A stretch of 35,482 nt of DNA from Halogeometricum pallidum JCM 14848 (GTDB lineage Archaea; Halobacteriota; Halobacteria; Halobacteriales; Haloferacaceae). The notes under the pieces are model-generated. The model had not been told where the DNA came from, did no database searches, and saw only the letters and a list, made by a program, of their open reading frames with translations. The position numbers and the translations under genes are program-made. Below are positions 1 through 35,482 of this stretch, piece by piece (position 1 is the first letter of the stretch; every line of letters starts with the position of its first letter). The DNA lies in contig NZ_AOIV01000034.1 of NCBI RefSeq assembly GCF_000337095.1, positions 1-35,482 of the forward strand, in the 5' to 3' direction.

Positions 1-918
1 CTTCGCCGGTATGCCGACCGACTCAACCAGCGCGTTGAGGCGGACGGAATCGCGGCATCGACGGCACAGATGTACTATAACGTCGTCAGTGGATTTCTCG
101 GCTACTGTGTTCGCGACGGCGTTCTCTCGCAGAATCCGGCACTCACTGATCGCGCGCGCGAGCCCTTGCCCCGCGACGACGAAGACCGTACGCAACAGTT
201 CTGGACGCCCGAAGTTCGCCAGCAACTCGTCGAGTACACGAACGACCGCGCGTGCGAAGCAATCGAAGCAGACGGTCTCGACGCGACACAGGCCGTCCAA
301 GACCGCGCGTTCATCCACGTCCTCGCGTACACGGGTGTCCGAGGAGCAGAGGTCTTCCGTGTAAGCGGTGACGACCGCTCGGGCCGACAGGGACTCACTT
401 GGGAACGGGTCGATACGGACTCATGGACGTTCCGCGTCTGGGGGAAATCCCAGTCGTGGGAGGACGTCTCCGTGCTTGAACAGGCTCGCGAGGCGATACG
501 GCAGTGGAAGCGTGTGCAGAATCCTCCGACCGACGAGTGGCCGGTGTTCCCAACCGGGCACGCGCCGTCGAAGTACGCTGCGGTCCGTGACGCCCGCGAC
601 GACGCCGACACGCTTCTCGACGGCGGCGACGTCGACGAGGTTCTTCACGAACTCGAAATTGCTCCGCCGGCGATTACGACCCACGGTGCTCGTCGAGTTC
701 TCGCGCGGATTGCTGAGGACGCTGGCGTCGACGTCGACGGTGAGAAGCCGAAGCTGCATGGTGCTCGTCGCGGCCTCGGGGATGCGTTGTTCCGGGAAGA
801 TCGAGGACTAGCGTCCGATATCCTTCGACACTCCAGTCTCTCAGTGACAAAAGAGGCGTACTCGCACATCGACGCTTCAGAGCGCGGTGAGACCGCTAGT
901 CGGCTCCTCGACGAGTAG
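1..918 (+). CDS. Tyrosine recombinase/integrase, 5' end outside window
   Basis: Site-specific recombinase of the phage-integrase (XerC/D) family. The reading frame is open from base 1 (starting LRRYADRLNQ), so the gene begins before the window; the first internal ATG at 70 is not the true start. About residues 1-45 are the end of the SAM-like core-binding domain. The catalytic domain follows with its signature residues: Arg in YTGVRGAE (codon 340-342), a beta-hairpin Lys in WGKSQ, His and Arg in LHGARRGL (757-768), His in LRHSS, and the nucleophile Tyr in AYSHI (859-861). The active site looks complete. It presumably integrates, excises or resolves the element. The right edge of the window holds a matching N-terminal domain, which may be the missing 5' end if the molecule is circular. 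Confidence 0.9.
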   Translation, partial: LRRYADRLNQRVEADGIAASTAQMYYNVVSGFLGYCVRDGVLSQNPALTDRAREPLPRDDEDRTQQFWTPEVRQQLVEYTNDRACEAIEADGLDATQAVQDRAFIHVLAYTGVRGAEVFRVSGDDRSGRQGLTWERVDTDSWTFRVWGKSQSWEDVSVLEQAREAIRQWKRVQNPPTDEWPVFPTGHAPSKYAAVRDARDDADTLLDGGDVDEVLHELEIAPPAITTHGARRVLARIAEDAGVDVDGEKPKLHGARRGLGDALFREDRGLASDILRHSSLSVTKEAYSHIDASERGETASRLLDE

Positions 919-950
919 TTTCTCTACTTATTTCTACAGTAGATGAATGT

Positions 951-979
951 GAAATAGCCGTTCAGTAGAGACGTGCGTA
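951..979 (+). repeat. Dispersed repeat, copy 1 (insertion-sequence debris)
   Basis: These 29 bases match 21511-21539 with a single mismatch; the last 24 bases are identical. A shorter version of the core (ACCGTTCAGTAGA) is at 6515-6527. It is probably a leftover end of an insertion sequence. The rest of the gap 919-1257 holds no gene that I can support. Confidence 0.6.
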
Positions 980-1257
980 CCGAAGTTTGGCGGCTTTCGT
1001 TTGTAACTCACGTCCTCACAGGTGAGTAACTGGGTGAATATATGGCTTAATGCCTATTCTGAGTGACATTTGAGTGGGAGATGGCAACCACCTGTGCCTC
1101 GGTGGGTGCCACTTGGCCCCTCTCCTACTTTCGATAGACAACATACCCTAAGCGTCAGTTACCGAAGGGAGCCTGTAAAGCGGAGTGTGCGTACTGACAA
1201 AGGAACCCCGCATTTGCAGGCACCACCTCTGTGTGTTTTCTGGTGGTTCTGCAAGCC

Positions 1258-1422
1258 ATGAAGATGGAGTGCGAACAGTGTGATTGGTCCACTGAGTATG
1301 AAAATGGGCAGTCACAACACGAGATTAATAAGCAGGCAACAGCTCATTTCACTGAAACAGGACACACCGTCCGAAGCGTTGGCTATGAGCCAGCAGAAGT
1401 AACCACCTTCCCCGCACCGTAG
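1258..1422 (+). CDS. Small Cys/His protein, possible zinc finger
   Basis: A 54-residue protein starting MKMECEQCDW. It has an N-terminal CxxC pair (CEQC) and a later His-rich segment, HFTETGH, an arrangement typical of the small single-zinc-finger proteins common in haloarchaea. Metal binding is inferred from this pattern only. I chose the ATG at 1258, six bases before a second in-frame ATG at 1264; the upstream in-frame extension (CFLVVLQ) is unlike the rest. Partners and function are unknown. Confidence 0.55.
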   Translation: MKMECEQCDWSTEYENGQSQHEINKQATAHFTETGHTVRSVGYEPAEVTTFPAP

Positions 1423-1504
1423 TAGAGCGTCACCTCTCCAAGTTACAACGAATAAGTATACGACCTGTTCTGAGCGATTTGATTCTCTCGTACTGAGTTC
1501 CAAG

Positions 1505-1532
1505 CCCGTGACCGACTCGCGCTCTGTACTCA
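1505..1532 (+). repeat. Degenerate insertion-sequence-like segment
   Basis: The stretch beginning CGTGACCGACTCGC and running to TACTCAGCACGC resembles 6447-6480 and 28235-28261 (GTGACCGA, then TGTATTCAGCA). These look like decayed copies of one mobile-element end. The family cannot be named from what remains. Confidence 0.35.
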
Positions 1533-1592
1533 GCACGCTTGCCGGTGCCTGTCAGGAGGCAGTGACTTCGTAGAACAATCTCCAGGAGTAGG

Positions 1593-1868
1593 CTATTCCG
1601 CGAAGTAGGCATGGTTTATCTCCTCATCCCCAGAGATATCTTCCTCTTCAGCCACGAACGAAAGTTTCCCAGTTAGATCCGATTTTTGATCGAACTCGAC
1701 ACGACCATAGCTGGAAGAATAGCTTGATTCTGACTCCACAATTATCTCCCCTTCCTTTTCAGATGTTTTAACGATACAGACCCGCCGATCACCATCACTG
1801 ATCTTACTCAGGATTGGAACAATATTTCCGTTGTGCTGTGTTTGCCAGTCGAGGAACTGGTTACCCAT
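1593..1868 (-). CDS. Hypothetical 91-aa protein
   Basis: A 91-residue acidic protein starting MGNQFLDWQTQ, rich in Ser, Glu and Asp (SESSYSSSYG, EEEDISGDEE). The alternating hydrophobic pattern (IVPILSKI, VCIVKT, IIVES) suggests a small beta-rich fold. I do not recognise a family. It lies alone between debris and the arsenic operon, on the same strand as that operon. The composition fits a real haloarchaeal protein, but no promoter or ribosome site supports the start. Confidence 0.4.
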   Translation of the reverse strand: MGNQFLDWQTQHNGNIVPILSKISDGDRRVCIVKTSEKEGEIIVESESSYSSSYGRVEFDQKSDLTGKLSFVAEEEDISGDEEINHAYFAE

Positions 1869-1979
1869 ACGTGTATCACAGTCTGCAACGAATAGAAGCT
1901 ATCTCCGACCATGGGGTATTCTCGGAAGGCTTGATCAGGATCTACAGGCTGAAGAAATCAACCAAGCGTGAACGGTCAG

Positions 1980-2168
1980 CTAGCAGCAGTCGCTACTGCT
2001 GCAGATGTCGCCGTAATCGACGCCGAGTTTGTTACCGAGCTCTTCGTTACACTGCGTCACGAGCGCCGAGAACGCCTCTTCGTCTCCGTCCGCTTTGACC
2101 GTTTCGAGGGCCTCCCCGAGTCGCTTCGCTTCGGACAGTACGTCGGACTCAGTAGTGCTCAACAGCAC
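1980..2168 (-). CDS. hcsS: Small 'CC-stop' protein of the ars operon
   Basis: A protein of about 60 residues ending in SSSDCC immediately before the stop. It is the last gene of the minus-strand arsenic operon and overlaps the end of the preceding gene. The start is ambiguous: a GTG at 2168, or a TTG at 2162 that overlaps the upstream TGA in a TTGA arrangement. The body is helical and acidic. I recall a haloarchaeal family called halo-CC-star (HcsS small, HcsL large); this gene and its neighbour fit that pairing, but the name is from memory and unchecked. Thiolate binding of As(III) or Sb(III) by the terminal Cys pair is an inference from the operon and from the similar vicinal cysteines of ArsD. 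Confidence 0.65.
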   Translation of the reverse strand: MLLSTTESDVLSEAKRLGEALETVKADGDEEAFSALVTQCNEELGNKLGVDYGDICSSSDCC

Positions 2169-2524
2169 CCACCTCCCGTCGACCGAGCGAACTCCTCGCC
2201 GATCTTCTCACTGATCACATCGTTCGTCTCGTTGAGAAGCTCGAGAAACGCCGTCTCGGCCTGCTCGTACTCGCTGATCGTCTCGTTGTCCGCCATCATC
2301 TGTTTGAGCTCTTTCAGTTCGGCCATCGTCTCCTGGTCGAAGCCGCTCTCCTGGAGCGCTTGCTGTTTCGCCCGGAACTGCTCCAGTAGTCGTTGGGCTT
2401 CCTCGTCCGTCTGGAGTCTCGATTGGGACTCGGCGAACTGCTGGTACTGTTCGGACTCGCGGATCGCATCGGCGAGCGAACGCACTCGTGCGTCGACGTC
2501 TACGTCGGTGGTCTGTTGGCTCAT
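2159..2524 (-). CDS. hcsL: YlbF/YmcA-like helical protein ending in Cys-Cys
   Basis: A 121-residue, almost wholly helical protein starting MSQQTTDVDV. The heptad-rich segments (residues about 12-105) resemble the YlbF/YmcA family, small helical proteins that act as adaptors in bacteria. It ends STGGGCC: a flexible glycine linker and a vicinal cysteine pair at the very C-terminus, as in the next gene. Its ATG overlaps the arsA stop by four bases, and its stop overlaps the next gene, so the genes are probably translationally coupled. A role in handing arsenite or antimonite to ArsA/ArsD, or in sensing it, is inference. The symbol follows my recollection of the haloarchaeal HcsL family and is uncertain. 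Confidence 0.75.
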   Translation of the reverse strand: MSQQTTDVDVDARVRSLADAIRESEQYQQFAESQSRLQTDEEAQRLLEQFRAKQQALQESGFDQETMAELKELKQMMADNETISEYEQAETAFLELLNETNDVISEKIGEEFARSTGGGCC

Positions 2525-4422
2525 TGGATTTCAGGCTGCATCGGTCGGTCATCGTCTTGTGCGCCCAGTATCTCGGTTCCGAGCTGTTCGAGTTCGGACA
2601 GTCCGGTCGGCTCCGATCGCTGGAGCGGTGCCAGCATCATCGGCACCTCGAAGCGGTCGTCGATCTTCTCGAGGTAGTCGCGCTGCTGCTCGCGGCGGCT
2701 CTCGAAGAACGCGTTGTTACCGTACTCGTCGGGGAGCAGGTAGTTGACCGCGACGAGCGACGTCTCGATGCCGACCTGATTCCTCAGATCCTCCGAGGCG
2801 CGCCACGCCTCCATCATCGGCGTGTACTCCGGATACATCACGAAGACGAACGAACTCCGCTCGGGGTCGCGCATCGTCTCGATGACCCGGTCGTACTTGT
2901 CGCTCGAATCGGAGGCCTCCTTCGTCAGCGACCCGAGGTCCATGAATCCCTTCCAGTCGGAGGGGAGTTCGAGCAGTCGCAGCGTGTGACCCGTCGGCGC
3001 GGTATCGAAGACGATCACGTCGTAGCCGTCGACGTCGAAGTAGCCGACGAACTTCTCCAGCGCCGCCATCTCCTCCGCGCAGGGCGACTCCAGTTCCTCT
3101 CTGACCTGTTCTTTGGCCGCCTCGACGTCTTCGGCGTCGCCGTCGAACGACTGCTCGACCTGCTCGAGCATCTGCGTCTTGTACTCTTCGAGCGCCCGCT
3201 CTTGATCGATTCGAGCGGCGTGCAGGCCGTCGAGTCCGACGTCGGTCGGGTCGTGACCGACTTCCGTGCCGAACACGTTCTGCAGGTGCGAGGCCGGGTC
3301 GGTAGTGACGACCAGCGTCTCGTACCCCTCGTTCGCGAGCGTCGTCGCCGTCGTGGCCGCCATCGTGCTCTTGCCGACGCCTCCCTTCCCCGTGAAGAAG
3401 AGATAGCGCGTGTCCGACTGCGGACGGAGTCGCTCCATGACTTCTTCGCGGTCCGTCTCGGCATCGAGAGACTCGCCGGACGGATCTGTGGGTTCCTCGT
3501 CGACGGTCAGCGTCGGGTCGGACCCCTCGTAGAGGACGTCGGCCACGTCGGCCAGCAGTTCCGTACCTGTGATCTCGCCGGGTTGGAGGGGATAGGTCGC
3601 GATGGGCTGGTCGGCGAACCGTTCCTCGACGCTGGCCAGCGCCTCCTGTTCGTCGGCGCGCTTCTTCTCGAAGAAGGGGTCCTCGCAGACCGATTCCGGG
3701 AGGTAGCCGTTGACGACGACGAGACTCGTCTGGATACCGAGGTCGGCGAGATTGCCGGAGCTTCGTTCGATCTCGTCGATCGCCGCCTCCTCCGGTCGCC
3801 CGACGAAGACGAACGACGTCTGCTCGTCGTCGGAGAGCGTGTCGACGGCGGCCTCGTAGTCCTCTTTCTGCTCCTGCATCGACGCCGCGGGGCCGATACA
3901 GGTCGCCTGTCCGCTGTCCAGTTCTTCGGACCACCCGCTCGGAAGCTCCATGAGACGGATCGTGTGCCCGGTCGGCGCGGTGTCGAAGACGACTACGTCG
4001 TGCTCCGGTTCGTCCATGAAGTCGACGAACTTGTCGAAGGCGGCTATCTCCTCGACACACGGACTGTCGAGTTGCTCTTCGACGGTCTCTAGTTGCTCGT
4101 CGTCGAGCAGTTGGCGCATCGGTTCGAGCGTCCGCTGACGGTACTCTTCGGCGGCTTTGTCCGGGTCGATCTCGATGGCCGAGAGGTTCTCGACGTCGCC
4201 GATTGAAGTGACCGAGTGACCGATGGACTGACCGAAGATGTCCGAGAGATTGGGAGCGGGGTCGGTCGTGACCAAGAGTGTGTCCCGGCCGCTTTCGGCG
4301 AGCCACTGCGCGGTGGCGCAACTCACCGTGCTCTTGCCGACGCCGCCCTTCCCGCTGAAGAAGACGAACTCGGTGTCCTCGCCGCTGGGTTCGACGATTT
4401 CGCGCGCGGGCGTCACTGTCAT
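2521..4422 (-). CDS. arsA: ArsA arsenite/antimonite-translocating ATPase
   Basis: A full-length 633-residue two-domain ArsA (GET3/ArsA family), the cytoplasmic ATPase that powers arsenite export. Both halves carry a deviant Walker A, GKGGVGKS, at about residues 24-31 and 345-352. Each is followed by a switch-like VTTDPA segment and the signature DTAPTGHT. Cysteines in SPCVEEIAAF and SPCAEEMAAL occupy equivalent places in each half, as expected for the metalloid site; further cysteines are in CIGPA and ESVCEDP. A linker of about 40 acidic residues joins the domains. The ATG overlaps the arsD stop by four bases. No ArsB or Acr3 membrane pump is in the window, so the ATPase would need a pump encoded elsewhere. 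Confidence 0.96.
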   Translation of the reverse strand: MTVTPAREIVEPSGEDTEFVFFSGKGGVGKSTVSCATAQWLAESGRDTLLVTTDPAPNLSDIFGQSIGHSVTSIGDVENLSAIEIDPDKAAEEYRQRTLEPMRQLLDDEQLETVEEQLDSPCVEEIAAFDKFVDFMDEPEHDVVVFDTAPTGHTIRLMELPSGWSEELDSGQATCIGPAASMQEQKEDYEAAVDTLSDDEQTSFVFVGRPEEAAIDEIERSSGNLADLGIQTSLVVVNGYLPESVCEDPFFEKKRADEQEALASVEERFADQPIATYPLQPGEITGTELLADVADVLYEGSDPTLTVDEEPTDPSGESLDAETDREEVMERLRPQSDTRYLFFTGKGGVGKSTMAATTATTLANEGYETLVVTTDPASHLQNVFGTEVGHDPTDVGLDGLHAARIDQERALEEYKTQMLEQVEQSFDGDAEDVEAAKEQVREELESPCAEEMAALEKFVGYFDVDGYDVIVFDTAPTGHTLRLLELPSDWKGFMDLGSLTKEASDSSDKYDRVIETMRDPERSSFVFVMYPEYTPMMEAWRASEDLRNQVGIETSLVAVNYLLPDEYGNNAFFESRREQQRDYLEKIDDRFEVPMMLAPLQRSEPTGLSELEQLGTEILGAQDDDRPMQPEIQ

Positions 4423-4751
4423 CGCTGCACCTTCGTTGGGGAGTTACTCTCAACCGTTTCCGAGAGCATCTCGTAACTGGGGTACTCGCCCTTCGCGATC
4501 ACGTCGTCGTCGACGACCGTGATCGGGAGAATCGACGGTCCCTCCGATTGAACGGTGTCGTAGATCTCCTGGTGCTCCAAGAACGCGTCGATATTCTGGG
4601 AAAGACTTGCTCGCGTGACCTCCACGTCGTCGTACTCCTCGTCTAGCTTGTCGACGGCCCTCGTGATGGCGACGAGTTCCTCGTCCGGGTCGGGTCCGCA
4701 GACCCCGGTTGAACAGCACATCGCCGATTCGAAGATGGTTACCTCGATCAT
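4419..4751 (-). CDS. arsD: ArsD arsenic metallochaperone
   Basis: A 110-residue ArsD, the chaperone that delivers As(III) to ArsA and can act as a weak repressor. The N-terminus MIEVTIFESAMCCSTGVCG places cysteines at 12, 13 and 18, the classic metalloid-binding trio. The frame stays open upstream as far as 4991, but known ArsD proteins start about ten residues before the CCSTGVCG motif, so the ATG at 4751 is chosen. It is the first gene of the operon arsD-arsA-hcsL-hcsS, overlapping arsA by ATGA. A TATA-like box on the minus strand at 4881-4887 implies a leader of about 100 bases. Confidence 0.95.
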   Translation of the reverse strand: MIEVTIFESAMCCSTGVCGPDPDEELVAITRAVDKLDEEYDDVEVTRASLSQNIDAFLEHQEIYDTVQSEGPSILPITVVDDDVIAKGEYPSYEMLSETVESNSPTKVQR

Positions 4752-4971
4752 GTTTGAATTCTTCTTTGAGCGTCGTACGGTGACGTCTCCGCCCCGCGAG
4801 TGGCCGACACACCGGGTTACGGTGGCATCGACCGATTCGTCACGACAACGTCCGACGCTATTCATTTGAGAGAAGAGTGAAATAAGTCCTTTGGTAGCCT
4901 GCCTGTGAGGGAACAGTATCGGCTTCTTCCCGCCCTCGAACACCTTAGAGACCGAATTTCGTCCCAAAGCG

Positions 4972-5001
4972 TTATTTTGGAATATTCTCAACTAAGAGTA
5001 T
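4972..5001 (+). promoter_or_regulatory. arsR promoter and candidate operator
   Basis: A TATA-like TTATTTT at 4972-4978 lies 22-28 bases before the arsR ATG, fitting a leaderless archaeal promoter. An imperfect inverted repeat (ATTCTC, six bases, GAGTAT) at 4984-5001 covers the start site and is the best candidate for ArsR autoregulation. The divergent arsD promoter is about 90 bases away. Confidence 0.5.
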
Positions 5002-5419
5002 GGCCACGAACGAACGTCTCCGGCGTTATCTGTCAGACGAACTCGGGAGCTGTCAGGATGAAGACCTCGAACAGCGAATCAGCGAACTTGAAGAGATCGA
5101 CAACTCAGTGTCACGCGTGATCGAAACCGACGTCGAGGGTCTCTCGGCGGTCGCGAACGAGACGCGCTACAAGATCGTGAGGGTCCTGCACGCCGCCGAC
5201 TCGGAACTGTGCGTCTGCGAGTTCGCGCCACTGTTGGACGTGAGCGATAGCGCGATCAGTCATGCGCTCTCTCAACTGACCGATGCCGGCTTTCTTCGTC
5301 GACGAAAGGACGGAAAGTGGCGGAAGTACCAGACGACGCAGCGCGCGACGGCGCTTCTCGTCGCACTCGATGGATCCCGCGATATTAACCACGACAAGAT
5401 AGATATCTCGACGTGTTGA
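5000..5419 (+). CDS. arsR: ArsR-family metalloid-responsive repressor
   Basis: A 139-residue winged-helix repressor of the ArsR/SmtB family. The core spans about residues 45-125: ETRYKIVRVLHAADSELCVC, then a recognition region SDSAISHALSQLTDAGF, then the wing RRRKDGKWRKY. The ELCVCEF motif matches the ELCVCDL arsenite-binding site on the DNA-binding helix, so As(III) or Sb(III) should release it from DNA. An N-terminal extension of about 40 residues is longer than in minimal ArsR proteins. It is divergent from the arsD operon, so it probably controls both directions, and it precedes the arsenate-reductase-like gene. Confidence 0.93.
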   Translation: MATNERLRRYLSDELGSCQDEDLEQRISELEEIDNSVSRVIETDVEGLSAVANETRYKIVRVLHAADSELCVCEFAPLLDVSDSAISHALSQLTDAGFLRRRKDGKWRKYQTTQRATALLVALDGSRDINHDKIDISTC

Positions 5420-5526
5420 TTCACGCTCGAATGTTTGTCTGAACACCTTTTCATATGTATCGGTATGTAGTGCTATAGAACACTGTTAGGAACTGTTATA
5501 CGAGCATCTGCGGCTATCTCCAGTAT

Positions 5527-5534
5527 GGTGATCC
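5527..5534 (+). promoter_or_regulatory. Strong Shine-Dalgarno site
   Basis: GGTGATCC is fully complementary to the archaeal 16S 3' end (GGATCACC). It ends four bases before the GTG at 5539 and decides that start. Confidence 0.7.
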
Positions 5535-5538
5535 TAGC

Positions 5539-5943
5539 GTGAAGTTCGGTTTCGTGTGTGTCCAGAACGCCGGTCGAAGTCAGATGTCCGCGGCGTTCGC
5601 AGAGCGGGAACGCACCGAACGAGGTCTAGAGGACGAAGTGGAAATTCTCACGGGTGGGACGCATCCCGCCGAAGAGGTCCATCCCGAAGTCGTCGAGGCG
5701 ATGGGAGAGGTTGATATCGATATCTCCGACAGAGAACCGCGAGAGGTTTCGACGGAGGAACTGAACGAGTGCGACGTGGTCGCGACGATGGGCTGTTCGA
5801 CGCTCGAACTCGACGCGGACGTCGAAGTCCGCGACTGGGCGTTGGACGACCCGCACGGCCAGTCCGTCGAAAAGGTTCGAGAGATTCGAGACGAGATCAA
5901 GCAACGCGTGTCCGCGCTCTTCGACGAATACTACGACGAATAA
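5539..5943 (+). CDS. arsC: Arsenate reductase, low-molecular-weight phosphatase type
   Basis: A 134-residue protein of the low-molecular-weight tyrosine-phosphatase fold. The P-loop CVQNAGRSQ (Cys7 to Arg13, CX5R) opens the protein, and the general-acid loop is WALDDPHGQ near residue 110. Two further cysteines (Cys78 and Cys86, in NECDVVATMGCS) lie where thioredoxin-coupled ArsC enzymes keep their disulfide-relay cysteines. With arsR directly upstream, arsenate reduction is the likely role; a plain protein phosphatase is the alternative. The start is GTG, chosen for the strong ribosome site just upstream. Confidence 0.85.
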   Translation: MKFGFVCVQNAGRSQMSAAFAERERTERGLEDEVEILTGGTHPAEEVHPEVVEAMGEVDIDISDREPREVSTEELNECDVVATMGCSTLELDADVEVRDWALDDPHGQSVEKVREIRDEIKQRVSALFDEYYDE

Positions 5944-5966
5944 CTCGTAGAAGAGTAGGGGAGTCT

Positions 5967-6530
5967 GGCTCTGTCGAAACCCTCAGCACCAGATAGATGT
6001 CGTGTGCGGACTATAGAGGTTGAATCTCTTACGGAGGCCCGTTGATTCCGTCTCATTGGCGCTGAACTGGCTGCTAAGTGTGTATGCGAGAAGATTAGCT
6101 CAGATGTCGAATCCGTTTCGCTTGAGTGCCTCTGCCAACTCCCCATCAGGGTCAGCCACAAACTCAATCAACGATGACTCAGGCCTTGTTGTGGTATATA
6201 GTTCAGAGTCAATATTGTCGGGGATTTCGTTCGCGTGCGTCTTGTCTACAACTGCAACTGATATTTTTGGCCTCGTGTTCGCGTCTTTTGACTCACTCAT
6301 TAACTGATAGTACAGGGAAGGGATGTTTGGCTTTTGCCATCGAGTGTAAAATCCCGATTTGCCCATATTGAATGCCGAATCGATGACCGATTCGCGCCTC
6401 TATTCAGCACGTCCACACCAACCTCACCAAACGCTGTCAAAAGTGTCGTGACCGATACAGAGGGTGTATTCAGCACAGCACTGCGATTCGTTTCACGCTT
6501 CTTGTTGTAGGACAACCGTTCAGTAGATTC
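5967..6530. mobile_element. Insertion-sequence remnant region
   Basis: The left edge at 5967-5983 (GGCTCTGTCGAAACCCT) differs by one base from 21414-21430 and resembles the inverted-repeat ends of IS6-family elements. Toward the right edge, 6431-6475 matches 28218-28261 and 6483-6527 resembles 21478-21530. No transposase remains. The interval now carries the small minus-strand gene at 6100-6300. Family naming rests on end similarity from memory. Confidence 0.45.
6100..6300 (-). CDS. Hypothetical 66-aa protein
   Basis: A 66-residue protein starting MSESKDANTRP and ending ALKRNGFDI. An earlier in-frame ATG would add 22 residues (MGKSGFYTRW...), but these lie in what looks like noncoding debris, so the ATG at 6300 is preferred. 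The C-terminal half (SSLIEFVADPDGELAEALKRN) is a credible small domain. I do not recognise it. It lies inside insertion-sequence debris and was probably carried in with it, or interrupted by it. Confidence 0.5.
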   Translation of the reverse strand: MSESKDANTRPKISVAVVDKTHANEIPDNIDSELYTTTRPESSLIEFVADPDGELAEALKRNGFDI

Positions 6531-6571
6531 TCTGTACCGAACGATTCGTAGAATCGCTGGTCAATAATTCG

Positions 6572-6877
6572 TCAGCTGCTGTCAACAGGTCCCTTATATT
6601 GTGAGCGAATCTTCTCCCCGTCCCGCCACTGCCAGTACCAGTACTCATTGCTGTTGATTTTCTTCTTCGTCAAAGTCGCTTTACCTGGGACGCCGTCCGG
6701 AAGATTGTCTCCCCGAATATCCGTCCGTACCTCATCGTCTCGTTCTTCTTTCTCCTCTATCCTTTGTTCACGTCGTTGATCCTCGGCCAGTCGCTCAGCT
6801 AGTCGTGAGACCTGGTCCAGTTGCCGGGGAGTCAGTTCCTCAAGCCGGTCTTCGATGTCGTCAGGTACGTCCTGCAT
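6572..6877 (-). CDS. Hypothetical 101-aa protein, coiled coil plus aromatic C-terminus
   Basis: Residues about 1-50 form a highly charged helix (LEELTPRQLDQVSRLAERLA, then repeated Glu/Arg), probably a coiled coil. The C-terminal part KATLTKKKINSNEYWYWQWR resembles the small DNA-associated DUF6788-like region, in which a Lys-rich turn is followed by a Tyr/Trp-rich strand; this comparison is from memory. Two copies of TTAACCAACA on the coding strand sit directly upstream, the nearer one 6 bases before the ATG, so expression may be controlled there. It is upstream of no obvious operon partner. Confidence 0.65.
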   Translation of the reverse strand: MQDVPDDIEDRLEELTPRQLDQVSRLAERLAEDQRREQRIEEKEERDDEVRTDIRGDNLPDGVPGKATLTKKKINSNEYWYWQWRDGEKIRSQYKGPVDSS

Positions 6878-6883
6878 ACTCGC

Positions 6884-6917
6884 TGTTGGTTAACTTCTCG
6901 ACTCTATTGTTGGTTAA
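6884..6917. repeat. Direct pair of TGTTGGTTAA elements
   Basis: TGTTGGTTAA occurs at 6884-6893 and 6908-6917, in the same orientation, 24 bases apart. The same decamer forms inverted pairs at 23974-24014, 29868-29908 and 32433-32472. Here the pair lies just before the start of the minus-strand 101-aa gene. The rest of the gap up to 7169 shows no gene. Confidence 0.75.
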
Positions 6918-7169
6918 GCCTGCCGGTGAACCAGTGGACGTCGGCGTGTCTAACACACCATTTTTCACGAGCACTTGCTGCGAGCCTACATGACCAAGAA
7001 ACAAGCACGGTCATTACTACCTCCATTCATACCCTTTTAGCGAGTTCCTAGTCAGTTCGCAATCCCTCGTCCCATTCACAACTACTCAATGGTATTCAAC
7101 GGCAGAAATAGGACAATAGGAGTACAGCTAAGATCAGAGCTAAAAATTGATGACTCAGGAGTTCGTAAG

Positions 7170-7571
7170 TTATTCATCGGCGATGTCGGAGAGTCGAGCC
7201 TGGATGTCGTCGACGTCGGCGTCTGAGAGCGCTTCAAGACCGAACTGCACAAGGAGGGGGTAGAAATGTCGATTCTTCTTGAACTCGTTACGACCCGCTT
7301 TTCGGAGTTTCAGTTGGGATTCGAGGTACGTATCCTCCAGGTCGTCGAGGATGCTATCCGGGATGTAGATCGTCCGGCCGTTCCACTCCTCCTTGATATT
7401 CGTGTTGTTCGTTTTCTTCGTTTCGTTCGGTGAAGTCGTTTCCTGCGTTCCAGTCGAGGAACTGGTTTCAGTCATCTCAGTCACCTCGCTCGTCTCGTTC
7501 GTTTCCTCCGCTTCATCGTCGTCATCGTAGTTGCCTTCGATACCCGAGGCGCTTCCCCAATCGTCGCTCAT
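7170..7571 (-). CDS. ParA partner, probable centromere-binding protein
   Basis: A 133-residue protein directly behind ParA, overlapping it by four bases (ATGA). The first 60 residues are acidic and low in complexity (DDDDEAEETNETSEVTEMTE). The C-terminal half begins with WNGRTIYIPDSILDDLEDTY, which reads like a ribbon-helix-helix strand and helix, and ends in a helical segment. The order parA then small DNA-binding protein is the usual plasmid partition arrangement, so it is the likely ParB-equivalent. It is not a ParB/Spo0J homologue by sequence. The DNA of its acidic region shares the TTCGTTTCGTTCG-like repeats found upstream of parA. Confidence 0.7.
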   Translation of the reverse strand: MSDDWGSASGIEGNYDDDDEAEETNETSEVTEMTETSSSTGTQETTSPNETKKTNNTNIKEEWNGRTIYIPDSILDDLEDTYLESQLKLRKAGRNEFKKNRHFYPLLVQFGLEALSDADVDDIQARLSDIADE

Positions 7572-8386
7572 GCTTCCACCTCCGTCGGCGGAGTTTTCTC
7601 GAAGGTCTCGTCAAGTAGATCGGCGATATCGTTGAATAGCGCGCGGGCGTCTTCGACGCGCTTGTTCTCCTTGCTGAAGCCGAATATCGATACGCCTTCA
7701 CCGATCGATTGCGAGAGATCCGTCCGCTTTGGGATCTCGAAGACAGGCAGCGAGTAGGCTGACTGGATTTCCTCGATCGTACTTCGATGTTCGGCGTTCT
7801 GTTCGACCCGGTTGCAGACGATAGCGAGGCGGTTGACGTCTCCGTAGGCTGGTTCGAGGGACTGGAGCTGTTTCGCAAAAATTCGGAGACTATTGGCGTT
7901 GAGCTTCTCGGGAAGGACTGGAATGATAACGTTTCCCGTCGCGACGAGGGCATTATCGGTGAGAACATTGAGGGACGGGGGAGTATCGACGACGATGTAG
8001 TCGTAGTCCATCTCGAGTTTGTCGAGAGTCATTCCCAGTCGCTCTCGGCTCTTGGGCGCTTCGAGCAGCGTCTGGATGTTCTTATTGTTCGCGAGCTTCT
8101 CACTAGCGGGGAGAATATCGAACTCTTCGTGCTCGACGATGATGTCGTTTACCGACTCCATCTGATCGAAGTCAAGCACGTCGAAGAGCGTGGTCCGATC
8201 GGTATCATAGTACAGGTCGCTGTAGCCAAGCGAGCAGGTGAGCCCTCCATGGTAGTCGATATCGACCAGGAGGACGTTGTATCCTCTCGCGGCAAGTGCG
8301 CCGCCAGTATGGATGACGTCGGTTGTCTTCCCTGCGCCCCCCTTTTGATTCGCCACCGTGATTCGTGCGGTATTGGTGTCAGTCAT
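7568..8386 (-). CDS. parA: ParA-type partition ATPase
   Basis: A 272-residue ParA/Soj/MinD-family ATPase for plasmid partition. The deviant Walker A KGGAGKTT is at residues 15-22 and keeps the signature lysine; the ARITVANQKGG lead-in is typical. VLLVDIDYHGG (A') and YIVVDTPPSLN (Walker B) follow. The length matches small type Ib/Soj-like ParA proteins with no N-terminal DNA-binding domain, so autoregulation would come from the partner gene, which overlaps by ATGA. Repeats in the 280 bases upstream are a candidate centromere. ATP-driven positioning of the replicon on the nucleoid is inferred from the family. Confidence 0.93.
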   Translation of the reverse strand: MTDTNTARITVANQKGGAGKTTDVIHTGGALAARGYNVLLVDIDYHGGLTCSLGYSDLYYDTDRTTLFDVLDFDQMESVNDIIVEHEEFDILPASEKLANNKNIQTLLEAPKSRERLGMTLDKLEMDYDYIVVDTPPSLNVLTDNALVATGNVIIPVLPEKLNANSLRIFAKQLQSLEPAYGDVNRLAIVCNRVEQNAEHRSTIEEIQSAYSLPVFEIPKRTDLSQSIGEGVSIFGFSKENKRVEDARALFNDIADLLDETFEKTPPTEVEA

Positions 8387-8407
8387 TATCTTCGTTTCTC
8401 TCGTTGT

Positions 8408-8665
8408 GTTCGTTTCGTTCGTTATGGTCGTTTAGTTCGGTGCGTTCAGTGAGAGTGTTTCACTCGGTGAGAGGATTACTACGATGTTAAAACCAACTGT
8501 TCGTTTCGCTCGTTGAAGTGAATTCACGCGTTTCAATCACGTCTTCCGTTCCGTTCGTTTTGTTCGTTTCTGCCATAGACCGGCCAGAGACAACCAGTTC
8601 GTTTGGATAGTTCAATTCATCAACCTCGTTCACCTATCCTCTTCGTTCTATTCGTTTCGCTCGTT
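8408..8665. repeat. Iterated 16-bp repeats upstream of parA, candidate centromere
   Basis: Four copies of [GA]TTCGTTT[CT]G[CT]TCGTT lie at 8408-8423, 8499-8514, 8553-8568 and 8650-8665, with many shorter TTCGTT pieces between them. A fifth near-copy in reverse orientation is at 17390-17405. Placement upstream of a parA operon suggests a parC/parS-type site. The gap 8387-8765 holds no gene. Confidence 0.6.
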
Positions 8666-8799
8666 TCTTTCGTTTCGGCAAGGGTGGTCGGCACCTTCGG
8701 TGGGGATGGCGAAGCTGGATGGGATAGTCAGTTGAGAAGGCTGCGTTCTTAAGCCGATCGCGAACGGTGAACCCGCCGACACAGCCATCGTCACCGGGC

Positions 8800-9687
8800 G
8801 TCCAGCGGCGCCGGCAAAACGTGCATCTCACAGTTCGTCACCGAACGACTACCGGGAAGAGGTCCTCGACGTTGAGACTACCTACGTCAACTGCTGGCGC
8901 AACTACACCTGATTCCGGACACTCTACCAGATCCTCGACGACCTCGGCGCCACTATCGACATCCACCGGCAATCGACGCCGCACGATGAACTCGTCGACC
9001 GCCTCCAGCAGCACGATGGCCCGCGAACGGTCGTCATCCTCGACGAGGTCGACCAATTGGAGGACCCCAGCGTCATCTACAACCTCCACAGCCTCCCGCA
9101 GTTCGCAATCATCTGCATCGCGAACAAGGAAGAGGAGCTGTTCAGTCGCGTCGACGACCGCTCGTGAGCCGGCTGCGCTCCAGCGAGTACGTCCGGATGG
9201 ACAAGTACCACGACGAACAGCTGTACGACATCCTGAGTGCTCGCGCGAAGTGGAGGCTCGACGAGGACGTCATCACCGACAACCAGCTCTACCGAATTGC
9301 CGACGTGGCCGCCGGCGACGCCCGCCTCGCAATCGGCATCCTCCGAACGGCCGCCGACAAGGCAGATCGCGAGAACCACGAGCGCATCACCGACGACATT
9401 CTCCTGAACGCCACCAAGGATGCCCGGGCCCAAATCAAGCAGAAGAGCATCGATTCACTCACTCCACATCAGCGGGTCGTCTACGATACCGTTCGCGAGC
9501 ACGGCCACTCGGCCCGAGCGAGATTCACGACCACTATACGGACGAGGTCGACGACCCGCGGACGAAACGGACAGTCCGGTCCTATCTCTCGAAGATGGCC
9601 CAGTACAACCTCCTCGAGGCCGAGGGCACGAGCCGGGATCGAGAATACGCAATCATTGAGTCACCGCCTGCCGCAACAACCACTTAA
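8800..9687 (+). pseudogene. Broken orc1/cdc6 (AAA+ replication initiator)
   Basis: Pieces of a short Orc1/Cdc6 protein can be followed through several frames. They are a Walker A (GAGKT at about 8808-8823), TTYVNCWRNYT followed by an in-frame TGA at about 8910, a Walker B VVILDEVDQL, a sensor-like ICIANKEE, then a frameshift near 9162 into SRLRSSEYVRMDKY and the lid region. A further frameshift near 9510 precedes the winged-helix end (PRTKRTVRSYLSKMAQYNLL). At least two frameshifts, probably three, and one nonsense codon make it inactive. The open frame across the region does not represent one protein. Its stop TAA at 9685-9687 lies within the TATA box of the following CBASS operon. Confidence 0.85.
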
Positions 9688-9689
9688 AG
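9683..9689 (+). promoter_or_regulatory. CBASS operon TATA box
   Basis: CTTAAAG sits 23-29 bases before the ATG at 9712, fitting a leaderless archaeal promoter. It overlaps the orc remnant's stop codon. Confidence 0.5.
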
Positions 9690-9711
9690 CATTCCAGAAC
9701 ATCGATACACT

Positions 9712-10836
9712 ATGACCACACTCCCCACACTGTTCGAGACCTTCCTGTCAGACATCCGCCCGCAGGATGAGCACAATGATGCCTACAAGGGGGGCCACGA
9801 AACCCTCCGCGATCACTTGCAGAATGACGATGACATTAACGAGTTCTACGTTGCAGACTTTCTACAGGGGAGCTATCGTCGGTGGACGGCACTCAGACCG
9901 CAGGAAGACGAGGAATCCGACGTTGACGTCGTCTTTGTCTCTGATCTCAGCAGTGACCTTGATACCCACGCAGCGCTGGAGAAATGCGAGCCGTTCCTGA
10001 ATGAACACTATGAGGGACAGTGGGAGCCGAATGCCCACTCCTACAAAATCGAGGAAGAGAAGGTGGAGATTGATCTCGTCTTGACAGCGGCACCGAGCGA
10101 GGCAACACGTGAAGCCGTCAAATCACTGGGTTCATTGGACGTGGGAACAGCCCTGAGTCCGGACGACCTTTCGACCGTGGCAGAGGCCCTCAATATGTCG
10201 GCAGATGGTGACGACGAGTGGAAGGACGAACCGCTCAAGATTCCACATCGAGATGAGAACGAGTGGGAGAATACCCATCCCCTCGCGGCTATCGCCTTCA
10301 CCGTTAATAAGAACGATATCACGGATGGCCACTACGTGAACGTCGTCAAGGCCATCAAATGGTGGCGGCGAACGAAGACACCTGACGTCGAAGGACCGAC
10401 GAGCTATCCCCTCGAGCACATCGTTGGCCAGTGCTGTCCTGATGATATCGACAGCGTCGCCGAGGGCGTGACAAGGACGCTCGAAGAACTCACACGGCAG
10501 TTCAAGACCGAAGCAATGGCTGAGGAAGCCCCTACCCTGCCTGCTCACGGTCTCCCGAGAACCTCCGAGAATGACGTCCTCAAACAAATCGACGGGAAAG
10601 ATTTCGCGGCGTTCTACGATGAGGCAGAGGATGCCGCAGAACTCGCGCGGACAGCACTGGATGAGGAGGACAAAGAAACATCGAGGGATTACTGGTACCA
10701 GCTCTTCGGTGAAAAATTCCCTCCCTTCGGAAGCGACGACGATTCTGACGACGGAGGGGAGAAAGCCATGTCAGTAGGGTCGTCCTCACAGGTAGAGGAT
10801 CCATCTGACCACCAGTTCGCCGTGTCGGACAGCTGA
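9712..10836 (+). CDS. cdnA: CBASS CD-NTase, cyclic oligonucleotide synthase
   Basis: A 374-residue cGAS/DncV-like nucleotidyltransferase, the phage-sensing enzyme of CBASS. The N-terminal helix leads to the G-S motif LQGSYRRWTALRP (Gly53-Ser54), then the metal-binding pair in SDVDVVFV (Asp70, Asp72) and the third acid in VEIDLVL (Asp121). All three catalytic carboxylates are present. The helical domain includes VVKAIKWWRR and PTSYPLEHIV, typical of the family. On infection it should make a cyclic di- or trinucleotide; the SAVED effector downstream favours a cyclic trinucleotide. It is first in a three-gene operon, 8 bases before the next start. The C-terminal 40 residues are acidic and disordered. 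The exact CD-NTase clade cannot be assigned by eye. Confidence 0.93.
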   Translation: MTTLPTLFETFLSDIRPQDEHNDAYKGGHETLRDHLQNDDDINEFYVADFLQGSYRRWTALRPQEDEESDVDVVFVSDLSSDLDTHAALEKCEPFLNEHYEGQWEPNAHSYKIEEEKVEIDLVLTAAPSEATREAVKSLGSLDVGTALSPDDLSTVAEALNMSADGDDEWKDEPLKIPHRDENEWENTHPLAAIAFTVNKNDITDGHYVNVVKAIKWWRRTKTPDVEGPTSYPLEHIVGQCCPDDIDSVAEGVTRTLEELTRQFKTEAMAEEAPTLPAHGLPRTSENDVLKQIDGKDFAAFYDEAEDAAELARTALDEEDKETSRDYWYQLFGEKFPPFGSDDDSDDGGEKAMSVGSSSQVEDPSDHQFAVSDS

Positions 10837-10844
10837 CGTCATAA

Positions 10845-13181
10845 ATGCCTCCCCACGAAATTACAGAAGCCGTCGCAGCCATCGCCGAACAGGATGGAGT
10901 CACCGTCCTCAAAGACCCATATCGACACGACAGCAACGGACGGTGGATTGTCAAGATCAGGCTTTGTCCAGACGACTTAGAACCCCATCCAGACGTGCCA
11001 CGCGAGACGGACTGGTATCTCCATCTACAGGATACGTACCCCGCCGGTTCAATTGGGATCTACCCTGCGGATCAAGAAGAGAACACCATTACCGCCACAT
11101 TCCCCCACCAGAAGCTGAACGTTGCTGGGAGCGACGATACTCCGTGGCGACGAGGCGATATCTGTGTTGCTCGGTATGGACACACCCTCAGTCAAACGGG
11201 AGCCACCGGCGAACCCAGCACAAGCCGTGATCGACTCTGTTGGCATATGGACCGAGCATTGCGGTGGTTAAGTAATGCTGCGAAAGGGGAACTCCGGAAA
11301 CCAGACGAACCGTTTGAAATCCCAGCCTTCGATACAAACTCGGCTTCGGCCACGACCATCGCATTCAACGAGACGCAGGAGTCGTTCTCAGACTGGAGGA
11401 CAATGTATGGACAGTGGGGGACAGTCGACCTCCGCTCGTTGCCAACTGCTGAGGAGACATACGCGACTGGTACGTTCAAAGACAACGACGATGAAGTCGT
11501 CTATCAGCCACAATGGGGCGGATACATCGATTCGAATCCTGATGACTCTGTTTCCGGAGCGTGGGCATTGTTAGAAGAGTTGCCGATTGAACCCCCGTGG
11601 GAGGCCCCGGAGACGTGGGAAGAGTTAGGCGTATTTTTCGATGGTACCGAGACTGACCCGTACGAACTACGGGCGAATATCAAGCCCGTGTTGGACGATG
11701 AACCGGTCAAGATTCTTCTAATCGGGTTCCCCATCCCAGCAACGGTCGACGGCAATCCCGAGATGATCTATTGGCAACCAATCGAGATCCAAGAGTTCAA
11801 AGATCCGAATGACCTTTCCGGCGGATTTCGAGATACTGGAAAGGGGCCTGAGATAGCCGAACGGCGGGAAGCAGGAGAGGAACAGATTCGGTGGCTGGAC
11901 TCGGACAACTGGTCGCATGAGCAGCTCACCAGACGCGGACATATGACGGAGTGGTTTCTGGATCGAAATATCGTGCTCATCGGAGCGGGAGCGCTCGGCA
12001 GTATGGTTGCCGAGAATCTCGTTCGAGCCGGCTGTCAGCAGCTTACCATCGTCGACAACGACACGTATGAGATCGGCAACGTGGCTCGCCACACACTAAC
12101 AATCGATAATGTGGGGCGAAACAAGGCGACAGCAATCGCGGACCGGCTTGAATCAATTGCACCGTACGCCCACGTCTTTGATGTGGATAGCGCCTTTCCA
12201 CCGAGCGGTGAGCTGCCGGAGCCAATCAGAGAAGCGGAGGTAGTAATTGACTGTACCGCGTCACGGGGAGTTCGTCGCGCTCTTGATGCGATTAGATGGA
12301 ATCAGCCGGTCGTGTTTTGCTCTGCGGCTATGGGTCGGCGAGCGAATCGGTTGTTCTGCTTCACAGCTTACTCACATACCTTTCCGTACAGCGATTACAA
12401 CGAGGCGTTCGATCCATGGCGGTTACAAGAACAGATCGAATGGGACGAAGATGAGGATGCCATCCCCGAGCGAGTCGGGTGCTGGCACCCAGCATCAGTT
12501 ATCCGAACGGACCGGGTGATGACGTGGGCAGGGACAGTGACACGACTTCTTGATCAGGCGACGGCATTGAGTCTGCGCGAGAATCACTTCACCGTACTCG
12601 AGACCGGTAGTGGCGACGAACTGCCGACCATTTCACAGGCCACACCCCCCTTCCAGGATGGAACAATATGGCGAGCACCGGAATCACCAATCACCGTACA
12701 GATTCCGGCCACGTGTCTTGAAGCGATGTATGAGCGCTGTCGGAAAGAACATCCCTGTGAAACGGGCGGTATTCTGGCTGGAACCGACCGTCTCGATGGA
12801 CCAGCACTGGTGGTTAATGCCCGAGACCCACCACAGGACTCTATTCAAGAACCAACTCGATTCCTCCGCGGAACCGACAAAGTCGAGGAGTGGCTCAAAG
12901 ACGCTAGGGAGAGCATCGGCATCGACTATCTCGGAGAATGGCACTACCATCCCGGCGCTTCACCCGATCTCAGTCGGGACGATCGGACTGCGATGAATGA
13001 AATCGCCGACGACGATGGCTACGACTGTCCCCATCCGCTCCTCTTCATCGTTGGTCAGGACGAAGACGGTCAGTTCACGATCAACGCCTATCTGTTCCAC
13101 GATAGTAAGGAATACGAGCAGTTAGAACGGATTGACAACCCAGATGCGGCTACAACTCTCAACGTCGGTGACGATACATGA
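10845..13181 (+). CDS. CBASS E2-E1-JAB fusion (Cap2-Cap3)
   Basis: A 778-residue protein joining the three ubiquitin-like conjugation modules of type II CBASS. Residues about 1-160 are an E2-like domain, with candidate catalytic Cys107 (RRGDICVA) after FPHQKLN; Cys132 is the alternative. Residues about 365-620 are an E1/ThiF adenylation domain: NIVLIGAGALGSMVAENLVR binds nucleotide, and Cys546 in VGCWHP is a candidate E1 cysteine. Residues about 630-770 are a JAB/JAMM isopeptidase with Glu in CETGGILAG, the zinc ligands HYHP (His700, His702), and the downstream Ser and Asp in SPDLSRDD. In known systems Cap2 conjugates the CD-NTase C-terminus to targets to prime it, and Cap3 reverses this. Here both activities are one chain. 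The stop overlaps the next ATG by four bases. Confidence 0.93.
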   Translation: MPPHEITEAVAAIAEQDGVTVLKDPYRHDSNGRWIVKIRLCPDDLEPHPDVPRETDWYLHLQDTYPAGSIGIYPADQEENTITATFPHQKLNVAGSDDTPWRRGDICVARYGHTLSQTGATGEPSTSRDRLCWHMDRALRWLSNAAKGELRKPDEPFEIPAFDTNSASATTIAFNETQESFSDWRTMYGQWGTVDLRSLPTAEETYATGTFKDNDDEVVYQPQWGGYIDSNPDDSVSGAWALLEELPIEPPWEAPETWEELGVFFDGTETDPYELRANIKPVLDDEPVKILLIGFPIPATVDGNPEMIYWQPIEIQEFKDPNDLSGGFRDTGKGPEIAERREAGEEQIRWLDSDNWSHEQLTRRGHMTEWFLDRNIVLIGAGALGSMVAENLVRAGCQQLTIVDNDTYEIGNVARHTLTIDNVGRNKATAIADRLESIAPYAHVFDVDSAFPPSGELPEPIREAEVVIDCTASRGVRRALDAIRWNQPVVFCSAAMGRRANRLFCFTAYSHTFPYSDYNEAFDPWRLQEQIEWDEDEDAIPERVGCWHPASVIRTDRVMTWAGTVTRLLDQATALSLRENHFTVLETGSGDELPTISQATPPFQDGTIWRAPESPITVQIPATCLEAMYERCRKEHPCETGGILAGTDRLDGPALVVNARDPPQDSIQEPTRFLRGTDKVEEWLKDARESIGIDYLGEWHYHPGASPDLSRDDRTAMNEIADDDGYDCPHPLLFIVGQDEDGQFTINAYLFHDSKEYEQLERIDNPDAATTLNVGDDT

Positions 13182-14425
13182 CTAACCCAACTGGCCGTGT
13201 ATTTCTCAGCTATAAGCACGAACAGACGGACGTCGCCAACTTCCTGCAAACGGAACTGGAGCGACACGGGGTGCCGATTTGGCGGGATATCTTCGATTTG
13301 AAGCCGGAGCCACTCAGAGATGAGATTATCGACCAGTTGGAGAACCCGGAAACTGCCAGTGGTATTGCGCTCGTCAGTGAGGGCGTATCCGACTCCGACA
13401 TCATTCTTAACGACGAGTTGCCGGGATTCAACAAGCGATGGGACAGTGATGACGAGTTTTTCGTGGTTGTTGTGCCATGTCCCGATATCAGCGTTGGAGA
13501 AGCGAAATCGATCCTTAACGAAGCTCCGATCCTCCACGGCTTTTCCGCCTGGAAAATGCTCCCCCTAGAGGCGACCACGTCTGACAAAGCAACAGATATC
13601 ATTGATGGAGTGTTATCAGAGCGGATCGAGCGGATAGATGGGTATTTGCCGGACGGTGAGCCTCTCGAATGTTCACTTGACACCTACGATTCGCCCGCTC
13701 ACGACATCGATCCCGCGATTGCTATCGACTGGTCAAGATCTTTCGAACATGGCCCACCATCCCAAGAAGTATGGAACCAGCGTCTACTCCCAGCTTTAAC
13801 CACGGTGGCGGACAGTCTCATTCAAAACGCATCGGGCCGCCCCCTCCGCTTCCGTGGCCGAACGCATCTTCCCGCTGCGTTCGCAGCCGGTTACTATCTC
13901 CCAACCACACGTCGTATCCAAGCAACGTGGATGCAACCCACTGGGCCCACCGGAATGACCGAATGGACGCTCGATATCGACGAAGAGGAAAGCGGGTTAG
14001 AAGGTGATCTTCAGCGACAACCGAATCACGGATCCGAGCTTGCTGTTCTCGTCAACATCGCTGCCGACGTGCAACCAGAGGTAGACCAGATGCATAACGA
14101 GCTTCCGGATTTCAATGGTGTGCTCAGATTGATACCAGAGGACGGGCCTGATGTGGAATTGTCCCCGGCACAGGCAGCCCATGCTGCAGATGTTTTCCGT
14201 ACCAAGGTACGAAACGCGGTTAAAGAACTGCCCAAAACATCGACTATTCATCTCTTCATGGCCGGCCCTACAGGGCTCGCCTTTTTCTTCGGACGAAAAT
14301 CAAACACACTCAGACCGATCCAGACCTACCTCTACAGCAAAGACGAGGGTCGGTACTATCCTGCTGGTCGATTACAGAATCAGTCACTTTCAGACGACTC
14401 AGGCACCGTCTCAGGAGATCAATAG
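13178..14425 (+). CDS. TIR-SAVED CBASS effector
   Basis: A 415-residue two-domain effector. Residues about 5-150 are a TIR domain: RVFLSYKHEQTDVANFLQTE forms the first strand and helix, GVPIWRDIFDLKP the BB-loop region, and GIALVSEGVSDSDI the next strand. Glu80 in LNDELP is a candidate NADase glutamate. Residues about 190-405 are a SAVED sensor (LPAAFAAGYYLPTTRRIQAT, then IHLFMAGPTGLAFFFGRK), the CARF-related fold that binds cyclic oligonucleotides. The expected action is oligomerisation on binding the CD-NTase product, NAD+ cleavage, and death or dormancy of the infected cell. It is the last gene of the operon, overlapping the fusion gene by ATGA. Thirteen residues after SAVED are probably disordered. 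Confidence 0.92.
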   Translation: MTNPTGRVFLSYKHEQTDVANFLQTELERHGVPIWRDIFDLKPEPLRDEIIDQLENPETASGIALVSEGVSDSDIILNDELPGFNKRWDSDDEFFVVVVPCPDISVGEAKSILNEAPILHGFSAWKMLPLEATTSDKATDIIDGVLSERIERIDGYLPDGEPLECSLDTYDSPAHDIDPAIAIDWSRSFEHGPPSQEVWNQRLLPALTTVADSLIQNASGRPLRFRGRTHLPAAFAAGYYLPTTRRIQATWMQPTGPTGMTEWTLDIDEEESGLEGDLQRQPNHGSELAVLVNIAADVQPEVDQMHNELPDFNGVLRLIPEDGPDVELSPAQAAHAADVFRTKVRNAVKELPKTSTIHLFMAGPTGLAFFFGRKSNTLRPIQTYLYSKDEGRYYPAGRLQNQSLSDDSGTVSGDQ

Positions 14426-14439
14426 CAAATCAGTGCCCA

Positions 14440-14699
14440 TTAGAAAGAGCCTCGAATCGGTCACGCCGCACCAGCGCGTCGTTTACGACATCGTTCGCGA
14501 ACACGGCCCGGTCGGACCGAGCGAAATCCACGAGCGTTATTCCGAGGCAGTCGATAATCCACGAACCAAGCGAACCGTTCGGGCGTATCTATCAAAGATG
14601 GCTCAATACAACCTCCGCGAAGCAGACGGATCCAGCCGAGATCGGGAATACACAGCCATCGACCAACCACCATCCACACTCGCTGATCAGGGTGATTAA
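14440..14699 (+). pseudogene. Orc1/Cdc6 C-terminal winged-helix fragment
   Basis: The segment from KSLESVTPHQRVVYDIVREH to the stop is a good Orc1/Cdc6 C-terminal winged helix (GPSEIHERYSEAVDNPRTKR, then YLSKMAQYNLREADG). It closely resembles the tail of the broken orc gene at about 9440-9687, diverged at many third positions, and has no AAA+ part. The frame runs open into the effector gene, but only this part is homologous and no start is evident. It therefore looks like the 3' end left beside an inserted CBASS operon, or a second orc gene replaced up to its tail. Confidence 0.8.
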
Positions 14700-14748
14700 G
14701 AAACTGATAGGTCGTGTTTTGTTGAGCGGAAAAAATGTACCCCCGTGA

Positions 14749-14755
14749 TTTATTA
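14749..14755 (+). promoter_or_regulatory. TATA box for microprotein-HEPN operon
   Basis: TTTATTA lies 25-31 bases before the ATG at 14780, consistent with a leaderless transcript. Confidence 0.5.
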
Positions 14756-14779
14756 CTGCAGGAGCGATTATGTCCTACT

Positions 14780-14902
14780 ATGAGCGCAAAGGGCCAGCTC
14801 CGTCGGTTCGAGAACAGGGCGCAGTTGCTGCGCCATATCTCTGAGGAGACCGGCACGGACATCGACACGCTTTGGGACGAGTACGAAGCTCAGGTCGAAT
14901 AG
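14780..14902 (+). CDS. 40-aa microprotein upstream of HEPN gene
   Basis: A short frame of 40 residues: MSAKGQLRRFENRAQLLRHI at the start and TDIDTLWDEYEAQVE at the end. It is compact and helical, basic at the start and acidic at the end. A TATA box at the right distance and a 22-base gap to the following GTG gene suggest a real two-gene operon. A small protein ahead of a HEPN RNase-like gene could be an antitoxin or a sensor, but no family is recognised. An overlapping ATG at 14770 in another frame encodes only about 20 residues. Confidence 0.55.
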   Translation: MSAKGQLRRFENRAQLLRHISEETGTDIDTLWDEYEAQVE

Positions 14903-14924
14903 AGCCCTTTGCAGTTTTTGACGC

Positions 14925-16325
14925 GTGGGCGACGATACTGATCTCGACTTATCGTTCGCAATAGACTCAGCAACAGTCTCTCTGAGCCCTATCGGGGAAT
15001 ATCAGGTTCTCGATCTGGAAGGGCCGGTAGTCATCGTTGGAGATGCGTCTTACCGCGTTGTTCCGGTCGGTGAAAACTCAGACCTGTCAGAAGATGTCCG
15101 AGAACTTGGCGTCAACGAGATACGTGCTGCACTCAACGAGCTCGCTGACAACGACGACTTTCAGTCAATCGTAGACAATTGCCCGACGAATACGCCGCTC
15201 GTCTACGACGACATCGATTATTTGACTCGCCATCTCCCCACAAATTCGCTCCAGAAGTGCCAAGAGCTGAGTGAGAGCACCCTTTTCGATAAGGAATTAC
15301 TGCTCCAAGTTGCATACGTAGAACGCCAAAACTCTCTCGTCGGGCACTCAGATAACGTTCTTGAGTATTATCTCGAACAGCGTGCTGAAATCGCTGAAAA
15401 ACTCCGTTCCACCGACGAGATCGACAGCGAAGTTGAGCGGTCATTCTTTTCGTATCTACTCCTTGCCTCGGCACTCATCGAAGAGCTGACGACAGAAACG
15501 GTCCTCAACGAACTCTTTCGCGAGGAAGCGCGTCTCGACAGCATCACAGAGCACGTTCGGAGTATGGGGCACGCGAAGCGGTTAGAGAAACTCTGTGATA
15601 TCCAAATACTGACCGGGGGTGACCACGGGTTGCTTGTCGAGGTCAAAGAGCGCAGAAACAACCTCGTCCACGACGCGCAGAAACGGGCAGGCCTTGACGA
15701 ACTCGAATCGCATCGTGAAGTCGCACAAATTCTCGAGCAGACTGATCGATGTGCGTCCGTGCTACTGACGATCTCGGGAAAGAACATCGAGTCAGTCATC
15801 GCTAAGCGAGGGTGTGATCCCTATATCGAACACGCTCAATCTGAGGCTGTGGCCGACACCATCACCACATGGGAACAGGAGTCTCCAGAGCGCCTGTCGA
15901 GACTTCACGACTGTGAAAGAGCGGCCCTCGAAGAGATTCGCTGGAATACCGAAGAAAGTGACCCTGGGAACAACATCACGGAGGGATTCATGTTTGATGG
16001 ATTTGATGACGAGGAGCTGTATGAGTTACTGATGGAGTTCGTCGGTGATGCCTCAAACGCGTTCTTCGACCGGATTGATGCCGATGCGAACGAGAGCAAT
16101 CTCGATCGCTTCGATTTCGCATTAATGGTGCTGCTCTGTGCTGGTCACAGTTACGAGGATATTGCCCGCTGGTTGGATACCGACGAAAAGTACGTCCAGC
16201 GGAAGGAGAACGTCATAGCCTGGAGAGCTTCGAAGTTTGAGAAGAGGTTGGTAGAGGAGATCCCCCGCCCAGAGGGCCCAAAATGGCCATCTGACACGGA
16301 ATCAGATGATCAGGATGGTTGCTAG
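14925..16325 (+). CDS. HEPN-like protein with C-terminal HTH, candidate defence RNase
   Basis: A 466-residue protein of unknown family. The start is GTG at 14925; an in-frame TGA six bases upstream excludes a longer form. Residues about 165-290 are an all-helical region with ERRNNLVHDA (Arg244 to His249), an Rx4H motif with Asn after the Arg, as in HEPN ribonucleases. The N-terminal 100 residues are beta-rich and acidic. Residues about 395-445 (VLLCAGHSYEDIARWLDTDE) look like a sigma-like helix-turn-helix. The sequence is visibly less GC-rich than the arsenic and Orc genes. Position directly behind a CBASS operon suggests a second defence or toxin system. The RNase role is inferred from one motif. 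Confidence 0.75.
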   Translation: MGDDTDLDLSFAIDSATVSLSPIGEYQVLDLEGPVVIVGDASYRVVPVGENSDLSEDVRELGVNEIRAALNELADNDDFQSIVDNCPTNTPLVYDDIDYLTRHLPTNSLQKCQELSESTLFDKELLLQVAYVERQNSLVGHSDNVLEYYLEQRAEIAEKLRSTDEIDSEVERSFFSYLLLASALIEELTTETVLNELFREEARLDSITEHVRSMGHAKRLEKLCDIQILTGGDHGLLVEVKERRNNLVHDAQKRAGLDELESHREVAQILEQTDRCASVLLTISGKNIESVIAKRGCDPYIEHAQSEAVADTITTWEQESPERLSRLHDCERAALEEIRWNTEESDPGNNITEGFMFDGFDDEELYELLMEFVGDASNAFFDRIDADANESNLDRFDFALMVLLCAGHSYEDIARWLDTDEKYVQRKENVIAWRASKFEKRLVEEIPRPEGPKWPSDTESDDQDGC

Positions 16326-16376
16326 CCTGATAACAGATGGGTCATTGTCGCATAGTACGTGATTCTCTCTCAGCGG

Positions 16377-16496
16377 AAGGCACAATTGGACAAGACCGAG
16401 CGTGAGTAGCTCGAAGACCTCCTCAAAGCAGAAGGTATTATCTGGGATCGAGAGTACTCGCTCGTCGATTCAGCAGCTGCATCGACGATGCAGTGA
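16377..16496 (+). pseudogene. Third Orc1/Cdc6 tail remnant
   Basis: One frame reads KAQLDKTERE, a TAG stop, then LEDLLKAEGIIWDREYSLVD and a final stop. This is the last part of an Orc1/Cdc6-type winged helix (compare REYTAID at the end of the fragment at 14699). It is short and interrupted. With the pieces ending at 9687 and 14699 it is the third such tail within 7 kb. Confidence 0.6.
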
Positions 16497-16512
16497 CCGT
16501 GACCCTGCTCAG

Positions 16513-16803
16513 CTATCCCGAACTGAACCCCCCGAGGCCCGATTGCTCGTGGTCCAGTGGCTCTATGACCTGTGGATCGTCGTTGCCGGGGTTGTTGACT
16601 CGCGTCGAGATCTCGTAAGCGTCTATATCGTCCTTCGGATACGGCTGGCACAGGTCCTTGCAGGTGTCCGGATCTGTGGCGAGCCAGTCGGATTCCGCGT
16701 CCTGCGGGAAGACGACCGGCATCCGATCTGGATGGAGTTCATCAAGTCGTTCGGCTTTGTCGTGAGAGTCGAGTATGGGAGAACACTCAACGTCGAACCG
16801 ATT
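16513..16803 (-). pseudogene. SRAP/HMCES (YedK) C-terminal fragment
   Basis: The minus-strand reading HPDRMPVVFPQDAESDWLAT, then YEISTRVNNPGNDD and VIEPLDHEQSGLGGF, matches the C-terminal part of SRAP/HMCES proteins, which protect abasic sites in single-stranded DNA by crosslinking through an N-terminal cysteine. The N-terminal half, including that cysteine, is missing; the upstream frame is unrelated sequence antisense to the neighbouring RecA-like remnant. At about 95 residues against a usual 220-240, it cannot be functional. Confidence 0.7.
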
Positions 16804-17535
16804 GGCGGTGGACCAGCCAACTCGGGGCGCAGACCGCAATCGGTCCCTCGCTGACCAGGCCGATCCGGCTACGAACGAGATACTGTTGCCGTCACTCGGC
16901 GACGGCATCACCCTGCTCGACGTCGAGGGAGGTCGCGGCGTCCCAATCCTGCAGTCGCTCGTGTTCGGCCACCTCCTCCTGCACGATGGCCCCGCCTTCT
17001 GGGTCGACGCAAACGGCCACGCGACAACGACGACACTCGCTCAGATCGCGCTCAGTCAACGGTTGCTCAACCGAATTCACGTCGCACGCGGATTTACCGC
17101 CTACCAGCACTGCGGCTCCATCTGTGATCTCCCGTCAGCGGTGAACAAGTCGATCCAGACGTCCACCGCCGACGCCCGGGCGGCCAGTCGAGGGGCGCCA
17201 GGTCGTGACGAGAACACGTCGCCCCACACACCTGCCCTGATCGTTGCGCCGGCCGTCGACGCCCAGTACCGCATCGACGATACCCTCGGCGAAACTCACG
17301 CGAAAACCCTCCAGGCTCGAACCCTCGCCCGGTTGGCGACCTATGCCGAGGGGTACAACATCCCGGTGCTCGTTACTTGAAACGAACGAAACGAGCGAAA
17401 CGAAATCACCGAGCCGACCGCGACGGTCGCCGACCACCACCTCAAGTGCAAGCAGACCCGGATGGACCCACGGGTTGTCGGCGAGGACTTCGAGATGCTC
17501 GTCTATCCCGTCGACGACGGCGCGTACTACCAGAC
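16775..17535 (+). pseudogene. RecA-like protein, nonsense-mutated and truncated
   Basis: The frame carries LLDVEGGRGVPILQSLVFGH, then GPAFWVDANGHATTTTLAQI, PALIVAPAVDAQYR and ARLATYAEGYNIPVLVT, a RecA-like fold usually found beside PolB2 in haloarchaea. A TGA at 17378-17380 stops it. The frame then resumes through TATVADHHLKCKQTRMDPR to VDDGAYYQT at about 17533, where polymerase sequence begins. The bases just after the stop are a near-copy of the parA-upstream repeat (17390-17405). The first 30 residues are not convincing and the true start is unclear. Confidence 0.7.
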
Positions 17536-18926
17536 ATTGACGGCGTCCTCGACCTCGTCTCGCGGTCGCGCAAGCCGATTCAGGAGACAGCCTGGGCCTC
17601 GATTGGCAACGTTCTGACCACCATCCAGATTTGTGAAGCCCACAAGCGAGGGGTTCTGGTGCTGTGGCACTCCTGGCGCCACGAGAAATACAAATCGATA
17701 GAGGTGCTTCACGATGCCGACCGTGGTGATTCATCTTCGCGCCGGAGGTCGGACTCCACGAGGATGTCCACGAGCTCGATTTCTCCTCGTTGTATCCGAA
17801 CATTATCTGTACGCGGAACGTCTCGTCCAACGTGATTCGCTGTGGGTGCCATCGCGGCCGCGACGACGTCCTCGGCCTCGGCTACGCGATCTGTGACGAG
17901 CGGGGCTACCTCGTCGACGTCCTCCAGCCCATCATCGATGCGCGCGACGAGATCAAGGCTGCCATCCGTTGCGAACAAGAGCGCGACGATCCCAATAAGG
18001 AACGCCTCGACGAACTCGAAGGGTGGTCGGGTGTGCTGAAGTGGATCCTCGTCGCCTACCTCGGCTATCAAGGCTTTAACAACGCCAAGTACGGGCGAAT
18101 CGAGTGCCAGGAGGCGATCAACGCTTTCGCGCGCGAGATTCTATTGACGGCGAAGCAACGCCTCGAAGCCGGCGGCTGGCGTGTCGTTCACGGCATCGTC
18201 GATTCGATTAGGGTGATGCCGGATCCCGATGTCGACGAGCGGCAGCGCGAGGACCTGGAGGAGATCGCGACCGAGATCACCGAGGCGGTCGATATCCGTC
18301 TCGAGTATGAAGCTAACTATGACTGGGTGGCGTTCGTTCCGCGGCGAGAGAGCGACGCCGGTGCGCTGACGAAGTACTTCGGGAAGGTCGCTGGCGCGGA
18401 CGAGTTCAAAGTCCGTGGGATTGAAGCCCGCCAGCGGTCGGCGCCGCTGTTCATCGAGGACGTCCAACGGGAGTGCCTTGACCGCCTCGATGCGACACAG
18501 TCGCCGGAGGCGGTCCTCAGCTGTCTTGAACGAGCAATCTCGAACCCCTATGCCGGTGAGGTAGCGGCAGAGCGGCTTGTCGAACGGAATCGCGTCTCCA
18601 AACCACTCGATGGCTACACGCAGAACACACAGAACGTCGCAGCGTTGAAACGGGCTCGCGACCAGGATCTCGCCGTCCATCCCGGCCAGGATATCGAGTA
18701 TGTGGTCGTCGACGACGAAAAATCCTCGCGGGACCGCGTCGCCCTCACCCACGAGGCGGTCGAGACGTACGATCCGTCATACTATGAGACACAGCTCGTT
18801 CGCGCCGTCGAAAGCGTCCTTTCACCGCTTGGATGGGATAGGACCGACATCAGACGAGAACTCGCGGAGACGAGAGAACTGGATCTGATGGCGTTTGCAA
18901 CTGTCGGGAAAGATCGACATGAGTGA
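17536..18926 (+). pseudogene. Family B DNA polymerase (PolB2-like), N-terminus lost, frameshifted
   Basis: Polymerase sequence starts abruptly at DGVLDLVSRSRKPIQETAWA and shifts frame near 17728, just before motif A (ELDFSSLYPNIICTRN). Motif B is KWILVAYLGYQGFNNAKYGR and motif C is VVHGIVDSIRV, where replicative enzymes have DTDS. The thumb region runs to the stop at 18926. The 3'-5' exonuclease and N-terminal domains are absent, replaced by the RecA-like remnant. The 378-codon open frame from 17790 begins inside motif A and cannot be a working enzyme. The DNA quality of the remaining frame suggests recent decay. Confidence 0.85.
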
Positions 18927-18944
18927 GACATGACCCCACTCCCT

Positions 18945-18967
18945 CCCCCCGTCATCGATGTGTAAAA
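18945..18967 (-). repeat. Origin recognition box (ORB-like), minus orientation
   Basis: On the minus strand this reads TTTTACACATCGATGACG followed by six G. It is one of seven related boxes around the Orc1/Cdc6 gene. It faces the box at 19302 across an AT-rich stretch (TTTATATATCAAGG near 19099). Confidence 0.7.
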
Positions 18968-19301
18968 CCCAACGAAGGAGAGGGGGCTTGAAAGAGAAGA
19001 AACATCAAAATCGGCGAAAGAGCGAGAGGCACGGAGAAGAAAGCCTAAGACAACAATATCACGTTCCTCTTCGTGATCCTCTCTAGTCTGACAAAGCTTT
19101 ATATATCAAGGGATAAAACCAAACCCGTACTAGAATTAAACGGGAGTGTTAGGAGGAGTGCAGCTCCGACTAACCAAACGTTGATTCCATTTCTCGGTGC
19201 CTACTCTTACTCCCCATTTGAGTAGTATCCGCGGCTCTTACGCCGTGTATAGCGGATTGATATCGGACCTTGACTGGTCGCCTCCCTTCTCCTTCCGGCC
19301 G

Positions 19302-19329
19302 TTTACACTTCGATGACGGGGGGAGGGGG
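19302..19329 (+). repeat. Origin recognition box (ORB-like), plus orientation
   Basis: TTTACACTTCGATGACG followed by a long G run, the G-string end that is typical of haloarchaeal ORBs. It is inverted relative to 18945-18967; together they could flank a duplex-unwinding element. Confidence 0.7.
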
Positions 19330-19451
19330 ATCACGTCCTCCGTTGAGTGAGAGTCCCTGCTGATTCTCGTGTATCTCATTCGTCAGCTGAAGATGAGTCT
19401 GAGAAGCGGACCCTCGTGAGTTCCGGATGGCAGTCGTGCTCAGAAGTTCGA

Positions 19452-19480
19452 TTTACACATCGAAGACGGGGGGTGGGGGG
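19452..19480 (+). repeat. Origin recognition box (ORB-like), plus orientation
   Basis: TTTACACATCGAAGACG followed by a G run. It lies 35 bases beyond the 3' end of the orc gene. The gap 18927-19514 otherwise shows no gene. Confidence 0.7.
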
Positions 19481-19514
19481 ACTTGAAAACCGCCTTACGA
19501 GACTGGAGCCGCCA

Positions 19515-20975
19515 TCACTTGTCGTGGAACTCCCGCAGCTGGGAATTAGCGATACTCCGTAGGAGTTCTTCTTGTTCTGCAATCCCCTCTAATCGGGTGT
19601 CGTCGACTATCCGGCTCATCATTGCCGCGGGATCACCAGTAAACGTGAACTCCATGTACATCCCTCCGCCTCGTCCTCGACTCTTTCGGGACGCCGATAT
19701 CAGACCATATGTAGAGAGCTCTTTAACATACTTGACGTATGTTTCTCGAGTCATCTGATCGGCGTCAATCTTGTCGGTCACCCACTGATACACTTTGAAC
19801 CCGACTGGGCTTGGGACGGAACTAGTCGAGCGATTTGAGTAACAGGCAACAGAAGCGGTGGCGTACAGCGAGATCTTTTTTTGTGTCGTGAGTCCTTCGA
19901 CGAGTTTCAACGAGCGATCTTTGTCAATCTCTTCCTGGGACTCACGAACGTGATCCTCGCAGACTCCTTCATCTCCCCGTTCATCCGCGAGGTCGCCAGC
20001 ACCACGGAATAGGTCGATAGCCTTCCGAGCGTCACCGTGACTTTGAGCCGCGAACGCAGCCACAAGCGGTATCACGTCATCTTCGAGCGCATCTGGGCGG
20101 AATGCGTCACGGCGATTATCGAGAATTTCGCGCAGTTGCGTGGCATCGTAGTCAGGGAAGTAGACGTCACGAGGATTGAAGGAACTCTCAGCCCGGCCGT
20201 CGATGTCTTCCATGAACTTCGGGTCGTTTGTCAGGGCCGCGACCGACACCCGTCCTTCGATCTCGTTCGTATTACTCGCTCGCGACAGTTGGTACAGTAG
20301 TTTCGAGTAGGCAGGCTCATCGCTTGCTCGACGACCGACCAAGAGGTCGATCTCGTCAATGATGAAAATAACCGAATCGTAGTGCTCGTTGATGAGTTCG
20401 TACAGGCGCCGATACTTGCGCTTTGTCGAAACCCCCGTCTCAGGCACACCGATCTCCGCGCCGACGTCCTTCGCAACTGTCTGGACAAGTTCGTAGACTG
20501 CTTGATCGAGGGTATTGATCGGCTGGCAGTTGATATCAACAACGCCGAATCGTTCTCCCTTTGATTGACAGAGTTCGATGATCTGTTGGGTGACGGCGCC
20601 GATAATGAGCGATTTCCCTGTCCCAGCAGGACCGTACAATAGCATATTTGGAGGGCGGTTCCCCTGGAGTGTCGGTTTCAAGAATGAGACGACAGATTCG
20701 AGCTGCTTGTCGCGGCCGACGATTCGTTCCTCGTCGATGATCGTGTCCGGCTCAACGAGATCCCGATTGACGAAGACCGATGCTTCTCCCTCGTCATCAA
20801 GCATGTCCCGGATCGACCGCTGCGTACTATTTTCCGTAATATCCTCATCTTGCTCCGGAAATGCATCGCCGGCGGCATCTTCACGGGTAGTCTCGATCTC
20901 TCCACCATCTGCTGTAGAACGAGTTTCTTTATCGAGGGGAGATCGATCCGTTCCCTCCTGATCATTGCCGGCCAT
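19515..20975 (-). CDS. orc: Orc1/Cdc6 replication initiator
   Basis: A 486-residue AAA+ initiator that should bind the adjacent ORB repeats and load the MCM helicase. Walker A is YGPAGTGKSLIIGAV and Walker B is VIFIIDEIDLLV; sensor 1 is VAALTNDPKF and sensor 2 is AQSHGDARKAIDLFRGA. The C-terminal winged helix includes KVYQWVTDKI and YVKELSTYGLISASRKSRGR. The ATG at 20975 is chosen because a TATA-like box (minus-strand CTTTTTAA at 20998-21005) lies 23-30 bases upstream; an earlier in-frame ATG at 21017 lies upstream of that box. It is the only intact Orc1/Cdc6 in the window, against three remnants. Confidence 0.95.
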   Translation of the reverse strand: MAGNDQEGTDRSPLDKETRSTADGGEIETTREDAAGDAFPEQDEDITENSTQRSIRDMLDDEGEASVFVNRDLVEPDTIIDEERIVGRDKQLESVVSFLKPTLQGNRPPNMLLYGPAGTGKSLIIGAVTQQIIELCQSKGERFGVVDINCQPINTLDQAVYELVQTVAKDVGAEIGVPETGVSTKRKYRRLYELINEHYDSVIFIIDEIDLLVGRRASDEPAYSKLLYQLSRASNTNEIEGRVSVAALTNDPKFMEDIDGRAESSFNPRDVYFPDYDATQLREILDNRRDAFRPDALEDDVIPLVAAFAAQSHGDARKAIDLFRGAGDLADERGDEGVCEDHVRESQEEIDKDRSLKLVEGLTTQKKISLYATASVACYSNRSTSSVPSPVGFKVYQWVTDKIDADQMTRETYVKYVKELSTYGLISASRKSRGRGGGMYMEFTFTGDPAAMMSRIVDDTRLEGIAEQEELLRSIANSQLREFHDK

Positions 20976-21115
20976 ACGCTTCCTGTAAGCCGGAGCATTA
21001 AAAAGATTCACCTCCATCGATGTTTATCCAGCCGAGATGGCGGATCTACCTCCTGTATTCTCGGAATTATCCTTTTTCGACTCTGAACCGACAACGAAGT
21101 ATATCCGGCACCGGA

Positions 21116-21288
21116 CCCCCCGTCATCGAAGTGTAATCAGATTTTCCTCGCCCCGTAGTGAAACTGGCCGCGTACCCATCGACGGTCGTGTGGGTGCCCC
21201 CCGTCGTCGAAGTGTAAGCCGCGCGTCTGACGCCCCATAATCGATGTGTAAAATTCGCTTTGGACACACCCCGTCATCGAAGTGTAAA
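21116..21288 (-). other. Probable replication origin: four ORB-like boxes
   Basis: Four boxes in the same orientation lie upstream of the orc gene: 21116-21136, 21197-21217, 21233-21253 and 21269-21288. Three read TTACACTTCGA[TC]GACG with a G run on the minus strand; the third is degenerate (TTTTACACATCGATTATG). Spacing between starts is 81, 36 and 36 bases. An orc gene with clustered ORBs on its upstream side is the standard haloarchaeal origin arrangement. The remaining gap to 21730 holds insertion-sequence debris (21414-21540) and no gene. Confidence 0.75.
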
Positions 21289-21413
21289 TTGCCCTCTTTC
21301 GCCACCTTTGTAGGCGATTCTTCCGATCTTTATTTCGAACACGGGGAGTAATTACTGCCAGTCGTTTTCGCCCCTAACAGTGTCTCGATTACTCCTCAGA
21401 ATTGACTGATTCC

Positions 21414-21540
21414 GGCTCTGTTGAAACCCTTAAGTCATGAGAGAAATGGCATGCCGAATACAGAGCATGTGCTCATACGCGATTGCTATTCGTTTCACAC
21501 CTTTAGTTCTGAAACAGCCGTTCAGTAGAGACGTGCGTAG
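21414..21540. mobile_element. Insertion-sequence end remnant
   Basis: GGCTCTGTTGAAACCCT at 21414-21430 resembles IS6-family terminal repeats and differs by one base from 5967-5983. The other edge, 21511-21539, repeats 951-979. About 80 bases lie between, with no transposase, so this is a solo end or the product of an internal deletion. Confidence 0.45.
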
Positions 21541-21730
21541 TGAGCGGTTCACCGACGGAGCCGTCTCTGACGGCGGAGTCGGCCGTTTTTTGGTCCAGAT
21601 TTTTACGACGAATGGTCGCGCGAAGCGCGACCCGAGTCTGTAAAAAGGCGGGCTGCACTGATATTTCAGTAGCTTTGCGTAAGAGCGAGGCTGCACTATA
21701 CTATTCTCCACCAATACCATAGGAAAACTA

Positions 21731-22141
21731 CTACTCTTCAGGACGGGGTGCGTTCTCGTATTTGACCATCTTCTCGGGCTTATCCGAGATGGTCTCATAG
21801 ATCTGCTGGAGCGTCTCCTCAGCGGCGAGCAGATTGTGTTCCTCGAGGAATGTCCGTCCGTCCTCAGTGAGGCCGTAGAACTTCCACGGATAGCCCTGTC
21901 GACGCTGGTCGTCGTCGAGTGCGACTTCCTTGACGATACCCACGTCGATTAGCTTCTGGATGTGCTTGTAGACTGTGGCATCGCTGACGCTGGGGTTGAG
22001 CTCCTCGAGCTCGTACATCGAGGGTAGCTGCTTTGGGTGCTGGAGAATGTTATTGACGAGCGCGAACCGCGTCTGCTGGGTGACAAAGTGGACGAGCTCG
22101 CGGGTTTCCTTTCCACTAGCAGGACCTAAATCGGTACTCAT
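21731..22141 (-). CDS. Winged-helix transcriptional regulator
   Basis: A 136-residue regulator with a winged-helix DNA-binding domain: FALVNNILQHPKQLPSMYEL, then DATVYKHIQKLIDVGIVKEV as helix 3 and the following turn, and the wing GYPWKFYGLTEDGRTFL. A helical tail (AAEETLQQIYETISDKPEKM) probably dimerises. It resembles the PadR/MarR-like haloarchaeal regulators; no effector site is visible. It is divergent from the 182-aa gene, and the shared 129-base gap contains strong palindromes, so it probably represses itself and that neighbour. Confidence 0.8.
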   Translation of the reverse strand: MSTDLGPASGKETRELVHFVTQQTRFALVNNILQHPKQLPSMYELEELNPSVSDATVYKHIQKLIDVGIVKEVALDDDQRRQGYPWKFYGLTEDGRTFLEEHNLLAAEETLQQIYETISDKPEKMVKYENAPRPEE

Positions 22142-22166
22142 ACGCTACAGTTCATTCCCTGACGCC

Positions 22167-22233
22167 AAGTAGTTTACTCATAGGTAAATTACCTCAGAGT
22201 AAATAGGCTGGCATTTGACCGGGTAAACTACTT
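22167..22233. promoter_or_regulatory. Nested palindromic operator between divergent genes
   Basis: A near-perfect 31-base palindrome lies at 22173-22203 (TTTACTC, two mismatches, AGGTAA, A/T centre, TTACCT, two mismatches, GAGTAAA). A second inverted pair, AAGTAGTTTAC at 22167-22177 and GTAAACTACTT at 22223-22233, overlaps it. These are the likely binding sites of the adjacent wHTH regulator. Confidence 0.65.
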
Positions 22234-22270
22234 CATAAACTCTATTTCCTGTCCGAGAGAGGAGTTGTGT

Positions 22271-22819
22271 ATGACCGACGAGGAGTCGCCTGTTCCTGAA
22301 GAGGTCCTGATAAGTGCGAAGAAGCAGCTCGATAAGGAGGTGATTTCACTGGCAGACAACGAAGACATCCTCCAGGCACTGAGTGAGCTGACGCCGGTTT
22401 ACGAGAACGACCGGTCGTACTTCGTCCTCGGGAACTACGACCGAGAACCGATCCGACGGTTGAACCTCGTCGTGGATCGTCTCAACCGCCGAACTGACGC
22501 GTACGCTTTTCGGATGGTAGATATTCGAGGCGAGTGGGACAACAGCATTCAGAAGTTCTGCTTGATCGCCGATATCGTAACATACCTTGTTGGCGTCGCT
22601 GAGAAGGACCTGAGTGATTTCCTCGTCGAACAGGGACTACTCGTCGGTACGACTGAATATTTCTCGAAGAGTCACGTCCTCAAGCGGGAGTATGAGAATG
22701 AGGAGCACCCATTCGGCTGGATGCAGGATGGCGTCTTCGAGCTGTTTGACCGGGAAGAGAGATTGTATCGCTGGCAAACTGAAGAAGAGCTCGTTGACGT
22801 GGCTGGCGAGTTACCATGA
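22271..22819 (+). CDS. Hypothetical 182-aa protein, alpha/beta, duplicated family
   Basis: A 182-residue protein starting MTDEESPVPEEVLI; the ATG at 22271 is preferred over 22265. The middle reads like an alternating alpha/beta domain: SYFVLGNYDREPIRRLNLVV, then AFRMVDIRGEW, FCLIADIVTYLVGV and LVGTTEYFSKSHVL. The pattern vaguely recalls nucleoside deoxyribosyltransferase-like or TIR-like folds, but no catalytic motif is certain. A nonsense-mutated paralogue lies at 24062-24449. It is divergent from a wHTH regulator with a strong operator. In each copy a 100-aa companion gene, or its remnant, lies downstream, so the two probably work as a pair. Confidence 0.7.
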   Translation: MTDEESPVPEEVLISAKKQLDKEVISLADNEDILQALSELTPVYENDRSYFVLGNYDREPIRRLNLVVDRLNRRTDAYAFRMVDIRGEWDNSIQKFCLIADIVTYLVGVAEKDLSDFLVEQGLLVGTTEYFSKSHVLKREYENEEHPFGWMQDGVFELFDREERLYRWQTEEELVDVAGELP

Positions 22820-22904
22820 ATAACGCGATAACCGTCGTGTACGATTAGTTGTGGCCTCTGTCAACGAAATGGTCTCTTAATGGATTGAGCATAAGCAGCG
22901 CTCA

Positions 22905-22948
22905 ACTGACCGTACGACCCCGATTACGAGCCCAATGAGATTCTCACC
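22905..22948 (+). pseudogene. Remnant of the 100-aa companion gene
   Basis: The reading YDPDYEPNEIL matches YDPDYEPSEIL of the intact gene at 24495-24797, with DNA identity over about 35 bases. Everything else of that copy is gone. Its right edge fuses with the truncated AbiEii gene on the other strand. Confidence 0.65.
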
Positions 22949-23065
22949 GTAGTTGCTCGTGAAGATCCCCCAGAGCAGCCACGAATTGACGTAGTTCTTT
23001 TCGGCGTATCCCTGCCGGACGCCGAGTTTCCGGGCGAGGACGCGAAGTCGATTCTGGCTGATCAT
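22931..23065 (-). pseudogene. AbiEii toxin, truncated to its first ~44 residues
   Basis: Starting 5 bases after the AbiEi stop, the frame reads MISQNRLRVLARKLGVRQGY, then YVNSWLLWGIFTSNYGENLI. This is the N-terminus of an AbiEii-type nucleotidyltransferase toxin, which normally continues into the catalytic G-G-T-A-L-S segment. Homology stops there and the frame runs on into foreign sequence (GLVIGVVRSVERC). The catalytic domain is missing, so no toxin can be made. Confidence 0.8.
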
Positions 23066-23070
23066 CGCGG

Positions 23071-23901
23071 TTAGGACTCCGTTGGCTTGAGCATCGCTGG
23101 CTCGACGTTGATCCGGAGGCAGTACGTACTGTCGGTGGGCCCTCTCTCAGGATGCGTGGGATCAATGAGAGAGTAGCCGCTAGTGAACGATTCGACGAGT
23201 GCCTCTCGGGTCGGGAGGTTGATTTCAAGTTGGTCGGCGAGGTAGACGATGCGTTTGGTCACGGCACCGTTGTCAAGATGGTCAAGATACTCACCGACGG
23301 TCCGCCACGAACAGCCCTGCTCGTCGGCGGCAACCATCGCGGTCGCCAACTCACGAATCCCGCCACAGAACTCTGGATGGTCCGCACAGTCGACGAGCGT
23401 TTTCTCTAGGTCGCTGACGTGGACGGTCGTTCCCTCGATAGACGTCGGCTCGAAGCCGAAGAACTTCCGCTCGGTGATCGTCGTAACGCGATAGGGAACG
23501 CCGTGGATCTCTCGGCTTTGGGCTCGGGTCGGCGTCACGACGTAGACTGTCCGTGGGACTTGCTCGGTCAGTCCATGGTGACTGAGGGCGCTGTAATAGC
23601 CGATATACATCGGCTCAGCGACGTGGGTGGCAATAAGGTATTCGTGCGTCGTGTAGATGGCCTCCTCACCAGCGGCAAGTGGGATGATGAGATATCGCCC
23701 GGGAAGGAGCCGATTAAGCCAGCCCTTCTCGGTAAGGCGGGAAGCGATCTCCCGGGCTGTGTTCGAGGGGACCTCGAGCGTCGTCTCGATGTCGTCAATC
23801 GAGATGATCTGGTGCCCCTCTGAAGCCAATCGCGATAGCAGGCGACTCTCCCGAGTTGAAAGTCCTGCCCGTTTACTTTGTGTATCTTCTATGGCACTCA
23901 T
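23071..23901 (-). CDS. abiEi: AbiEi-type antitoxin/regulator, orphaned
   Basis: A 276-residue AbiEi-family protein, the antitoxin and repressor of type IV abortive-infection systems. An N-terminal winged helix (LLSRLASEGHQIISIDDIET, then SNTAREIASRLTEKGWLNRL) is followed by the AbiEi C-terminal domain: YIGYYSALSHHGLTEQVPRT, then YRVTTITERKFFGF and VSDLEKTLVDCADHPEFCGG. The ATG at 23901 (MSAIEDTQSK) is preferred over the one at 23940, whose extension looks noncoding. The partner toxin is cut to a stub, so the gene is an orphan; it may still protect against an AbiEii encoded elsewhere or act as a plain regulator. Confidence 0.88.
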   Translation of the reverse strand: MSAIEDTQSKRAGLSTRESRLLSRLASEGHQIISIDDIETTLEVPSNTAREIASRLTEKGWLNRLLPGRYLIIPLAAGEEAIYTTHEYLIATHVAEPMYIGYYSALSHHGLTEQVPRTVYVVTPTRAQSREIHGVPYRVTTITERKFFGFEPTSIEGTTVHVSDLEKTLVDCADHPEFCGGIRELATAMVAADEQGCSWRTVGEYLDHLDNGAVTKRIVYLADQLEINLPTREALVESFTSGYSLIDPTHPERGPTDSTYCLRINVEPAMLKPTES

Positions 23902-23973
23902 ACCTGCGTTCCGTACATAGAGTACAAAACGAACTGGCATTAGCCTTGTGACAGAGGGCGGGCGTTAAACGAG

Positions 23974-24014
23974 TTAACCAACAAAATGGAGCGAAGGCTC
24001 CGATTGTTGGTTAA
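23974..24014. repeat. Hairpin element, copy beside AbiE
   Basis: TTAACCAACA at 23974-23983 and TGTTGGTTAA at 24005-24014, arm starts 31 bases apart. An inner stem GGAGC/GCTCC with a four-base loop extends the hairpin. It lies 16 bases from the stop of an ArdC-tail remnant, as the copy at 29868-29908 lies beside the intact ardC-like gene. Confidence 0.8.
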
Positions 24015-24030
24015 ATCAGGAGTACTTGAC

Positions 24031-24069
24031 CTAGCTATCGACGATATCGAGAATCTCCTGGGCGGTTGA
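24031..24069 (-). pseudogene. ArdC-like C-terminal remnant (12 codons)
   Basis: The minus strand reads STAQEILDIVDS and a stop, matching STAQEIISTVVED at the end of the ArdC-like protein at 29924. The following hairpin is at the same distance as in the intact locus. The match is short, but the combination with the hairpin makes chance unlikely. Confidence 0.6.
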
Positions 24070-24449
24070 ACCGTGTTGTGGATCGCCTCAACCGACGTAC
24101 CGACGCGTACGCCTTCCGAATGGCCGATATCCGTGGTGAGTGGGACCACAGCATCCAGAAATTTTGCTTAGTCGTGGATATCGTGACGTACCTCGTCAGG
24201 GTCGCCGAGGAGGACCTGAGTGATTTCCCCGTTGAAGAGGGATTCCTCGTCGGTACGACTGAGTACTTCTCGAAGAGTCACGTCCTCAAGCGAGAGTAGG
24301 AGGACGAGAAGCGTCCGTTCGGCTGGATTCAGGACGGTGTCTTCGATCTATTTGGCCGTGAGGCACGGCTGTACCGCTGGCGTACCGTGGATGACCTTGT
24401 GAAATCCGCTGACGAGTTTCCGGAGTGGCTCCACAGGGCTCAAAGATAG
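24062..24449 (+). pseudogene. Truncated, nonsense-mutated paralogue of the 182-aa gene
   Basis: From RLNRVVDRLNRRTDAYAFRM to LYRWRTVDDLVKSADEFPEW it parallels the gene at 22271-22819 from about residue 66 onward. A TAG at 24297-24299 replaces the tyrosine of REYENEE. The first 65 residues are missing, cut at the junction with the ArdC remnant. The last residues (WLHRAQR) extend beyond the intact copy's end. Confidence 0.85.
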
Positions 24450-24494
24450 CTCCCGACCAGAGCTACTTGTATCCAGGATGCGTAGAGGATTATA

Positions 24495-24797
24495 ATGAGT
24501 GAAGATGAGCCAGCGCAACACTGCGAGCTGGCCGAGCAAGTGAATCTACTTGCAGCACTCAAATCCGCAGCAATCGAACATCTGGACGTTGATACTCACC
24601 GCGTCATTGCAATTTACCAGAGTGCAGTACTTATGATCATAGTCACTGAGGGACAGATCACTTCAGCGACGGCAATCGATGTCGAACTCTGGAGTCCACC
24701 ACCGTACGACCCTGATTACGAGCCCAGTGAGATTCTTTCGATGTTCAGTGACCGTCTACCTGCAGTCACTGCCGTCACAGAAACTGAATCGACGTGA
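24495..24797 (+). CDS. Hypothetical 100-aa companion protein
   Basis: A 100-residue protein starting MSEDEPAQHCELAEQVNLLA. It contains a helix (LLAALKSAAIEHLD), strands (RVIAIYQSAVLMIIVTEG) and the segment YDPDYEPSEILSMF. It follows a paralogue of the 182-aa gene by 45 bases, and a remnant of the same protein follows the intact 182-aa gene, so the two belong together. The fold might be a small alpha/beta regulator. No family is recognised. Confidence 0.6.
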   Translation: MSEDEPAQHCELAEQVNLLAALKSAAIEHLDVDTHRVIAIYQSAVLMIIVTEGQITSATAIDVELWSPPPYDPDYEPSEILSMFSDRLPAVTAVTETEST

Positions 24798-24848
24798 ATT
24801 CGACGACTGGTAGCTGAGAGTATATTCTGAACGGACCCGTTTGACACG

Positions 24849-24998
24849 TCACTTCTGTCCCGATACGAGCTGTTGAAGTGCCGTCCGAACCCAGTATTCT
24901 GTCTCTTTGCTTTCGACATGCTCCAAGGCATTTCTCAGACTGTCTTCGGCAGCCGCGTTTTCACGGGCCATCAAGCAGGATAGCGTTCTCCCATGCAT
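24849..24998 (-). CDS. Possible small protein (49 aa) behind lrp
   Basis: The frame reads MHGRTLSCLMARENAAAEDS, then LRNALEHVESKETEYWVRTA and a stop, a plausible small helical protein. The frame stays open upstream into the lrp gene without a clear start, so it may be the tail of a decayed longer gene. Confidence 0.3.
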   Translation of the reverse strand: MHGRTLSCLMARENAAAEDSLRNALEHVESKETEYWVRTALQQLVSGQK

Positions 24999-25078
24999 AC
25001 CAATTGTGGCCAACAACTGAATCACCTCGTAGGGAATGATAGCTAGAGAAAAAACGAACGGCAGCCGATCATTGCAGG

Positions 25079-25543
25079 TCAGTCTGATGACTCGACGTCA
25101 AGCTCGAACTGCTGATTCTCTACTGGTTTGTTCAGTACGATTGCGGTTGAAGATTGCTGGATAGTTGCGTCGTTCAGTAGCTGCTTGATTGTCTGGTTGA
25201 CGTCCTCTGTGTCACGAAATGAGCCAATACCGATAATGTCGAATTCGCCTGTCGTTTCGTATACGGTCGTTATCTGTTTGTGCTCCTGTAGTCGTCTGAC
25301 AACGTCCGAGAGCGCTTGTCCCTCAACTTTGAGCTGTAGCACGGCGGTCACTTCGTATCCAAGCTCGTCATAGTTCAGAATCGGCGTATACCCGGTAATC
25401 ACTCCATCGTCTTCGAGATCGTTGATGTGGTTCGAGACCGTTGTCACCGAAACATCCAATTCTTCAGAAAGACTACGTAGACTCGCCCGCCCATTCCCGA
25501 GAAGCGCGTTGATGAGCTCTTTGTCAAGGTTCTCGTATGCCAT
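25079..25543 (-). CDS. lrp: Lrp/AsnC-family transcriptional regulator
   Basis: A 154-residue regulator of the feast/famine (Lrp/AsnC) family. The N-terminal helix-turn-helix (ELINALLGNGRASLRSLSEE, then SVTTVSNHINDLEDDGVITG) is followed by the RAM ligand-binding beta-alpha domain (VTAVLQLKVEG, TTGEFDIIGIGSF). The length is normal. Lrp proteins form octamers on DNA and respond to amino acids. The C-terminal tail VENQQFELDVESSD is acidic. It is monocistronic here, and the target is unknown. Confidence 0.9.
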   Translation of the reverse strand: MAYENLDKELINALLGNGRASLRSLSEELDVSVTTVSNHINDLEDDGVITGYTPILNYDELGYEVTAVLQLKVEGQALSDVVRRLQEHKQITTVYETTGEFDIIGIGSFRDTEDVNQTIKQLLNDATIQQSSTAIVLNKPVENQQFELDVESSD

Positions 25544-25595
25544 AGTTTCTAGTCATTTTCGCATCGGAACTTAACGCTTGTACAATTGCTTCCGG

Positions 25596-25805
25596 TCAAT
25601 ATCGAGATGAAAAGCCGAGGTAGAACACAGTTCCGTGAACAAATGTCTGACTCAGGAGATCTTCGGGCGTACTGATTCCCAAAATATGGATAACCCACAT
25701 ATCGCTAAGAGAGATCAGAAGCGCAAGAGAGTAGGTAAACAATGCCCTCCGAATACTGAATAGAGGGCTTGCCCGTATCTGTTCGAGCATGTTATCGAAC
25801 CACAT
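25596..25805 (-). CDS. Possible small membrane protein (69 aa)
   Basis: The frame starts MWFDNMLEQIRASP and holds two hydrophobic stretches (ALFTYSLALLISLSDMWVIH and TFVHGTVFYLGF). No family and no clear promoter were found. It may be real, or a chance open frame in low-GC sequence. Confidence 0.3.
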   Translation of the reverse strand: MWFDNMLEQIRASPLFSIRRALFTYSLALLISLSDMWVIHILGISTPEDLLSQTFVHGTVFYLGFSSRY

Positions 25806-25913
25806 CCATCAAGGTGCTATACTCTTTCTCTGTCTGTCGCGGATAGCCACTGAGTGACGACTCTGGAGTCACGCGTGCGACGAAGCATTCGGTACAGGAG
25901 ATAGGACTCTCAT

Positions 25914-26381
25914 TCATGGAAGTGTTCCATCGTCTGTGTAGCAGTTGAACTGAAGGCGCTCGGTCGCACGTACGTCGTCGTCCGAATCAACTAAGCTGAT
26001 CGTGTACTCACCGTGAACTGGAGGGCGCCCGAGAGGGACTGCGTATAGTTCGCCTTCTTCGGAACTAAATATGGAGTAATCTTCGGGATCAAGCCCGCTC
26101 ATATCACGGTTGCTCGACAGCGGAATCGAGGTGATGAGGTTGTTATCGATATCTCTCACTCTGATCGCGTGATACGTCTCCTCAGTAACGGCTTGGTCCG
26201 AAACCAGTATTCCGAGAGCGACTTGTTCGTCGCCTTCTATCGGTGCGACCCGGCGGAGATGTTGAGAGCCGCTTCCCACCCCCTGACTGGAACAATGAGC
26301 AATGTTTTCCTCACCGAGACAGCCAGCACTCAGACTCAGGCTACCTGCTACTCCCACGAGAAGTTCACGTCTGGAGAGCAT
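25914..26381 (-). CDS. Tat-exported lipoprotein, hypothetical
   Basis: A 155-residue protein starting MLSRRELLVGVAGSLSLSAG and then Cys. The twin-arginine RRELL, the hydrophobic core and the SAGC lipobox show a Tat signal with lipid anchoring, the usual export route in haloarchaea. The mature part (VALGILVSDQAVTEETYHAI, then GEYTISLVDSDDD) looks like a beta-sandwich domain. Only the ATG at 26381 puts the signal peptide at the N-terminus; the longer frame upstream is discarded. The ligand is unknown. Confidence 0.75.
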   Translation of the reverse strand: MLSRRELLVGVAGSLSLSAGCLGEENIAHCSSQGVGSGSQHLRRVAPIEGDEQVALGILVSDQAVTEETYHAIRVRDIDNNLITSIPLSSNRDMSGLDPEDYSIFSSEEGELYAVPLGRPPVHGEYTISLVDSDDDVRATERLQFNCYTDDGTLP

Positions 26382-26693
26382 ACACCATAATGTCAAACCA
26401 TCCTGATATAATACCGTAGGTATTGTCATGTGCACGTTTCGTGCTGAATGGTTCCTATGACCTGTGTACACGTCGAAAGGTTTCTTTGATATCGAAGGAG
26501 AAGTGGTGATTGCCCTTGACACTAGAGCTAGTCTCACAAGCCAAGGGAAGACTCGTACAGCCGTTATAGGCAGTCTCGCTTTTGGATTCGTTCTTTTCTG
26601 TTTTCGGCAGAATACTGAGAAATGATGTTTCGTACTCCTCTTGGATAATCGCAGTACCGAGCGATTTACTGTGCGACGCCTGTCTCACAACGT

Positions 26694-26993
26694 ATGAGTA
26701 CAGACACCGACGGACCGGGAGATGGCGACGGCGACCGGATAGAGAAAATCGATGTTCGCGTTCCTACAGTGGTCCTTGAGACGATTGACGAGGAGTATGC
26801 TCGGCGGGGGTACGCCTCCCGTTCGGAGGCGATTCGAGATGCAATTCGAGATTGGTTGAACCCATCGCCGCAGCTCTCCGAGGAGATGCTCGTCGACCTG
26901 GAAGAGAGTCGGAAGCAGCGGAAGCGGGGCGAGACGGTGTCTGCTGCCGAGGCCCGAGAACGACTGGGCCTCAGCGACGTCGACGAGGAATGA
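26694..26993 (+). CDS. Ribbon-helix-helix (CopG/NikR-like) antitoxin or regulator
   Basis: A 99-residue protein with an RHH domain at about residues 15-55 (KIDVRVPTVVLETIDEEYAR, then SRSEAIRDAIRDWL). The C-terminal part (LEESRKQRKRGETVSAAEAR) resembles the flexible toxin-wrapping tail of RelB/ParD-like antitoxins. The stop overlaps a following ATG (ATGA), as in a toxin-antitoxin operon, but the downstream frame (MRDVKCIHQL) does not read like a toxin. The toxin seems to have been lost after its first few codons. Confidence 0.75.
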   Translation: MSTDTDGPGDGDGDRIEKIDVRVPTVVLETIDEEYARRGYASRSEAIRDAIRDWLNPSPQLSEEMLVDLEESRKQRKRGETVSAAEARERLGLSDVDEE

Positions 26994-27187
26994 GGGACGT
27001 CAAATGTATTCATCAGCTGATTGTGGCTCTAGAAGCTGCATCATATTTATACGCCGCCGAACCGTTCGTTCACGTAAGCGCCATGGATTTCCAAAAGACC
27101 GTTCGAGATCTCGAACGTCGGTATGACTTTGAGAACGGGGAGTACTGCCGAGCGGTCGGTCGGTCGAACGCACACCTCCAAGATTAA
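26990..27187 (+). pseudogene. Possible truncated partner of the RHH gene
   Basis: A 65-codon frame that overlaps the RHH stop and starts MRDVK. Only these first codons look like a toxin start; what follows contains a promoter-like TATTTATA (27044-27051) and an ATG at 27083 with a short frame (MDFQKTVRDLERRYDFENGE, ending SNAHLQD). This suggests that a deletion joined the toxin start to the 5' end of another gene. Confidence 0.35.
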
Positions 27188-27225
27188 CTCGTTGTCCATT
27201 TTCAGCGTCGGCTCTCCGTCGAGAG

Positions 27226-28119
27226 CTACGGTTCGTATCCAGCGAGTAACGACGCGAAGGCTGTCTGGGAGAGTCCATCTCGGTCGATCAGTTCAGGAAC
27301 GCCCGCTCGTTCGGCGATCTCCTCGGCAAATCGAACACAGAGCTGTTCATGCTCTCGGGCGTAGTAGGTCCACGCATCTCGGTAGTGCATATCGAGCTTC
27401 CAGTCTGCCAGCGCGATCGCAATACCGCCCTTTCGGAGTACAGTTTCGATCCCGTACGCGCTGAGTTTCTGGAACCGGACGTTGTTCCGTCGGACCGTGA
27501 GAACCTGCTTCGACTGTGTGATATACGGATCGACCCACGTTCGCCACTCGTTATCGGCTGTGTGGAGTCGAAGTCCGTTGTACTCAACCTCGCGACCGAA
27601 CGTACAGAAGTCGAGATAGAATTGGAGCATCGAGATGCTGCACCGATGGTTTGCGTTCGGAAGGACGTGCCTGAGGATCAGGTTCGACATTAGTTCCCCA
27701 GCCACATCAGTTGCTGTCCTATTCCAGTTCACTTCATCGAGGGCCTCCGGGACACGACCGAGTTCCAACTCTTTGTAAATCTCCAGTTCCTCGCCGGTTT
27801 CTTCGGCTTCCTCACGAACGCCTTCCCATGCTTCTAACAGACCGAGTGCTATCGGGCGCTCCCGATCCGGATGCATATCGTCGAGTGTAGCAACGAGTTC
27901 GGCTTCGCTGATCTCAAGGTCGTCAGCTGTCCCAGATTTTCCTGTCTGCGTGTACAAACAGTAAATCTCGGTCTCTCCAATAGGATACCCGATGGCCTTC
28001 ACCGTCTCCGAGTCGTACCCAGTGTATCGCTCAGAAAACTGTGTCACATCGTCGTCGACGTACTCCAACGAGTATCGTTTGTCGAGCGGATGGTGATAGT
28101 AGACGACTCGGTGCTCCAT
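27226..28119 (-). CDS. Fic/Doc-like protein
   Basis: A 297-residue helical protein. HVLPNANHRC (His151 to Arg159) resembles the Fic/Doc active-site loop (HxFxxGNGR or HxFxDANKR) and is followed by SISMLQFYL as the next helix. Fic proteins transfer AMP or phosphate to targets. An N-terminal region of about 110 residues is acidic and not recognised. The ATG at 28119 is chosen; the frame upstream enters insertion-sequence debris. A self-inhibitory (S/T)xxxE(G/N) motif was not clearly found. A non-catalytic variant is possible because the loop lacks the central GNG. Confidence 0.65.
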   Translation of the reverse strand: MEHRVVYYHHPLDKRYSLEYVDDDVTQFSERYTGYDSETVKAIGYPIGETEIYCLYTQTGKSGTADDLEISEAELVATLDDMHPDRERPIALGLLEAWEGVREEAEETGEELEIYKELELGRVPEALDEVNWNRTATDVAGELMSNLILRHVLPNANHRCSISMLQFYLDFCTFGREVEYNGLRLHTADNEWRTWVDPYITQSKQVLTVRRNNVRFQKLSAYGIETVLRKGGIAIALADWKLDMHYRDAWTYYAREHEQLCVRFAEEIAERAGVPELIDRDGLSQTAFASLLAGYEP

Positions 28120-28217
28120 ACTAGAAAGCCTCAACCAAGCGAGAAAATGGTTCCGTCGTAGGCCTTCCAACCGAAGCTGAACGTTCAATTCGGCAGTCTC
28201 ACAGAAAAGCCACCGGA

Positions 28218-28261
28218 CGCTGTCAGGAGCGACGTGCTGAACGTAGAGGGTGTATTCAGCA
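28218..28261. repeat. Insertion-sequence-like segment
   Basis: Similar to 6431-6475 over about 45 bases, with 17 identical bases at the end (AGAGGGTGTATTCAGCA at 28245-28261 and 6459-6475). It lies just upstream of the Fic-like gene. There is no transposase. Confidence 0.45.
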
Positions 28262-28351
28262 AACGGAGGTGCTCCGTTTCCGCCAGCTGGCGATAGAACA
28301 ACTGAGAGGGTGGTGTGCGAACTTAGTAGGTTGATTTCCGAGTGAGTGGGT

Positions 28352-29533
28352 CTATTTCTGAACCAGAGAACTCTCAGGGTAGCCTGCTCGCCGCCGCGCA
28401 ACCTGTCGCTCATCCTCTGTCAAGCGGAACTGTTCCAACTCGTCTTCGAGCGAGCCAAGTGACCGGCGACGTTCTTGATGTACTTCGAGGAAGTTCGTGA
28501 TCTTCTTCGCCGCCATCTCTTTGAGTTCACCACTCAGGAGTGACCCCTTTCGATACTCGCGTGCAAACCGTTCTACCTGCTCATCACTTTCTTCAAAGAA
28601 GTAGTACAAAAACTGATACGAGACATCTACCTCAGGGTTCCCTCCCTGCTCTCGATGTTCTTCGAGACTCGTCTGTCCACCAGAATAAGCATGGGTGCGG
28701 ATTTTGTCGAAGACCGTCTCCCGGTCGTCTGAGAGGAGGATACTCGGTGCATCGTCGGACGAACTCATCTTCCCCGGCCCTTCGAGGCTCGGGAGGAACT
28801 TCGAGAGCAAGGCACCGGGCTTGGCCACATCGTACCGTTCCTTTGCCGCGATGTCCCGACAGACTCGAACGTGGGGGTCTTGGTCAACCGCAATCGGGAC
28901 GAGCGTCGGATGGCGGCCCTCCACAAGTTGTGGGAGGAGGAGATGTGTGGCTTGGACAGCAGGGTAGAACGAGAGACCGATATTCTTGGGTTCTCCATAT
29001 GTTGCGTCCACGGTCGCTTGCGTCACTTCCTTGGCAAATGCAGTCGCTAGAGGGTACACCACGTCAGCGTCCGCCGTGTCTACGACGATTCGGGTTCGTT
29101 TGGGGTCAAACTCGACTGCGAGAAGGTCGAGCAGGTTCTCGCGGGTGTATTCGCTAATTTCGTCCAGCGACTTGTCTTTGAGGAAGTACTTCTCGTCGTC
29201 GGAGAACGGAATATAGACGAGAGTTCCCGTCTGATCTTGCAGATACTTAGCGAAGTAGAACGGGAAGATGTGACCGATGTGCATCGGTCCTGAGGGACCG
29301 CGGCCCGTCACGATGGAATGTGGTTTACCTTCGTTGGCGGCATCAAGGAATGGGTCTACGTCGCGCTCTGCATAGAACACACCACGGCGCACGAGCGGAT
29401 GGCTAGGGTCAGGAAACTTAGCCCTCTGCTCGGTAGTGAGGGCATCAGCCCCGAACTTGTCTAGGAGTCGGTCGTAGTCGATGTCGCCTTCGACGGCGTA
29501 TGGCGTTACGGTGAAATCGTCTTCTGCTGGCAT
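28352..29533 (-). CDS. trpS: Tryptophanyl-tRNA synthetase
   Basis: A full-length 393-residue class I synthetase that charges tRNA(Trp). It has an archaeal/eukaryal-type TrpRS N-terminal extension (TVTPYAVEGDIDYDRLLDKF), the HIGH motif at residues 85-88 (PMHIGHIF), the KMSSS motif at 255-259 (GKMSSSDD), and the tryptophan-site region (AVDQDPHVRVCRDIA). No frameshift is seen. A housekeeping enzyme on an accessory element is unusual: it may be a second copy with different drug sensitivity or regulation, or the only copy if the replicon is essential. The leader contains a large hairpin. Confidence 0.95.
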   Translation of the reverse strand: MPAEDDFTVTPYAVEGDIDYDRLLDKFGADALTTEQRAKFPDPSHPLVRRGVFYAERDVDPFLDAANEGKPHSIVTGRGPSGPMHIGHIFPFYFAKYLQDQTGTLVYIPFSDDEKYFLKDKSLDEISEYTRENLLDLLAVEFDPKRTRIVVDTADADVVYPLATAFAKEVTQATVDATYGEPKNIGLSFYPAVQATHLLLPQLVEGRHPTLVPIAVDQDPHVRVCRDIAAKERYDVAKPGALLSKFLPSLEGPGKMSSSDDAPSILLSDDRETVFDKIRTHAYSGGQTSLEEHREQGGNPEVDVSYQFLYYFFEESDEQVERFAREYRKGSLLSGELKEMAAKKITNFLEVHQERRRSLGSLEDELEQFRLTEDERQVARRRAGYPESSLVQK

Positions 29534-29641
29534 GTGTGTTTGATGGTTGTAGTCACTTTGGAGGTAATGCGATTGAGAGAGCGAGTGAGCATCGCGGTCG
29601 AATCCGCCGGGTTAAGCCCGTCTGACTCTAAACCACGCTAC

Positions 29642-29693
29642 TGTCCACTTCCCAAGACGCGTGCCAACGCCAGCAATTGGCGTGGGGAGTGGA
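29642..29693. other. Long hairpin in the trpS leader
   Basis: The outer arms GTCCACTTCCC and GGGGAGTGGAC pair with one mismatch, and an inner perfect stem ACGCCA/TGGCGT has a five-base loop. It lies 110-160 bases before the trpS ATG on the opposite strand sense. It could be a leader RNA structure, a terminator or an operator. The rest of 29534-29866 shows no convincing gene. Confidence 0.5.
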
Positions 29694-29866
29694 CACCATA
29701 TTGACATCGACAAGGTTGCACTGTTTATAGGTTCTGTTTCCCTCCTTATCTTGCAATACTACTTCTTCACTGTCCATATCAGCAAACTTCGGTGGGCGAT
29801 ACGCACGCTGTCTGTAGCGGCTGTCTCAGGACGAAATCTGCATGAAAAACCATCCTCACAACTACC

Positions 29867-29909
29867 GTTAACCAACAAAGAGTACCGCTTTCTTCGGATG
29901 TTGGTTAAC
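29867..29909. repeat. Hairpin element, copy behind ardC
   Basis: GTTAACCAACA at 29867-29877 and TGTTGGTTAAC at 29899-29909, perfect 11-base arms whose starts are 31-32 bases apart. It lies 14 bases after the stop of the ArdC-like gene and marks the left boundary of that module. Confidence 0.8.
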
Positions 29910-29923
29910 TAGAACTCATGTTT

Positions 29924-30853
29924 TCAGTCCTCTACAACTGTGCTGATGATTTCCTGAGCGGTGGAACTGATACGACCAAGGCGTTCTTGAATCATCTCAG
30001 AGTCGTCGCCTTGCCACGCAGCGAGATAGAACGCAGATCCGCTTGTGTCGAGCCCGAGATAGCGACCGACGATATACGCGACGGCCTCAGCTTCGACCTC
30101 GCGTTTTGCCCGTTCGGGTTCATTCTCGATATCGAAATGGAGCAGTGCGTGGGCGTACTCGTGGATCAATGTGACAGCGAGATCTGCCCGGTTCGCTCGG
30201 GCTTTCGCTTCGACAACTGGCTGGAGGTCGTGGAGATTTCGTTGCTTGCAGACGCCCTTCGCGTCGCCATGGTCCCAGTCGTCAACGTCGACGATACGTA
30301 CTGTTACACCGAGTTCATCAGCTGCATCTTTGAGCGCTGGCACCAGGTCATCCGCATCACCAAACGCTGCGGTCTCCAGTTCGGGAAGCGGTTCTCCATC
30401 TGTCTGGGAGACGTCGAAGACAGCGGCTGGTTTGAACCCGACGAGGCCTTTCGACCAGTCATCAGGCGGCGTCTCGTCATACTCACAACCGATGTTCTCG
30501 TGGTAGCTCGGTGAATTCTCACACTCGGGACATCGCTTGGTGATGATTGGTACCCAGATCCAGATCGCGCTTTCCCCTTCCTGGACGTGCCGATCAAACT
30601 CGTTCCGCCACGTATTGTAGCCGGCGACTTTCGTTGCCTCGGGACACTGGCGTTTGATGAGCAGCGTATTTTGGTGCGAATAGTCGTGGAACCGACTCTG
30701 GACTTCCAGCCACTCTTGAAACTCCTCACTTGCTTGTGCATCGTCGACGTGGTCGACGAGGTCGTGGATCCACGCTTCGATAGTACTGTGCATCTCGTCG
30801 TGTCGGGTGTCGGTCTCCTCGAACGAGACCGACGGATCACTACTCGTAGCCAT
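29924..30853 (-). CDS. ArdC-like protein with zinc metallopeptidase domain
   Basis: A 309-residue protein. The N-terminal part (residues about 20-105, SHQNTLLIKRQCPEATKVAG, then YNTW) is the ArdC-type single-strand DNA-binding domain. A Cys cluster (CPECENSPSYHENIGCEYD, residues 108-125) may bind zinc. The C-terminal part is a zincin: HEYAHALLH (His231 to His239) with downstream EVEAEA glutamates. ArdC proteins are antirestriction factors of conjugative plasmids; the metallopeptidase may act on a protein partner. It is the last gene of a minus-strand operon and is followed by a hairpin element. Confidence 0.85.
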   Translation of the reverse strand: MATSSDPSVSFEETDTRHDEMHSTIEAWIHDLVDHVDDAQASEEFQEWLEVQSRFHDYSHQNTLLIKRQCPEATKVAGYNTWRNEFDRHVQEGESAIWIWVPIITKRCPECENSPSYHENIGCEYDETPPDDWSKGLVGFKPAAVFDVSQTDGEPLPELETAAFGDADDLVPALKDAADELGVTVRIVDVDDWDHGDAKGVCKQRNLHDLQPVVEAKARANRADLAVTLIHEYAHALLHFDIENEPERAKREVEAEAVAYIVGRYLGLDTSGSAFYLAAWQGDDSEMIQERLGRISSTAQEIISTVVED

Positions 30854-30904
30854 GATTTTCAGGACTCGAATTATCGCAACTGCGTCGATTCAGATCACGC
30901 CGCA

Positions 30905-30915
30905 CCCCTTCGGGG
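30905..30915. other. GC hairpin before ardC
   Basis: CCCCTTCGGGG forms a tight stem-loop between the 115-aa gene and the ardC-like gene. Similar small GC hairpins lie at 31324-31337 and 32390-32415 in the other gaps of the same operon, so they may set mRNA processing or partial termination. Confidence 0.45.
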
Positions 30916-30939
30916 CGCACAATAAACGCGCGCCGGCGG

Positions 30940-31287
30940 TTACCGGAGGGCTGTTTTCTCGTCAGCGAAGCCAACTGTGACGAGATACGCGAGGAACTCA
31001 TCGAACTGTTTCACGTCACTAAGCGTGTCCGTCGCCAGATGTCGTGCCCATTCAATAGCCCATCGGAACGCAGGGTCGGTTCCGCCCTTCCCGTGGATGT
31101 ACCACCATCGGGCCGCTTTCAGTACAACCAGTGGATTCGTTGGCGGCTGTTCACTCGCGAGTCCACGAGTAATCAACCGGATTTCCTCGGGCACATCAGC
31201 GGACTCGACTTCACCGGATTGGGTGTTCGCGATATCGACTGGAATCGCATCGATCGAGACGTCATTCGGACGCTGTTGTTGACTCAC
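30940..31287 (-). CDS. Hypothetical 115-aa protein
   Basis: A 115-residue protein with a GTG start at 31287, supported by a strong ribosome site (AGGTGAT, three bases upstream on the minus strand). The N-terminal 30 residues are polar; the rest is helical with aromatic clusters (VVLKAARWWYIHGKGGTDPA, then FRWAIEWARHLATDTLSDVK). I do not recognise the family. It sits between the DUF6610-like and ArdC-like genes, a grouping I associate with haloarchaeal plasmids and integrative elements. Confidence 0.75.
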   Translation of the reverse strand: MSQQQRPNDVSIDAIPVDIANTQSGEVESADVPEEIRLITRGLASEQPPTNPLVVLKAARWWYIHGKGGTDPAFRWAIEWARHLATDTLSDVKQFDEFLAYLVTVGFADEKTALR

Positions 31288-31356
31288 AAAATCACCTGCT
31301 TTGAGGACTCTCGTTTGAGCCCTCGCCCTTCGGGGCGTGAAAAACAGAACGTGGCG

Positions 31357-32366
31357 TCACCTTGGCGGGATGTAGACACTCCGCTCGCCGGCGATCTCCT
31401 CGAGATTGTTTCGATGCCGGTGGATGAAATAGCACTCATAGCTGCAGTACCCACAGACGTCACCCGTATCGTACTCGGCGACATACGGACCTCGCTTGGT
31501 CGTCCACACGTTCGCACTGCACTCGGTACACGCCGAGCTTTCGATATCGCTTGGTGTGGGCCCGGAATAGCTGAGTTCGGTTGCATCCGGTTGTGGTGTC
31601 GAGTCGGGCCAGACGCCCTGGGCCTGCCAGAATTCTTTGAGCCGGCTGAGGCTATAGCGGACCGTCTTCCGGACCGTAACGTAGTCGGCGTCGCGACCAC
31701 TATCGTCCCAGCCGTCGGCTGTCCAAAATTCGCCGAACTGCGCGCCGCGATGCAGACCATTCCAGTCAAGGCCGACGATATCAGCTGTGGGTCACCCGTC
31801 AGCGTTGGCTGAGTGAGCTGCTCTACGACTTTGAGCTGCTTGGGTGGGCTGCCACCGAGGATGTGGACGCGGCGACCCCGCCAGTCGACGGGATCAGAGA
31901 ACTCGTGAGCAAGTGTGTCCGCGTAGCCTCGTGAGTAGCCAAGTACGATATCGTCGGGAATCGCTTCGATGGCGGCACGGCATTTCGGAACGATGATGAA
32001 CTCCGTCTCGGGCAGACTCCCTTGGAGCTCTCGAATTGCATCGACGTACGATTGTGCTTCCGCAGCGTCGTAAGCGTCACCGATGATTCCCACGTCGGGT
32101 TCGTACTCGAGCACCCGATTGACGTATCGGTCAAGGTCGGGATTCCGAAAATCGTTGTCGAGCATTCCAACCGGGCACTCGAGGGTATCGAACTGCGACT
32201 GCTGATACGTACAGTCCTCGCGAAATCCAGGAAGGAACCCGAGGGTCAATGCATCGAGTGCGAACGGAACCCGATGCAGGAACGCTACGTACGCCGCTTG
32301 CCGGGCGTCACTGTGTGTCTGCGTAGAGCTGTTGCTAACTGGGTTTGTCTCGTCGTGAATGGCCAT
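31357..32366 (-). pseudogene. DUF6610-like gene with one frameshift
   Basis: The first part, from MAIHDETNPVSNSSTQTHSD to QLTQPTLTGDPQ, reads well in one frame; the rest, ADIVGLDWNGLHRGAQFGEF onward to ERSVYIPPR, reads in another. The break is a one-base loss near 31783. The second part carries four cysteines in CTEC and CGYCSYEC that could bind zinc, and a helical segment VRKTVRYSLSRLKEFWQAQG. Without correction, translation would run in the wrong frame to 31284 and give a Ser/Arg-rich tail. The family resembles DUF6610 of haloarchaea, by memory. A sequencing error is possible because the rest is undamaged. Confidence 0.75.
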
Positions 32367-32432
32367 GAGAGGTCTCCTGCGAGGCTCCGGTGCCCCGCAG
32401 GGCTTCGAGGGGCACGACAAACTCCTCTGAGC

Positions 32433-32472
32433 TTAACCAACGAATGTGGGAAACAGGCTACCTGTTGGTTAA
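32433..32472. repeat. Hairpin element, copy before DUF6610-like gene
   Basis: TTAACCAACG at 32433-32442 and TGTTGGTTAA at 32463-32472, arm starts 30 bases apart, one mismatch. It overlaps the stop codon of the 99-aa gene and forms the right boundary of the module whose left boundary is 29867-29909. Confidence 0.75.
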
Positions 32473-32768
32473 CTCTCAAAGAGACACTGCATGGCTGCTT
32501 CCTCACCAGTGAGCGTCTGTTGGTCGGCGTCCGTATCCGCGAAGAGCGTGGACTGATCTCCTGATGAGGACTGCGTTACTTCCGGTCGGTCGTCGACGCC
32601 GAACTCACTCGCCTCGGGTCGATCGAGCCGCGAGTCTCGGTCGCGATGATCGGCATCTGCGCCGAAGTCCTCAAGTGACGTTTCAATGTTCGTCTCGGTT
32701 ACTTCGAGTTGGCCATCGTCTCCGAACACGGTCTGTCGTTCAATCTCGATCTCGGGTCGGTCGCTCAT
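32469..32768 (-). CDS. Hypothetical 99-aa acidic protein
   Basis: A 99-residue, highly acidic, probably disordered protein starting MSDRPEIEIERQTVFGDDGQ and ending QQTLTGEEAAMQCLFES. The ATG at 32768 is preferred over an upstream one at 32810. It lies first in the minus-strand operon. I recall similar short proteins beside DUF6610-type genes in haloarchaeal plasmids. No function is known. Its stop codon lies within the hairpin element. Confidence 0.6.
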   Translation of the reverse strand: MSDRPEIEIERQTVFGDDGQLEVTETNIETSLEDFGADADHRDRDSRLDRPEASEFGVDDRPEVTQSSSGDQSTLFADTDADQQTLTGEEAAMQCLFES

Positions 32769-33551
32769 CTGATGGAGCCTCCACCCATAGGGGGCCGACA
32801 AACAGCTCACGAACGCCGACTCAGTCGTTATATGACGGGATCGCGTTGGACCGGTCTTCGACTGGCGGAGGATCTAGACGCACTGCTGGCGGGCGTTCTC
32901 GTAAGCGACATTTCGCTCTGTTATTGTCGAGTATCGGCGTCCTGAGTCTGTGTGGTGTGCGAACGGTCGAAGCGAGGTGGTTGCTGAGACAGTAGTTCCC
33001 CTCGATCGAGTTGTGACAGGTAATCTGTCTGGGTAGTGGCGACGCTATGTGTCTCTGTTTTCTCGGGTGGATTTGTTTGCTGTGCGGGTTTGTTACACTT
33101 TTTGTTGTAGAGGTTGAGATCTCGGTTTTCTCACGCTCGGCAGTTGGTGGATGTCAGTAAAATCGAACGGAAAAGGTTTCGTTCTCTGTTAGAGGTGTGG
33201 CTAAGGCCACTCAATCAAAATACTCTGCTTCAGCATTGCAACAAAAAGGTTAGTGCTAATATTAACCTGTTAGCTTGTTCGGCACCTACCAACTCCGTGA
33301 AATTGAACTTGCGGACGCGTACCACAAACGGACTACGTTCGTTTCACTCAAATTCCTAGACGGTCGTCTCTTATATGATGACCATATGCCATCTCCATCA
33401 GCTTTAACGAGTCGACGGTGACGATCCTCGAGCACCTGCAGCCGTTCTTTTTTCGGCCTCGGTGATTCAGAATCACTGCTTTCATCTCCCATTTTTCTAT
33501 TCTGCACTTACCCCTGCGCTTAACACTCAGGGCTTAGTCTCTTGATTTATC
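32769..33551. other. Gene-poor gap
   Basis: No convincing gene on either strand. A short minus-strand frame (ATG at 33492, MGDESSDSESPRPKKERLQV) has a plausible start but an arginine/serine-rich tail. The sequence is AT-richer from 33090 on (TTACACTTTTTG, TAATATTAACC). Confidence 0.4.
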
Positions 33552-34238
33552 ATGTCGACTGGACTAGATCGCAGTGCTGATCACGCGATTTCGGAGAAGA
33601 ATATCAAGAAGTCGATTGACGACATCTCGGATGAGTATGGCGACTATTCGATTGAGAGAGTTCATGAGGCACTTACGTTATTTCAGGACCAATTTGAAGG
33701 ATCGGATTTGTCAGAAGAAATTAGGTTTTGCTACGACGAAGGGGCAGGACATGACCTATCTGAGGGAGGACGAACGAATGCCTCGTGGTATATCAGCACG
33801 TATGATTATGTGATCCTCGAAGATCTCACGTACAATCCTGGTCATATGATGGAGATGGCTTTCGACGACGAAACGGGGATCCCGGACGACGATGGGCTCC
33901 AAAGATGCATCTGGGGGGCTCATGAATACCAGGCAAAAGAGCTCGTCGAGTCGCGCGATCTCAAGCGGATAACTGGTCAGAAGCCGCGAATCGGGAACTG
34001 TACGGCTGTGCTTCAGAAGTCCTACGCATGGATCGGTGGTGAAAGCCTTCCCAGCCGAGAAGAAGGATTCTTGTTGAATATCGGTCTCTCGCCTACTGAA
34101 ATCATGGACTATCGAGCTGTTGAGCACGGACACAGGACCACCGTGCAATCTTGGGCGGAGAAACGTGACGAACCACAGCGAAAGATCGTAGAGAATATCG
34201 ACCGCGCGAAGGAAAAACTGCATAGTCATTTCGAATAG
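33552..34238 (+). CDS. Hypothetical 228-aa protein
   Basis: A 228-residue acidic protein starting MSTGLDRSADHAISEKNIKK. It is mostly helical: SIERVHEALTLFQDQFEG, then EYQAKELVESRDLKRI. GNCTAVLQKSYAWIGG is a possible turn region, and the last 25 residues form a charged helix. No known motif was found. It is AT-richer than the arsenic genes and stands alone, which suggests transfer. The AT-rich bases directly before the ATG give no clear promoter at the usual distance. Confidence 0.65.
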   Translation: MSTGLDRSADHAISEKNIKKSIDDISDEYGDYSIERVHEALTLFQDQFEGSDLSEEIRFCYDEGAGHDLSEGGRTNASWYISTYDYVILEDLTYNPGHMMEMAFDDETGIPDDDGLQRCIWGAHEYQAKELVESRDLKRITGQKPRIGNCTAVLQKSYAWIGGESLPSREEGFLLNIGLSPTEIMDYRAVEHGHRTTVQSWAEKRDEPQRKIVENIDRAKEKLHSHFE

Positions 34239-34552
34239 CTCGTTGATGTTCTTATTTTACTAATAGCACTCTAGAGGAACAGACAGGGGTCGATATTCCT
34301 GCGGCTATCAATCTCATCGAGACTTATCAGCCTCCCCACTTAACGACCACAAGAAGACGATGAACACGCAGGACGGACGTTCGTAGAAAATCCGCTCACT
34401 CTATTTCATGAGTAACTGACTGTAACGTACGTTCTTGCCACTAGAACGGTGGTTCAGGAGACCCCGAAACGTGGATACACAAATCGCGCCGTTACACCCT
34501 GTTACCCCCGCCTGACAGGCACGAATGTGATTTGACTTATCTCTACTACTGC

Positions 34553-34738
34553 CGGCGAGGCGGTATGTCGAGATTCTTATCGATCCGGTCCTCTTTGATT
34601 TCGATATCACGAGCTAGTTGCTGTTCCTGATCTGGAGGAATCGTCGTCAGATGAGCTATCGCCTGCTCCGAAATCGGGCTAACGATAGTCCCAATCTCAG
34701 GATACTGTTCGGCTGGCGTCTCCGTAGAATCTCGTTCG
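34553..34738 (-). pseudogene. C-terminal remnant of an unknown gene
   Basis: The minus strand reads DSTETPAEQYPEIGTIVSPI, then SEQAIAHLTTIPPDQEQQLA and RDIEIKEDRIDKNLDIPPRRQ with a stop. It looks like real protein, but there is no start codon before the upstream TGA. It is probably the tail of a lost gene. The rest of the gap 34239-35103 holds no gene. Confidence 0.4.
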
Positions 34739-35027
34739 TGTCATAGAGCATCTAATCGGGATTCCTGATGTGGCCCAATTGATTGGTCCTATTTGAGCCC
34801 TCCTCCCATTTCCCGAACCACTTTCGTTCTAATTTCTGCTTACTATCCGTCTAAACAACATACGACTCTGAATTGTCGAATCGGAACTAGAATTGGAAGG
34901 TGAGCATTCAAATCGGTACTTGTGATTGGTGTCGGTACCTCCGAATTTACTCAGCGATTGAGGGAAGAGTGTAGATACTGTTTCTGTAGCTACTGCCAGC
35001 GCGAATTCACTGTCTACTTGGTGACTC

Positions 35028-35062
35028 GAATTGGGGAACTCCAATTCACCAATTACCAATTC
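35028..35062. promoter_or_regulatory. CCAATT repeats upstream of RHH-integrase operon
   Basis: A perfect inverted repeat GAATTGG/CCAATTC (35028-35047) is followed by two more CCAATT units at 35049 and 35056, ending 42 bases before the ATG. A TATA-like GTATATGTA is at 35071-35079. RHH proteins bind such short tandem sites, so autoregulation is likely. Confidence 0.55.
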
Positions 35063-35103
35063 TAATGGTCCGTATATGTACTCAACAGTGCATCCCGGAG
35101 AGT

Positions 35104-35298
35104 ATGACGTCAAAAACGTCAGAGGCATTCGCCGGTCGGCTCCCCGCCGACAAAGCGGTCCTCCTGAAAGCAGCAATCGAAGAATCGAACGAAACAGAGT
35201 CTGAGATCGTACGGCGCGCTTTGCGCTTGTACATTCGGCAAAACCCGGATTACCTCAAGACGCTCCGATCCCCGGACTTCCTAGAGGGGTGGTTCTGA
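35104..35298 (+). CDS. Small RHH protein coupled to the integrase
   Basis: A 64-residue protein starting MTSKTSEAFAGRLPADKAVL. Residues about 8-48 resemble a ribbon-helix-helix (LPADKAVLLKAAIEESNETE, then SEIVRRALRLYIRQN). Its TGA shares a base with the ATG of the recombinase gene (TGATG), so the two are translationally coupled. The start has a short purine-rich site (CGGAG) and a TATA box at the right distance. It may regulate integrase expression or act as a directionality factor. Confidence 0.75.
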   Translation: MTSKTSEAFAGRLPADKAVLLKAAIEESNETESEIVRRALRLYIRQNPDYLKTLRSPDFLEGWF

Positions 35299-35482
35299 TG
35301 AGCACTAGTGATGCGCCCTCTACGGTGGAGGACTCGAACTCGATCAACGGGCACGAGCTCACGGCGCGACTAGACGAGTTCTCCAGCTACCTTCGAGTCC
35401 GCCAGTCCCTCTCGAAGAAAACGGTCGACCAGCATCGGTGCATGGCACGAGCCTTCTTGAGAGACGTCAGGCTGCTCGACCC
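35298..35482 (+). CDS. Tyrosine recombinase N-terminal domain, cut by window end
   Basis: The frame from ATG 35298 reads MSTSDAPSTVEDSNSINGHE, then LTARLDEFSSYLRVRQSLSK and KTVDQHRCMARAFLRDVRLLD before the window ends. This is a SAM-like core-binding domain, the usual N-terminus of a haloarchaeal tyrosine recombinase. The left edge of the window starts a few residues further into the same kind of domain. Joining the ends directly would leave the frame off, so some bases are missing or these are two different copies. Confidence 0.85.
   Translation, partial: MSTSDAPSTVEDSNSINGHELTARLDEFSSYLRVRQSLSKKTVDQHRCMARAFLRDVRLLD

Follow-up and report, generated by a model that had tools for sequence, protein, structure and literature searches.

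A conserved tryptophan-codon leader before tryptophanyl-tRNA synthetase genes of Halobacteria: a candidate ribosome-mediated attenuator

Introduction

The leader of the bacterial trp operon (the trpL attenuator) carries Trp codons in a short ORF and switches between 1:2 and 2:3 pairings of its RNA. T-box leaders precede bacterial aminoacyl-tRNA synthetase genes and bind tRNA directly, and the trpRS1 gene of Streptomyces coelicolor has a ribosome-mediated attenuator. TrpRS1 has been linked to indolmycin resistance (PMC9437257). According to a 2021 paper, no transcription attenuation was known in archaea. Among the matches listed from the open-licence literature (titles and the starts of abstracts), none reported attenuation by a leader peptide, or a Trp leader, from archaea, and the accessible portions of PMC8116511 and PMC3436685 contained nothing on an archaeal Trp leader or on attenuation. 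A dRNA-seq study of H. volcanii reported short upstream ORFs in 16 long 5'-UTRs (PMC4983044). As far as we found, this type of Trp-starvation switch, well known in bacteria, was apparently undescribed in archaea.

Here we describe the region upstream of an auxiliary tryptophanyl-tRNA synthetase (TrpRS) gene, trpS2, on a stretch of 35,482 nucleotides from Halogeometricum pallidum JCM 14848 (contig NZ_AOIV01000034.1, hereafter the window; G, C, L and f numbers are our labels for genomes, contigs, loci and families). The best reading of this region was a haloarchaeal trp attenuator mediated by the ribosome. Similar to trpL, it had Trp codons in a short ORF, and its RNA might alternate between 1:2 and 2:3 pairings. 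In contrast to trpL, it would control a TrpRS gene rather than biosynthesis (it was absent from 30 trpC and 30 trpD loci), and a U-rich element in its arm 3 replaced the terminator hairpin. With the T-box it would share feedback on a synthetase gene by the charging of its own tRNA, but it would use a translating ribosome and a leader peptide, and it had no Rfam match. As with S. coelicolor trpRS1, an auxiliary TrpRS gene was located behind a Trp-codon leader peptide, and induction would be expected when Trp-tRNA falls. On the other hand, the haloarchaeal element was archaeal, its leader ORF was predicted to be leaderless, no bacterial-type terminator was found in it and it also stood before canonical TrpRS genes, while the enzyme was nearest to eukaryal-type structures. 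With respect to the two haloarchaeal enzyme types, TrpS2 (NF008927-type) and TrpS1 (NF008928-type), the window gene was a normal TrpS2 but belonged to an accessory group found over five families.

Results and Discussion

The trpS2 gene

The trpS2 gene was a complete and intact ORF at 28352..29533 on the minus strand, encoding 393 amino acids with the HIGH (PMHIGH) and KMSSS (GKMSSS) signatures. Its product scored 572.9 bits against the NCBIfam tryptophan--tRNA ligase profile NF008927 (cut-off 478). The yeast TrpRS structure 2ip1 aligned with it, and the nearest structures were of the eukaryal type. Judged from its sequence, the product is a tryptophanyl-tRNA synthetase and a normal member of the NF008927 type. 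An earlier note on this DNA had read a complete trpS in the region 28352-29693, which agreed with the ORF and its profile score.

The 4.38-Mb assembly contained two TrpRS genes: trpS2 on contig C34 (the window) and the canonical long TrpRS gene, trpS1, on contig C23 (13857-15563), whose product was 33-34% identical to TrpS2. The note had called for a count of trpS copies and had suggested a second TrpRS on accessory DNA; with two copies in the assembly, trpS was not single-copy at this place, and the suggestion held. As another explanation, it had named an essential gene that keeps the replicon stable. This idea fits the relative G223, in which the sole TrpRS found was on a putative plasmid (contig C3), but it was not favoured for the window genome because a canonical TrpRS exists elsewhere, on C23, and we consider it very improbable here.

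The leader ORF and its hairpin

Upstream of trpS2, where the earlier note had placed a 52-base two-part hairpin, there was an inverted repeat with 13-nt arms that were 92% complementary and 28 nt apart, forming a 54-nt element. Reading the upstream regions of relatives revealed that this hairpin encloses a leader ORF with Trp codons. In the window the ORF encoded 23 amino acids (MVSTPHANCWRWHASWEVDSSVV, followed by a stop codon) at 29628..29699 on the minus strand, as were the other leader features given below; it was delimited from these upstream regions and by frame analysis. Arm 1, TGTCCACTCCCCA, was located at 29683..29695 and arm 2, TGGGAAGTGGACA, at 29642..29654, both identified by the inverted repeat and by covariation; the partner of arm 2 was arm 1 or, in models, arm 3. 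Trp codons 10 (29670..29672) and 12 (29664..29666) were in the loop, and Trp codon 16 (29652..29654) overlapped arm 2. A central hairpin between arms 2 and 3 was predicted by the minimum-energy fold at approximately 29592..29640 and was absent from the RNAalifold consensus. Arm 3, at 29575..29590, was a conserved pyrimidine- and U-rich element, GCTCACTCGCTCTCTC, with a putative role as an off-signal masked by arm 2.

The covariance model R1 matched the whole leader (29561..29705) with 102.6 bits, a score that is not independent since the window leader was one of the 60 rows used to build the model. The folding energy of the leader was unremarkable (z of -1.46; 20 of 200 shuffles folded at least as well). 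The structured regulatory leader proposed in the earlier note was therefore upheld by covariation in 60 aligned relatives and by the covariance-model match, not by folding energy. With regard to known elements, the leader had no Rfam match at the gathering threshold or up to E of 1, by which a T-box or another known RNA family was ruled out, and a tRNA gene was rejected since ARAGORN found none in the window.

Covariation and frame preservation

We analysed 130 loci, namely the window copy, 29 other loci and 100 further fetched ones; two of the 130 were distant relatives (34-35%). In the alignment of 60 sequences, 94.1% of the cells of the ten-pair helix 1:2 were paired. Two-sided changes were found in 66 cells compared to 20.2 in shuffles (0 of 500 shuffles reached this value) and in six pairs compared to 3.7 (reached by 3 of 500), and the covariation score was 0.317 compared to 0.157 (0 of 500). 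Sliding the helix by 1-3 columns reduced the pairing to 36-54%. RNAalifold, applied to the whole alignment, returned helix 1:2 and no other. Moreover, in 113 of 121 sequences arms 1 and 2 paired more favourably with each other than with arms swapped in from other sequences.

The reading frame was preserved along with the helix. Every one of the 60 leaders had an aligned stretch of 3, 6, 9, 12, 15, 18 or 21 letters between arm 1 and the Trp core, and in all of them the aligned start column and the core were separated by a multiple of three. In a wider set of 124 leaders, the frame was kept from start to core in 101 of the 102 where both elements could be anchored (22 dropped), and from core to arm 2 in 107 of 112 (12 dropped). 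Counted in the frame with the most Trp, the 124 leader peptides contained one Trp codon in 8 cases, two in 72, three in 39 and four in 5; the eight leaders with a single Trp codon were a counterpoint to the proposed sensing. The residue between Trps was Arg in 114 of 146 cases, encoded by CGC (89), CGT (15), CGG (6) and CGA (4). Short Trp-rich ORFs preceded 111 of the 130 TrpRS loci and 8 of 213 control ORFs, the controls being other ORFs of at least 200 amino acids in the same loci, many of which are not genes.

An exact pattern of the arms with the loop ignored, which was derived from these same leaders, had 45 matches in 155 genomes, while its reversed control had none. By eye, TGG was present in the loop of 44 of the 45, and the exception preceded a GNAT ORF in G010. 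In locus L055 (G181), a TGA stop replaced the Trp codon of the relatives and shortened the leader peptide, leaving the hairpin arms intact.

These comparisons made it nearly certain, as far as sequences can tell, that a translated Trp leader lies inside a conserved hairpin. Two features expected of an attenuator were apparent: a short, apparently translated ORF with cognate codons before the gene to be controlled, and a conserved RNA hairpin that a stalled ribosome could open. The frame-preserved leader peptide, its Trp codons, helix 1:2 and the link to TrpRS genes were well supported by comparison.

The hairpin might instead be a protein-binding RNA or a DNA operator, for TrpRS autoregulation or a Trp-responsive repressor, with the leader ORF incidental. 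The arms did share sequence besides their pairing, and many trpC starts in Halobacteria carried an operator-looking, palindrome-like TGTACA pair. However, neither a protein site nor a DNA site needs a frame kept in 60 of 60 leaders over seven loop lengths, a conserved Trp core or synonymous Arg codons. Both the preserved frame and the covariation indicate an RNA that is translated, so the operator was not favoured and appeared very improbable to us; an operator or a chance hairpin was rejected on these grounds. Of the regulatory RNA and the operator offered in the earlier note, the RNA was favoured; the Trp-codon leader peptide had been missed.

Distribution in Halobacteria

A sequence profile built from 69 leaders found the leader in 124 of 128 trpS2 loci (the 130 without the two distant ones; the 69 being among the 124) and missed L032, L033, L051 and L130. 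The covariance model, built from 60 of the 124 including the window leader, matched 164 of 391 genomes of Halobacteria at E up to 0.001. Six of these matches were at noise level, with E above 1e-5 (G004, G061, G193, G228, G253 and G268). Since they resembled the noise outside the class, 158 genomes was the safer count. Outside Halobacteria, nothing exceeded 24.9 bits in a phylum sample of 392 genomes; a spread beyond the class was rejected, the nine genomes of other groups that matched at 19-25 bits being at noise level.

Across the 391 genomes, trpS2 was present in 136, and 131 of these had the leader. The five without it were G195, where trpS2 was broken, G223, G274, G383 and G278. Among the other 255 genomes, 33 had the leader without trpS2 (six of the 33 at noise level) and 222 had neither. 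A Fisher value for this association would not be a true probability since the genomes are related. Outside the listed trpS2 rows, 26 leader places were noted and 20 were fetched. Canonical trpS1 was directly downstream in 17 of the 20; the remaining three preceded a trpS2-type stretch (L189), a GNAT-like ORF (L182) and an ABC-transporter-like ORF (L190). In the window genome, the sole leader match was at trpS2, with none seen at trpS1.

TrpS1 often carried the leader in genomes without trpS2, therefore the device would be feedback on TrpRS in general. This bears on the possibility that TrpS2 is kept as a drug-resistant enzyme, in the manner of Streptomyces TrpRS1 and indolmycin, with the leader as the inducer-sensing part. 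The duplicate TrpRS, its accessory location and its plasmid spread would suit such a role, and inhibition of TrpS1 would likewise reduce Trp-tRNA and set off the leader, but the presence of the leader before TrpS1 in genomes without trpS2 argued the other way. We regard drug resistance as an unlikely explanation.

Three leaderless genomes had no detected canonical TrpRS. They formed one clade (support 100) placed next to the group of the window (93), so leader absence in genomes with TrpS2 as the sole TrpRS counts as one event. Because of this single clade, and because TrpS1 carries the leader where trpS2 is missing, the absence was weak evidence, and the proposal of leader loss in every genome with TrpS2 as its sole TrpRS lost ground accordingly. 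Genome G278 (L130/L332) was an exception with trpS2, no leader and an unrelated-looking upstream region; its canonical trpS1 match contained a single in-frame TGA.

Leader-like elements with zero or one Trp codon were observed before GNAT-like ORFs at L331 (G010:C2:2009702-2009834, minus strand) and at L182/L333 (G160), and another before the ABC-transporter-like ORF at L190 (G275); these ORFs were named by eye. The leader architecture may serve other genes besides TrpRS.

Promoter and transcript start

When the loci were aligned on the start codon of the leader, AT content peaked at -36..-34 and -30..-26, and also at -11, and the consensus CGAAACCCTTTTTTCC spanned the first two peaks. In the window, a TATA-like box, TATAAA (29724..29729), began 30 nt before the leader ATG. 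BRE/TATA spacing of this kind is usual in haloarchaea. The position of this BRE/TATA-like signal suggests that the transcript starts at or near the leader ORF, with its first nucleotide at or close to the ATG. Farther upstream of the trpS2 promoter, at 29867-29909, there was a perfect 11-nt inverted repeat, GTTAACCAACA/TGTTGGTTAAC.

A possible switch between arms 1, 2 and 3

Downstream of arm 2, a conserved GCTC(A/C)CT block was followed by a T-rich stretch, in which the T fraction was 0.47 at +10 to +20 compared to 0.03-0.28 in the other ten-base bins. The pairing of arm 2 with its own arm 3 had a mean energy of -12.08 kcal/mol compared to -12.02 for swapped partners, the own partner being better in 60 of 121 sequences; by this comparison, specific coevolution of arms 2 and 3 was not seen in the 121 sequences. 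Against a shuffled arm 3 (-11.09 kcal/mol) the own partner was better in 80 of 121, a modest gain. The RNAalifold consensus did not contain a helix between arms 2 and 3.

Partition-function models of 122 leaders used standard energies at 37 C and ignored molar KCl. Before arm 3 was made, P(1:2) was 0.94; in the full leader, P(1:2) was 0.75 and P(2:3) was 0.18. With a ribosome at the first Trp codon, modelled as covering the RNA to a point about 14 nt beyond the first base of that codon, P(2:3) was 0.77. It exceeded 0.5 in 107 of 122 leaders and was above the control with a shuffled arm 3 (0.50) in 108. For the window leader, P(1:2) was 0.88 before arm 3, and P(2:3) was 0.87 in the stalled state (control 0.59). 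Without a ribosome its full leader fitted the switch less well, with P(2:3) of 0.68 and P(1:2) of 0.19.

A bacterial intrinsic terminator (a GC hairpin followed by a U run) was not found in 28300-29900, where U runs were short. According to PMC8716108, archaeal transcription stops at U-tracts to which aCPSF1 binds, and most of these terminators do not strictly require a hairpin; the binding work described there was on Methanococcus, and its U-tracts were longer than those in haloarchaeal arm 3. Since a T-rich arm 3 stood in place of a hairpin-plus-U-run terminator, we classed the element as one that would work like an attenuator, but not as an attenuator of the bacterial type.

The main rival to termination as the output step was translational control. 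Here the same sensing by a stalling ribosome would act on translation or on mRNA stability, through access to the trpS start or re-initiation there. The leader evidence applies to this alternative equally, the window leader had no bacterial-type terminator, and the distance from the leader stop to the trpS start was mostly 75-100 nt. However, the conserved U-rich block was located in arm 3 and away from the trpS start, to which arm 3 showed no complementarity by eye, and the stop-to-start distances ranged from 28 to 189 nt, partly from uncertain gene starts. We consider this output possible though not probable, with odds that overlap those of the best explanation.

Proposed mechanism

In the preferred reading, an attenuator acting through the ribosome, transcription would start at or just before the leader ORF, and the resulting leaderless mRNA would therefore be engaged by ribosomes immediately. 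With ample Trp-tRNA, the ribosome would pass the Trp codons, arm 2 would be paired with arm 1 or covered by the ribosome, and arm 3 would be exposed, serving either as a U-tract terminator of the archaeal kind (aCPSF1/FttA) or as some other off-signal. When charged tRNA-Trp runs short, through starvation or a failing or inhibited TrpS1, the ribosome would stall on W-R-W and cover arm 1; arm 2 would then pair with arm 3 as an antiterminator, mask the off-signal and allow TrpRS to be made. In the window genome, TrpS1 would serve as the regular enzyme, with TrpS2 kept in reserve and induced on demand; a leader on TrpS1 alone would provide simple feedback. A stress-specific TrpRS, as the earlier note had proposed, agrees with a leader that would respond to a shortage of charged tRNA-Trp.

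We infer that the leader is translated, that ribosomes stall on it, that arms 2 and 3 form the switch and that the output step follows. Sensing of Trp-tRNA by way of the ribosome was quite likely, regardless of the nature of the output; given such sensing, transcription termination would be a rather probable output. We lean slightly towards the full proposal, namely that this is the first ribosome-mediated transcription attenuator in Archaea, with a leaderless Trp-codon peptide and a masked U-tract terminator, that it serves either of two divergent TrpRS types and that it moves with trpS2 on megaplasmids. If true, archaeal transcription and translation would be coupled so tightly that a ribosome translating a leader peptide could determine whether a gene is expressed, attenuation control would work without a terminator hairpin, and the second TrpRS on haloarchaeal megaplasmids would have a reason linked to its function. 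Intact leader ORFs preceded trpS2 in Halobacterium salinarum and Haloferax mediterranei, and the leader makes the question of archaeal attenuation testable in these harmless and genetically tractable archaea.

A general Trp regulon was rejected because trpC and trpD loci had no such leader. For trpC, 59 genomes were searched, and the 30 loci examined contained a single Trp-rich short ORF, which we attributed to chance; the leader profile had no match in them at E under 0.7. Some of the gene starts in these loci were certainly placed too early. For trpD/trpF, 30 loci out of 39 genomes were examined, six of them with under 350 nt of sequence upstream, and there were four Trp-rich short ORFs; all contained the reading LNCRPPPC and were discounted as shared unrelated sequence. 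A palindrome-like TTATGTACA...TGTACA block, perhaps a repressor site, was located just upstream of trpC in many of the 30 haloarchaeal loci (L271-L300).

Accessory DNA and the spread of trpS2

The earlier description of trpS among defence and plasmid genes was accurate. The surroundings of trpS2 included ParA-like and ArsA ATPases, an Orc/Cdc6 protein, a second ORF with a Cdc6 lid, a CBASS-type operon and AbiEi; an ArdC-like match scored below its cut-off. The CBASS-type operon (9712-14425, plus strand) encoded a SMODS synthase, an E1/JAB protein and a SAVED protein, the last with a TIR match just under the cut-off, and was located beside replication and partition genes.

In a quick tree, 22 TrpS2 proteins at least 72% identical to that of the window formed one side of a single branch (SH-aLRT 98); this accessory group came from five families (f1, f3, f4, f8 and f9). 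Over the whole query, the leader together with trpS2 was 90.9% identical to a segment of the Haloferax mediterranei plasmid pHME505 and 93.8% identical to one of a Natronorubrum aibiense plasmid, and the neighbours differed in both cases. The leader ORF was not annotated among the rows listed in the two plasmid gene tables. Similarity to the window ended at 28342 and 29757 in three of the six relatives compared (L335, L005 and L007), extended further in two and was shorter in one. An imperfect 21-nt inverted repeat (81%) flanked the unit of leader and trpS2 in L336, on the N. aibiense plasmid. A mobile cassette with sharp ends was considered but is not claimed. A viral origin of trpS2 was also rejected, as there was no close relative in viral contigs and the seven phage records were all below 30% identity.

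In G223, the only TrpRS found (L033) was an essential-looking gene on contig C3 (326,684 bp), the putative Halobaculum marinum plasmid NZ_CP119991. Two places in the window, 1466-1537 and 6455-6527, resembled the flanks of trpS2 on the N. aibiense plasmid (79-83% identity) and were perhaps copies of a repeated element.
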